47,463 nt of DNA, from NCBI GenBank assembly GCA_913056365.1, contig CAJXLT010000020.1:1-47463 (forward strand), in the 5' to 3' direction. This document shows positions 1 through 47,463 of the stretch, in pieces. The translations under genes and the position numbers were made by a program. How positions within the stretch are numbered: the first letter of the stretch is position 1; each line of letters begins with the position of its first letter. This DNA comes from an uncultured Paenibacillaceae bacterium. GTDB lineage: Bacteria > Bacillota > Bacilli > Paenibacillales > K13. Below the pieces are notes generated by a model. It did not search any database. It was not told the DNA's origin and saw nothing but the letters and a program-made list of their open reading frames with translations.

Positions 1-6
1 ATATAT

Positions 7-80
7 GCGGGTGTAGTTCAATGGTAGAACTCCAGCCTTCCAAGCTGGTAGCGTGGGTTCGATTCCCATCACCCGCTCCA
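7..80 (+). tRNA. tRNA-Gly (anticodon UCC)
   Basis: The 7-bp acceptor stem GCGGGTG/CACCCGC closes a standard cloverleaf. The anticodon stem CCAGC/GCTGG carries the loop CTTCCAA, so the anticodon is TCC (glycine). The T arm reads GTGGGTTCGATTCCCAT. The 3' CCA is encoded, giving 74 nt. It stands alone here and is followed at once by a terminator. Confidence 0.97.
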
Positions 81-97
81 TACTGTAGTAGTTTCTT

Positions 98-125
98 AAA
101 GCCTTGAGACGCAGGGCTTTTTTTT
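98..125 (+). terminator. Rho-independent terminator after tRNA-Gly
   Basis: AAAGCC pairs with GGGCTTT across a 10-nt loop, and the 3' side runs into eight or more T. It ends the tRNA-Gly transcript. Confidence 0.85.
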
Positions 126-407
126 AGTGTCCTGCGGATGATAGACGTACAGATCCGTTAATCGTCTCCCGTATGAAGCATAGGGAAGGTGTTTTTTGCA
201 CAGATAATGAACAAGATAAGAAAAGATCGTTATGTTGATTCATTTTTATTATATAAGGGTATAGCATGATGTAGGCCCTTTATTCTGATTTTGTTCGGTT
301 TTTTGCTTCAAAATGAAGATTTTTGTTGTGATATTTAGTATGATGGTACGTAGGGGCTTTAATCGGGTTAACGTGGATGATTACATATAGATGGGGTGAG
401 AAAGAGT
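126..407 (+). other. AT-rich non-coding leader upstream of ppc
   Basis: There is no plausible gene in this stretch. It is AT-rich and contains a small inverted repeat (CTTCAAAATGAAG near 307) and a possible -10 (TATGAT near 340), but no convincing -35 at the right spacing. The ppc promoter is presumably here; I cannot place it with confidence. Confidence 0.4.
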
Positions 408-3197
408 ATGACTGAACTGACTACAGACGTTAAACCAGCAAACACAGTGAATTTGTTGCGGAGGGATGTCCGCTTTCTAGGGAATATTCTAGGTGAGGTT
501 TTGGTCCATCACGGAGGCAATGATTTGCTCGATACGGTTGAGAAAATTCGAGAGATGAGCAAGTCTCTGCGTGCAAACTTCGTTCCCGAGATGCTCGAGG
601 AATTTATGCAAACGATTCGCACATTGCATCCAGATATACGTCATCAAGTTATTCGTGCATTCGCAATTTATTTCCAGCTTGTGAATATTGCAGAACAGAA
701 TCACCGGATACGCCGTAAGCGCGATTACGAGAGAGCTACAGAAGAGACCGTTCAGCCTGGGTCGATCGAAAGTATTATTATGGATTTGCGGGACCGCAAT
801 ATTCCATATGAAGAAGTACAGCAAATTCTGCAAGGGATTTCTCTCGAATTAGTCATGACGGCTCATCCGACAGAGGCGATGCGTCGCGTTGTCCGGGATA
901 TTCATCACCGCATTGCTCAAGAAATGATGCAGCTTGATAACCCGACTTTGACGATGAAGGAAAGAGAGAAGATGCGTCGCAAGCTTATGACAGAAGTACT
1001 CACACTGTGGCAAACGGATGAGTTGCGTGAACGGAAGCCGACCGTTCTGGATGAAGTACGCAATGGTATGTATTATTTTGATGAAACGCTCTTTGAGGCG
1101 CTTCCAGAAGTTTATGCTGAGTTAGAGCGTTGTCTGTCTAAGTATTATCCGAATCATAGCTGGCATGTTCCGACATTCTTGCGATTCGGCTCTTGGATCG
1201 GCGGTGACCGAGACGGGAATCCATCCGTAACTTGGGATATTACTTGGAAAGCTCTTGAACTGCATCGTCAAGTTGCGCTGCGGAAGTACATCGAGAGTCT
1301 CCGCGGACTGCAGAAGAAGCTGTCGTTCAGCACTACGATCGTCAATGTAAGTGACGAACTGTTGGAGTCCATTGCATGGGATAAGCAATGCATTGACTTG
1401 CCATCTGGAGAAGTATGGCACAATAGTGCAGAGCCGTACCGGATCAAGATTGCCTACATGATTGAGAAGCTTCAGAATGTAGGGAACAATCAAGTTTCAG
1501 ATGATGCGCGTTATCTGGATAAGGACCAGTTCTTGGATGAGATTAGATTGATTGATCGAAGCTTGCGCAACCATCACGCGGATAATATTTCTGAGGAGTT
1601 TATTAATGTTCTCGTTCGTCAAGTGGAGTTGTTCGGCTTCCACCTAGTGACATTAGATATTCGCCAACATAGTAAAGAGCATGAAGCAGCGATGACTGAA
1701 ATATTAGCGAACTTGGGTATTGTAGAGGATTACGGATCACTTGGGGAAGAAGAGAAGATTCAACTGCTCCATCGCCTGCTACAAGAAAAACGTCCTTTGA
1801 CATCCTCCTTTACGGGGTATTCTGATTCTACGGAGGAGACTCTGGCTGTTTACCGCACGGTGTACCGCGCACAGCAGGAATTTGGGACTGACTGTATTCG
1901 CCACTACTTGATCAGCATGACGCAAGGCGTGAGCGATCTGCTGGAGGTGCTGTTATTTGCCAAAGAAACAGGCTTGTACCAGCAGCACGTAGACGGTACT
2001 TATACGTGCACACTACAGCCGACTCCGTTATTTGAGACGATTGACGACTTACATGCAGCACCTTCGATCGTGAAGCAATTGTTCGAACTTCCGGCTTACC
2101 GGGCTAGTGTGAAGGCAATGGGCGATATGCAGGAAATTATGCTTGGTTATTCTGACAGCAACAAGGATGGCGGAGCATTGACGGCAAACTGGGAGCTGCG
2201 AGTGGCTCTTAAGGAAATTACACAAACAGCCAAGGCATACGGCGTCAAGCTGAAATTTTTCCATGGACGAGGCGGTGCTCTCGGCCGCGGGGGTATGCCG
2301 CTTAACCGCAGCATAATGGCACAACCTCCAGAGACGATCGGCGGCGGTATCAAGATTACGGAGCAAGGCGAGGTGCTCTCGTCCCGTTATTCCTTGCAAG
2401 GCATCGCATACCGCAGCTTGGAGCAAGCGACCTCTTCTCTGATTAAGGGCGCATTGTTGGCTAGGAATCCACAAAGCCAGGCAGACTTAGACAAGTGGGA
2501 GACGGTCATGCGCGACATCTCGGAAAAAGCGCAGACGAAATACCAAGATCTTATATTCCGCGATCCGGATTTCGTAACCTTCTTCAAGGAGTCTACTCCG
2601 CTGCAAGAGATTGGTGAGCTGAATATTGGCTCACGTCCGTCGAAGCGCAAGAACAGCGACAAGTTTGAAGACCTTCGCGCAATTCCTTGGGTATTCTCTT
2701 GGACGCAAAGCCGCTACTTGCTGCCTGCTTGGTACGCAGCTGGAACGGGCTTGAGAAGCTATGTACAAGATTCTAAGGAGCGCTTGCAGGTGCTCAGAGA
2801 CATGTACGAGCAATGGGGATTCTTCCGATCAACGATCGACAATTTGCAGATGGCGATTGCTAAAGCGGATTTATTGATTGCGAAGGAATATTCGAAGATG
2901 GTTCAGGATGATGTGGTGCGTAACCGGATCTTCGGATGGGTTGAAGAAGAGTACGCATTAACGTCATCACTGATACTGCAGATAACCGGACAAGAAGAGA
3001 TTCTGGACAACGTACCGGTTATTCAAGAATCTATTCGGTTGCGTAATCCATATGTCGATCCGCTCAGCTATATGCAAGTAGACCTACTGACAGAGCTGCG
3101 CGGACTTCGAGAGAAGGATGAGGAAGATTCAGACCTGCTGCGAGAAGTGCTGTTGACGATTAACGGTATAGCAGCAGGCCTTCGGAATACGGGCTGA
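408..3197 (+). CDS. ppc: phosphoenolpyruvate carboxylase
   Basis: The enzyme carboxylates PEP with bicarbonate to oxaloacetate, refilling the TCA cycle; it is cytosolic and usually a tetramer. At about 929 residues it has the family's length. Visible signatures are [12 protein letters not shown] with the catalytic His, [26 protein letters not shown], the glycine-rich loop [12 protein letters not shown], and the conserved C-terminus [11 protein letters not shown] choose ATG 408 because the GGGGTGA stretch at 393-399 gives it a normal spacing; a GTG at 396 is in frame but has no ribosome site. It is transcribed alone, ending in a strong terminator just before sigW. Confidence 0.97.
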
Positions 3198-3220
3198 TCG
3201 AACGTATTAGTATGCGATTA

Positions 3221-3243
3221 CCGGGCCATGCGGCCCGGTTTTT
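3221..3243 (+). terminator. terminator of ppc
   Basis: CCGGGCC-ATG-CGGCCCGG is followed by TTTTT. It separates ppc from sigW. Confidence 0.92.
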
Positions 3244-3271
3244 GGCGCTTTTATCGATAATTGAGTATAAT
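3242..3271 (+). promoter_or_regulatory. candidate housekeeping promoter of sigW
   Basis: TTGGCG at 3242-3247 and a perfect TATAAT at 3266-3271 are 18 bp apart, about 30 bp before the sigW start. The -35 overlaps the T run of the ppc terminator. No SigW-type TGAAAC/CGTA pair is visible upstream of sigW. Confidence 0.6.
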
Positions 3272-3304
3272 GATTACAGTAACCCAAGGCTGGGGGGGAC
3301 GGCG

Positions 3305-3877
3305 TTGGAAGGATTGGAGCCCAGATTGGCCAAACTAGCAAGGAATGGCGATCGTGAAGCGTTCCGCGAATTGGTACAGTTGTACAAGGATAAGATGTAT
3401 CATCTCGCATATCGAATGCTGAGCAATAAGCAGGAGGCAGAAGATGTTGTCCAGGAAACCTTCCTGCGTGTATATACGAATCTAAATCGGTATGATGATA
3501 CACATAAATTCTCCACTTGGATTTATCGGATTGCGACCAATCTGTGTATTGACCGGCTTCGCAAGCGTAAGGGCACGTTAAGCTTGGATGCGGAGAACCC
3601 GGAAGGTGAAGGGATAGATGGATATGACATGCTGTCTTCCTCAGATCCTCTGCCGGAACAGCAGCTCGTTTTGTCAGAGACGCAGCAGCTTATTCGTGAT
3701 GCAATTGAGAAGCTGCCAGCCAAGTATAAGTCGATTGTTATTTTACGTTATTTGCATGACATGTCCTTACAGGAGATTAGCAATGTGCTGAACATGCCTG
3801 TTACTACAATTAAGACGCGGGTACATAGGGGGCGGGAAGCGCTTCGAAAAAAATTGGATCAGCGTCACTTTTTTTGA
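3305..3877 (+). CDS. sigW: ECF RNA polymerase sigma factor, SigW type
   Basis: This alternative sigma factor of about 190 residues directs the cell-envelope stress response. Region 2 shows EAEDVVQETFLRVY and FSTWIYRIATNLCIDRLRKR. Region 4 shows KYKSIVILRYLHDMSLQEIS and the helix-turn-helix VTTIKTRVHRGREALRKKL. The likely start is TTG at 3305, spaced 6 nt from a G-rich ribosome site at 3292-3298; an upstream in-frame ATG (3212) lies in the ppc terminator and is not credible. The stop codon TGA forms the first bases of a SigW-type -35 element. rsiW follows 76 bp downstream. Confidence 0.93.
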   Translation: MEGLEPRLAKLARNGDREAFRELVQLYKDKMYHLAYRMLSNKQEAEDVVQETFLRVYTNLNRYDDTHKFSTWIYRIATNLCIDRLRKRKGTLSLDAENPEGEGIDGYDMLSSSDPLPEQQLVLSETQQLIRDAIEKLPAKYKSIVILRYLHDMSLQEISNVLNMPVTTIKTRVHRGREALRKKLDQRHFF

Positions 3878-3900
3878 AACATAATTTGAAGTGGCACGTA
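3875..3900 (+). promoter_or_regulatory. SigW-type ECF promoter in front of rsiW
   Basis: TGAAAC (3875-3880), 16 bp, CGTA (3897-3900) matches the known Bacillus SigW consensus exactly. The TGA of the -35 is the sigW stop codon. Transcription from here would give rsiW mRNA without sigW, feeding anti-sigma factor back on an active sigma factor. Confidence 0.8.
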
Positions 3901-3953
3901 TCGTATAACACAAGCAATCTAACCTCGGATTTCCGGGAAAGGGGAACCCTGTC

Positions 3954-4559
3954 GTGAAATGCAAGGAAGCGATCATTTTCATACATGAATATATGGACGG
4001 TGACCTGAACGAACAGGGGCGAACGGAACTCCGTCAACACTTGACGGATTGTATAGCGTGCAGACAACGTATGGACCAATACACGCGAACGACTGCGCTC
4101 ATACGTTCCATGCCGAGAACGAAGGTGCCTGAGCATCTGACGAACTCGATCATGCAGGCACTTCCTGGCACTTCGAAGCGTACTGCTTGGACGAGATGGG
4201 TCCGCCAGCATCCGGCTGTGACAGCCGCTGTGCTGTTCATTGCTGTCATGCTGATGAGTCTTGTATCCATGTGGGATGGTGACAATCGTTTAATGGTAAG
4301 AGGGAATGACTTGGATCAGTTAGTCATAACGAAGGATCAAGTCATTGTACCGGAAGGGCACACCATTAATGGCGATCTATATGTAGAGAACGGAAGATTA
4401 GTTGTAGAAGGTCAGGTTAATGGGAACCTGGTTGTCGTGGATGGCCAATTGAATCTAGCCTCGACAGCGCTCATCGGCGGAGAGCATTCCGAGATTAATC
4501 AAACGATCGATTGGTTATGGTTCAAGATGGGGGAATGGATGGAAGCGGTCACGCCCTAA
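3954..4559 (+). CDS. rsiW: anti-sigma-W factor, zinc-finger (ZAS) membrane protein
   Basis: It holds SigW at the membrane until envelope stress triggers its proteolysis. The cytoplasmic N-terminus has the zinc anti-sigma motif (His and two Cys in HLTDCIACR). One membrane helix lies around residues 84-103 (TAAVLFIAVMLMSLVSM). The outer part has short repeats (GDLYVENGRLVV, EGQVNGNLVVVDG) resembling a beta-solenoid of polymer-forming proteins. The start is GTG 3954 with GGAAAGGGG about 10 nt upstream. It is paired with sigW and probably also transcribed from the ECF promoter that overlaps the sigW stop. A terminator follows. Confidence 0.92.
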   Translation: MKCKEAIIFIHEYMDGDLNEQGRTELRQHLTDCIACRQRMDQYTRTTALIRSMPRTKVPEHLTNSIMQALPGTSKRTAWTRWVRQHPAVTAAVLFIAVMLMSLVSMWDGDNRLMVRGNDLDQLVITKDQVIVPEGHTINGDLYVENGRLVVEGQVNGNLVVVDGQLNLASTALIGGEHSEINQTIDWLWFKMGEWMEAVTP

Positions 4560-4576
4560 TCCATAATCGGATGAAT

Positions 4577-4619
4577 GAAGCCTCACTTGCTTATTGGAAG
4601 AGCAAGGGGGCTTCTTTTA
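4577..4619 (+). terminator. terminator of sigW-rsiW
   Basis: GAAGCC...GGCTTC with an additional inner TTGC/GCAA stem is followed by TTTTATT. It separates rsiW from cdaA. Confidence 0.85.
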
Positions 4620-4764
4620 TTGATCAAGCGGGTTATGCATACACGAATAGCTACACAGGTAGTTGCTGGGCATGTTATCTTGGAGTGGAATATGATAAAA
4701 TATAGCTATTGTCACAACATAGGGATAGTGTGCACAGAATTTACCGTTGAATCGAGGTGGGCTG

Positions 4765-5577
4765 ATGGGGATATTAGATGGCTTGCAAATTACAGACATG
4801 ATAGACATTCTCATCGTCAGCTATATTATATACCGTTTGATACTCGTAGTGAAAGGTACTCGTGCCGTTCAGCTTCTGAAAGGCATTATGGTCGTGATGA
4901 TTACGTGGGCCGTGAGTGTCTGGTTCAACTTGGATACGCTGAAATGGCTGATGAACCAGATGATTACGGTTGGCGTGTTGGCCGTGATTATCATCTTTCA
5001 ACCGGAATTGCGTAGGGCGTTAGAGCAATTGGGTCGCGGTAAGATATTCCTGCGTACGGTTAGCGAGGACGACCAGGAGTTTAATCAGCGGATAGGCGAA
5101 ATTATTAAGGCTATTAATTATTTAGCACGTAAAAAGATAGGGGCATTACTTGTCTTCGAACGAAATACAGGATTAACTGATTATGTGGAATCAGGTATTT
5201 CATTGCAAGCCCAGATTACATCAGAGCTTCTTATTAATATGTTCATCCCGAACACACCGTTGCACGACGGGGCTGTCATTATGAAGCAGAATACGATTAT
5301 GGCAGGAGGCTGTTATTTGCCATTGTCAGAGAATCCATTCATATCTAAGGAATTAGGCACACGGCATCGTGCGGCAATTGGTTTAAGTGAAGTGTCAGAT
5401 GCTATTTGTATCGTTGTGTCCGAAGAAACTGGACAAATATCGCTTGCGATGAATGGACAAGTTGTGCGCGATATCACAGAGGAATCGTTAATCTCGAAGC
5501 TGTTCACGGATTTGCGCCCTCAATCGAAAGATCGCGGTCCTTTCTGGAGGAGAAAGGGAGGACAGGCGAATGGATAA
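4765..5577 (+). CDS. cdaA: diadenylate cyclase (c-di-AMP synthase) CdaA
   Basis: The enzyme makes cyclic di-AMP from two ATP, a signal for potassium and osmotic balance and wall homeostasis. Three membrane helices fill residues 10-75. The DAC domain follows, with the hallmark DGA (NTPLHDGAVIM) and RHR (GTRHRAAIG) motifs. The length of about 270 residues is normal. ATG 4765 is preferred because GAGGTGG lies just upstream. It overlaps cdaR by 8 nt and is followed by glmM; this three-gene unit is conserved in Firmicutes, and CdaR and GlmM are known to bind CdaA and tune it. Confidence 0.96.
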   Translation: MGILDGLQITDMIDILIVSYIIYRLILVVKGTRAVQLLKGIMVVMITWAVSVWFNLDTLKWLMNQMITVGVLAVIIIFQPELRRALEQLGRGKIFLRTVSEDDQEFNQRIGEIIKAINYLARKKIGALLVFERNTGLTDYVESGISLQAQITSELLINMFIPNTPLHDGAVIMKQNTIMAGGCYLPLSENPFISKELGTRHRAAIGLSEVSDAICIVVSEETGQISLAMNGQVVRDITEESLISKLFTDLRPQSKDRGPFWRRKGGQANG

Positions 5578-7108
5578 GTGGTTTGATAATAAGAATGTCA
5601 TTCGCATCATTTCGATCGCGATCGGTATATTGCTATGGGTGGTTGTGCATTTGGATGAGGAGGCAGCGCCGGATAGAAGGGTTGCGACGCCTACATATAA
5701 TGAGAAAGTAATCTCAGATGTATCGATCAAACGTATTGGACTAGATTCTTCTCGATATCAACTAGTTGCGATCGAACCGGATAGTGTCAGAGTTACGGTC
5801 CGCGGCCCTGCACAAGAAGTAGACGGTCAATTTAAGGAAGGGACTGTCATCGCAGATCTATCCAATGTGAAGGCTGGAACTCAGACGATCGCACTGGAGA
5901 GCGCAGGCTTCCCAGAAGGATTTCAAGTGACTATAACGCCGCTGTTGGTGAAGGTAACGGTTGAGGAAATTCAGAGCAAGGAAGTACCTGTTACCGTGGA
6001 TGTGACGGGTCAACCGGAGGAAGGTTTCACGGTTGGCACTGCCGTGACGACGCCTAGAAGGGTTTACGTAACAGCGCCGGAGAGTCAGTTGAAGCGGATT
6101 ACTGGGGCACGAGTGACAGTGGATATCACTGGTCGGGATACTGCTCTGAACGGCGATTATAAGGTAGAGGCTGTCAATGCGCAAGGTGAAGTGTTGCAAG
6201 CAGCGATCCAACCGGCAATCGTTAATGTGGAAGTTCCGATTACGAGTCCGTTCTCGACAGTGCCGCTGCAGCTGCAATTTAGCGGGGAGACTCCAGAAGG
6301 TTACGCTGTAGCTTCCTACAAGATGAGTGTGAATGAAGTGACGATATATGGTGCAGATGATGTGCTGGAGCCTTATGAATTTTACGAAGGACCGACGTTA
6401 GACTTAAGCCGTCTGAATGCGAGCACATCGTATACACTGAACATTCCAGCAAGAGAAGGTATTGAGCAGATATTGCCGAACACAGTTAACGTAGAGATTG
6501 AAGTAGTGGCGTCAGTAGAGCGAACATTGGAAGCATTGCCAATCACGGTTATCGGCAACAACGATGCATACAGGACGAGCATTGTGAATCCGCAGGAAGG
6601 ACTGTTGGATGTAACGGTGGAAGGTGCTCCGGAGCTGATAGGCAATCTAACGGCAGAGAACGTACAACTTGTCGTTGATGTGAGTAATTTGCCAGCTGGG
6701 ACGCATGAAGTACCGTTGCGAGGCAGTCTGCCTACCTTTATGAAGTGGGACGAGAGCTTCCCCTCTACGGTTACGATTGAGATTTCGTCACGCGAAGATG
6801 ACGACACAGATGCAACTGTTGATCCAGATGAAGAGGGAACGGCAGATGATGCACAACCAGATGACGAGGAAGCTAGCACAGACGAGTCAGTAGAAATTGA
6901 ATCTAATGAGACAGACGACAGCGAAACTGTAACCGACGATGCACCGACAACGAATGAATCTGAAGACACAGTTGCGGATGAGAATGAGGATGCAACGGCG
7001 GATGCAGAGACGCCTGATGAGCAAGTGCAGGGGGAGACTGAACGAGAATCATCTGCGTCCTTGTTTGTTCCGCAGCAGGTGATGGAGCCGCAGGCATTCA
7101 GCCGCTAA
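5570..7108 (+). CDS. cdaR: CdaA regulatory protein, YbbR-domain (CdaR)
   Basis: A membrane-anchored extracellular regulator of CdaA. There is one N-terminal membrane helix (VIRIISIAIGILLWVVVHL), then several YbbR beta-domains up to about residue 405, showing repeated features such as VTVRGP, VTVDVTGQPEEGF and PAGTHEVPL. The last 100 residues are a very acidic, Asp/Glu/Thr/Ser-rich tail of low complexity. CdaR proteins usually end after the last YbbR domain or with a short tail, so this tail is long. It starts inside the end of cdaA with a GGGAGGA ribosome site, indicating coupled translation. The YbbR count is by eye. Confidence 0.93.
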   Translation: MDKWFDNKNVIRIISIAIGILLWVVVHLDEEAAPDRRVATPTYNEKVISDVSIKRIGLDSSRYQLVAIEPDSVRVTVRGPAQEVDGQFKEGTVIADLSNVKAGTQTIALESAGFPEGFQVTITPLLVKVTVEEIQSKEVPVTVDVTGQPEEGFTVGTAVTTPRRVYVTAPESQLKRITGARVTVDITGRDTALNGDYKVEAVNAQGEVLQAAIQPAIVNVEVPITSPFSTVPLQLQFSGETPEGYAVASYKMSVNEVTIYGADDVLEPYEFYEGPTLDLSRLNASTSYTLNIPAREGIEQILPNTVNVEIEVVASVERTLEALPITVIGNNDAYRTSIVNPQEGLLDVTVEGAPELIGNLTAENVQLVVDVSNLPAGTHEVPLRGSLPTFMKWDESFPSTVTIEISSREDDDTDATVDPDEEGTADDAQPDDEEASTDESVEIESNETDDSETVTDDAPTTNESEDTVADENEDATADAETPDEQVQGETERESSASLFVPQQVMEPQAFSR

Positions 7109-7186
7109 GAAATCACGATCCAATGGGTGCTTGCGTAAGGTATAGGAAGCAGAGATAGACACAATGGGAAAGGAAGACGATAAGGA

Positions 7187-8530
7187 ATGGGGAAATATTT
7201 TGGCACAGACGGTGTGCGAGGAATAGCGAATCAAGAGCTGTCTCCGGAGCTGGCGTTCAAGATCGGACGCTGCGGCGGCTATGTGCTTGCCGGTGAGACG
7301 GAAAGACCCAAGGTCGTCATTGGCCTCGATACACGCATTTCCGGTCCGATGCTGGAATCAGCCTTGATTGCAGGGCTGCTCTCCATCGGAGCAGATGTTA
7401 TACGACTAGGAGTAGTAACAACACCTACTGTCGCCTACTTAACGAGGGAACTGGGGGCGGCTGCTGGTGTTATGATCTCTGCCTCTCATAATCCAGTTGG
7501 GGATAATGGGATTAAGTTTTTTGGCAATGACGGCTACAAGCTATTAGATAAAACAGAAGCTGAAATCGAGAGGCTGATGGATGCCGAGGCAGACAGGCTC
7601 CCTCGTCCGATCGGAGCAGCAATGGGTACTGTGCAGACCGACGAACAGGCGAAGTACCGCTATATCGAATATTTGAAGACAACTGTGAAGCATAGCTTTG
7701 ACGGCATGAAGATTGTGCTCGATTGCGCGCATGGCGCAGCCTATGAGCTGGCACCGAAGATCTTCCGTGAGTTGGGCGCTGAGGTGTATACGATCGGAGC
7801 AGAGCCGAACGGATTGAATATTAATGAGAATTGCGGGTCTACCCATCCGCAACAGCTTAAGGAAGAAGTGCTTAAGCGTAAGGCAGATTTGGGATTGGCC
7901 TTTGACGGCGACGCAGACCGTTTAATTGCGATTGATGAGAATGGGGAAGAGGTCGATGGTGACTTCATTCTATGTATTTGCGGTGACGCTATGAATCAGA
8001 GTGGTGAACTGAAGGATCATACGATCGTCACTACTGTGATGAGCAATATCGGTTTCTTCAAAAGCATGGAACAGCTCGGAATGAAAGCCTTGCAAACAGC
8101 TGTCGGTGACCGTTACGTGATGGAAGCTATGCGCAAGGGTGGTTACAATCTCGGCGGGGAGCAGTCAGGTCATGTCATTTTCTTAGATTATAATACAACA
8201 GGAGACGGCATCCTCACTGCGATCCAGCTAGTCGCTACCTTGAAGCAATCTGGGAAGTCACTTGGTACAGCGAAGCAGATGATGACCAAATATCCGCAGG
8301 TGCTCGTCAATGTGAAAGGTGTGGACAAATCCCGTCTGCAAGAGGATGCGAACGTAGCAGAGACGATAGCTGGCGTGGAGGCGAAGCTCGGGGATAATGG
8401 GCGAGTGCTCGTCCGTCCTTCAGGAACTGAGCCGCTAGTGCGCGTTATGGCTGAAGGACCTGACAAGGTGCTGGTGGAACATTATGTTGAGCAGATCGCT
8501 GCTGTTATTCGCGAGCGCTTGGCACTGTAA
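7187..8530 (+). CDS. glmM: phosphoglucosamine mutase GlmM
   Basis: It converts glucosamine-6-phosphate to glucosamine-1-phosphate, the step after GlmS on the way to UDP-GlcNAc and peptidoglycan. The 447 residues match the family. Motifs seen: start [14 protein letters not shown], active-site serine loop [16 protein letters not shown], metal loop DGDADRLI, sugar loop GGEQSGH and phosphate loop [12 protein letters not shown]. It is the third gene of the cdaA-cdaR-glmM unit, 78 bp after cdaR, and is followed by a 13-bp hairpin. Confidence 0.97.
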
Positions 8531-8550
8531 ATAGAGGGTGTATATAATGA

Positions 8551-8588
8551 GGAGCAACGTAGTGATGAATACTACGTTGCTCCTATTT
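8551..8588. terminator. hairpin terminator between convergent genes
   Basis: A 13-bp perfect stem, GGAGCAACGTAGT (8551-8563) with ACTACGTTGCTCC (8571-8583), lies just after glmM and just before the end of the minus-strand gene at 8600. T-rich bases follow on the plus side (TATTTATT). It can serve both directions. Confidence 0.8.
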
Positions 8589-8599
8589 ATTCGCAGCCA

Positions 8600-10234
8600 T
8601 TATTGCCACAACGATATGCCGAAGATATGGATCGTGGACAAGTCGGGCAAGTGGAGGCGAACAGGTGAGTTGCCTGTTTGGAATGATTTCTTCTTAGCGT
8701 AGATGTACGTTTCTGCCGTCTGCTTGCCCTTGCCGCGCCGAATAACGTTGGAACGCCAGGCGATGACCTCGCCATCGACAGGGGTATACGTCCACCAGTC
8801 GGAGAAGCCGAATGACAGCTCTTCACTGGATCCATCCGCGAAGTCTACCGTGATGGCTTCCCGATAGCTGCCGAATTCACAACAACCGAGCAACATCAGC
8901 CCGTTGAACTCCCCTTCTGGTAATTCGATCGTCTGCCCTTGGCAGATGAGATTGTCGCCGTCATCCAACTCGATCGCTGGGAAGGCGAATGACATATCTT
9001 CGATATCGAGGGTCCCTTCTGGCACTCCATCCCTGGAGAAGCAATAGCCTTCTGAATCGAAGTCAGCGGTTCCGGCATCATTCTCAATGGCCCGTGCGTT
9101 GAAGTACGGCACTAGATCCAAGTGGACGATATTCGTCACAGGGGATCGTTGATGTTGCTCAGTGCTACTTACTGCTACGGGTTCTGACGATTGCCCTTCA
9201 TTCGCTAATTTTTCATACAATCCTTCCAATACCCGTAATTCCGCTTCGCTTGCGTCACGGATCTTCGTTGCCAAGCCGGTTGTAACCGTGTCATACGCAG
9301 GCGAGTTATGCTCGTTCTGCTTGGTCATTGTATTCAGCTTGGTGAGATGTCCGATCATAATCATCCATCGATTGGCGAGCAGCTCGAACTGATCTGCGAT
9401 CGTGTTGAGAGATGGACTTGCGGCATGCTCGGCCAAGTAACGCAGCATATGGCTGTAATTGCGGCGAGCGGTGTTCAATGCGCCGTACCGCAGGAACAAC
9501 AAGCTGTCACCGAAGGATGCGCAGCCCTTCGTTTCTTCCTCCATACGAATGGCAGGCATCGCATCGGCTAATGCTTGCATCGCGGCAGCAGTGTCTCCTT
9601 CTAGTTCCTCCTTGACTAACGTGCGTAAGGCCTCTTTCATCGATGCGCCGTCTGGTACTTCTGATGTTACAGGTGAAACGGTGATACATCGGTCGAAGCC
9701 TTGAAGGAACAGGTCATAGGGTAAGACACTCTTCGGCCGCTCGAAGAATGGATCGATGTAATACAGACCGTTGCTTGAGTCGAGTCCGGTTACAACCATC
9801 AGATGATGTGTCGCATGACGGACGCCGAAGTTCGGATCTCCTGGATTGAAGTAATCGTCCTGTGCGAGTATGACAGGATTGCCGTCACGAAGCTGCTCCT
9901 CAATCAGCATATAGGCATCCTCGGGGGAGATATGCTGATGCATACGCATCTGCAATCCATGGAACGTTTCCATTAGTGGAAACACCGTTTGGAAGTCAAC
10001 CTGCATGCGAGCGCCGATCGTCTGCAACGCATCGTCTCTTGGATGAAAAGCAAATTTCAAGCCATTGGCATGCATCATCCGAAAGGTGCGGTGATACCAG
10101 CCTGTTACTGTTTGCATCACATCGTCAAAGCAATTCCCTCCGCTCTTCTTGATTTGCACTTGTAAGTCGATCAAGCTTTCTCCGCCTTTCTCTAGCATCG
10201 CAATGCTCTGCCTTAAATATTGTAATTTTCTCAA
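8600..10234 (-). CDS. C39/BtrH-like cysteine protein fused to a beta-sandwich module
   Basis: About 544 residues, not assigned to a pathway. Residues 25-210 resemble the BtrH N-terminal/C39-peptidase fold: a Cys in SGGNCFDDV, a His pair in THHLMVVTGLD, and an Asp in GLYYIDPF in the expected order for a Cys-His-Asp triad. The middle (210-370) is helical. From about residue 370 to the end (VPYFNAR, GYCFS, CQGQTIELPEGE, LLGC, SDWW, IHIFGISL) it looks like the beta-sandwich often appended to secreted glycosidases. No signal peptide is visible, so it is probably cytoplasmic. The start is uncertain: TTG 10234 has AGGTGA only 3 nt away, and another TTG lies 20 codons in behind AAGGCGGAG. It sits alone between glmM and glmS. 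Confidence 0.75.
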   Translation of the reverse strand: MRKLQYLRQSIAMLEKGGESLIDLQVQIKKSGGNCFDDVMQTVTGWYHRTFRMMHANGLKFAFHPRDDALQTIGARMQVDFQTVFPLMETFHGLQMRMHQHISPEDAYMLIEEQLRDGNPVILAQDDYFNPGDPNFGVRHATHHLMVVTGLDSSNGLYYIDPFFERPKSVLPYDLFLQGFDRCITVSPVTSEVPDGASMKEALRTLVKEELEGDTAAAMQALADAMPAIRMEEETKGCASFGDSLLFLRYGALNTARRNYSHMLRYLAEHAASPSLNTIADQFELLANRWMIMIGHLTKLNTMTKQNEHNSPAYDTVTTGLATKIRDASEAELRVLEGLYEKLANEGQSSEPVAVSSTEQHQRSPVTNIVHLDLVPYFNARAIENDAGTADFDSEGYCFSRDGVPEGTLDIEDMSFAFPAIELDDGDNLICQGQTIELPEGEFNGLMLLGCCEFGSYREAITVDFADGSSEELSFGFSDWWTYTPVDGEVIAWRSNVIRRGKGKQTAETYIYAKKKSFQTGNSPVRLHLPDLSTIHIFGISLWQ

Positions 10235-10354
10235 AAGTCACCTATCTGTATTTATCATAGACCAATTCGACACGAATCGTCCAGTAGCGGCATCAAGGGA
10301 GCGCAGACTCAGATGAATAGTCGAAGAATGCCGAACAAATAGGGAAAAATGTTG

Positions 10355-10383
10355 TTGCACATTGCCGTGAATTTGAATAAGAT
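10355..10383 (+). promoter_or_regulatory. candidate promoter of glmS
   Basis: TTGCAC (10355-10360), 17 bp, TAAGAT (10378-10383). It lies about 57 bp before the ribozyme cleavage site, leaving room for a short leader. Confidence 0.55.
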
Positions 10384-10439
10384 GAACATATGTATTCGAG
10401 AAGAGAGAGGAGGATTGTGTCGAAGTTATTGCTAGACAA

Positions 10440-10665
10440 GCGCCAGAACTTCTGAGCATATATGTCAATACTTCTGATAGTGTTCTTAGCTGAAGTAGAC
10501 AGTTCTCTAGCAGAACTTGTATATGTGTGAAGAAGTTGACGAGGTAGAGGTGTTCGAATCATTCGGCGGGGACCTCTCGGTCACGTATCCTGACCGTAAG
10601 TTGGAATCAAAAAGGCTGGGCGACCGGCCCGACAAAGTTCCGATGGGATGCATGTATAGCAGGAA
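10440..10665 (+). ncRNA. glmS ribozyme-riboswitch (glucosamine-6-phosphate)
   Basis: The conserved cleavage-site core A|GCGCCAGAACT starts at 10439/10440. Downstream are GTTGACGAGG (10535-10544), TCGGCGGGG, a CGGTC...GACCG hairpin and the closing GCAGGAA (10659-10665), in family order. When GlcN6P is abundant, this RNA cleaves itself and the glmS message is degraded. The first long stem (AACTTCT 10447-10453 with AGAAGTT 10531-10537) encloses an unusually long extension of about 77 nt with its own CATATA/TATATG stem. The 3' boundary is estimated from the conserved end. Confidence 0.92.
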
Positions 10666-10732
10666 AATTGTCAGAATAGGTTTCTTTTGAATAGATTGCA
10701 GATAGTTGAGGCTTTTTGAATGCGAACAATGC

Positions 10733-10794
10733 GGAGAGCGTTCAAAAAGTACGCTTGGTTTCTTATGCTTGCATAAAGCCATAGAACGCTCTCC
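10733..10794 (+). promoter_or_regulatory. nested stem-loop just upstream of the glmS ribosome site
   Basis: GGAGAGCGTTC (10733-10743) pairs perfectly with GAACGCTCTCC (10784-10794). The 40-nt loop holds a second hairpin, TTATGC/GCATAA. No T run follows, so it is not a terminator. It ends 8 nt before the GGAGG of glmS, so it could affect mRNA stability or ribosome access after ribozyme cleavage. Confidence 0.6.
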
Positions 10795-10818
10795 AGCATA
10801 AATGGAGGGTATATATAC

Positions 10819-12651
10819 ATGTGCGGAATAGTTGGATATATTGGATCGAGAGATTCACAGGATATATTGATTAACGGATTGAGGAAGCTGGAATATCGCG
10901 GCTATGATTCTGCAGGGATTGCTGTACAGACGGAAGCTGGATTGACCATTCGCAAGACGAAGGGGAGATTAGCTGTATTGGAGTCTTCCTTGTCGGATTC
11001 ACCGCTGCAAGGCTCAATCGGCATTGGTCATACACGTTGGGCGACGCACGGGAAGCCATCGGATGAGAATTCACATCCGCATGCGGATAATAGTAAGAAA
11101 TTCTCTGTCGTGCATAACGGCATCATTGAGAATTATTTGACCTTGAAGGAACAATTGGCGGCTAAGGGCGCAGTCTTTCAATCGGAGACAGACACGGAGA
11201 TCATCGCACATCTCGTAGCAGATTGCTACGATGGCGACTTGGTTGATGCGGTGCGCAAAGCTGTGAAGAGAATGCGCGGCGCCTATGCAATCGCAGTGAT
11301 GAGCGAGTATGAGCCAGACAAGTTAGTTGCGGTACGTCTGGCGAGCCCGCTGATTATCGGCGTCGGTGATGGCGAGAGCTATATCGGCTCAGATATTCCC
11401 GCAATATTGGAGCACACACGTGACGTGTATATTCTGAACGACGGAGATATGGCTGTTCTGACAAAAAGCGGCGTGGCCCTCAGCTCTATCGACGGCAATA
11501 GCATTTCCCGGGAAATGATGCATGTCGAATGGGATCTGGTCACAGCGGAAAAAGCCGGATACGATCATTTCATGCTTAAGGAGATCTATGAGCAGCCGAA
11601 GGCGTATCGTGACACGATGGGCAGTCGAATCAGCCCGGACGGGAAGCAAATTGTCCTCAATGAGTTGAATATGTCGGCAGATGATCTCCGAAGCATTCAA
11701 CACATTCATATCGTAGCCTGCGGTACCGCATACCATGCAGGGATGATCGGGAAGAACGTCATCGAGAAGCTAGTGCGTATTCCCGTTGAAGTGGATGTCG
11801 CTAGCGAGTATCGCTATCGTTCGCCAATTATTACGCCGAACACATTGGTCATTGTCGTTAGCCAATCCGGTGAGACTGCAGATACACTGGCAGCGTTACG
11901 CGAAGCGAAGAGCAAGGGAGCGCGTGTCGTAGCGATCACGAACGTAGTAGGCAGCTCAGTGGCGCGTGAGGCTGATAATACGATCGTTACTTGGGCAGGA
12001 CCGGAAATAGCGGTTGCCTCTACGAAGGCATATACGTCGCAGCTAGTAGCGTTTTACTTGCTTGGCGGCTATATGGCGCAACAGCTGGGCAAGCTCGATG
12101 AGACACAGACCACAGAGCTGATTCAAGCGATGCAGCAGCTGCCGGATCAAGTCGAGAAGCTGCTAAAGCAGGCTGATAAGGTGAAGGATTTCGCAGAAGC
12201 AATCGCGAAGCATCCGAGCTTATTCTTCATCGGTCGCGGCCTAGATTATGCGGTCGCCCTAGAGGGTTCGCTGAAACTGAAGGAAATTTCTTATATACAT
12301 TCCGAAGCCTATGCAGCTGGCGAATTGAAGCACGGCACACTAGCACTGATTGAGGACGATGTACCCGTGATTGCGCTCGCTACACAGGAAGAGCTGCTGG
12401 AGAAGACCATTAGCAATATTAAGGAAGTCGCAGCCCGCGGTGCGCACGTGCTTGGCGTCTGCTTCGAAGGGTACGAAGAAGAATTCGGCAAGTCGGTGGA
12501 TGAGATTCTGTCCATTCCACGCACATTGCCGCTGTTGACACCGGCGCTGTCAGTCATCCCGCTGCAGCTGTTGGCTTACTACGCCTCGCTCGCCCTCGGC
12601 CACGACGTCGACAAGCCGCGTAATTTGGCTAAGAGTGTTACTGTGGAGTAG
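10819..12651 (+). CDS. glmS: glucosamine-6-phosphate synthase (glutamine-hydrolysing)
   Basis: It makes GlcN6P from fructose-6-phosphate and glutamine, the committed step to wall amino sugars. The class II amidotransferase domain begins with the catalytic Cys right after Met (MCGIVGYIG) and includes GHTRWATHG and HNGIIENY. Two SIS isomerase domains follow (CGTAYHAG, SQSGETADT; GRGLDYAVALEGSLKLKE). The C-terminus DKPRNLAKSVTVE is the family standard; 610 residues is full length. GGAGG at 10803-10807 gives the ribosome site. Expression is controlled by the ribozyme upstream. Confidence 0.98.
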   Translation: MCGIVGYIGSRDSQDILINGLRKLEYRGYDSAGIAVQTEAGLTIRKTKGRLAVLESSLSDSPLQGSIGIGHTRWATHGKPSDENSHPHADNSKKFSVVHNGIIENYLTLKEQLAAKGAVFQSETDTEIIAHLVADCYDGDLVDAVRKAVKRMRGAYAIAVMSEYEPDKLVAVRLASPLIIGVGDGESYIGSDIPAILEHTRDVYILNDGDMAVLTKSGVALSSIDGNSISREMMHVEWDLVTAEKAGYDHFMLKEIYEQPKAYRDTMGSRISPDGKQIVLNELNMSADDLRSIQHIHIVACGTAYHAGMIGKNVIEKLVRIPVEVDVASEYRYRSPIITPNTLVIVVSQSGETADTLAALREAKSKGARVVAITNVVGSSVAREADNTIVTWAGPEIAVASTKAYTSQLVAFYLLGGYMAQQLGKLDETQTTELIQAMQQLPDQVEKLLKQADKVKDFAEAIAKHPSLFFIGRGLDYAVALEGSLKLKEISYIHSEAYAAGELKHGTLALIEDDVPVIALATQEELLEKTISNIKEVAARGAHVLGVCFEGYEEEFGKSVDEILSIPRTLPLLTPALSVIPLQLLAYYASLALGHDVDKPRNLAKSVTVE

Positions 12652-12712
12652 TCGAAGTGAGTGGTGTTTGTCTGATGGCCTGATGAAATAAAAGTATGGA
12701 ACCACTGAGGTC

Positions 12713-12746
12713 AGTCCCGATGAGTATTTATTCATCGGGACTTTAA
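12713..12746 (+). terminator. terminator of glmS
   Basis: The 11-bp stem AGTCCCGATGA (12713-12723) with TCATCGGGACT (12732-12742) is followed by a short TTTAAT. Confidence 0.75.
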
Positions 12747-12766
12747 TCTAAACTGGGGGTGTAGCG

Positions 12767-12844
12767 ATGAATACATTAGGGGAGAGAATTAGGGGGATAC
12801 GCAAGACCAACCAGTTAAACCAACGCCTAGTACGTAGCAATTAA
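12767..12844 (+). pseudogene. remnant of an XRE-family regulator (N-terminal 25 codons)
   Basis: A well-placed ribosome site (GGGGGTG) precedes ATG 12767. The 25-codon frame starts MNTLGERIRGIRKTNQLNQ, typical of the first helices of an XRE/HTH_3 repressor, then stops at 12844 before the recognition helix. The rest of the gene is absent; ileS control DNA follows directly. It reads as a gene cut by the event that brought in the synthetase block. Confidence 0.6.
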
Positions 12845-12864
12845 TTATTTAATTTTCATCGTAG

Positions 12865-12893
12865 TTGACATTGTGTGGATTTTGTTGTAAAAC
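12865..12893 (+). promoter_or_regulatory. promoter of the T-box-ileS transcript
   Basis: Consensus -35 TTGACA (12865-12870), 17 bp, TAAAAC (12888-12893). The T-box leader begins roughly 20 bp downstream. Confidence 0.6.
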
Positions 12894-12912
12894 TGTATTA
12901 ACTAAATACCCT

Positions 12913-13190
12913 TAAGAAATTCGTTGACGAGAACGAGTACGCTAATCCCCTTGTTCCCCAGAGAGTTGGCCTTGTGCTGAAAGCCAATGTTCAAGAATTA
13001 GCCGAAAATCCTCTCCGAGAAGGAAAGCTGAAGAAGTTAGGTAAGCTGACCCGGGATCCCGCCGTTAAAAGGGCCGCGTATGATGGTACGTAGTATGAGG
13101 TGCCGTAAAGCTAATAAACATCATGGTTTTTACGGAACAAGGGTGGTATCGCGAGAACTAATCTCGTCCCTTACGGGGCGGGATTTTTTT
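12913..13190 (+). promoter_or_regulatory. T-box leader, isoleucine specifier
   Basis: Stem I carries the AGAGAG bulge (near 12960) and a distal GGCC...GCC arm. The specifier loop GAAA-ATC-CTCTCCGAG puts ATC (Ile) at 13008-13010. The T-box proper, AAGGGTGGTATCGCG, is at 13138-13152. The terminator stem ATCTCGTCCC/GGGGCGGGAT ends in seven T at 13190. Uncharged tRNA-Ile would stabilise the antiterminator and turn on ileS. The 5' edge is approximate. Confidence 0.93.
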
Positions 13191-13225
13191 GTTTTCTCAA
13201 ATAAAAAAAGGGAGGATTAATTACC

Positions 13226-16200
13226 ATGAGAAAAGTGGATGTGAAAGAAAAAGCGCGGAATCGTGAACTGCGTGTGTTTGAGCAATGGAAACGTGATGAA
13301 ACGTTTCCTAAATCAATCAAAAATCGTGAAGGGCAACCGAATTTTGTGTTTTACGAGGGGCCCCCGACGGCAAATGGAAAACCGCATATCGGGCATGTGC
13401 TCGGCCGGGTTATTAAAGACTTTATCTGTCGTTACAAAACGATGAGCGGTTATCATGTCGTGCGAAAAGCTGGCTGGGATACACATGGGCTCCCAGTTGA
13501 ACTTGGTGTTGAAAAAGAATTAGGGATTTCCGGAAAGCATGAGATCGAAGAATATGGTGTTGCCAAGTTCGTTGAGAAATGCAAAAACAGTGTGTTTGAA
13601 TATGAAAAGCAGTGGCGTGAACTAACGGAAGCGATAGCTTATTGGACGGACATGGATGATCCGTATGTAACGTTGTCAAATAATTATATAGAGACTGTAT
13701 GGCATATTCTTTCCGAAATTCATGGTAAAGGACTGTTGTATAAAGGTCATCGTGTAAGTCCGTATTGTCCGGACTGCCAAACGACTTTAAGCTCCCACGA
13801 AGTAGCACAGGGCTACGAGAATGTTAAAGATTTAAGTGCTACGGCAAAATTCAGAAGCTCAAACAGCAAAGATATATTTCTTGCATGGACCACAACACCT
13901 TGGACACTACCAGCAAATGTCGCTTTGGCCGTAAATAAAGAAATGGAATACGTCAAAGTGAAACATCATGATGAAATCTTTGTTGTTGCCAAAAACCTTG
14001 TTGATCAAGTGATCAAAGGCGATTACGAAATCTTATCGACGCATAAAGGCGCTGAGTTTGTAGGAAAGTCTTACAGGCCCCCTTTCGAGTATGTCAAAGT
14101 GAACAAGGATCATATCATTGTAGATGCGGATTATGTTAGCGATGCAAGCGGCACAGGAATCGTTCACATCGCTCCGGCTCATGGAGAAGATGATTACCGC
14201 ACAGCTCGTGAGCATGATCTAGATTTTATCAATGTTGTGGATTCCGCCGGAAAATACAAAGAAGAAATTACTGAATTTTCCGGCCGGTTTGTAAAAGATT
14301 GTGATGTGGATATTGTCAAAAGTTTGGCTGAACATAACCTGCTTTTCTCCAAAGAGAGATATGAGCACAGTTATCCGTTCTGTTGGCGCTGCAAATCACC
14401 GCTGCTGTATTATGCAATGGAAAGTTGGTTTATCCAAACCACTGCGGTCAAGGAGCAACTGATTGAAAACAATAGCCCAATAGACTGGCATCCTTCCCAT
14501 ATCCGAGAAGGACGTTTCGGAAAGTTTCTTGAGGATCTAGTGGATTGGAACATCAGCCGCAACCGCTATTGGGGTACACCTCTGAATGTTTGGGTTTGCG
14601 ATGATTGCGGAGAGGAATATGCACCGGGCAGCCATCAAGCGCTGCGTGAAAAAGCCATACAGTCCATTGATGAAAACCTTGAATTGCACAAACCTTATGT
14701 TGACGAGGTGAAACTGCGTTGTTCTTGTGGTGGCACTATGGTAAGAACGCCTGAAGTGATCGATGTTTGGTTTGACAGTGGCTCCATGCCGTTTGCACAG
14801 TACAATTATCCATTTGAAGATGAGAAACAATTCAAGGAGCAATTTCCTGCTGATATGATCTGTGAAGGGATTGATCAGACCAGAGGTTGGTTTTTCAGCT
14901 TACTAGCTGTCTCTACGTTATACCAAGGATCTTCTCCATACAAGGCGGTAATCTCAACAGGTCACATTTTGGATGAAAATGGTCAGAAGATGTCCAAGAG
15001 CAAGGGCAATGTGATCGATCCTTGGGACATCATCAATGAGTATGGGACCGATGCATTCCGCTGGGCATTGTTGTCTGATAGTGCGCCATGGAGCAGCAAG
15101 CGATTTTCAAGGCAGATCGTTGCTGAAGCTAAATCGAAGGTGATTGATACGATCCAGAATGTTCATGCATTCTATGTACTCTATGCGACAATTGATCAAT
15201 ATCATCCCAACGAACATTCGTTACCAGCGGCCGTTAATAATTTGGACAAATGGATTTTGTCGAGATTGAATAGTACGTTGAAGTATGCAGTGAAAGGAAT
15301 GGAGGCTAATGATTATCTGAATCCGGCAAAACATATAGAAAAATTCGTTGAAGAGCTAAGCAACTGGTACATTCGTCGTTCCCGTGATCGTTTCTGGGGA
15401 AGTGATATGACAACGGACAAAGTATCTGCCTATCAGACGTTATATGAAGTGCTGCTTACATTGGCTCGGATGATTGCGCCGTATGCTCCGTTGATAGCTG
15501 ATGAACTTTTTGGCAATATCGGAGGCAAAGCCAGCGTTCATTTGGCAGATTACCCGCAAGCAAACGACGCAGCCATTGACTTGACGCTTGAGAAGGATAT
15601 GGAGACTGTACGTCAGATTGTTGAATTGGCGCGAAGTATCAGGAATGATACTGGAATCAAGACACGTCAGCCGCTGTCTGAATTGATTCTTTCACTTGAT
15701 CGCGATTTTGATCTAGTCCGTTTTGAGAATATCATCAAAGATGAAATTAACGTAAAAGAAATACGCGTAGAACAAAGTGACAACAGTTTTGTCGATTTTA
15801 CTTTAAAGCTGAATTTGAAGGTGGCTGGCCAGAAATACGGAAAACTTGTGAACCCCATACAAAGTTTCTTGAAGCAGTTGTCTGCGACTGAAGCCAAACA
15901 AGCGGTCAATACCGGTTTCCTTGAAATGGCGATAGACGGAGAAAAACTTCACATTACCTTAGATGAATTGCTTGTTGAAAAACAGGCGAAACAAGGCTTT
16001 GCATCTGCCTCGGGGTACCAAATCACAGCTGCATTGAATACGGTGATTACCAAAGAATTGGAGCAAGAGGGTATGGTACGTGAAGTGATTCGTGTCATTC
16101 AGGATTACCGAAAGAAACTGGATTTGCCGATTGAGCAACGTATCAACCTCGTACTCGATGTTGATGATCAAGTGAAAGAAGCGATTGAACAATTTGAGCA

Positions 16201-16315
16201 TATACTGCGAGAGAATGTGCTTGTATCCAATATCACCTTCGATAAAGAAGAAAGCATGGAAATGGTTTTGGTCGAAAATATAAAAGTTGGCATTTCATTA
16301 TGTAAGGAAATCTGA
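13226..16315 (+). CDS. ileS: isoleucyl-tRNA synthetase, type 2 (IleS2)
   Basis: It charges tRNA-Ile; the class I catalytic motifs are HIGH at residues 54-57 and KMSKS at about 588-592, with a CP1 editing region between (TTPWTLPANVAL, GTGIVHIAPAHGEDD). The length of 1,029 residues and the N-terminal sequence PTANGKPHIGH, with no C-terminal Cys4 zinc finger, fit the eukaryote-like IleS2 group rather than the ordinary bacterial IleS1. That group includes MupA and is known for natural tolerance to mupirocin. GGGAGG precedes the ATG. Codons are visibly more A/T-rich than glmS or ppc, and remnants flank it, suggesting lateral gain. A separate IleS1 elsewhere is likely but not visible here. Confidence 0.93.
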   Translation: MRKVDVKEKARNRELRVFEQWKRDETFPKSIKNREGQPNFVFYEGPPTANGKPHIGHVLGRVIKDFICRYKTMSGYHVVRKAGWDTHGLPVELGVEKELGISGKHEIEEYGVAKFVEKCKNSVFEYEKQWRELTEAIAYWTDMDDPYVTLSNNYIETVWHILSEIHGKGLLYKGHRVSPYCPDCQTTLSSHEVAQGYENVKDLSATAKFRSSNSKDIFLAWTTTPWTLPANVALAVNKEMEYVKVKHHDEIFVVAKNLVDQVIKGDYEILSTHKGAEFVGKSYRPPFEYVKVNKDHIIVDADYVSDASGTGIVHIAPAHGEDDYRTAREHDLDFINVVDSAGKYKEEITEFSGRFVKDCDVDIVKSLAEHNLLFSKERYEHSYPFCWRCKSPLLYYAMESWFIQTTAVKEQLIENNSPIDWHPSHIREGRFGKFLEDLVDWNISRNRYWGTPLNVWVCDDCGEEYAPGSHQALREKAIQSIDENLELHKPYVDEVKLRCSCGGTMVRTPEVIDVWFDSGSMPFAQYNYPFEDEKQFKEQFPADMICEGIDQTRGWFFSLLAVSTLYQGSSPYKAVISTGHILDENGQKMSKSKGNVIDPWDIINEYGTDAFRWALLSDSAPWSSKRFSRQIVAEAKSKVIDTIQNVHAFYVLYATIDQYHPNEHSLPAAVNNLDKWILSRLNSTLKYAVKGMEANDYLNPAKHIEKFVEELSNWYIRRSRDRFWGSDMTTDKVSAYQTLYEVLLTLARMIAPYAPLIADELFGNIGGKASVHLADYPQANDAAIDLTLEKDMETVRQIVELARSIRNDTGIKTRQPLSELILSLDRDFDLVRFENIIKDEINVKEIRVEQSDNSFVDFTLKLNLKVAGQKYGKLVNPIQSFLKQLSATEAKQAVNTGFLEMAIDGEKLHITLDELLVEKQAKQGFASASGYQITAALNTVITKELEQEGMVREVIRVIQDYRKKLDLPIEQRINLVLDVDDQVKEAIEQFEHILRENVLVSNITFDKEESMEMVLVENIKVGISLCKEI

Positions 16316-16329
16316 TTAAGAAAGAATGA

Positions 16330-16518
16330 CTTCCAGCAAAAAGTGAAAGAAAACAAGCCATTACGATATATTACAAGGTTTTAGATAAAAAGCTTACTGA
16401 AGCAATTAATTCACTTGAAGCAAGCGAGATAGAGCAACTTCCCGAAGGTTTAGTATTTTCTAATTCAAGAAGACCAATCTCACCCGATACACAAGTGTGT
16501 TGCTGCGGATCACGATAA
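16330..16518 (+). other. unrecognised open frame without start, probable debris
   Basis: A 62-codon frame (includes YYKVLDKKLTEAINSLEASE) is open but has no start codon with a ribosome site. It overlaps, in another frame, the beginning of a methyltransferase remnant. I do not recognise it. It probably marks a recombination junction behind ileS. Confidence 0.25.
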
Positions 16519-16762
16519 GCTTGTTTTCAAGAAATGTTATTTCGATGAATCTTGGTATTCGGTAACGATCGGTGATAGTACGCTGACATTGTCGGACCGT
16601 AAACTATCTACTTATGTGAATGCGTTGGCAAAAGCGGGATTTGTCATCGATCAGTTGATTGAGGAATCTGATGAGGATATGATACTGTCGGGTGAAAGTG
16701 ATTTTGCCAATAAAGCAAAGATGCTTCCTGTAACCTTTGTCATCAAGGCAAGGAAACTATAG
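16454..16762 (+). pseudogene. C-terminal remnant of a class I SAM methyltransferase
   Basis: About 102 codons are open to a TAG at 16760, without a start. The text (DHDKLVFKKCYFDESW, LSTYVNALAKAGFVIDQLI, AKMLPVTFVIKARK) matches the last third of small-molecule methyltransferases: a late beta strand, the helix before the final strands, and the typical end. The SAM-binding half is missing, so it should be inactive. Confidence 0.6.
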
Positions 16763-16843
16763 GGTTCCGATTGTCCTACTATAGAGTTTGCGAAAGAGCA
16801 TAGATGTAAACATAAACTTGACATAACTGAAAGAACAATTTAG

Positions 16844-16889
16844 AGGAATCGAGTCTCGAGATCAATTCTCGTTACTCGGTTCTTGTTTT
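16844..16889 (+). terminator. hairpin terminator
   Basis: AGGAATCGAGT (16844-16854) pairs with ACTCGGTTCTT across an inner CGAGA/TCTCG hairpin and runs into TGTTTTAT. It lies downstream of the ileS block. Confidence 0.65.
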
Positions 16890-16995
16890 ATGAGCAATAT
16901 AGTGCGTAGTTAGGACTAAGCGGGCCATTTGGTGTGGTTTTCTTATGACTCCAGACAATAGTGTGATGTTCAGATCAGTAGCATGTGTGACTCTT

Positions 16996-17430
16996 TTAAT
17001 CAATGGCTGGCAGGATATCTTTGCTGCCGATGGGAGTGGACATGACGATTAGCGTTGTAGAATTTCCGTATTTGCCGCTGCTATTGATGAATGACTCCAA
17101 TGTTTGCATCGTATCGGTAACGATTTTAATCAAGTAGTTGTATTCCCCGCTAATGCGATTGACCTCCACGACATCCGGTGTTTCGCGGCAGAACGCGATG
17201 AACTCCTCACAATGCTTTGTATGGAATAACAGGTAAGCCGTCGATTGTTTACCTACCTTGTCGGGGGATACGACGGCACGATAGTTCGTAATCACGCTCT
17301 GTTCCTCCAGCCGCCGAACGCGCTCCGTGACAGCAGGCTGAGAAAGCCCCACAATTCTCCCTAGTTCCGTCATAGGTACACGACCGTTTTGTTGGAGGGT
17401 CTGGAGAATATGTTTGTCGATTTGATCCAT
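16996..17430 (-). CDS. Lrp/AsnC family transcriptional regulator
   Basis: A 144-residue regulator of the feast/famine family. The N-terminal winged helix-turn-helix reads MDQIDKHILQTLQQNGR and LGRIVGLSQPAVTERVRRLE. The C-terminal RAM ligand-binding domain follows, with GEYNYLIKIVTDTM. ATG 17430 fits the ribosome site AGGCGG (17441-17446) at 10 nt; an in-frame TTG 9 nt upstream is too close to it. It is divergent from the Old Yellow Enzyme gene, so it may control that gene and itself. The ligand cannot be told. Confidence 0.92.
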   Translation of the reverse strand: MDQIDKHILQTLQQNGRVPMTELGRIVGLSQPAVTERVRRLEEQSVITNYRAVVSPDKVGKQSTAYLLFHTKHCEEFIAFCRETPDVVEVNRISGEYNYLIKIVTDTMQTLESFINSSGKYGNSTTLIVMSTPIGSKDILPAID

Positions 17431-17523
17431 GTTGAACAACCGCCTTTAATATGAAGTGCAATGGTCTTAAATATGATGATTTTATAAGTAGTATGGCTTT
17501 TCTATCATGATGATGCTATGTAA

Positions 17524-17538
17524 GATGTTACGAACATC
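17524..17538. promoter_or_regulatory. inverted repeat in the lrp/OYE divergent region
   Basis: GATGTT-ACG-AACATC forms a symmetric 15-bp site about 50 bp upstream of the oxidoreductase start, next to AT-rich TATAAAAT. It is a plausible operator for the divergent Lrp-type regulator. Confidence 0.4.
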
Positions 17539-17587
17539 ATATAAAATATAAGCTAGTAGAGCAAGCGGTTACGAAGGAGGCGGTAAG

Positions 17588-18616
17588 ATGTCTATACTGT
17601 TCAGTCCATTTACAATACGTGGTGTTAAGTTGAAGAACCGGATTATGATGTCGCCAATGGGAACGGTGGCAGCTGACGAGCGGGGGCGGTTATCGGAGTG
17701 GCAATTTATTCATTACGGCTCACGCGCATTGGGTCAGGCTGGATTGATTATGATTGAAGTAACAGCTGTTGAAGAGCGAGGAGCCGACCCAGGTTCACTC
17801 GGACTATGGGATGACAGCCAGATGCATAAGCTAGGGGAATTAATCCGTCTGCTTAAGCGATATGGGGCTAAGGTGGGTGTCCAACTCGGGCATGTCGGTC
17901 GCAAGAAGGAATCTGGAATCGGGCTCTCATCATCCGGCTTGCCGTTCAGGGGGAAATCTACTGAAGCGCTAAGTCAGGAAGGGATTGTCGAAGTCGTTAG
18001 GGCGTTCGGTCATGCGGCCAGTCGGGCAAGGCAAGCTGGAGCAGATGTTATCGAATTGCATGCTGCGCACGGCTATTTAATTAATGATTTTCTCTCCCCG
18101 ATAACGAATGTTCGTAACAACGATCCGTATGGTGGGGAGCGTATTCAGCGGTATCGATTCCTTCGCGAGATTATAGACAGCGTACGCGCAGTCTGGGAGG
18201 GACCGTTATTCGTTAGGGTATCTGCGCATGAATACGATGAGGCTGGCAATGGTATCGATGATCATCTTGTGTTCGCATCGTTCATGAAAGAACAAGGTGT
18301 AGACCTGATCGACGCGAGCAGTGGCGGGGTTACGGATCGGAAGCCGGACGTGTTCCCGGGGTATCAAGTGCAATATGCGGATGTTATTCGCAGGCGTTGC
18401 GGGCTTCCTACTGCGGCTGTGGGGCTAATAGGGACAGGCAATCAAGCCGAGGATATTCTGCGCGAAGGAAGTGCTGATCTGATTGCTGTGGGGCGAGCTA
18501 TGTTGAGAGATCCGTTCTGGCCGCGAACTGCTGCTGAGCAGCTTGGGGTTACAATTCCCGAGCCGAAGCCTTATGAGGGGCTCTGGTTCCCTCGCGGCTT
18601 GACTGAAGGGGGCTAA
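17588..18616 (+). CDS. Old Yellow Enzyme family NADH:flavin oxidoreductase (YqjM-like)
   Basis: An FMN-dependent ene-reductase of 342 residues with a TIM-barrel fold. It aligns in style with B. subtilis YqjM/NamA: start MSILFSPFTIRGVKLKNRIMM, substrate-binding pair and proton donor in HAAHGYLINDFLSP, phosphate-binding end AVGRAMLRDPFWP. YqjM has a redox-tuning cysteine in SPMCMYS; here the same place reads SPMGTVAA (Gly25), so that Cys is lost. AAGGAGGCGG is the ribosome site. The gene is single and divergent from the Lrp regulator. The substrate is unknown. Confidence 0.92.
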   Translation: MSILFSPFTIRGVKLKNRIMMSPMGTVAADERGRLSEWQFIHYGSRALGQAGLIMIEVTAVEERGADPGSLGLWDDSQMHKLGELIRLLKRYGAKVGVQLGHVGRKKESGIGLSSSGLPFRGKSTEALSQEGIVEVVRAFGHAASRARQAGADVIELHAAHGYLINDFLSPITNVRNNDPYGGERIQRYRFLREIIDSVRAVWEGPLFVRVSAHEYDEAGNGIDDHLVFASFMKEQGVDLIDASSGGVTDRKPDVFPGYQVQYADVIRRRCGLPTAAVGLIGTGNQAEDILREGSADLIAVGRAMLRDPFWPRTAAEQLGVTIPEPKPYEGLWFPRGLTEGG

Positions 18617-18736
18617 TCGCCGTGGAAGGCAAATGGAAGGCTGTGATACCTGCATTTGTGCAGGCATTGCTATTGTTGTCGGGTGGTGCGATTTGTTCAT
18701 ACAACCTTTATAATAGAGTGAAGGATGGTGATAGGC

Positions 18737-19150
18737 ATGCTTGCGCAAGCAATCAAGAAGAACTTGATTGAGAAAATTACAGAAGAAGTCGAACCAGCTT
18801 TTATTATCCTATTCGGTTCAGTTGCACGAGGAACGACCCATAGCGAAAGTGATATCGATCTTGCGTATTTCAGCAGCGTCAAGCAGCTATCAGCTTATGA
18901 ACGGTTTATCCTTGCTTCGGAGCTTGCGGCTATTGCAGGCTGTGAAGTGGATTTGGTGGATTTGATGCGATGCGATACGGTGTTTACGATGCAGATATTT
19001 GATCAAGGGGAACCGATATATATACAAGACCACAATGAATTTATTCGTCAAAGAATACGTGCCTATAGCATGTATGCAACATTAAGCGAGCAACGTGCGC
19101 CTATCATGGCTGCGATTCGTGAAAGAGGGGGAGTATTTGACGATGAATGA
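18737..19150 (+). CDS. mntA: MntA-type nucleotidyltransferase antitoxin
   Basis: A minimal nucleotidyltransferase of about 138 residues that in known MntA-HepT (type VII) pairs adenylylates the HEPN toxin and silences it. The signature GS-x10-D-x-D is intact in FGSVARGTTHSESDIDL. It overlaps hepT by 8 nt, so the two are translationally linked. A TATAAT lies at 18709-18714. The start is a choice: ATG 18737 (spacing fits GGTGAT) is preferred; ATG 18725 and GTG 18728 are in frame. Confidence 0.88.
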   Translation: MLAQAIKKNLIEKITEEVEPAFIILFGSVARGTTHSESDIDLAYFSSVKQLSAYERFILASELAAIAGCEVDLVDLMRCDTVFTMQIFDQGEPIYIQDHNEFIRQRIRAYSMYATLSEQRAPIMAAIRERGGVFDDE

Positions 19151-19547
19151 TATCTTAGTGAATAAAGCGGCGACAATCGAACGTTGTGTGAAGCGCATTC
19201 ATGAAGTGTACGAAGGTAATCCTCGTAACTTGAATGATTATACCAAACAGGACAGCATCATCTTAAATATTCAACGCGCTTGTGAGGCTAGCATCGATAT
19301 AGCGATGCATATCGTAAGTGAACGTAAGCTAGGTGTGCCCAAAGCAAGTCGCGAAGCATTCAAATTGCTCCATGAATCAGATATTCTGGATGCTGATCTA
19401 GCAAAAACATTGATGAATATGGTAGGGTTCCGGAATATCGCTGTGCATGACTACCAAACACTAGAGCTAGGAATTTTACAAGCGATAATAGACAAGCATA
19501 TGGAGGATTTCAAAAGATTCACGAAGATTATGCTGCAGTTAGAATGA
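19143..19547 (+). CDS. hepT: HepT-type HEPN ribonuclease toxin
   Basis: A 134-residue all-helical HEPN protein. The catalytic R-x4-H-x-Y motif is present as RNIAVHDY near residue 99; in characterised HepT proteins this is the RNase site and its Tyr is the residue AMPylated by MntA. The start at 19143 lies inside the end of mntA, after GAGGGGGAG. Both motifs are intact, so the pair looks functional. Roles in phage defence or plasmid upkeep are known for the family but not shown here. Confidence 0.9.
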   Translation: MNDILVNKAATIERCVKRIHEVYEGNPRNLNDYTKQDSIILNIQRACEASIDIAMHIVSERKLGVPKASREAFKLLHESDILDADLAKTLMNMVGFRNIAVHDYQTLELGILQAIIDKHMEDFKRFTKIMLQLE

Positions 19548-19715
19548 CTGGAGATGTCCATGATCATCTACCTCAAAATCCTTTAAGAATTCTCTAAGAA
19601 TTCCGTGCAGCTACTAATGATAAGATTACAGAGAATAGGTATGAGAGAGAGGGATATAGTAGTTAGCTAGTGTGTACATATACTGCATGAATAGATTACA
19701 GGGAAGTTGGTAGAT

Positions 19716-22700
19716 ATGATGGATGTTACGAATCGACGCTGGAGCCGGCTTGTGATGATGTGGGTGATGATATGGGTGATGATATGCATACTCATGGTAC
19801 CTAGTATTGGCGTTGCCGAGACTGCTGACAGCGATGCGACGTTAGAAGTTGGCAGTGATATTACAGGACATTGGGCTGAGATTGTGATGTCAGATTGGAT
19901 CGAGAAGGGATGGATTGAAGGATATCCGGACGGCAGTATTCGACCGAATGATCCCGTGACACGGGCAGAACTCGCCGCCTTGATTGGGCATCATCTGGAT
20001 ATGCAGACTTATGTGAACGGCATACCGTTCGATGATGTGAATCCACAAGCGTGGTATGCATCCGGGATTAGCAAGCTCGTCGAACTGGATGCCGTATCCG
20101 GGTATGATGACGGCAGCTTTCGCCCTGATCGCAAGATTACTAGACAGGAAGCAGCTGTCCTTATAGCTGGCATTACGGGTTTAACTGGTGACGGAGATGG
20201 TGTGAACGACTTGTTCTCAGACAATCTCCCTGTCTGGAGCCGTCCGGCCGCACAGGTAGTGCAAGGCTTCGGCTGGATGGTAGGGGATACTGCTGGCACA
20301 TTCCGTCCGCGTGCGAATCTAACACGTGCTGAGACGGTTGTCGCATTGGACAGCATGTTCAAGCAATTCACCTTGCAGCAAGGACTGGTTCTCGATCAGG
20401 CGCGCAATTATGGACCCAACCAAGGGCGTGTCAGTATAGACAGTGATGTGGAATTGAAGACTTCCGGTATTCATCTGCAGCAGGTCGATGTGCTCGGACA
20501 GCTGACTGTCGGTGAGGATATCGGTGACGGAGATGCCGAATTGACGAATGTCCGCGTAGAGGGAGAGACGTTCATTCGGGGCGGCGGCGAGAATAGCGTA
20601 CACTTGAACGGTGTGAATTTGACTGAGACAGTGGTCGACAAAGAGAGCGGATTCGTGCGGATTGTGGCTTCAGATGAATCAAGCATAGAGCTGCTGAATG
20701 TGAACTCTCCCACTCTATTCGAACTGGACTCCGGCGAAATTGACGAGCTCGTTATTGGAGAGGGTGCGGCTGGAACTGTCATTACACTTGCGGAAGGGAC
20801 CGTGATTCGCAAGCTGATCGTATACGCTGCCCCTGTCACGTTCAAGGGTGCTGGTACGATTGAAGAAGCGGAAATATATGCAGAGCCGGTCACATTCGAG
20901 AATCCGCCTCTGTCGATGAGCTGCGGCGGGTCGTCTATATGTCCACAGACGGGAGTTGTCAGCAATGACTCGCGACGAGACAGGACAACGGTAACCGAGC
21001 TAGTGTATAGTCCGGCTTCCTTAGTTCTGGAAGGCTTAGGATCGGTTGAATCGATTGAACTGCAGGCGATATGGTCTAACAGTTCGCAGACAATCGTGAC
21101 TACTGAGGCAGAATGGACGAGTGAGAATGATAGTGTGGCGTCTGTCAGTGACGGAGCAGTGACGTCAATCGGATATGGGGACACGAATGTACTTGCTGCA
21201 TACCGCGGACACACTGTTCGAATGCCAGTCTCTGTAGTTCCAACCGTGACTGGTCTAGTCTATGATCCGACTTCCCTTTACTTCGATGTTACAGGTGAAT
21301 CAGCGCGGATTGAGCTTGCCATTGCCCTTAGTGACGGGGAAGTAGTTGACGTATCAGAGGACGCGACTTGGTCGAGCTTGGACGTGAGTGTAGCTTCGGT
21401 CGACGCTGGTGAAGTGACAGCGCAAGGTTTCGGCGCGACGACAGTACGGGCAGCATATGACGGGCTGACGGTGGAAGTGCCGGTAGTGGTAGAATCTGTT
21501 GTGACGGGATTAGTTGCAGATCCTGCCTCTCTCTCCTTCGCAGGATTGTGGGACCCGCAGCAGATTAGTCTGGAAGCAAGTTACAGCGATGGCTCAACGG
21601 TAGATGTAACGGCAGCAGCGGACTGGACAAGCGTCAATCCTTCTGTTGCAACTGTGAACGATAGCGGTATGGTGAATCCGGTCAGTGCTGGTGTAACAGT
21701 AGTTAGCGCAGTCCATCATGGCCAGACGGTGGAAGTTCCGGCAGTGGTGGAATCTGTCATGACGGGATTGGTTGCCGAACCGGCTTCCCTCTCCTTCGCA
21801 GAATTGTGGGACCCGCAGCAGATTAGTCTGGAAACGAGTTACAGCGATGGCTCAACGGTAGATGTAACAGATGCAGCGAATTGGACTAGCGCAGATTCTT
21901 CTGTAGCGACAGTGGACGATAGCGGCATGGTCACACCAATCGGTGCCGGTAATACGGTAATCAGCGCTGTCTATGCAGGTCAGACAGTGGAAGTGCCTGT
22001 AGAAGCTAATGTGGTCTTGACCGGAGTGAGAAGTTCGGTAGGAGGCTCGCTTGATCTTGGCGGGGCGAGTGGTCCAACCGCGGTTCAACTCATAGCTGAA
22101 TACAGTGACGGTTCAGAGCAGGATGTAAGCAATGATGTGACATGGTCCAGTGCCAATAGTGGAGTAGCAACAGTAAGTGCGAGTGGGACTATAACGCCGA
22201 TCGCTCATGGTGATACTGTCATCACGGCAAGCTATGAAGGTATAGATACGGAAATATCCGTATCCGTGGAAGTTGCATTCACTGGCGGTACAGGATCGGT
22301 AACAGAACCTTACGAGATCACGACAGCCGAGCAAGTGAGTGGATTGAGGTTCTATACTGGTGAGCAGAGTGAGGATGTATACTTCGAGCTAACGGGTGAT
22401 GTCGATATGAGTACTGCTGACTTTATCGACGAGGTAGAAGGCTGGGTGCCGATCGGCACGGATTCGGCTCCGTTCCTCGGAACCCTGGACGGCAATGGAC
22501 ACACCATCAGTAACCTGCGTATTGATCGCCCTGATCAGAACGATCAAGGCTTGTTCGGTTCGTTGGAGGGAACGGTGAAGAATCTGCATCTAGAAGAGGT
22601 CGAAGTTACCGGTAAGAATAGAGTTGGTGCGCTTGCCGGGGATATGTTTGACAGTACAATCGAAGGGGTTACGGCTACTGGCAGCATCGTCACAACAGAA

Positions 22701-23285
22701 TTCAATACTGGCGGATCGAACGCTGGCGGATTGATCGGGTATGCTACCGGTAGCGTGATCCAGTATGCGGGAGCGGACGTTGCTGTTACCGGAGTGGACC
22801 ACAATATAGGCGGGCTTGTCGGAAGGGCGTACAACACCCAAATTATACAATCTTATTCACATGGGGATGTGAATGGGAGGAGCGGAGAAGCTATTAATAT
22901 GGGCGGTCTTGTTGGTTCCTTTTCCGGGAATCCCTGGGACGACATCAGCATTCAAGACAGCCATGCAACGGGAACGATTAACAATGGAGGTTTCCGAAGC
23001 GGGGGGTTGGTCGGAGTGATAACAGATGCTTCGATAACGAATGCTTATGCGTCGGGAACAGTCAACGCTTCCGGCGGTTCATTAGGCGGACTCGTCGGTG
23101 ATCCTTCTAACGTGACTATCGAAGCGTCCTTTTATACAGATGATCAATATGGCGAGGCTGCGAGTAGAGGAACTGTCATAACCGCAGTGGAACTGGCAGA
23201 CATGCTAACTTTCACCGATGCGGGGTGGATTTTCCCGGAACCATGGGTAATGGGTGCTGACCGTCCTGTTCTCTGGTGGGAATAG
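19716..23285 (+). CDS. S-layer-homology surface protein with Ig-like (Big) and GLUG repeats
   Basis: A secreted wall-bound protein of about 1,189 residues. The signal peptide covers the first 35 residues (hydrophobic core VMMWVMIWVMICILMV, likely cut after GVA). Three SLH domains follow (HWAEIVMSDWIEKGWIEGYP; YDDGSFRPDRKITRQEA; GTFRPRANLTRAETVV) for binding pyruvylated wall polymer. Residues about 220-400 form a beta-helix-like stretch. Five Ig-like units of about 86 residues run from 20992 to 22290. The last 330 residues carry GLUG-type turns (GLFGSLEG, GGLIGYATGS, GGLVGVITDA). ATG 19716 is favoured by the GGGAAG ribosome site. Likely adhesin or envelope scaffold; the partner is unknown. Confidence 0.9.
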   Translation: MMDVTNRRWSRLVMMWVMIWVMICILMVPSIGVAETADSDATLEVGSDITGHWAEIVMSDWIEKGWIEGYPDGSIRPNDPVTRAELAALIGHHLDMQTYVNGIPFDDVNPQAWYASGISKLVELDAVSGYDDGSFRPDRKITRQEAAVLIAGITGLTGDGDGVNDLFSDNLPVWSRPAAQVVQGFGWMVGDTAGTFRPRANLTRAETVVALDSMFKQFTLQQGLVLDQARNYGPNQGRVSIDSDVELKTSGIHLQQVDVLGQLTVGEDIGDGDAELTNVRVEGETFIRGGGENSVHLNGVNLTETVVDKESGFVRIVASDESSIELLNVNSPTLFELDSGEIDELVIGEGAAGTVITLAEGTVIRKLIVYAAPVTFKGAGTIEEAEIYAEPVTFENPPLSMSCGGSSICPQTGVVSNDSRRDRTTVTELVYSPASLVLEGLGSVESIELQAIWSNSSQTIVTTEAEWTSENDSVASVSDGAVTSIGYGDTNVLAAYRGHTVRMPVSVVPTVTGLVYDPTSLYFDVTGESARIELAIALSDGEVVDVSEDATWSSLDVSVASVDAGEVTAQGFGATTVRAAYDGLTVEVPVVVESVVTGLVADPASLSFAGLWDPQQISLEASYSDGSTVDVTAAADWTSVNPSVATVNDSGMVNPVSAGVTVVSAVHHGQTVEVPAVVESVMTGLVAEPASLSFAELWDPQQISLETSYSDGSTVDVTDAANWTSADSSVATVDDSGMVTPIGAGNTVISAVYAGQTVEVPVEANVVLTGVRSSVGGSLDLGGASGPTAVQLIAEYSDGSEQDVSNDVTWSSANSGVATVSASGTITPIAHGDTVITASYEGIDTEISVSVEVAFTGGTGSVTEPYEITTAEQVSGLRFYTGEQSEDVYFELTGDVDMSTADFIDEVEGWVPIGTDSAPFLGTLDGNGHTISNLRIDRPDQNDQGLFGSLEGTVKNLHLEEVEVTGKNRVGALAGDMFDSTIEGVTATGSIVTTEFNTGGSNAGGLIGYATGSVIQYAGADVAVTGVDHNIGGLVGRAYNTQIIQSYSHGDVNGRSGEAINMGGLVGSFSGNPWDDISIQDSHATGTINNGGFRSGGLVGVITDASITNAYASGTVNASGGSLGGLVGDPSNVTIEASFYTDDQYGEAASRGTVITAVELADMLTFTDAGWIFPEPWVMGADRPVLWWE
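21501..22017 (+). repeat. 258-bp tandem duplication of an Ig-like unit
   Basis: Two consecutive Ig-like units in the SLH protein are nearly the same in DNA, offset by exactly 258 bp (86 codons). The run around 21545-21613 (WDPQQISLE, YSDGSTVDVT) recurs at 21803-21871 with few changes. The other three units are much more diverged, so this duplication is recent. Confidence 0.85.
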
Positions 23286-23343
23286 CTCGGCACTCTGCGC
23301 AGGAATGATGAAGCTTAGTATTCGAATGGAATAGCAAGAAGAA

Positions 23344-23380
23344 CACAATCCGTCGTTCCCGAGTGGAGCGGCGGATTGTG
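23344..23380. terminator. 12-bp hairpin between convergent genes
   Basis: CACAATCCGTCG (23344-23355) pairs with CGGCGGATTGTG (23369-23380). The SLH gene ends before it and the minus-strand merR gene ends after it. The T-rich tail is only weak, so termination is probable but not certain. Confidence 0.55.
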
Positions 23381-23413
23381 CTGTAATCCGAGCGTGACTA
23401 AGCACGAATATCC

Positions 23414-23863
23414 TCATGCCTTCTGAGCGGAGGGTGAGTAAAATACGTCACAATGCATATGACGCAGGTTGCTCCAGTTTCTAGGATTGGTAGTGTCTGG
23501 TGAGCGGTGATCTAAAATGGCTTGATAGAGGTCGATTTTTTGTTCCAAATGGGCAACGTGTTGTTTGGCTTCTTCGAGCTTAACGAGCGCTGCTTCCTTA
23601 TGCTCCTTCATGAGTGCGCACCGTTGCGGAATAGTCGTATCCCCTTTGAGACAGAGATCGATGTACATTTTAATAACCTCAATCGGCATCCCGGATTGCT
23701 TGAGGCATCTGACACCATGCAACCAGTTGATCGATTCTTCGTCGAACATTCGAATGTTGTTGGCGTTGCGCTGTACGCTTGGCACCAGGCCTTTATCCGT
23801 GTAGAAGCGTACGGCGTGTTCCGTGAGTCCCGTTATCTGTGCCGCTTCTTTGACCGTATGCAT
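23414..23863 (-). CDS. MerR family transcriptional regulator
   Basis: A 149-residue regulator with the MerR winged helix at the N-terminus (MHTVKEAAQITGLTEHAVRFY) and a long coiled-coil helix (LVKLEEAKQHVAHLEQKID). Members of this subgroup often sit beside aldo-keto reductases or other stress enzymes and act at promoters with a stretched spacer. It diverges from the aldo-keto reductase at 24035, whose promoter carries such a palindrome. The effector is unknown; cysteines are few, so a metal site is not evident. Confidence 0.92.
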   Translation of the reverse strand: MHTVKEAAQITGLTEHAVRFYTDKGLVPSVQRNANNIRMFDEESINWLHGVRCLKQSGMPIEVIKMYIDLCLKGDTTIPQRCALMKEHKEAALVKLEEAKQHVAHLEQKIDLYQAILDHRSPDTTNPRNWSNLRHMHCDVFYSPSAQKA

Positions 23864-23901
23864 GTGGAATCCTCCTTGGGAAATAAATGTTAGTGAGCAG
23901 C

Positions 23902-23932
23902 TTGACTTCGTGTAACACGAAGGTACTACCCT
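23902..23932 (+). promoter_or_regulatory. MerR-type promoter/operator for the aldo-keto reductase
   Basis: TTGACT (23902-23907) and TACCCT (23927-23932) are 19 bp apart, the overlong spacing typical of MerR-activated promoters. Inside is the near-perfect palindrome CTTCGTGT-A-ACACGAAG (23906-23922). It sits between the divergent merR and reductase genes. Confidence 0.75.
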
Positions 23933-24034
23933 TATTGTAATGCAACAGAGCCGTTAGTGGAATCACCGCTCCAGCACCTGATTCCCGAGGCGTGCCGGTT
24001 GCTGTTATACAATTGAACTCTGGGAGGAATGACC

Positions 24035-24886
24035 ATGCAAACCGTAACACTGAACAATGGAGTGAACATGCCGATTATCGGCTTCGGTGTGTACCAGATA
24101 CCCGATGCTGAGGAGTGCGAAAATGCGGTATACGAAGCGCTGATGACCGGTTACCGTCTGATCGACACAGCCGCCGGTTATCTGAATGAGGAAGCGGTCG
24201 GACGCGCGATCAAGCGCAGCGGCGTACCGCGTGAGGAACTGTTCATCACGACCAAGCTCTGGATTCAGGATGCCGGCTACGAGAGCGCCAAGCTGGTGTT
24301 CGCCAAATCATTGAATAAGCTTCAGCTCGACTATCTTGATCTGTACCTCATTCACCAGCCGTTCGGCGACTACTACGGCGCTTGGCGCGCGATGGAAGAC
24401 CTGTACCGCGAAGGCAAGATCAAGGCGATCGGTGTTAGTAACTTCTTGCCCGATCGTCTGATGGACCTCATCGTGCATAACGAAATCGTGCCAGCCGTCA
24501 ATCAGGTCGAAACGCATCCATTTTACCAGCAGATCGAGAGTGCCGCTTTTATGAAAGAGCAAGGAGTCCAGCATCAGTCGTGGGCGCCATTCGCAGAAGG
24601 ACGCAACAATATGTTCGGCAATGAAGTGCTGACCTCAATCGCCGCCAAGCACAACAAGTCCGTCGCCCAGGTCGTGTTGCGCTGGCTGGTTCAGCGTGAA
24701 GTCGTGGTCATTCCGAAATCGGTGAATAAAGAGCGAATCGTCGAAAACTTCGACATTTTTGATTTTGAGTTGGATGTGGACGATATCGAACAAATTACCT
24801 CCCTCGATACGCGGGACAGTCTTTTCTTATCCTACCACGATCCGAAGTTCGCCAAGATGCTTGGCACCTTGAGAGTCGATCTGTAG
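24035..24886 (+). CDS. aldo/keto reductase (AKR5-like)
   Basis: An NADPH-dependent carbonyl reductase of 283 residues. The start [35 protein letters not shown] with catalytic Asp and Tyr, the Lys in FITTKLWI and the His in LYLIHQPF form the tetrad. The cofactor loop reads [18 protein letters not shown] 24035 is 7 nt from GGGAGG; an ATG 6 nt earlier is too close. It is probably switched on by the divergent MerR regulator and ends in a terminator. More GC-rich than the surrounding genes. The natural substrate is unknown; methylglyoxal-type aldehydes are the usual guess for the family. Confidence 0.93.
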
Positions 24887-24937
24887 ACCTTAATTCGTGA
24901 TACGGTTCCCCGCGCTGTCTGTAACGGCAAGTTTTAG

Positions 24938-24965
24938 GGCCATCCTTTGCGGGATGGCCGTTTCC
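24938..24965. terminator. terminator between two convergent aldo-keto reductase genes
   Basis: GGCCATCC-TTTGC-GGGATGGCC, then GTTTCCTT. It lies between the facing genes and can stop transcription of the plus-strand gene. Confidence 0.75.
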
Positions 24966-24975
24966 TTAAAAGGTG

Positions 24976-25839
24976 TTATCGGCGAATAAATAGCTTCATT
25001 AACTTCACGTAAATCGGGTTGACCATGAAGCCTGTCGGGCTTACAGAATATCTCTTTCCCGTGTCTAAACGCCGGATTCGTTCCATTTCCTCCTCGTCCA
25101 GCTCAAAGTCGAATATTTCGCTATTTTCTTTTATCCTTTGAGGATTCGACGATTTGGGGATGACAATAATCCCGCGCTCCAGATGCCAGCGCAAAATGAC
25201 TTGCGCAACCGACTTGCGATGTCGAAGGGCGATTGCGGCCAGCTCCGGATGCTCCAGAAGCACTTTGCTTCCCTGCCCCAACGGGCCCCAGGCCTCATGC
25301 TGAATCCGATTCCGAACCATATAATCATGCAATTCGCGTTGTGGGAATTCCGGATGGGTTTCAATCTGATTCACCATCGGCGAAATCCGAGAGTTCTTCA
25401 TGAGGTGCTCCAGATGCTGGATCTCGAAATTAGCAACGCCTATTACTTTTATCTTACCTTCGACGTACAACTCCTCTATCGCCTTCCACGCTTCCACATA
25501 ATAAGGACCAGCGAAATGAATCAAATACATATCGAGATAAGTTACGTTTAGCCTCCGGCAAGACTGCTCGAACGCCTTTCTCGTCGCATGATACCCGAGA
25601 TCAGTCGTCCATGCTTTGGAGGTAATGAAGAACTCCTCCCGGGGAATACCACTTTTTTGAATGACCCGACCTAGCGCCGTTTCATTGCCGTATATTTTCG
25701 CTGTATCGAAATGGCGATATCCAATTCGAACAGCCTCCTCGACCGTCCTCTCGAAGGCCTCCCCGTCTTTGATCTTATATAGACCGAATCCGAGTTGAGG
25801 AATGTTGACTCCGTTTGCTGCTTCGATTGTCCGATTCAT
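24976..25839 (-). CDS. aldo/keto reductase, second copy
   Basis: 287 residues, with the same plan as the gene at 24035 but clearly diverged: ANGVNIPQLGFGLYKI, HFDTAKIYGNETALG (Asp, Tyr), FITSKAWT (Lys), MYLIHFAG (His), VIPKSSNPQRIKEN. In the active site the usual LIHxP is LIHFA. The C-terminus is longer and basic (KLMKLFIRR). Its start overlaps the arsR stop by 4 nt (ATGA), with AGGTGA upstream, so it is the second gene of an arsR-reductase operon. Two facing reductases with different regulators suggest separate inducing signals. Confidence 0.92.
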   Translation of the reverse strand: MNRTIEAANGVNIPQLGFGLYKIKDGEAFERTVEEAVRIGYRHFDTAKIYGNETALGRVIQKSGIPREEFFITSKAWTTDLGYHATRKAFEQSCRRLNVTYLDMYLIHFAGPYYVEAWKAIEELYVEGKIKVIGVANFEIQHLEHLMKNSRISPMVNQIETHPEFPQRELHDYMVRNRIQHEAWGPLGQGSKVLLEHPELAAIALRHRKSVAQVILRWHLERGIIVIPKSSNPQRIKENSEIFDFELDEEEMERIRRLDTGKRYSVSPTGFMVNPIYVKLMKLFIRR

Positions 25840-26216
25840 TGAAGATCACCTCTCCCTGTTCTTCCGAATCGTTCTTCCGATGCGTGTCCTTCACATTGCG
25901 CAAGTACATTTTCGATTTCATTCACCAGGCTTTTCAACAACTTCAGCTTGCTTCCGGAGTCCAGGCGATAATAGTTGAGGGTCCCTTCTTTACGAACGCT
26001 TATAATTTGCGCCTCTTTTAATATTTTCAGATGATGCGATACGGCAGGCCGGGATAGGTGAGTTTGCACCCTGATTTCGCCCACGCGCATGCCGGGTTTC
26101 GGTCCTTGAATCAAGACCATGAGGATGGCTTGCCGGGTTTCGTCTCCGATCGCGTTAAACACTTTCTGATTGTTCTTAAATTCGATGGCGATATTAGCCG
26201 CAAGTTCCTGATCCAC
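25836..26216 (-). CDS. ArsR/SmtB family repressor
   Basis: A 126-residue winged-helix repressor: FNAIGDETRQAILMVLIQGP, then the recognition helix in THLSRPAVSHHLKILKEA and the wing ISVRKEGTLNYYRLD. The metal-binding cysteines of classical ArsR (CVC) are absent, so the signal may not be a metal. It starts at GTG 26216 behind GGGGAG. It is the first gene of an operon with the aldo-keto reductase, which it probably controls. Confidence 0.9.
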   Translation of the reverse strand: MDQELAANIAIEFKNNQKVFNAIGDETRQAILMVLIQGPKPGMRVGEIRVQTHLSRPAVSHHLKILKEAQIISVRKEGTLNYYRLDSGSKLKLLKSLVNEIENVLAQCEGHASEERFGRTGRGDLQ

Positions 26217-26444
26217 GAAACTCCCCCTTTTTCGTTCAATCGTTTAATTCTTTTTACGGATTTAGGGTATCACATCTCGAATTCGGTTGCATTTCGGGAA
26301 AGAAAATCAAGAACCTTTTTTTTCCATGACCAGAATCATTACGGCGTTAAGCGCCGGGGTGGTCACCGTTCACGCGCTCAGCATCGCCAGGCAAGCAGAC
26401 TAGCGCCATCGCCACCATGGACATCAGCTCCCGCGCAGCATTAA

Positions 26445-26996
26445 TACGGATTTTGCATTGATAACGATTCACTGATTCCAAGATTAAAAGAACTTTCGGC
26501 TGTGATAAAAGAAAACGGAGCTCGAGCCATTGTCCAAATCTATCATGCTGGCCGCAAGGCTAATCCACATTTAGTCCCTGACGGTCATATCATGTGCGCC
26601 AGCCCGATTGCTGGAAAATGGGGAGACGCGGTCGTTCCCCAAGAGATGACCGAAATAGAAATTCAAAAAACCATTGATGAAATTGCTCAAGCCACCCGTA
26701 GATCAATTGAAGCCGATTTTGACGGAGTAGAGATTCACGGAGCCAATGGATTATTGGTCCAGAATTTTTTCTCTCCACACTCCAACAGAAGACAGGACAA
26801 ATGGGGTGGAACGTTGGAGAAGCGCATGACATTCCCTTTGGAAGTTATAAAGCATATTAAGGAAGCAGTTGCCAAGCACGCCACAACACCAATTGCAATT
26901 GGTTATCGTTTTGCTCCAGAGGAAAATGAAAAACCAGGTATCACCATGAGCGACACGCTTCATTTCGTCGATGTATTGTTCCCATTCGTGGATTAA
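26445..26996 (+). pseudogene. middle fragment of an Old Yellow Enzyme gene
   Basis: The frame is open from 26445 (IDNDSLIPRLKELSAVIKEN) and holds the central part of an OYE barrel: ARAIVQIYHAGRKANPH, FDGVEIHGANGLLVQNFFSP and NRRQDKWGGTLEKRM. The FMN-binding N-terminus and the final phosphate-binding third are gone; the frame ends abruptly after HFVDVLFPFVD. It is not a copy of the intact OYE at 17588. AT-rich, like other imported pieces nearby. Confidence 0.8.
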
Positions 26997-27401
26997 ACGT
27001 TGTGCTCATTTGCCGTAACGGATATGTATTATGATGATTACTTTGCCATTCTCTCTTAAGCCAGATAAAACGCAACGAAAAAACACGTTCGTTCCATGGC
27101 AAGTCAAATTTAGTGGTATAAAAATGCTGTCTTATTGGATGTTGTTCGTCCAAAACTCCCATAGTGCCCTTCTCTAGGGGATGATCTAAACTCTCGCTTA
27201 TTATCTATTTTTTGTCATCATTTGTGATAAGGTTCACCGTATCACTCTAACGGCGAAACTGTTCAATTTGCTCCTTTAAGATTTGCATGAGCAATCGTTT
27301 AAATGATGGAGAGGAGTAGTCACTCCCTTGCATTCCGATTCATATATCTGGTGGGGATGTCAGCTAATCATTGTAGTTCAACGCTTCTGCCGGCTTCTCT
27401 T
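26997..27401. other. 405-bp stretch without a clear gene
   Basis: Nothing complete is visible. On the minus strand, 27250-27345 reads PSFKRLLMQILKEQIEQFRR then stop, like the last residues of a lost gene. A minus-strand frame at 26941-27162 is open but has no recognisable family or ribosome site. The stretch lies between an OYE fragment and a LysR gene and looks like debris. Confidence 0.4.
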
Positions 27402-28271
27402 CTAAAATCGTTCTATAACTCTTTTCACGAAACCTTCAGCTGCTTTACTCAAGTATTTGTCTTTCCGATAGAAGACATCAAGTTCTCTAGTTGGTGCATT
27501 TTCAATGGGTATTGATGTAATACCTAGCGATTGAAAGTTTTCGATAAGTTGGCTAGGTTGAATAGTAGCACCAATGTCTTTTTGAACGAGTTGAAATAAT
27601 GATGTAGCCGAGCCAGTTTCCATCACACTATTAATCGTTATTCCTTGTCTATCACACCATTTATCGATTAAGTCACGACCACATTTCCCTTGAGGATACA
27701 TGACAAGTGGTATATCTACCAGCTCTTCTGGTTTGACGCTCTTCCTCTGAGAAAAGTCATGCTGTTCATTCACAAATAGACTGTACGTCTCTGTATAGAA
27801 TGCAATACGCTCTAAACGAGAATCTGCTTCTCCCTTTAAACCAATGCCAATATCAACTTCATTACCTAGTACTTTTCTTAAACTTTCTAGTGTTGGGAAC
27901 ACTTGCACTTTCGTGTTCGGGAATTGCTTTCGAAAATCAATTAAAATCTCGGTTAAGCGATAATCCAGATCCGAAGGCAGTACTGCAATGCGCAAATGTC
28001 CCTTGTTTAAATCTATCAAATCAGAAATAGCATTCTTGGCATTTTCTAAATCCTGAAAAACCTTTAGAGCATAGTGTTCAAGTAACTCACCAGCTTCTGT
28101 TTTCACTGTTTTTTTGCCAATTCGATCGAATAATGGTGCCCCTATTTCCCCCTCTAGAACACGTATCTGCTGACTTAACGTCGGTTGGGAAATTCCCAAT
28201 TTATAAGCAGCTTCAGAAAAGTGTAACTCTTTACATAGCATGAGGAAGTAGCTTAATTGTCTAAACTCCAT
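27402..28271 (-). CDS. LysR family transcriptional regulator
   Basis: A complete 289-residue LysR protein: N-terminal helix-turn-helix (FRQLSYFLMLCKELHFSEAA, ISQPTLSQQIRVLEGEIG) and a periplasmic-binding-protein-like effector domain (HLRIAVLPSDLDYRL, VDIGIGLKGE, DIGATIQPSQLI). AAAGGAGAG precedes ATG 28271. It is divergent from an EamA exporter, its probable target. Visibly A/T-rich compared with core genes. The effector is unknown. Confidence 0.92.
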   Translation of the reverse strand: MEFRQLSYFLMLCKELHFSEAAYKLGISQPTLSQQIRVLEGEIGAPLFDRIGKKTVKTEAGELLEHYALKVFQDLENAKNAISDLIDLNKGHLRIAVLPSDLDYRLTEILIDFRKQFPNTKVQVFPTLESLRKVLGNEVDIGIGLKGEADSRLERIAFYTETYSLFVNEQHDFSQRKSVKPEELVDIPLVMYPQGKCGRDLIDKWCDRQGITINSVMETGSATSLFQLVQKDIGATIQPSQLIENFQSLGITSIPIENAPTRELDVFYRKDKYLSKAAEGFVKRVIERF

Positions 28272-28493
28272 AGCAATCTCTCCTTTTCTATAGATAAAAC
28301 CTATTATTTATATAGAAAAAATAGTATTGAGCTATTATATATCGAATTTTACAATGAATGTATCAAGAAGGAAAGGAACTTAGGTAGGATATTGTGATGA
28401 GAAATTAGCAGAAAAGTTACGCTCAATTGCTCCCGCAGTTTTCTTTATCTCCCAGCTAACTTTTTGCCGACAGCTAAATTTGGGAGTGAGAGT

Positions 28494-28538
28494 ATGACTG
28501 CCCGATCATGCAGAATAAAAGGATTGGAGTCTTCGTAA
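28494..28538 (+). other. 14-codon upstream frame ahead of eamA
   Basis: ATG 28494 has a good ribosome site (GGGAG about 7 nt before). The frame runs MTARSCRIKGLESS and stops at 28538, two bases before the preferred eamA start. It could couple or attenuate eamA translation, or be the trace of a lost gene. Confidence 0.35.
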
Positions 28539-28540
28539 AA

Positions 28541-29455
28541 ATGTCTAAGAAAACAAAAGCTTATTTCGCTGCAACTATGTATGCACTTATTATCGGTTTT
28601 TCATTTATGTTCGTAAAACTGAGCCTTGTTGAAGCTTCACCGCTTGATACTCTGGCACACCGCTTTTCTATAGCATTTGTTATCTCTACTGCTATTATTA
28701 TGTTCAAAAAGATTCAATTAAATGTGACCATGAAGGACGCATGGCGGATTCTTCCGTTAGCTTTGGTATATCCCAGTTTGTTTTTCACATTCCAAACGTT
28801 TGGCCTGGCCTACGCTTCTTCTTCAGAGGCGGGTATTATTCTAGCTACTGTGCCCATTTTCACACTGATTTTAGCATCAATATATTTGAAAGAACGCACC
28901 TTACCATTACAGAAGGCATCGGTGTTATTATCAGTCTCAGGTGTCATTTTCATTTTTGTTATGAGTGGAGCAGATACAGGTTCACAAAGTGTAACAGGAA
29001 TTGTCCTTATGCTACTATCAGCCCTTACTGGTGCTTTCAATACCGTTTTAGCACGTAAACTTGTGCAACATTACTCATTTTTCACGATAACTTATATTAT
29101 GACGTTCTTTGGCTTTATCTTTTTTAACATTGTAGCTATTGGAAATCATATGATAACGAATACGATGCATCAATTCATCGAACCCTTTTCAAGCGGAACG
29201 TTTATTATCGCTATTGTGTACCTTGGAGCACTTTCATCTTTAGGAACCTCCTTTTTCTCCAATTATGCACTTTCACAAATTGAAGCGTCAAAGATGAGTG
29301 TCTTTAATAATTTTGCTACATTAATTACGATTATTGCGGGCGTCTTTTTCTTAAACGAAACGATTCAATCCTATCATATTTTCGGTACCATCATTATTGT
29401 GCTAGGTGTCTTAGGATCAAATTATAACGTTAAGCAAAAAAGCGATGGAACGTGA
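28541..29455 (+). CDS. EamA/DMT family transporter
   Basis: An inner-membrane protein of about 304 residues with ten hydrophobic helices in two EamA repeats, usual for small-molecule or amino-acid efflux. Examples are AYFAATMYALIIGFSFMF, ASVLLSVSGVIFIFVM, LMLLSALTGAFNTVLA and ITIIAGVFFLNETIQSY; the acidic ends of helices 4 and 9 (YLKERTLP, FLNETI) are family marks. ATG 28541 is preferred; an in-frame ATG at 28508 lacks a ribosome site and overlaps a short upstream frame. Divergent from LysR, probably its target. A/T-rich, as is its regulator; likely moved in together. Confidence 0.9.
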   Translation: MSKKTKAYFAATMYALIIGFSFMFVKLSLVEASPLDTLAHRFSIAFVISTAIIMFKKIQLNVTMKDAWRILPLALVYPSLFFTFQTFGLAYASSSEAGIILATVPIFTLILASIYLKERTLPLQKASVLLSVSGVIFIFVMSGADTGSQSVTGIVLMLLSALTGAFNTVLARKLVQHYSFFTITYIMTFFGFIFFNIVAIGNHMITNTMHQFIEPFSSGTFIIAIVYLGALSSLGTSFFSNYALSQIEASKMSVFNNFATLITIIAGVFFLNETIQSYHIFGTIIIVLGVLGSNYNVKQKSDGT

Positions 29456-29631
29456 GGAGATGAGAAGTCTATACTCAAAATAGCCTCTTTGACTGCATGT
29501 GAATAGTAACTCATCACAAAGCAGCAGCAAGCTCCTCTTACCGATTGTAAACGCTAGTAGGCTGTCGAGAAGCTATGCGGCTTGCACTGTGTCAACCTGA
29601 GGGCAGACTCAACCTTGAAATACCTATGAGA

Positions 29632-30432
29632 CTATGTGGCATCCTGCTGTTCCAGCCATCTCAAAATAACTTGGTTTGTTTCTTCCGGCTTTTCTTGCTG
29701 GATCCAATGACCGCAGTCCAGATTGACCACTTCTACATTGGGCACAAACTCTGGCAGTCTATCAAACTTCGGAATCATATCACGGTCGCCATAGATCATG
29801 AGCGCAGGCTGTTGGATGATCGGGTTCACGTCTGCTAGTAAGTGCCAGTTGCGGTCGAGGTTTCTGTACCAGTTTATAGTGCCCGTGAACCCTGTTAATT
29901 CTAAAGCGGAGACGAAAACGCCTAGTTCCCTGTCACTCATCAACGGCTCACCTAGCGGTGCTTCCGCGTTGGCAAGATTGATCATCGCCATGCCTGGCTC
30001 AGGTGCTCTGAGAGGCTCGTTCTTGCGGTACAGATTGCGAAGAAACCGAAACGTATTCTTATCCAATATAGCGTCCGCAACACCTGGCTGTCGATTGAAG
30101 TGAACAAAATAGTAGTCACCGCCTAGTACGTCTTCCAAAAACTCGATCCACGGTTTTTCTCCTCGCTCTTGATAAGGCAAGCTTAGATTAATTACTTTGT
30201 TTACACGATGAGGATGCAACAAAGTCAGTCCCCAAACGACCATTGCGTCCCAATCGTGACCAACAAAGATAGCGTCCTCGTATCCATAGTGATCGAGAAG
30301 GGCGATGAGATCGCCCGATAGGTGCGCAAGGTCATAGTCTGTTACTTCGTTCGGACGGGATGAATGACCGTAACCCCGCTGTGGGCTTAGGAAAATCGTT
30401 TGGATTAAACATTGAATTAAAACCTCCTTCGT
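29632..30432 (-). pseudogene. 5'-truncated alpha/beta hydrolase (epoxide hydrolase-like)
   Basis: The frame contains the core of the epoxide hydrolase/haloalkane dehalogenase group: PQRGYGHSSRP, nucleophile motif VGHDWDAMVVWG (Asp), GDRDMIPKF and the final His in LDCGHWIQQEKPEE. The first 45 or so residues, including the HGFP oxyanion loop, are missing. A perfect AAGGAGG with ATG at 30412 exists upstream, but that ATG is out of frame (MFNPNDF, stop after 27 codons). The ATG at 30243 is in frame but lies after the nucleophile. Not functional as it stands. Confidence 0.75.
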
Positions 30433-30455
30433 CTAATACATGTAGTATAATAGAC
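30431..30455. promoter_or_regulatory. imperfect palindrome (TetR-like operator) before the broken hydrolase
   Basis: GTCTA-15 nt-TAGAC frames a 25-bp imperfect palindrome that contains TATTATAC, a likely -10 for the minus strand, just upstream of AAGGAGG. Such sites often bind TetR-family repressors; no tetR is present nearby. Confidence 0.4.
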
Positions 30456-30570
30456 AAAAAGTTACATCATATTGTCACCATTTAGAAGTCATGTAGAAAA
30501 AAAGAGACAACGAAGCTTCAATGTCACTATTGCTTAAAATAAAAAAGCCAGCCCCTAAAAAGGAGACCCG

Positions 30571-30720
30571 CTACAAAAATGTGAGCATTTTGTATAAACA
30601 ATCATTGATTACTTCATCAGTAGCTTTCCCAACAATATTAGTGCGCCTAGCTCGCCAATCAAGATTGTTAATCTGATCTGTTAAAATGACCCGTTAAACA
30701 CCAATCCGTCGGAAAGCCAT
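30571..30720 (-). pseudogene. C-terminal remnant of a MazF/PemK toxin
   Basis: The minus strand reads RVILTDQINNLDWRARR, then VGKATDEVINDCLYKMLTFL and stop. This matches the end of MazF/PemK endoribonucleases (E. coli MazF: ALADQVKSIAWRARG). The preceding YGFPTDWCLTG, matching the YPFEVVLSG strand, is in another frame, so there is a frameshift near 30691. No antitoxin or N-terminal half is present. Confidence 0.6.
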
Positions 30721-30773
30721 ATTAAGACAAATTGTTGAATCACGTTGCCGCTGTATGGACCTGTCAGTGAAGT

Positions 30774-31754
30774 TTAATGAGAATCTTCGTCGTAATGTTT
30801 AGCGATTCCATAGGCCAATTCCCGGATCTGACGCCTCAGCTCCAGCGGCTCCCGAATGCGAATAGCTGTGCCGAACGTCATGAGATACATCGGAAGGTAC
30901 TTGTTCATCGTCGGGACGTCGAGAAGAAACCGCACCTCCCGATCGGTCCGTTCCGTCAAATAGTGGCGCAAATGCCAGTGGCGGCAAACCGCGTTCAGCG
31001 TGTCAGGCTCTCCCTCGATGCGGATGACCGTCAGTGGTCCATCTGCCTCCCGTTCTCGCTCGGACTGGTCGCGGAAATAGACGGACGCGGAGAAACGCTT
31101 TGGCTTCTCGAACCGCGCTTCAGTCGGCTCCAGCCGCGTTATGCGGTCCACGCGGAACGTTCGTACCGCCTGCGAACGATGGCAGAACGCGACAGCGTAC
31201 CACTCGTTTCGGTCGTAAGCCAACCCGTACGGATCAACTTCTCGTCCGTCGTCCTGCTCCGCATTCGCTTTGCGATAGGTAATGCGAACCGTTAGCCCGT
31301 CCTTCGCCGCCTGCTCTAGGTCACGTAACAACGGAACGACGGAAGGTAGACGTGACGGAGAAATTACATCCAAGCCATTCGACTGATGGGACAGATCGTG
31401 GCGCTGCTCTTCGTGCAGCCCGTTCTCCACCTTCTTCAGAGCGCTTGCCAGCTCCTGTGTATACGGATAACCAGCGCCTTGCGCAAATTTAAACGCATCC
31501 ACGAGCGCCTTCACCTCTACGGAGTTGAAGAACAATGGCGTCTCCTTGAAGCTTTCCAGAATACGAATGCCACCATCATGACCCGATTCCGCGACGACCG
31601 GCACACCACTGGCGCATAATGCGTCGATATATCGGTACACGGTGCGAACGCTGATCTCCAAACTGTCCGCGATCTGCGTGGCGGTGAGCTTCCTTCCGTT
31701 TCTAAGTATCCAAAGCATCGAAAGCATATTATCCCATTTCGCTATCGGAAGCAC
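30774..31754 (-). CDS. HTH/WYL-domain transcriptional regulator (YafY type)
   Basis: 326 residues: an HTH_11 winged helix (LSMLWILRNGRKLTATQIAD, SVRTVYRYIDALCASGVPV), then a WYL ligand-sensing domain (YGLAYDRNEWYAVAFCHR, RTFRVDRITRLEPTE) and a WCX-like C-terminus. The first codon is GTG 31754, with AAAGAGG very close; ATG 31727 is an alternative. It follows the DJ-1/PfpI gene on the same strand by 46 bp and may regulate it. The ligand is unknown. More GC-rich than its DJ-1 neighbour. Confidence 0.88.
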   Translation of the reverse strand: MLPIAKWDNMLSMLWILRNGRKLTATQIADSLEISVRTVYRYIDALCASGVPVVAESGHDGGIRILESFKETPLFFNSVEVKALVDAFKFAQGAGYPYTQELASALKKVENGLHEEQRHDLSHQSNGLDVISPSRLPSVVPLLRDLEQAAKDGLTVRITYRKANAEQDDGREVDPYGLAYDRNEWYAVAFCHRSQAVRTFRVDRITRLEPTEARFEKPKRFSASVYFRDQSEREREADGPLTVIRIEGEPDTLNAVCRHWHLRHYLTERTDREVRFLLDVPTMNKYLPMYLMTFGTAIRIREPLELRRQIRELAYGIAKHYDEDSH

Positions 31755-31800
31755 CCTCTTTTCTCATAGAAGTGAAACGATTTAATCTTCGCTTATACCT

Positions 31801-32427
31801 TTACTGGATTGCATTCATCAACGCATAGAAATGTTTGGGTTCTTGAGTCTTATTAAGACTATACCAAGCATCTAATGTTTGTGAAGAAAACACGTCCAGA
31901 GCTTTCAAAACGTGTACCGAAAATTCCAACGGAGCTATTCCAGATGCAGTGATCAGTTTTCCATCCGTTACAACAGACTCCATTTTGTAATACTCTTCGC
32001 CCTTGTAAGTAGGACAGACCAATTTGAGGTATTCCAAGTCATTGCTTGTATGCGGGCGTGAATTCAGCAATCCTGTCTGGGCAAGTCCCATTGTTGCACC
32101 ACAAATCGCAGCAACCAATACACCTTCCCTTAAACACCTCTGCGCGATTTTTAAGATGGGTTGGTGAATGATTTCTGTCCATGTATCTCCGCCGGGTAAA
32201 ATCAATGCATTTGTGCTTTCAATGCTGCACTCATCCAGTTTCATGTCAGGCAGTATTTTCAATCCGCCCATTGTAGTGACAGGAGTCTTTTCCATTCCCA
32301 CGGTGACTATTTTAATTGGGGCCAGCCCCTTTTTATAATATCTTCCCGAGTTCAGTTCGGCAGTTAAGTAACCTATTTCCCAGTCTGCCATTGTGTCAAA
32401 CACATAAAGATATACCGTATTCTTCAT
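31801..32427 (-). CDS. DJ-1/PfpI family (type 1 glutamine amidotransferase-like) protein
   Basis: 208 residues with the class I amidotransferase-like fold: ALILPGGDTW, then the nucleophile elbow VAAICGATMGLAQTG with Cys, and a later acidic residue. It belongs with YdeA/ThiJ-like stress proteins, some of which are deglycases or chaperones; activity here is not shown. ATG 32427 has AAGGAG at the right distance; the frame extends 20 codons upstream without one. Likely co-transcribed with the WYL regulator downstream. Confidence 0.88.
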   Translation of the reverse strand: MKNTVYLYVFDTMADWEIGYLTAELNSGRYYKKGLAPIKIVTVGMEKTPVTTMGGLKILPDMKLDECSIESTNALILPGGDTWTEIIHQPILKIAQRCLREGVLVAAICGATMGLAQTGLLNSRPHTSNDLEYLKLVCPTYKGEEYYKMESVVTDGKLITASGIAPLEFSVHVLKALDVFSSQTLDAWYSLNKTQEPKHFYALMNAIQ

Positions 32428-32505
32428 TTGCAAATTCTCCTTAATGTACAATTCATCAAGTGATACCAACTGTCCATCAGTGACCATTGATTATCATCAT
32501 TATAA

Positions 32506-32542
32506 AATAGCTTCACTGACATCTACTGTCAGCGAAGCTATT
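32506..32542 (-). terminator. hairpin with T tail upstream of the DJ-1 gene
   Basis: AATAGCTTC-A-CTGACA-TCTAC-TGTCAG-C-GAAGCTATT is an almost perfect 15-bp stem. On the minus strand it is followed by TTTTATAA, so it should end transcripts arriving from the protease/methyltransferase run before the DJ-1 gene begins. Confidence 0.65.
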
Positions 32543-32819
32543 AAAGTTGATCATATTCTCTTAACTCCGACGCAACAGCAACAAGTTTTCCCTTCAAAAT
32601 AAAGGAGATCTGCCCGTCACACTTGAATAAATGGCATTGGCATCAGAATTGAGCCTGCAAATAGGTCAGCTTGGTAGTCATTCGACGAGAGGCTTTTAGA
32701 CCAGTTACGACAATAAAATGTCAGCACCAGAGTATCTCTTAATAGTCGTAGACTACTCAAAGCGTTTCGCAAGTTATTTTAGATAGAATTCCGCCCTACT
32801 TGTAATACGGTTCAGCGTA
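32543..32819 (-). other. gene debris, unrecognised
   Basis: No complete gene. The minus strand at 32550-32640 reads FKCDGQISFILKGKLVAVA then SELREYDQL and stop, the tail of an unknown small protein without a start. The remaining 180 bp show nothing I can name. The stretch borders the clipped protease gene. Confidence 0.35.
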
Positions 32820-33002
32820 TCACAAATAAGTGAAAAATAAGGGCACCACAGGAACAACACCAATGACTCCAACAGCATCCGCACTAAAAATTGTTCCCGC
32901 CGACCCCGTGTCCAGTAAGACTTTTTTGAGCATTAGTTTTTGTCCACGGAATTCTATGACGACCGATACAAACGGTAACCCCAAATTCACGTTTAATCTC
33001 AT
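32820..33002 (-). pseudogene. retropepsin-like (clan AA) aspartyl protease, C-terminally truncated
   Basis: Only 60 residues. The catalytic signature LLDTGSAGTIFSAD is clear and preceded by the usual beta strands (LPFVSVVIEFRGQKL). Family members run to roughly 120-150 residues with a second half including the flap and a hydrophobic-hydrophobic-Gly motif; here the frame turns into PLFFTYL and stops. As these enzymes work as homodimers of the full fold, this copy is probably dead. It overlaps the upstream partner gene by 4 nt (ATGA). Confidence 0.7.
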
Positions 33003-33256
33003 CTGGGCCCTCGTACCCCAACGTATCGTTCACGAGCTACTAATGTGGGGCGAGACGTGTGAAAAAAACAATATTCACGATGAGGGTCCTGCATGTGTAA
33101 CTCGCTGTATCGGCGCATCGCTGCTGTCGAATTGTCAAACCTATCAATGACAACAACTTCTTCAATGTAGCGGTTTCCCTCTCTCGAATGAGCCTTCGTC
33201 GCTTCAAGAACCACCCATTCATTGGGGAAATGCTCCTGCACTTCCTTCCACCGCAT
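32999..33256 (-). CDS. conserved hypothetical partner of the retropepsin-like protease
   Basis: An 85-residue protein, MRWKEVQEHFPNEWVVLEA at the start and FFHTSRPTLVARERYVG near the end. From memory, small proteins of this kind recur just upstream of clan AA aspartyl protease genes in bacilli; function unknown. GGAGGTGA sits 5 nt before ATG. It is intact, although its usual partner is cut. It has no signal or membrane segment, so it is cytoplasmic. Third gene in the map-methyltransferase run. Confidence 0.7.
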   Translation of the reverse strand: MRWKEVQEHFPNEWVVLEATKAHSREGNRYIEEVVVIDRFDNSTAAMRRYSELHMQDPHREYCFFHTSRPTLVARERYVGVRGPR

Positions 33257-33274
33257 CTCGTCACCTCCATAGCT

Positions 33275-33898
33275 TCAGACAGATCTACCCGGCTGCCCAA
33301 TGATCTCTACTAAAAAATCGCCGTAGGAGCTCTTCACGGACTGTATCTGTATGCCCGAAGCTTGTACAAGCTTCAGAGGAAGGCGGTTCCAATAGCAACC
33401 GACAATATCAGCGTTTCTCTCTGCTCGATTGTCCTGTATCCTCCCCAATATCGGCCACCGGCTTCGGCCATGCTCGAACAAGAGGATGCGTCCGTCTGGC
33501 TTGCAAACACGCTGCATTTCCTTCAATGCTTGAATGGGATTGGGGAAGGTACACGTAGCCAGCGTAGATACAACTGTATCAAATGCATTGGGTTCAAATG
33601 GCAAGCTTTCTGCATTGCCTTGAATGAGCCGGATTGGCTGGTGGCGTGCATCTGTTTTCTGCATGGCTTCGTTCAGCATTTCAGGACTGTAATCCAAGCC
33701 TGTAATGGTACATCCTTGCGAGTAGTAGGACAGGTTTCTACCGGTTCCCACGGCTACTTCCAGTACATCCCCAGAAGCATGCTGCAACAATCGCTGCCGT
33801 CTTTTTCGAAAGAATAGCTGTTCGGGTAGTTTCTCATACTGGTCTATCAGCTTGGCGTATTTCATATATTTATAACGGATTTCTTCGTTCGTGTACAT
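33275..33898 (-). CDS. class I SAM-dependent methyltransferase (UbiE-like)
   Basis: 207 residues with the methyltransferase order: motif I VLEVAVGTGRNLSYY, acidic motif II ITGLDYSPEMLNEA, motif post-II LIQGNAESLPFE, motif IV FDTVVSTLATCTF, then VCKPDGRILLFEHGR. The N-terminal YTNEEIRYKYMKYAKLIDQY is typical of a group annotated as phosphatidylethanolamine or quinone methyltransferases; the substrate cannot be read from sequence. It follows map by 44 bp and precedes the 85-residue gene by 18 bp. Confidence 0.88.
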   Translation of the reverse strand: MYTNEEIRYKYMKYAKLIDQYEKLPEQLFFRKRRQRLLQHASGDVLEVAVGTGRNLSYYSQGCTITGLDYSPEMLNEAMQKTDARHQPIRLIQGNAESLPFEPNAFDTVVSTLATCTFPNPIQALKEMQRVCKPDGRILLFEHGRSRWPILGRIQDNRAERNADIVGCYWNRLPLKLVQASGIQIQSVKSSYGDFLVEIIGQPGRSV

Positions 33899-33942
33899 CC
33901 TATCACTTCCCGCTTGGTGAATGGGTGGTTAGTGCGACAGAT

Positions 33943-34689
33943 CTATGCTGCAGTCACGATGATCGGCTGATCCTTGGTAATTATGATAGTATGCTCGTGC
34001 TGTGCTACAAAGCTATTGTCTGGTACACGTAGTGTCCAACCATCCGGTTGCTCAACGACAAACTCTGCTCCTGTAGATAAGAAGGGCTCGATAGTAATGA
34101 CCATGCCTTCCTTCAATACCCGTTTGTCATGCTTATTATATACGGGGAGAATCTCTTGCGGAGCTTCGTGCAGAGATTTTCCAATCCCGTGACTGCATAG
34201 ATTTCGAATAACATGATAGCCGCCTTGATGAGCCTCGTGTTCAATCATCCTGCCAACCTCGTTCAATTTCACACCATGCCTGAGGGAAGAGATTACTTTC
34301 ATCATTGTATGGTGAGTGTGCTGGCATAGACGTACTAATGAGGGTTCGTATGGAGATAGCGGAAAGGAATGCCCCGCATCCGCATAATAGCCTCCCAATT
34401 CAGCAGAAACATCGATGTTGATTAAGTCACCCGGTTGAATTATTCGATCCCCCGGGATGCCGTGGGCAACTTCGTGGTTCACACTAATACAGGTGTGACC
34501 TGGGAAGTTGTACGTTGTCTTGGGTGCCGGAACAGCCCCATGTTTGTGCAACAACTCCCCTCCAATATGATCCAGTTCCTTAGTCGTCATTCCTACACGG
34601 GTTTGACGTTTCATTTCACTAATCGTCATGGCAACGATTTTGCCAATTGCCTTCAGTCCGTCTATATCTTGTTGAGATCCTATTGTCAT
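33943..34689 (-). CDS. map: methionine aminopeptidase type I (additional copy)
   Basis: It removes the initiator methionine from new proteins. 248 residues with all five metal ligands: the two Asp in NIDVSAELGGYYADAGHSF, the His in CSHGIGKSLHEAP, the Glu in VITIEPFLS and the Glu in AQHEHTIIIT. The housekeeping copy in Firmicutes lies by adk and secY, so this one outside that setting is probably a paralogue. GGAGGG precedes ATG 34689. It heads a four-gene minus-strand run. Confidence 0.94.
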   Translation of the reverse strand: MTIGSQQDIDGLKAIGKIVAMTISEMKRQTRVGMTTKELDHIGGELLHKHGAVPAPKTTYNFPGHTCISVNHEVAHGIPGDRIIQPGDLINIDVSAELGGYYADAGHSFPLSPYEPSLVRLCQHTHHTMMKVISSLRHGVKLNEVGRMIEHEAHQGGYHVIRNLCSHGIGKSLHEAPQEILPVYNKHDKRVLKEGMVITIEPFLSTGAEFVVEQPDGWTLRVPDNSFVAQHEHTIIITKDQPIIVTAA

Positions 34690-34944
34690 AGAATTCCCTC
34701 CATTATGAGTTATACGTTTATTGTACCCTAATTTATGCGTAACCTGTAGATTGATGACTGAATAATGCCATTAAGAAAGACTGACCTCTGCAGGTTGTCT
34801 CTATAATGGGCGATGCACTGCCTAACAGACCATTGTAATCATCACTGACTGTTTCTGTCAGGGAAGAAGCGTTATACTGGTAGTAAGATACAATGTAGAT
34901 ACTGGTATCATACATTCAGATGAATGAAGAGAGGATCGTGAAAT

Positions 34945-35247
34945 ATGAGTAAATACGCTATGTTCGGCAAGTTGACAGCCCACCCAGGGAAGCGGGAAGA
35001 GCTTGCGAAGATGATGTTGGAGAGCAGTGAAACGTTGAAGGGCATGGAAGGGTGCATATATTACATTCTGCATGAGGCTGAGGAGAATCCGGACGACTTG
35101 TGGATCACAGAGCTGTGGGAGAGCCAAGAAGCACACGCAGCATCGCTGAAAAACGATAAAGTGCTGGCGGTCATCAGCCGCTGCCGTCCTCTGATTGCAG
35201 GAATCGATGGCATCAAAGTTCGACCGATAGGTGGGAAAGGGTATTAA
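34945..35247 (+). CDS. antibiotic-biosynthesis-monooxygenase (ABM) family protein
   Basis: A 100-residue dimeric alpha-beta barrel of the YgiN/HmoB kind: FGKLTAHPGKREELAKMM, MEGCIYYILHEAEENPDDLW and ITELWESQEAHAASL. Family roles include quinone oxidation and haem degradation; the name comes from polyketide enzymes and does not imply antibiotic production. GAGAGG lies upstream. It stands alone; a small palindrome (CTGAC-7-GTCAG, 34845-34861) and TTATACT precede it and may be its control site. Confidence 0.88.
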   Translation: MSKYAMFGKLTAHPGKREELAKMMLESSETLKGMEGCIYYILHEAEENPDDLWITELWESQEAHAASLKNDKVLAVISRCRPLIAGIDGIKVRPIGGKGY

Positions 35248-35390
35248 ACAGCTTTGATTGCTTGACAGTCATTGACAATAGTGCACTTGGCGGTGAGGCG
35301 GTCCTAGAGTCGAAGCATGGTCAAATAATAAATCAAATTGAACAATTACCAAATTGGGTACAACCGATTTCGAATCAACTTAATAATTGA
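35248..35390 (+). pseudogene. C-terminal fragment of an unrecognised protein
   Basis: An open frame with no ribosome site reads SALGGEAVLESKHGQ then IINQIEQLPNWVQPISNQL and stops at 35390. The composition is protein-like, but I cannot name the family. It begins inside the stop region of the ABM gene, suggesting a deletion junction. Confidence 0.35.
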
Positions 35391-35463
35391 CTATCACTTA
35401 GAAATGGGGTGTGGTGGTCGGATATACTTAGGATGTAGAGTTGACAATAGAGGGGGTTAGGGT

Positions 35464-35778
35464 ATGTTTGGTATGCTCAATGTTGGCAGCTTCATACTGG
35501 GGCTAATTGCTTGGTCGCTACCAATTGTTAATTTAATGCGTGACCGTAAACATGCAACACAGAATTGGGTTGGCCTGTCAATGATAAGCCTCAGTGCTTG
35601 TGGTATTTCGCTATGTTTTCAGATTTTATCTATTTATCATAGGGTGACAATTAAGGATTGGAGTGCACTGCTGGATACTATATCTGCTATCGCGGTGATC
35701 TCTTCAATTCTTCTTATAGTTACTATCTTATTGAATGCCATTACGTTGATTGTGTACCGTAACAGATCAGTAAAGTAG
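35464..35778 (+). CDS. small integral membrane protein, function unknown
   Basis: 104 residues with three hydrophobic segments: VGSFILGLIAWSLPIV, WVGLSMISLSACGISLCF and AISAIAVISSILLIVTILL-type C-terminal helix, then a basic end (YRNRSVK). AGAGGGGGT precedes ATG 35464, so it is probably expressed. Similar small proteins are common in bacilli without known function. No linked partner gene; it sits between fragments. Confidence 0.65.
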   Translation: MFGMLNVGSFILGLIAWSLPIVNLMRDRKHATQNWVGLSMISLSACGISLCFQILSIYHRVTIKDWSALLDTISAIAVISSILLIVTILLNAITLIVYRNRSVK

Positions 35779-35795
35779 AAGGAGATTTTCCAATA

Positions 35796-35957
35796 TTACT
35801 GTTCCGTATGTGCAGCCATCTTAAAGTTAAGCAAGAAGCGAACCTCCTCTAACATCTCGCGATCCAGCACTTGCGCTTCGTCCACCACAACCACGGGCTG
35901 CGAAGCTTCATTTTCAAAATAATTGCGGCTGCGATATTCTGAGAAAATGCGGTCGAC
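35796..35957 (-). pseudogene. fragment of a transposition AAA ATPase (TniB/ExeA-like)
   Basis: The minus strand encodes RIFSEYRSRNYFENEASQ, then PVVVVDEAQVLDREMLEEVR and FLLNFKMAAHTEQ before a stop. VVVVDEAQ is a Walker B box, and LDREMLEEVRFLLNF matches the helper ATPases of multi-gene insertion elements. The Walker A half is missing. The same frame continues upstream of a TGA at 35958 (KKIEYLIEQHIEEYE, to about 36071), which I do not recognise. A trace of a lost transposon. Confidence 0.7.
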
Positions 35958-36207
35958 TCATGGTAGCAGTATTGTTCCATTCTTCGCTTCATACTCTTCG
36001 ATATGTTGCTCAATTAAGTATTCAATTTTCTTGGTAAGCGCCCATTGTTTTTTCTTCGACCAGCACTGCATTTTTTGCAAGGTGACATCATGTTGATATC
36101 ATTGTGACCGTATACACTATTTACCAGCATTGGTTATTTGCAATTTTATATAAACAAGGATTCAAGGATGGGCTGCAGAGTAGCGATGAGATCCGTGGGT
36201 GTGGTAG

Positions 36208-36401
36208 TAGACTACATGTATTTCATACAACTAATCAACGAAAAAACAGTTCGAATGTACTATCTAAATGCAAAACCTGCATCTAAAATCGAACGAATGA
36301 GCGTATTTACCCAAATGCGACGATTCTACATGTACATTTTGCATGTAGTCGAAGAAAATCGCACGTTTCATTCAAAATTAAATGCAGAAATTACATGTAG
36401 G
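36208..36401. repeat. three-copy repeat plus CTACATGTA motifs, possible transposon end
   Basis: Three units share the frame AAAATCG...(ATTC)...AAATGC: 36241-36271 (degenerate), 36285-36318 and 36355-36385. Interspersed are CTACATGTA-type sites near 36209, 36327, 36344 (inverted) and 36392. Spaced, similar sites like these resemble transposase-binding arrays at the ends of Tn7/Tn5053-like elements, and a matching helper-ATPase fragment lies 250 bp away. A 94-codon frame across it is not convincing as a gene. Confidence 0.45.
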
Positions 36402-36504
36402 AAAGCCTCTATGAACTCCTAAGCTAAGCGCAGAGTTTTCACAAGGGAACTCGTTGCCCGAATGTCTAATATATTCGACAAAACCATATGTCCATTAGCA
36501 GCGA

Positions 36505-36535
36505 TTGGAATGAACGGTGCAATTATTGGTACAAT
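36505..36535 (+). promoter_or_regulatory. possible promoter of the glutamate dehydrogenase gene
   Basis: TTGGAA (36505-36510) and TACAAT (36530-36535) are separated by 19 bp, longer than ideal, and lie about 35 bp before the start codon. Confidence 0.35.
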
Positions 36536-36568
36536 GGATAGTAACACGTGTGGGAGGGATGCATAGGA

Positions 36569-37948
36569 ATGAGTGTACTCATGTCAGAGATTATCGGACG
36601 ATCATTGGATGATTTACTTGAAGAGCCCACTTTCCTGACTGAGCTCAAGGATGGATATAGGGAGAAGGCGTTCAAGTCACTTGCTGCAATCTTATCGACA
36701 CCTAACCATGTGCACAAAGCCTTCTTGCGCATCGTCTTGGAGAACGACGAAGTTGTACGCATTCCGGCTTATCGTATTCAGCACAACAACACGCTAGGAC
36801 CGTACAAAGGCGGGATTCGCTTTCACGAATCGGTGAATGAGGATGAGGTTGTCAATCTAGCTGCACTGATGACGCTGAAGAATGCGCTGCATGAAGTGCC
36901 ATTCGGCGGTGGTAAGGGCGGCGTGGCAATCAATCCGCGGGAATATGACGTTCGTGAGCTGTACCAAATATGCAAGAAGTATGTGCAATACTTCAGTGAT
37001 ATCTTAGGACCGGACAAGGATATACCTGCCCCTGACGCGGGAACTGGGGAGCGGGAGATGAACTGGATGATGAGCGAATACAAGAGCATTCGTCCAGGCC
37101 AGCGTTATCGTGGCAGCTTCACGGGCAAGAGTGTGATGAACGGCGGCTCGTTGGGTAGAAGAGAAGCGACTGGCAAGGGTGTGTACTTCACGCTTCGCTA
37201 TTTCTTGAAGGATTACTTGACAGAGAACCAACAGCAGCTCTCTGAATCGGACAATCCGATTGCGCAGACGGCACTCGCTTATCGCGACCGCAAGTTGAAA
37301 TTAGCTGTGCAGGGATTCGGCAACGTCGGTTCTGTGGCAGCATTGGAGGCAGTCCATTGTGACCATTTGAGTAACCAAGTGGTTGCGGTCAGTGACCGTA
37401 ATGTGACGCTATATCATCCGGAAGGGCTGAATATTCCGGCGCTTGTTCAGTTCACCGCTATGAATCGAGGCGATCTTCCTCAGACTGCTGAGGAGCTTGC
37501 AGAGGCAGGTGTCCAAGCGGAGGTTCTGGATCGTGAGGATATTCTGTATATGGATGTAGATGTGCTTGTGCTCGCGGCGTTAGAAAATCAAATTCATCAA
37601 GACAATGTTAGTCGCGTGCAGGCAAGAATTATGGTGGAAGGTGCGAATGCTCCGATAACGGAGGAAGCTGATACAATGCTTACACAGCAGGGAGCTATCA
37701 TCATCCCTGACATCTTGGCGAATGCCGGCGGTGTCATCGTCTCTTATCTGGAGTGGCTGCAAGGCAGGGAAACGCAGTTTTACAGTGAGGATGAGGTGTT
37801 CAAGCAATTGTTCGACAAGATGAGCACAACGATGAAGGCTGTATATCCGGCTTACATGGGTACGGGCAAATCCTTGCGACAAGTGTGCTACAACCAGGCG
37901 ATTATGAAGCTGTCCGCCAATCTGTATCTGCAAGGGAAGCTGTTCTAG
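36569..37948 (+). CDS. glutamate dehydrogenase (Glu/Leu/Phe/Val dehydrogenase family)
   Basis: It interconverts glutamate and 2-oxoglutarate plus ammonium. About 460 residues. GPYKGGIRFH, the catalytic Lys region VPFGGGKGGV, IPAPDAGTGEREMNWM and the Rossmann turn VQGFGNVGS are all present, as is VEGANAPITEEAD. The protein is some 30-40 residues longer than the common 415-430, mainly from an extra stretch around LTENQQQLSESDNPIAQTAL before the nucleotide domain. Start ATG 36569 is chosen behind GGGAGG; GTG 36548 and ATG 36581 are in frame. The gene stands alone with its own terminator. Confidence 0.92.
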   Translation: MSVLMSEIIGRSLDDLLEEPTFLTELKDGYREKAFKSLAAILSTPNHVHKAFLRIVLENDEVVRIPAYRIQHNNTLGPYKGGIRFHESVNEDEVVNLAALMTLKNALHEVPFGGGKGGVAINPREYDVRELYQICKKYVQYFSDILGPDKDIPAPDAGTGEREMNWMMSEYKSIRPGQRYRGSFTGKSVMNGGSLGRREATGKGVYFTLRYFLKDYLTENQQQLSESDNPIAQTALAYRDRKLKLAVQGFGNVGSVAALEAVHCDHLSNQVVAVSDRNVTLYHPEGLNIPALVQFTAMNRGDLPQTAEELAEAGVQAEVLDREDILYMDVDVLVLAALENQIHQDNVSRVQARIMVEGANAPITEEADTMLTQQGAIIIPDILANAGGVIVSYLEWLQGRETQFYSEDEVFKQLFDKMSTTMKAVYPAYMGTGKSLRQVCYNQAIMKLSANLYLQGKLF

Positions 37949-38047
37949 AGTGATTGCGTATTGCACCTGTTGAAATAGTGGTCAACCCAAGATGAGTCTC
38001 CCATTACCAGTTATATCTGGGTCTGACATGCTTCGTAATCCAATCAA

Positions 38048-38070
38048 GGCTGCCTCCGGGCAGTCTTTTT
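38048..38070 (+). terminator. terminator after glutamate dehydrogenase
   Basis: GGCTGCC-TCC-GGGCAGTC followed by TTTTT. Confidence 0.85.
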
Positions 38071-38154
38071 GCTTGTCTTAGTGTCCAATCATCCAGTAAC
38101 TTTCCAATTTTATTGACGTATACACATGTAAAAGGTATGAAAGGAGCGGCTTAG

Positions 38155-39042
38155 ATGAAACGAATGGTGAGCATATTGCTTGTGCTAGCAGGTCTACTGG
38201 TTACGGGTGTACTGCCAGGAAGTATGTCTGCCTCTGCCAATGGGGCTCCATCTGTGTTCTTGGACGGCGTGGTTCTGGATCAAGAGGATACGATGATCGT
38301 AGAAGGAAGAACGCTGATTAGATTACGGGCATTGACGGACCCGGAATGGCTGGTATTCGCTTATGATCCGCAGACGAAGGAAGTGATGTTCCACACTCAG
38401 GATGACAGCATATATGTTTACTTGCGTGAAGGAGACAAGACGGCTACGGTTAACGATAAGCAAGTCCAGATTGATACACCGGTTATGAACAAGGATGGTT
38501 TTACGTATGTACCGCTTCGCTTCATTAGCGAAACACTTGGGGCTTATGTCCACTATTTCGCCGAGGACAATCGCGTTATCGTTCGCACGCCGAAGGCGCA
38601 GGTGAAATATGAAACGCTCATGCACGGGGATCTAACAGATGCGCGGAAGATTGCGATCAACCTGCCTAGACGCGGAACAGGGCCGCAACTTGAATTTGGT
38701 GAGATGTACAGCTCCAATACGTATACATTTCCAGAAGGGGAGGCGCTGCGCTTTATCTATGACGCGTCTGGATACAGTCAGCACTATTATGAAGTGAATG
38801 AACAGGGCTTTGCGGTGCTGAAGTGGCAGTATGATGCGGTGGCGGATAAGGAATGGGGAACGAAGCCCGCTTTTGAACGCGCCGTTTACTTCGATGATCT
38901 GTATAAGAGTCAAGTGTTTTATTACGGTACGCTAGATGAGCAAGGGAACAGGGTGCCATTAGGGGAATTCTATTATGATAATAGGAATCGTGTATCCGTG
39001 ATGCCCATTGAGGGAGAGGTGCGAACGGATGCGAAGCCTTAA
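38155..39042 (+). CDS. secreted protein with copper-amine-oxidase N-terminal domain
   Basis: 295 residues. A signal peptide (ILLVLAGLLVTGVLPGS core, cut near SASANG) leads into a copper amine oxidase N-terminal-like domain at residues 35-148 (VFLDGVVLDQED, GRTLIRLRALTDPEW, FTYVPLRFISETLGAYVHYF). In Paenibacillaceae this domain is a surface or stalk module and does not imply amine oxidase activity; no copper site is visible. The C-terminal 150 residues have an Asp/Tyr-rich beta pattern that I do not recognise. AAAGGAG precedes the ATG. Single gene. Confidence 0.88.
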   Translation: MKRMVSILLVLAGLLVTGVLPGSMSASANGAPSVFLDGVVLDQEDTMIVEGRTLIRLRALTDPEWLVFAYDPQTKEVMFHTQDDSIYVYLREGDKTATVNDKQVQIDTPVMNKDGFTYVPLRFISETLGAYVHYFAEDNRVIVRTPKAQVKYETLMHGDLTDARKIAINLPRRGTGPQLEFGEMYSSNTYTFPEGEALRFIYDASGYSQHYYEVNEQGFAVLKWQYDAVADKEWGTKPAFERAVYFDDLYKSQVFYYGTLDEQGNRVPLGEFYYDNRNRVSVMPIEGEVRTDAKP

Positions 39043-39060
39043 ATAGTATTTTATCAAAGA

Positions 39061-39089
39061 CACCCCCGCCAACGAAATGGTGGGGGTTG
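39061..39089 (+). terminator. hairpin after the copper-amine-oxidase-N gene
   Basis: CACCCCCGCCA pairs with TGGTGGGGGT(T) across ACGAAA. It is a very stable stem of about 10 bp but with hardly any T run, so termination may be partial. Confidence 0.6.
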
Positions 39090-39117
39090 CAATGAACAAG
39101 ACTAGGGTATATACTGT

Positions 39118-39141
39118 ATATATCTTAAATTTAAGATATAT
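39118..39141. promoter_or_regulatory. 24-bp perfect palindrome, MhqR-type operator
   Basis: ATATATCTTAAA|TTTAAGATATAT is perfectly symmetric and lies 30 bp before the marR-family start codon. Its TATCT...AGATA ends match the layout of the B. subtilis MhqR operator (TATCTCGAATTCGAGATA). It most likely gives autorepression of the regulator and control of the operon. Confidence 0.8.
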
Positions 39142-39171
39142 GAAATTGAAATAAGATTGGAGGCGAGTAGA

Positions 39172-39606
39172 ATGGATAATCGTGAGCGTTCCTTGAAGCT
39201 GTTCGTGGTGCTGTCGAAGGCGTACAAGGTTGTGATGGATCGAGCTGTGAAGGATATGAAGCGGAAGGGGTTATCGGCTGCGGAATTCAGTATCTTGGAG
39301 CTGCTTTATCATAAGGGGCGGACACCGCTGCAACGTATTAGCGAGCAAATTCTCGTTACTAGCGGCACGATCACATACACGGTAGATAAGCTGGAGGCGA
39401 AGGGGTACTTGCAACGGGTGGCTTGTCGGGAAGATCGGAGGGTGACGTATGCGCACTTAACAGCTAGTGGTGAGGAGTTGTTCGATAAGCTCTTTCCTTC
39501 TCACGCCGATCTGATCGAATCTCTGCTGGATGGTATTTCACCGGATGAGAAGGAAGTGGCTATTACGCTGCTTAAGAAAATTGGGTATCATGCACAACAG
39601 GAATAA
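39172..39606 (+). CDS. mhqR: MarR family repressor, MhqR-like
   Basis: A 144-residue winged-helix repressor: start MDNRERSLKLFVVLSKAYK, recognition region ISEQILVTSGTITYTVDKLE, wing VACREDRRVTYAHLT. The B. subtilis MhqR senses quinones and diphenols and represses dioxygenases and MhqD; the next three genes here are of just those kinds. ATG 39172 is 8 nt after GGAGG. A perfect 24-bp palindrome lies upstream. Cysteines: one (VACRED), so the B. subtilis type of sensing is not assured. Confidence 0.88.
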   Translation: MDNRERSLKLFVVLSKAYKVVMDRAVKDMKRKGLSAAEFSILELLYHKGRTPLQRISEQILVTSGTITYTVDKLEAKGYLQRVACREDRRVTYAHLTASGEELFDKLFPSHADLIESLLDGISPDEKEVAITLLKKIGYHAQQE

Positions 39607-39668
39607 TTTTTTCGCATAAACTTCAATATAAAGATAATGAAAATCGAATGATACGGAGGCGACACATT

Positions 39669-40619
39669 ATGACACAACGTACAGCAGGCATTCATCATAT
39701 TACGGCCTTCGTCGGCAATGCGCAAGCGAATGCGGATTTCTATGCGGGCATATTGGGACTGCGACTTGTGAAGAAGACGATCAACTTTGACGCTCCTGAA
39801 GTGTATCATCTGTATTTCGGCAATGAGACGGGTAGTCCGGGAACGGCGATCACGTTCTTCCCGTTCGATGGCGCTAGAAGGGGAAGGGTCGGCGGCGGAC
39901 AGGTAGGGGTTACGACGTTCGTGGTTCCTGTCGATGCGCTTGCCTTCTGGGAAGAGAGATTGACGAAGTTTGCCATTGCATTCGAACGTGTACAGCGCTT
40001 CGGCGAGACTTATCTGCGATTCCAAGACCGAGATGGGCTGCAGTTGGAGATCGTCGCGCGTGAGGAAGGACCTGAGAGTCAATGGTCGTTCGGAGGTGTG
40101 CCGGCATATCGAGCGATCAAGGGGTTCGGCGGTGCAGTGCTATATAGCATGGCGCCAGAGCAAACGATGCATACCTTGGAGCATGTGCTCGGTCTGGAAC
40201 GAATCGACGAGGATCAAGGGCTAGTCCGATTCCGCGCGCCTGGGGAATTGGGCAACTTGGTCGATGTGAATGCATCGGTAATGGGCAGAGGTCGTGGCGG
40301 TGCCGGTACGGTACACCATATTGCCTGGCGGGCAGCAGATCGGGAGGATCAGGAGAGATGGCGGGAATACGTAGATGAGCGAGGCTTCCAGCCGACACCA
40401 ATCGTGGATCGTCAATATTTCACCGCCATCTACTTCAGGGAAGCGGGAGAAATATTGTTCGAGATCGCAACCGATCCGCCGGGATTTGCAAGGGACGAAC
40501 CGTTCGATGCCTTAGGTGAGAAGTTGATGCTGCCAGACTGGTACGAATCCCATCGGGAACAGATTAAGCAAGGCTTACCGCCGCTAGAAATTCGTGTATT
40601 GGAGGAGGATGTACAATGA
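39669..40619 (+). CDS. mhqO: ring-cleaving dioxygenase (MhqA/MhqO type)
   Basis: A 316-residue vicinal-oxygen-chelate protein with two glyoxalase-like modules. Metal ligands appear as His in GIHHITAFVG, His in TVHHIAWR and Glu in EILFEIATD. This type opens hydroquinone or catechol-like rings in the MhqR regulon. ATG 39669 follows GGAGG by 8-9 nt; a frame extension of seven codons lacks a ribosome site. Second gene of the mhq operon, overlapping the hydrolase by 4 nt. The choice among MhqA, E and O is not settled by eye. Confidence 0.9.
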   Translation: MTQRTAGIHHITAFVGNAQANADFYAGILGLRLVKKTINFDAPEVYHLYFGNETGSPGTAITFFPFDGARRGRVGGGQVGVTTFVVPVDALAFWEERLTKFAIAFERVQRFGETYLRFQDRDGLQLEIVAREEGPESQWSFGGVPAYRAIKGFGGAVLYSMAPEQTMHTLEHVLGLERIDEDQGLVRFRAPGELGNLVDVNASVMGRGRGGAGTVHHIAWRAADREDQERWREYVDERGFQPTPIVDRQYFTAIYFREAGEILFEIATDPPGFARDEPFDALGEKLMLPDWYESHREQIKQGLPPLEIRVLEEDVQ

Positions 40620-41227
40620 AGCATCTGTTTGTGCAAGGAAGTAACCCATCGGCACCTACACTGCTGCTGCTTCACGGAACGGGCGGAACAGAGCAAGATC
40701 TGCTGCCGCTTGCGGAGCAGCTGGACGGTCAGGCCTCGGTGCTTAGTGTGCGGGGGAATGTGCTGGAGAACGGCATGCCGCGCTTCTTCAGAAGGCTGGC
40801 GGAAGGGGTGTTCGATGAAGCAGATCTGATTGCCCGAACGCAGGAATTGCATGAATTTGTGAATCAGGCTGCTGTGGAGTATTCCTTTGACCGAGGTAAT
40901 GTGGTGGCAGTAGGTTACTCGAATGGTGCCAATATTGCCGGGAGTCTGTTGATTCACCATCCCCAATCCCTTAGCGCTGCCATTCTTCACCATCCGATGG
41001 TACCGCGCCGTGGCGTGGAATTGCCGGATTTGTCAGCTGTTCCGGTCTGGATCGGTGCCGGGCGCCATGATCCAATCTGCTCCGCACAGGAGACGGAAGA
41101 ATTGTCCACTTTATTAGAAGGAGCGGGAGCCTCCGTAACGGTTCACTGGGAACAGAGCGGGCATCAGCTAACGAGAACAGAAGTAGCAGCTGCTAAGAAA
41201 TGGTACAATGAGCATATTACCCAATAG
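40616..41227 (+). CDS. mhqD: alpha/beta hydrolase MhqD (carboxylesterase/phospholipase type)
   Basis: 203 residues with the serine hydrolase set: oxyanion loop LLLLHGTGGTEQDLL, nucleophile elbow VAVGYSNGANIAGS (Ser), Asp in IGAGRHDPICS and His in WEQSGHQL. It matches B. subtilis MhqD (YodD), induced by quinone stress together with ring-cleaving dioxygenases. The start overlaps the dioxygenase stop (ATGA) behind GGAGGA, so translation is coupled. The true ester substrate is unknown. Confidence 0.92.
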   Translation: MKHLFVQGSNPSAPTLLLLHGTGGTEQDLLPLAEQLDGQASVLSVRGNVLENGMPRFFRRLAEGVFDEADLIARTQELHEFVNQAAVEYSFDRGNVVAVGYSNGANIAGSLLIHHPQSLSAAILHHPMVPRRGVELPDLSAVPVWIGAGRHDPICSAQETEELSTLLEGAGASVTVHWEQSGHQLTRTEVAAAKKWYNEHITQ

Positions 41228-41239
41228 GAGGGCTAGGCG

Positions 41240-41854
41240 ATGATTGTACTTGACCCGGCAGCACTATCCGCTCGCGACAATTATAAGCTACTTACTAGCA
41301 GTGTAATTCCGAGACCGATCGCACTCGTGACGACTCGTTCCCGAGAAGGTGTGCTGAATGCTGCGCCATTCAGCTACTTCTCCATCGTGGCCAGCGAACC
41401 GCCGTTGCTCTCGATATCTGTACAACGCAAGCAGGGCGTTATGAAGGATACAGCCCGTAATGCAATTGATGCTGGAGCATTCGTCGTTCATGTCGTGGAC
41501 GAGTCCAATGTACAGGCGGCGAATCAAGCAGCAGCGAACTTGCCGTCAGACGAAAGCGAAGTATCATGGGCAGGCTTGACCCCTGCAGCTAGTGAGGCTA
41601 TTGAAGTCCCTGGCATACAGGAAGCGAAGATCAGAATGGAATGTGTACTGGATCAATCGATTGGCCTCGGCGGCAGCAACGAGCAGGAACCAACCTGCGA
41701 TTTGTTGATCGGCCGGGTTGTGCGATTTCACTTCGCAGAAGAGGTCTATAGGGATGGCAGTGTATTAGCGGATCCCTTGCAGCCGGTCAGTCGCTTGGGT
41801 GGCAATGATTATGCTGCGGTAGGACGGCAATTTGACTTGGATCGTCCACAATAA
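41240..41854 (+). CDS. flavin reductase family (FMN-binding split barrel) protein
   Basis: 204 residues of the DIM6/NTAB flavin-reductase type: KLLTSSVIPRPIALVTTRS, NAAPFSYFSIVASEPPLLS and KDTARNAIDAGAFVVHVVDE. It binds FMN and may give reduced flavin or reduce quinones. It is the last gene of the mhq operon, 12 bp after mhqD with GGAGGGC upstream, and is followed by a strong terminator. Its presence in the quinone operon supports a detoxifying job; this is inference. Confidence 0.9.
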   Translation: MIVLDPAALSARDNYKLLTSSVIPRPIALVTTRSREGVLNAAPFSYFSIVASEPPLLSISVQRKQGVMKDTARNAIDAGAFVVHVVDESNVQAANQAAANLPSDESEVSWAGLTPAASEAIEVPGIQEAKIRMECVLDQSIGLGGSNEQEPTCDLLIGRVVRFHFAEEVYRDGSVLADPLQPVSRLGGNDYAAVGRQFDLDRPQ

Positions 41855-41870
41855 TGGAAGCATGGAAGAG

Positions 41871-41907
41871 AGCCGAAGGCAGAGAAGCGATGCCTCGGCT
41901 TTTTTTC
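41871..41907 (+). terminator. terminator of the mhq operon
   Basis: AGCCGA(A)GGCA pairs with TGCCTCGGCT with a single bulge, followed by seven T. Confidence 0.9.
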
Positions 41908-42011
41908 TGTCTTAGTATGCTCTGAGAAGATAAGAATTGAAATCTGGCAAAATAGCTGTTAAGTTTGAATCGTGGATAGGATTAGTAGAAATGGATGGAG
42001 GAACGAGAAGG

Positions 42012-42821
42012 ATGGAGTGGAAAAATATTTATCGAGGTTTGGCTATGGGGGCAAGTGATGTCGTACCTGGAGTAAGCGGGGGCACGATCGCGGTGCTGCT
42101 CGGTATTTATGATCGGCTTATTGCAGCGATCAACGGGGTATTTTCGAAGAATTGGAAGAAGCAATTAGGTTTTTTGATCCCACTAGGGATTGGTGTCATC
42201 CTTGCTGTATTCTCCCTTAGCCGTTTAATGGAATGGCTGCTTCATGCGCATACGGGGCCGACGTACTTCTTCTTTCTCGGATTAATTCTAGGTGTCCTGC
42301 CCTTCTTATTCCGCAAAGCAGATGCCAAACAAGCTTTTCACATACAGCATTTCGTTATTTTGGCGCTTGGTGCGATACTGGTCGCTTCTCTGACATTTTT
42401 GAACGATAGTGAAGGAGCCATAATCGAACAGCTTTCCTTCCGTACATATGTGTTGTTGTTCGTTTCGGGCTTTATCGGAAGCAGTGCGATGGTATTGCCG
42501 GGAATTAGCGGATCGTTCATGTTACTGGTGATCGGTGTGTATCCGACGATTATCAGTGCTGTGAGTAATCTACAGCTAGACGTCATTGCGGTCACTGGCG
42601 CAGGAATTATAATCGGAATCGCTGCGATGAGCAAGCTGATTCACTACTGCTTAAGTCATTATCGGGCTGGCACGTTTGCTCTGATTATTGGTATGGTGAT
42701 CGGATCGGCATTTGTCATTTTCCCCGGTATTCCGACAGATGCAGTGTCGTGGGGCGTTAGTGTTCTCACTTTTATCATTGGCTTGCTCGTTGCTTATTTA
42801 CTTGGAAAAGTTGAGTATTGA
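42012..42821 (+). CDS. popT: DUF368 undecaprenyl-phosphate translocase (PopT type)
   Basis: About 269 residues, eight or so membrane helices. The two repeated motifs ASDVVPGVSGGTIAVLLG and SAMVLPGISGSFMLLVIG identify DUF368; a third PGIP occurs near the end. DUF368 proteins (PopT) have been shown to return the lipid carrier undecaprenyl phosphate across the membrane for reuse in wall synthesis. ATG 42012 is preferred (GGAGG 10 nt upstream); a frame extension of up to 25 codons, including ATG 41991, is less well supported. It is separate from the mhq operon by a terminator. Confidence 0.88.
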   Translation: MEWKNIYRGLAMGASDVVPGVSGGTIAVLLGIYDRLIAAINGVFSKNWKKQLGFLIPLGIGVILAVFSLSRLMEWLLHAHTGPTYFFFLGLILGVLPFLFRKADAKQAFHIQHFVILALGAILVASLTFLNDSEGAIIEQLSFRTYVLLFVSGFIGSSAMVLPGISGSFMLLVIGVYPTIISAVSNLQLDVIAVTGAGIIIGIAAMSKLIHYCLSHYRAGTFALIIGMVIGSAFVIFPGIPTDAVSWGVSVLTFIIGLLVAYLLGKVEY

Positions 42822-42912
42822 TGAATCGGCATATTCCTCATTGGAATAGCAGATCACAGGCGTTTGCATTACGGCGGTACTTAGCGTGCGTGTGCAAGGG
42901 ACGTTGAAGTGC

Positions 42913-43977
42913 TCAAGGCACTGAATAGGGCAAGCTGTATGAGGCTAGCAGTAACCCTACCAACTCCCTTCGGCTGCTTACAGCTGTTTTGGCGAAGATG
43001 GATTTGAGATGATCCTGCACAGTATAGACAGAGATACACAAGCTCTCTGCGATTTGCTTGGTGGAGTCTCCGTGCAGCAACAGCCGTACAAGCTGCTGTT
43101 CACGCAAGGTTAGACCATAGCTGTCCAGCAGCTGGGTCAGCACTTCCCTAGGATTGGCCCGCTTGGATATAATGGCGTATTGAGGGGATTCCGCACTGAG
43201 CCGGCTTGCTTGCAATGTAAGGTATGTCCCATCTGGCGCACGCAGACCTACTCTGGCATTGGACAGCATGTTATGCGGGGAGTGGACGCCCTCGGTCTCG
43301 GCTTGTGCTTGCGAGCATATCGCCCGAATGGGTCTCGGTAAGATGGCTGGTCCGATATTTTCTTGCTCACGAAGCCATTGAAGCAATGCTTCAGCAGTTC
43401 GATTGAAGGAAATCAGTTCGAGATTCTCGTCTACGATCAGAATGGCTGCTTCTAGCGTTGGCATATGGCTGCCGCTGCTTGGTGCAGCTAGCGTGAAGGC
43501 GTGCAAGCTCTGAGCTATGGCAGGCAGCTGCACAGACAGTTGTTCCAGCTCATGGCTGGAGAACAGCGCTTGGTCGGTTGAACGGAACAAGGTTAGGAAT
43601 CCCCAGCACTTCCCCTGATGCATCAGAACGGCCCGCAATTCATCTCCAAACCCGGCTGGCTCCAGAATTTCGCGGAACCGTCGGGAACATCCCAAATTTC
43701 CTTCTGTAGCTAGATGTAATGAAGCGACCGGATTAGCCGACTTGGTTAACGCTTCATAACGATTAAAGTCCTCTGTTAAATATTCATTGGCGAATAGACG
43801 ATCATGCATCCGTTCAATACGATCATCCGTCACTGCCCCTATCGATAGCAGGCTGTCTGGATCTACAAGTGTGAAACAAGCCGACTCGTAAGGAAGCCAT
43901 GTGCGCAATTGGTTCAACACTTGTTGGCGGTATACATACGAGTTATCGGTTGGTTGCGCTTCTCTGATCATCGTCAT
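42913..43977 (-). CDS. LuxR-family regulator with GAF- and PAS-like sensor domains
   Basis: 354 residues. Residues about 15-165 look like a GAF domain (SACFTLVDPDSLLSIGAV, GKCWGFLTLFR), 180-270 like a PAS domain (AAILIVDENLELISFNRTAE), and the end is a LuxR helix-turn-helix (LTLREQQLVRLLLHGDSTKQ, SVYTVQDHLKSIFAKTAVSS). It lacks a receiver domain, so it should sense a ligand directly. GGGAGA precedes ATG 43977. It is divergent from the ABC transporter operon, its likely target; their shared region holds a Fur box. Confidence 0.88.
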   Translation of the reverse strand: MTMIREAQPTDNSYVYRQQVLNQLRTWLPYESACFTLVDPDSLLSIGAVTDDRIERMHDRLFANEYLTEDFNRYEALTKSANPVASLHLATEGNLGCSRRFREILEPAGFGDELRAVLMHQGKCWGFLTLFRSTDQALFSSHELEQLSVQLPAIAQSLHAFTLAAPSSGSHMPTLEAAILIVDENLELISFNRTAEALLQWLREQENIGPAILPRPIRAICSQAQAETEGVHSPHNMLSNARVGLRAPDGTYLTLQASRLSAESPQYAIISKRANPREVLTQLLDSYGLTLREQQLVRLLLHGDSTKQIAESLCISVYTVQDHLKSIFAKTAVSSRRELVGLLLASYSLPYSVP

Positions 43978-44058
43978 AGGTTAGTCTCCCTTTTCTCTTC
44001 GGTAGGCTGTCTGCCAAAATCCCAGCTTTGTGGGATATGTTTTCGTTGTGGACGTTTT

Positions 44059-44079
44059 TATAATTGATAATGATTATTA
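44059..44079 (+). promoter_or_regulatory. Fur box overlapping the promoter of the ABC operon
   Basis: TGATAATGATTATTA (44065-44079) matches the 7-1-7 Fur consensus TGATAATNATTATCA at 14 of 15 positions; the PerR consensus fits less well (13). A perfect TATAAT (44059-44064) directly precedes it, so the site covers the transcription start. The -35 is weak (TATGTT). Confidence 0.75.
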
Positions 44080-44122
44080 CTCTTAATACTCTACATGAAA
44101 AGGGAAGGAAGGAAAAGGGGCA

Positions 44123-45088
44123 ATGACCATTTGGCGATCTGTATGTTCCCTGGTTGTATGCATGGCAGTTATAAGTGGATGTGCTTCGAATGCAGAGCAA
44201 TCCGTGCAACAGGAGGAGGCAATCAAGGTAACCGTGTTGACACCCAAGTCGCCTGCACTTGTTTCCACCATGCTTGCTTCAACGCTGAACGATGAGGTAG
44301 TAAGCATGGAAGTGAAGACCTGGGATACGATAGAGCAACTGCTCGCTGTCGTTCAGGATGGCGAAATTCCGTTTGTAATCGCACCGCTGAACATTGGAGC
44401 GAATGCATATGCGCAGGGACTGCCTTTGCAGTTGGTGGATGTGAATACGTGGGGGGCGATGTATCTCATTTCCTTGTCCCCAGATGTTGATGAACTGGCA
44501 GATTTGGAAGGGGAAGCTGTGTACATACCCGGTCGAGGCGGACCGCCAGACTTGCTGACAGACTACCTACTGTCGAAGGATCAAATAAGCGAAGAGGTAG
44601 AGCGGGTATACGCCGCCGTACCGGAAATTATGCAGCTATTAGCAAGCGGGGAAGCCAGTCATGCGGTTCTTCCTGAGCCGGTTCTATCTGGACTTCGCGC
44701 TCAGTCTGACCATCTTACAGAAGTATTGGATTATGATGCAGTCTGGCAGCAGATGTTTGGCGGCAGTCTGCCACAGGCAGGACTATTCGTCCAACGGGAA
44801 TGGGCTGCTCAGCATCCTGAAGCGGTACAAGCGGTACATGCAAAGTATACAGAGGCGGTTGCGCGAATCGAGCAAGACGCAGCAGAGGCGGTACAATTAT
44901 CGGCTGAATTATTCGGTATGCCTGAAGAAGTGCTCACACAAGCTATGCAGCGTCTGCCTCTTCAAGTGATGCAAGCAAGCGAAGCAAGGGCGGAGGTAGA
45001 ACAATATTTCAGCATCCTATTGGAAGCAAGTCCCGATTCTATCGGAGGGCAACTGCCAGATGAAGGCTTCTACTACCAATTTGAATAA
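44123..45088 (+). CDS. ABC transporter substrate-binding lipoprotein (SsuA/NMT1-like)
   Basis: About 321 residues. The N-terminus is a lipoprotein signal with lipobox VISGC, so it is tethered outside the membrane. The body is a two-lobed solute-binding protein of the NitT/TauT class (VTVLTPKSPALVSTMLAS, APLNIGANAYAQGLPLQL, VYIPGRGGPPDLLTDYLL, VLPEPVLSGL). That class binds sulfonates, nitrate, thiamine precursors and others; no ligand residues can be assigned. The stop is 29 bp inside the permease gene. A Fur box at the promoter suggests iron control. Confidence 0.88.
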   Translation: MTIWRSVCSLVVCMAVISGCASNAEQSVQQEEAIKVTVLTPKSPALVSTMLASTLNDEVVSMEVKTWDTIEQLLAVVQDGEIPFVIAPLNIGANAYAQGLPLQLVDVNTWGAMYLISLSPDVDELADLEGEAVYIPGRGGPPDLLTDYLLSKDQISEEVERVYAAVPEIMQLLASGEASHAVLPEPVLSGLRAQSDHLTEVLDYDAVWQQMFGGSLPQAGLFVQREWAAQHPEAVQAVHAKYTEAVARIEQDAAEAVQLSAELFGMPEEVLTQAMQRLPLQVMQASEARAEVEQYFSILLEASPDSIGGQLPDEGFYYQFE

Positions 45089-45818
45089 AAGAGGATATCT
45101 ATATACGGGTATTGGTTTGGTGACCGTGTGGGGAATCGTCGCTATTGCTTATCCTGCTGTTGTGTTACCTTCTCCGTATGAAACCTTGCTAGCTTTGCTA
45201 GAGCTGTCGAGGACTGCACAATTTTGGCACTCGCTAGGCGTTACGTTCTGGCGTCTGACGGCAGGCTTTGGTCTCGCTCTCGTAAGCGGTGTATTGCTTG
45301 GGTCGCTTGTGGGGCACAAGCTTGTAGCTTATCAGCTGCTTCGTCCGGCAGTATTGGTCGTACAAGCGGTCCCACCCGTTTCTTGGATGCTGCTCGCAAT
45401 CTTGTGGTTTGGTGTTGGGGGAGGGGCGCAAATCGTCGTTGTATTTTTGGCGCTATTTCCGATCTTCTTCTTCCATATTGCACAGGCTGTACGCCAATTG
45501 CCGACAGATTTGCTGGAGATGGCCAAGGTGTATGAGACCGGCTGGATCAAGACGATTCGGGCAATTTATGTTCCTGCCATGAAGCCATATTGGATTTCGG
45601 CTCTTGCTATCACGGTCGGGATGGGCTGGAAGACGATTGTGATGGCTGAGGTGATCAGCGGCCAGACAGGGGTGGGCGCCGTCATGAACACATCGCGCAT
45701 TTACTTGCAGACCGATGAAGTGATGGCGTGGTCATTTGTGGTTGCTTGTTTAGGTGTGGTATCCGAGGCGATTGTTAGAAAGTTGAGCGGAGGTGAGCGA
45801 CATGATCCGATTCGATAG
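45060..45818 (+). CDS. ABC transporter permease (SsuC/TauC-like)
   Basis: 252 residues with six membrane helices and the EAA loop that contacts the ATPase (LLEMAKVYETGWIKTIRAIY). The first helix begins at GLVTVWGIVAIAYPAVV; PSPYETLLALLELS and WFGVGGGAQIVVVFLALFP are typical of the NitT/TauT permeases. The start ATG 45060 lies within the lipoprotein gene after GGAGGG, and its end overlaps the ATPase gene, so the three are translated in series. Confidence 0.93.
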   Translation: MKASTTNLNKRGYLYTGIGLVTVWGIVAIAYPAVVLPSPYETLLALLELSRTAQFWHSLGVTFWRLTAGFGLALVSGVLLGSLVGHKLVAYQLLRPAVLVVQAVPPVSWMLLAILWFGVGGGAQIVVVFLALFPIFFFHIAQAVRQLPTDLLEMAKVYETGWIKTIRAIYVPAMKPYWISALAITVGMGWKTIVMAEVISGQTGVGAVMNTSRIYLQTDEVMAWSFVVACLGVVSEAIVRKLSGGERHDPIR

Positions 45819-46479
45819 GCTGAGTGTTACATATGGAGGGAAGTCAGTTTTCGCAAATTTCTCCTTTCAACCAGCTCTCCATGCTATTACTTGTCTGATG
45901 GGGCGATCTGGAGTGGGCAAGACATCGTTGTTACGCATCGCAGCAGGCTTGCAGCAGCCAGACGATGGCTGTGTTATTCGACCGGAAGGTCGTGTGGGCT
46001 ATGTATTCCAGGAACCGCGGCTGTTGCCATGGTTCACGGTTGAAGAGAATCTCATGTGGCTTCTTCCGAACAGGTCTGTACAGAGGAAAGCGCGTGTACG
46101 GGCATTGCTCGATGCTGTGGGGATGGGCGCAGAGACTGCGTTATATCCCGCTCAGTTGAGTGGGGGGATGAAGCAGCGTGTGTCATTGGCGAGAGCCTTC
46201 CTCATGAGTCCGAGATTCTTATTGATGGATGAGCCTTTTCAGGGACTCGATAAGCAGACGAGAATGAACATGTATGGGTTGCTGTTGTCTCTATGGGAGG
46301 CCGAGAAGCCGACGGTCTTGTTAGTGACCCATGATTTGGAGGAAGCGCGGACACTGGGACACCACATTATTAAGCTAACAGGTTCCCCTGTAACGGGTTA
46401 TACAGAACTGGCAAACAAGCGGATGAACATGGAGGATGAATGGAATGAACCAAGCATCAGAACCGAACAACTGGCATGA
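45802..46479 (+). CDS. ABC transporter ATP-binding protein (SsuB/TauB-like)
   Basis: 225 residues with every ABC motif: Walker A GRSGVGKTS, Q-loop VFQEPRLLPW, signature LSGGMKQRVSLARA, Walker B FLLMDEPFQGLD and switch His in LLVTHDLEEA. It drives the transporter formed with the preceding lipoprotein and permease. ATG 45802 is 7 nt behind GGAGG; an in-frame GTG at 45793 overlaps that site. It overlaps the methyltransferase gene downstream. Confidence 0.94.
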   Translation: MIRFDRLSVTYGGKSVFANFSFQPALHAITCLMGRSGVGKTSLLRIAAGLQQPDDGCVIRPEGRVGYVFQEPRLLPWFTVEENLMWLLPNRSVQRKARVRALLDAVGMGAETALYPAQLSGGMKQRVSLARAFLMSPRFLLMDEPFQGLDKQTRMNMYGLLLSLWEAEKPTVLLVTHDLEEARTLGHHIIKLTGSPVTGYTELANKRMNMEDEWNEPSIRTEQLA

Positions 46480-47179
46480 TCCGGCTGTAGTTGCCTATGA
46501 TCAGACTATTCCTCGCAAGATTCCCGGATATGGGCTCTTGTATGAGTTAACAGCAGATCTTATGGTGGCATCGCTAGAGCAGAAGAAGTCCGTCATGCCT
46601 AAGCTGCTTATTGTCGGTGCTGGCGGCGGTCAAGAACTAGTCACGCTCGGAGCTGCTGGAACCAGCTGGAGGTTTACAGCTGTCGATGCTTCCGAGCCGA
46701 TGCTAGAGCTGGCGAAGCGGCGCAGTGCTGTGTTCAGCGATAGAATTCGCTATGAACAAGCGGACTGGGAGACGTACTCGGATGAAGGTATGTATGACGG
46801 GGCAACCTGCTTGTTAGTCCTGCACTTTGTGAAAGGGCTGCACAATAAGCGGACATTCCTCAGGCGCATTGCAGAATCGCTTGCCCCAGGAGCGTCCTTC
46901 TGTCTTGCAGCGATTCAAGGCGATCCGGCGCACGCATCATTCAAGCTGCAGCTACAGGCATGGAAGCGATACATGCTCCGCAATGGGATCTCACCGGAAG
47001 CATTTGAGGAATTTGCCGCTTCGTTAGGGAGCAGATCAGAGCCTGCGTCAGACGAGCAAACGATTGCCTTGCTTCACGAGTGCGGCTTTACCGAGGTGAG
47101 CGCTTATTTCGGATCGTTCTTGATTACAGGCTATCATTGCAAAAGAGCAGCTGTGCAGGATACTGTTTATGACGGTTGA
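46445..47179 (+). CDS. class I SAM-dependent methyltransferase, operon-linked
   Basis: 244 residues. Motif I LLIVGAGGGQELVTLG, acidic motif FTAVDASEPMLELAKRR, FSDRIRYEQADWETY, MYDGATCLLVLHFV and SLAPGASFCLAAIQG give the usual order. The N-terminal HDPAVVAYDQTIPRKIPGYG recurs in a group of small-molecule methyltransferases. ATG 46445 is 9 nt after GGAGG; ATG 46436 is too close. It overlaps the ATPase gene by 35 nt, making it an integral fourth gene of the Fur-box operon. It may modify the imported compound; that is inference. Confidence 0.87.
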   Translation: MNQASEPNNWHDPAVVAYDQTIPRKIPGYGLLYELTADLMVASLEQKKSVMPKLLIVGAGGGQELVTLGAAGTSWRFTAVDASEPMLELAKRRSAVFSDRIRYEQADWETYSDEGMYDGATCLLVLHFVKGLHNKRTFLRRIAESLAPGASFCLAAIQGDPAHASFKLQLQAWKRYMLRNGISPEAFEEFAASLGSRSEPASDEQTIALLHECGFTEVSAYFGSFLITGYHCKRAAVQDTVYDG

Positions 47180-47218
47180 AGCTCCGTCATCGTTGCACCT
47201 CCCTTCCGGCTGAAATGA

Positions 47219-47365
47219 AATAGCGGAAATAGCGGGAATTCCCGGTCCTATATGGCGGCAAATGAGTTCGTAGTGGATAATAGCGGAAATTATTGGTCTA
47301 ATCAGTGGTATTTTCTCGTATCCACATAGCATCTCATGAGAATAAGTCCACATAAGTCCGCTATT
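47219..47365. repeat. non-coding repeat cluster (AATAGCGGAAAT and inverse)
   Basis: AATAGCGGAAAT occurs at 47219-47230 and 47279-47290, and its complement TCCGCTATT at 47357-47365. GTGGATA (47273-47279) pairs with TATCCAC (47319-47325), and ATAAGTCC is repeated at 47342 and 47353. GGGAATTCCC (47234-47243) is a palindrome. It looks like a dispersed intergenic repeat that can fold. No gene is seen from 47180 to the end of the window. Confidence 0.5.
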
Positions 47366-47463
47366 CGTTGGACGTTGCGATCTTATCGGTAGTGTCAATA
47401 AGTTTGTGTATTCAACTTTAGGTAGGGTACATGGAATTGTATAGTGGTGGGCGTAGCCCAAGC

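Follow-up and report, generated by a model that had tools for sequence, protein, structure and literature searches.

The window, by which we mean the whole analysed stretch of 47,463 nucleotides, comes from a genome of 4.65 Mb in 34 contigs. On its forward strand, like the promoter elements, ribosome-binding site and terminators described below, it carries sigW (3305–3877; TTG start, TGA stop), encoding the ECF sigma factor SigW of 190 amino acids, and rsiW (3954–4559; GTG start), encoding a zinc-finger anti-sigma factor of 201 amino acids. The start of sigW at TTG 3305 was picked by its ribosome-binding site, being preceded by a run of seven G; rsiW has its own ribosome-binding site, AAAGGGG, at 3938–3944. 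SigW matched the NCBIfam model NF007223 at 275.6 bits (cut-off 209, E = 2e-82) and a solved SigW chain (5wuq) at E = 4e-57, and scored 235.8 bits against the narrower model TIGR02948, just under its cut-off of 243.1. RsiW, whose zf-HC2 domain (PF13490; 26.2 bits, cut-off 22.2) is encoded directly downstream of sigW, matched none of the NCBIfam models at its cut-off, and its membrane segment was visible by eye only. The outer part of RsiW (residues 112–177; 4287–4484) has a weak Bactofilin match (E = 8e-5; 23.2 bits, Pfam cut-off 27.9), and this domain is possibly beta-helix-like. Downstream, rsiW adjoins cdaA on the same strand, and position and sequence suggest that the gene after cdaA is cdaR, while the gene upstream of sigW (ORF 396–3197) is a putative ppc, named by eye from its sequence. 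An Rfam scan returned nothing at the sigW-rsiW locus; further downstream a glmS ribozyme (10428–10653) and a T-box leader (12915–13174) scored above the gathering score.

The junction between the two genes holds TGAAAC (−35 element, 3875–3880), a 16-nt spacer (3881–3896) and CGTA (−10 element, 3897–3900), read directly from the window sequence, and the TGA at 3875–3877 doubles as the sigW stop codon. Upstream of sigW, no SigW-type site was seen in the window, and a consensus scan found a sigma-A-like pair, TTGGCG (3242) and TATAAT (3266–3271) with an 18-nt spacer. This pair (3242–3271) sits just past a hairpin (3220–3243; 8-bp stem, UUUUU) that by its fold appears to be the intrinsic terminator of the upstream gene (−17.1 kcal/mol, z = −2.7, matched by 3 of 200 shuffles) and that was missed by a simple terminator scan. 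Both elements of the original prediction, namely a TGAAAC-N16-CGTA site built into the sigW stop codon and a housekeeping-like promoter without a SigW pair before sigW, are thus borne out by the sequence.

Taken alone, the window cannot prove the junction site: TGAAAC-N14-18-CGTA has a single match in its whole length, and shuffled windows held 0.39 matches on average and at least one match in 35 of 100 cases, so that the site could be a chance match. We compared it with sigW loci gathered on the likeness of their proteins, without regard to the motif, from groups that we take to be the order Paenibacillales and the class Bacilli. A strong SigW match was present in 385 of the 392 genomes sampled from the order, and the loci counted are part of those: 131 loci, four of them from named records, reduced to 128 once duplicates were removed (nine loci in both groups together), which span 45 of 49 genus codes and 9 of 11 family codes by a hand count from the tables and include three identical to named Paenibacillus records, on which our name for the order partly rests. 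A sample of the class gave a strong SigW match in 90 of 161 genomes, 13 of them in the window's order; 57 of the remaining 77, plus ten named loci (including Tumebacillus, Aneurinibacillus, Caldalkalibacillus, Pseudalkalibacillus and two MAGs), yielded 61 distinct loci of other Bacilli.

Set aside before the count were six SigW paralogue loci (L023, L107, L129, L133, L134 and L135), all without the junction site; L130, in which sigW is frameshifted though the junction site is present; L131, with the site in neither place; and L132, in which the contig stops inside sigW. From the set of 38 loci that supplied the four named ones of the order, 23 distant ones (L026–L048) were left out. Three of the paralogue loci (L107, L129 and L133) represent second SigW-like genes, some 54–59% identical, in certain Paenibacillales genomes. 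L131 belongs to a deep member of the order (genome G011) with a SigW of 42% identity and a zinc-finger-like downstream frame that overlaps sigW, and here a SigW-type site was found neither before sigW nor at the junction.

All 128 distinct Paenibacillales loci carry GAAAC-N16/17-CGT at the sigW-rsiW junction, and 127 of them carry the full ten bases TGAAAC...CGTA, even though the outer T and A were not demanded by the 8-base search. When the first 92 junctions are shuffled with their single-base composition kept, 0.60 junctions with the site are expected, and the reversed pattern was found in the same places in none of 92 Paenibacillales and none of 67 other Bacilli loci. Among the 74 distinct rows with a 16-nt spacer, a T precedes GAAAC in 73 and an A follows CGT in all 74, neither being required by the search; in contrast to the two fixed hexamers, the mid-spacer columns are poor in information. 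The position of the site relative to the stop codon shifts as well, from the last sense codons of sigW to about 96 nt past its stop (the listed minimum of −134 belongs to locus L157, in which the frame runs beyond the usual stop), and its TGA coincides with the stop in 25 of the 128 loci. Since the fusion of promoter and stop codon is found in only this subset and the site is placed variably elsewhere, the fusion looks incidental. A match by chance, or a coincidence of coding sequence at the sigW stop, of the kind that the 35 matching window shuffles allow for, has next to no probability in view of a site that is kept in every relative counted as its position shifts, and that holds both hexamers as the mid-spacer drifts. 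Together with the shuffles and reversed-pattern controls, the comparison removes the doubt left by the window, and the junction site is confirmed.

The same conclusion is reached at close range. The nearest relative, which is the one further genome from the same genus and family in the comparison, is identical to the window at 76 of 79 junction positions, as against 224 of 391 third-codon positions of sigW and rsiW (Fisher p = 3e-13), and the region before sigW aligns poorly except around the ribosome-binding site. The original prediction had proposed an alignment of this junction and had staked itself on the motif not being lost from relatives: the site is in fact kept, in close and in distant relatives alike. 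The gap between sigW and rsiW has a median of 82 nt in Paenibacillales vs 16 nt in other Bacilli.

Conservation continues past the −10 element. In the window, CGTA is followed by TCGTATAACAC (3901–3911), a conserved extension over the presumed start site; across the order (74 rows), the columns after CGTA reach up to 1.5 bits, and the consensus is CGTATnGTATAnnAC; with CGTA the stretch covers 3897–3911. Downstream of the sigW promoters in other Bacilli, this conservation is far weaker. As a genome-wide operator it found no backing, with seven sites at up to two mismatches (the junction included) vs eight for the reversed control, and reading its GTATAnC as a sigma-A −10 element was dismissed by inspection, the spacing to TTGAAA being about 24 nt. 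The fold of the rsiW leader RNA, compared with shuffles, revealed no structure (z = −0.56).

In the other Bacilli the arrangement is the converse. Of their 61 loci, 59 have the site before sigW, 51–71 nt from the start codon, none has it at the junction, and two have it in neither place, which agrees with the placement before sigW that the original prediction gave for B. subtilis. A single edge of the SigW protein tree, with a support of 0.873, parts the 61 proteins of other Bacilli from 82 distinct Paenibacillales proteins, with no intruder on either side. This distribution would be explained most simply by a single early change in the order, in which SigW autoregulation probably passed from sigW and rsiW jointly to rsiW only.

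A second site just before sigW was found in only three of the 128 Paenibacillales loci (L068, L110 and L111, at about 58, 72 and 93 nt), and L108 has one site 340 nt upstream; a SigW site conserved before sigW, which would have spoken against the proposed wiring, is thus not seen in the order. The classical mark of a positively autoregulated ECF operon, a sigma-dependent promoter before the sigma gene itself, is accordingly absent from the window and from 125 of the 128 loci. The three species with both sites may run a mixed feedback, and because they are nested within the SigW tree, a regain of the upstream site seems likelier than its retention. Sigma-A-like sites, on the other hand, precede sigW in 21 of the 128 loci vs 2.1 in shuffled sequence, while the extended −10 pattern showed no enrichment there (20 vs 17.9 shuffled), and a SigX-like AAC-N16/17-CGAC was rejected as a candidate (0 of 128; 0.7 shuffled).

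These counts bear on a scheme of dual control, in which a weak or distant SigW promoter would also feed sigW, the junction promoter would merely shift the ratio of SigW to RsiW, and the loop would not be purely negative. Apart from the three loci with a site just before sigW, the scheme can draw on a weaker pattern, AAC-N16/17-CGT, which precedes sigW in nine loci (the same three included) vs 3.1 of the 128 in shuffled sequence, an excess that makes some SigW input to sigW possible in a few species. The strict pattern, however, occurs within 1500 nt before sigW in just 3 of 92 loci, vs 1 of 92 on the antisense strand, by which a shared distal SigW promoter is ruled out, and the window and its nearest relative both lack a strict site in this region, poorly as it aligns. 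For the order as a whole we consider dual control unlikely and favour a junction promoter that would act on rsiW without a counterpart before sigW.

The identity of the sigma factor that would read the site was approached through its DNA contacts. In the structure of B. subtilis SigW, as described in the cited report, R175, R172, T171, T168 and K170 contact the −35 element (PMC6713349). The five residues occur under the same numbers in the SigW of the window and are invariant in the 82 Paenibacillales and 61 other-Bacilli distinct proteins. In the window's genome the ten-base motif has 20 sites vs 10 for the reversed pattern, a ratio by which about half of the genome-wide sites may be due to chance; among the sites are those 35–62 nt before genes for pspA, Band_7, Zn_peptidase_2, EcsC and an inositol phosphatase, and pspA is given as a gene under SigW control in B. 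subtilis (PMC3498285). The assignment of the junction site as a SigW-type promoter, already made in the original prediction, is supported by the motif's presence before sigW in other Bacilli and before pspA here, and by the invariant −35 contacts.

The genome also holds 15 further matches to SigW, with E-values up to 0.001, and the promoter could be real and yet be recognised by one of the genome's other ECF sigma factors, which would link another stress response to the shut-off of SigW. B. subtilis SigW and SigX reportedly overlap in the promoters that they recognise (so the title of a 1998 paper), which would add to the case for another reader. Against it stand the occurrence of the same TGAAAC/CGTA type before sigW in 59 of the 61 other Bacilli and before pspA in this genome, the invariance of the SigW contacts (some of these residues being common to other ECF factors), and the different pair, TGCAAC/CGTC, upstream of the nearest ECF paralogue, L002. 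Recognition by another ECF factor is quite unlikely on this evidence, and SigW remains the probable reader. L002 itself (genome G000, contig C2, about 469580–470080) has TGCAAC-N17-CGTC upstream, whereas no such pair was found at the junction downstream of it, and would represent the ordinary wiring within the same genome.

What the junction promoter would transcribe depends on where transcription ends. Downstream of rsiW and before cdaA, a hairpin with a U-run (4577–4618) is by its fold a predicted intrinsic terminator (−22.8 kcal/mol, z = −5.5, matched by none of 200 shuffles), although it too was missed by the simple scan. Of 127 Paenibacillales loci, 123 have a terminator-like hairpin no more than 110 nt from rsiW, where shuffled sequence would give 4.7; in other Bacilli the count is 30 of 56 loci (1.9 expected). 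Because of this strong hairpin, the junction promoter should serve rsiW alone, in keeping with the expectation that the anti-sigma gene would be driven on its own. The cdaA frame opens only about 190 nt past rsiW on the same strand, and it is conceivable that transcripts read through into cdaA-cdaR-glmM, in which case the purpose of the promoter would be to raise c-di-AMP and wall-precursor synthesis, and rsiW would be incidental; the stability of the hairpin here and the similar hairpins throughout the order make this very improbable, and leave an rsiW-only transcript as the expected product.

We thus propose, with a probability of roughly 0.84, that Paenibacillales have a SigW-dependent autoregulatory promoter placed between sigW and rsiW that transcribes rsiW only and gives net negative feedback; SigW's use of the junction site, the transcript ends and the dynamics are what we infer from sequence. 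sigW, with read-through into rsiW, would be made from the housekeeping promoter. In B. subtilis, SigW is described as being held by RsiW up to the destruction of RsiW by PrsW and RasP (PMC3498285); a gene for a PrsW-family protease is present in the window's genome, and control of RsiW by proteolysis is likely here. Envelope stress would accordingly lead, through PrsW-type proteolysis, to the destruction of RsiW and the release of SigW, and freed SigW would turn on its regulon (pspA and others) as well as a monocistronic rsiW mRNA ending at the hairpin after rsiW. As SigW would raise its inhibitor RsiW and not itself, the net feedback would be negative, and the predicted outcome is a lower ceiling and a rapid switch-off when proteolysis ceases.

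To illustrate these dynamics we used a toy model with 400 random parameter sets drawn from guessed ranges. Compared with the ancestral wiring, the rsiW-only wiring had its plateau lowered in 100% of draws; it shut off faster in 99%, overshot more in 90% and rose faster in 86%, and its shut-off was faster than that without feedback in 100% of draws. An overshoot above 1.2, however, was seen in 98% of draws without feedback, 70% with rsiW-only wiring and 15% with the ancestral wiring. The self-limiting pulse foreseen in the original prediction is therefore not established: overshoot does mostly rise above that of the ancestral wiring, which fits the prediction, but a pulse is no signature of rsiW-only wiring, since it is commonest without any feedback, and we rejected it as a special result of this arrangement. 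The predictions that appear robust in the model are a lower plateau, that is, lower gain, and a faster shut-off than under the ancestral wiring.

Combining the wiring with the tree, one may picture that a single replacement early in Paenibacillales put the autoregulatory SigW promoter between the genes and that the order has since kept a negative loop in contrast to the positive one of other Bacilli, that the junction promoter gained a tuning start-site element (CGTATnGTATAnnAC), that the order became a low-gain, fast-off responder, and that L068, L110 and L111 re-added positive feedback. We give this scenario as a whole about an even chance.

The kind of wiring is already known, and sigH-rshA of Corynebacterium glutamicum is a direct precedent: the two genes are reported to be cotranscribed from housekeeping promoters, with a SigH-controlled promoter driving rshA only, and the authors suggest that this promoter may shut the response down quickly (PMC3489674). 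By its sequence anatomy, the Paenibacillales pair would share this wiring with an anti-sigma-only promoter. As described there, the C. glutamicum system differs in its sigma factor, SigH, in the disulphide, oxidative and heat stress to which it responds, and in a promoter that lies inside sigH (PMC3489674). That report covers one species, while the present comparison points to a SigW-RsiW pair whose ancestral promoter has been replaced throughout an order. With B. subtilis sigW-rsiW, the Paenibacillales pair shares orthologous genes, gene order, the promoter motif and probably the proteolytic control of RsiW; in contrast, the cited source lists the B. subtilis genes as one SigW-controlled unit (PMC3498285), and the Paenibacillales site lies before rsiW. 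Among the top-ranked papers of searches in the open-licence literature, none described, by title and abstract, the wiring for Paenibacillales or Paenibacillus. What appears new here is a clean, order-wide promoter replacement in the SigW-RsiW pair, and not the type of wiring.

Two further systems are comparable in part. The E. coli genes fliA and flgM are unlinked. Their likeness lies in an extra sigma-28-dependent promoter of flgM, reported to provide negative feedback, and their difference in that this is no ECF system and that, by the same account, a class 3 promoter raises fliA as well (PMC3861889). In the sigma-B operon of B. subtilis, the relative synthesis of the sigma factor and its regulators is reported to amount to effective negative feedback, but what the cited text describes is a stoichiometry of operon partners and no anti-sigma-only promoter (PMC5207722). 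Positive autoregulation, according to the cited overview, was an early hallmark of ECF factors that later classifications do not require, and about 55% of ECFs are predicted to be autoregulated (PMC8103513).

In one order, then, the shift of a single promoter past a single gene appears to have flipped the sign of a regulatory loop, with no change in the motif or in the residues with which the sigma factor reads its −35 element. With orthologous genes in opposite wiring, and dozens of genera on each side, SigW-RsiW offers a natural experiment in circuit evolution. Methods that seek an ECF motif before the sigma factor's own gene will miss the SigW site of Paenibacillales. For the organisms themselves, the proposed wiring predicts that envelope-stress responses in Paenibacillales would be weaker, and would end faster, than those in Bacillus.
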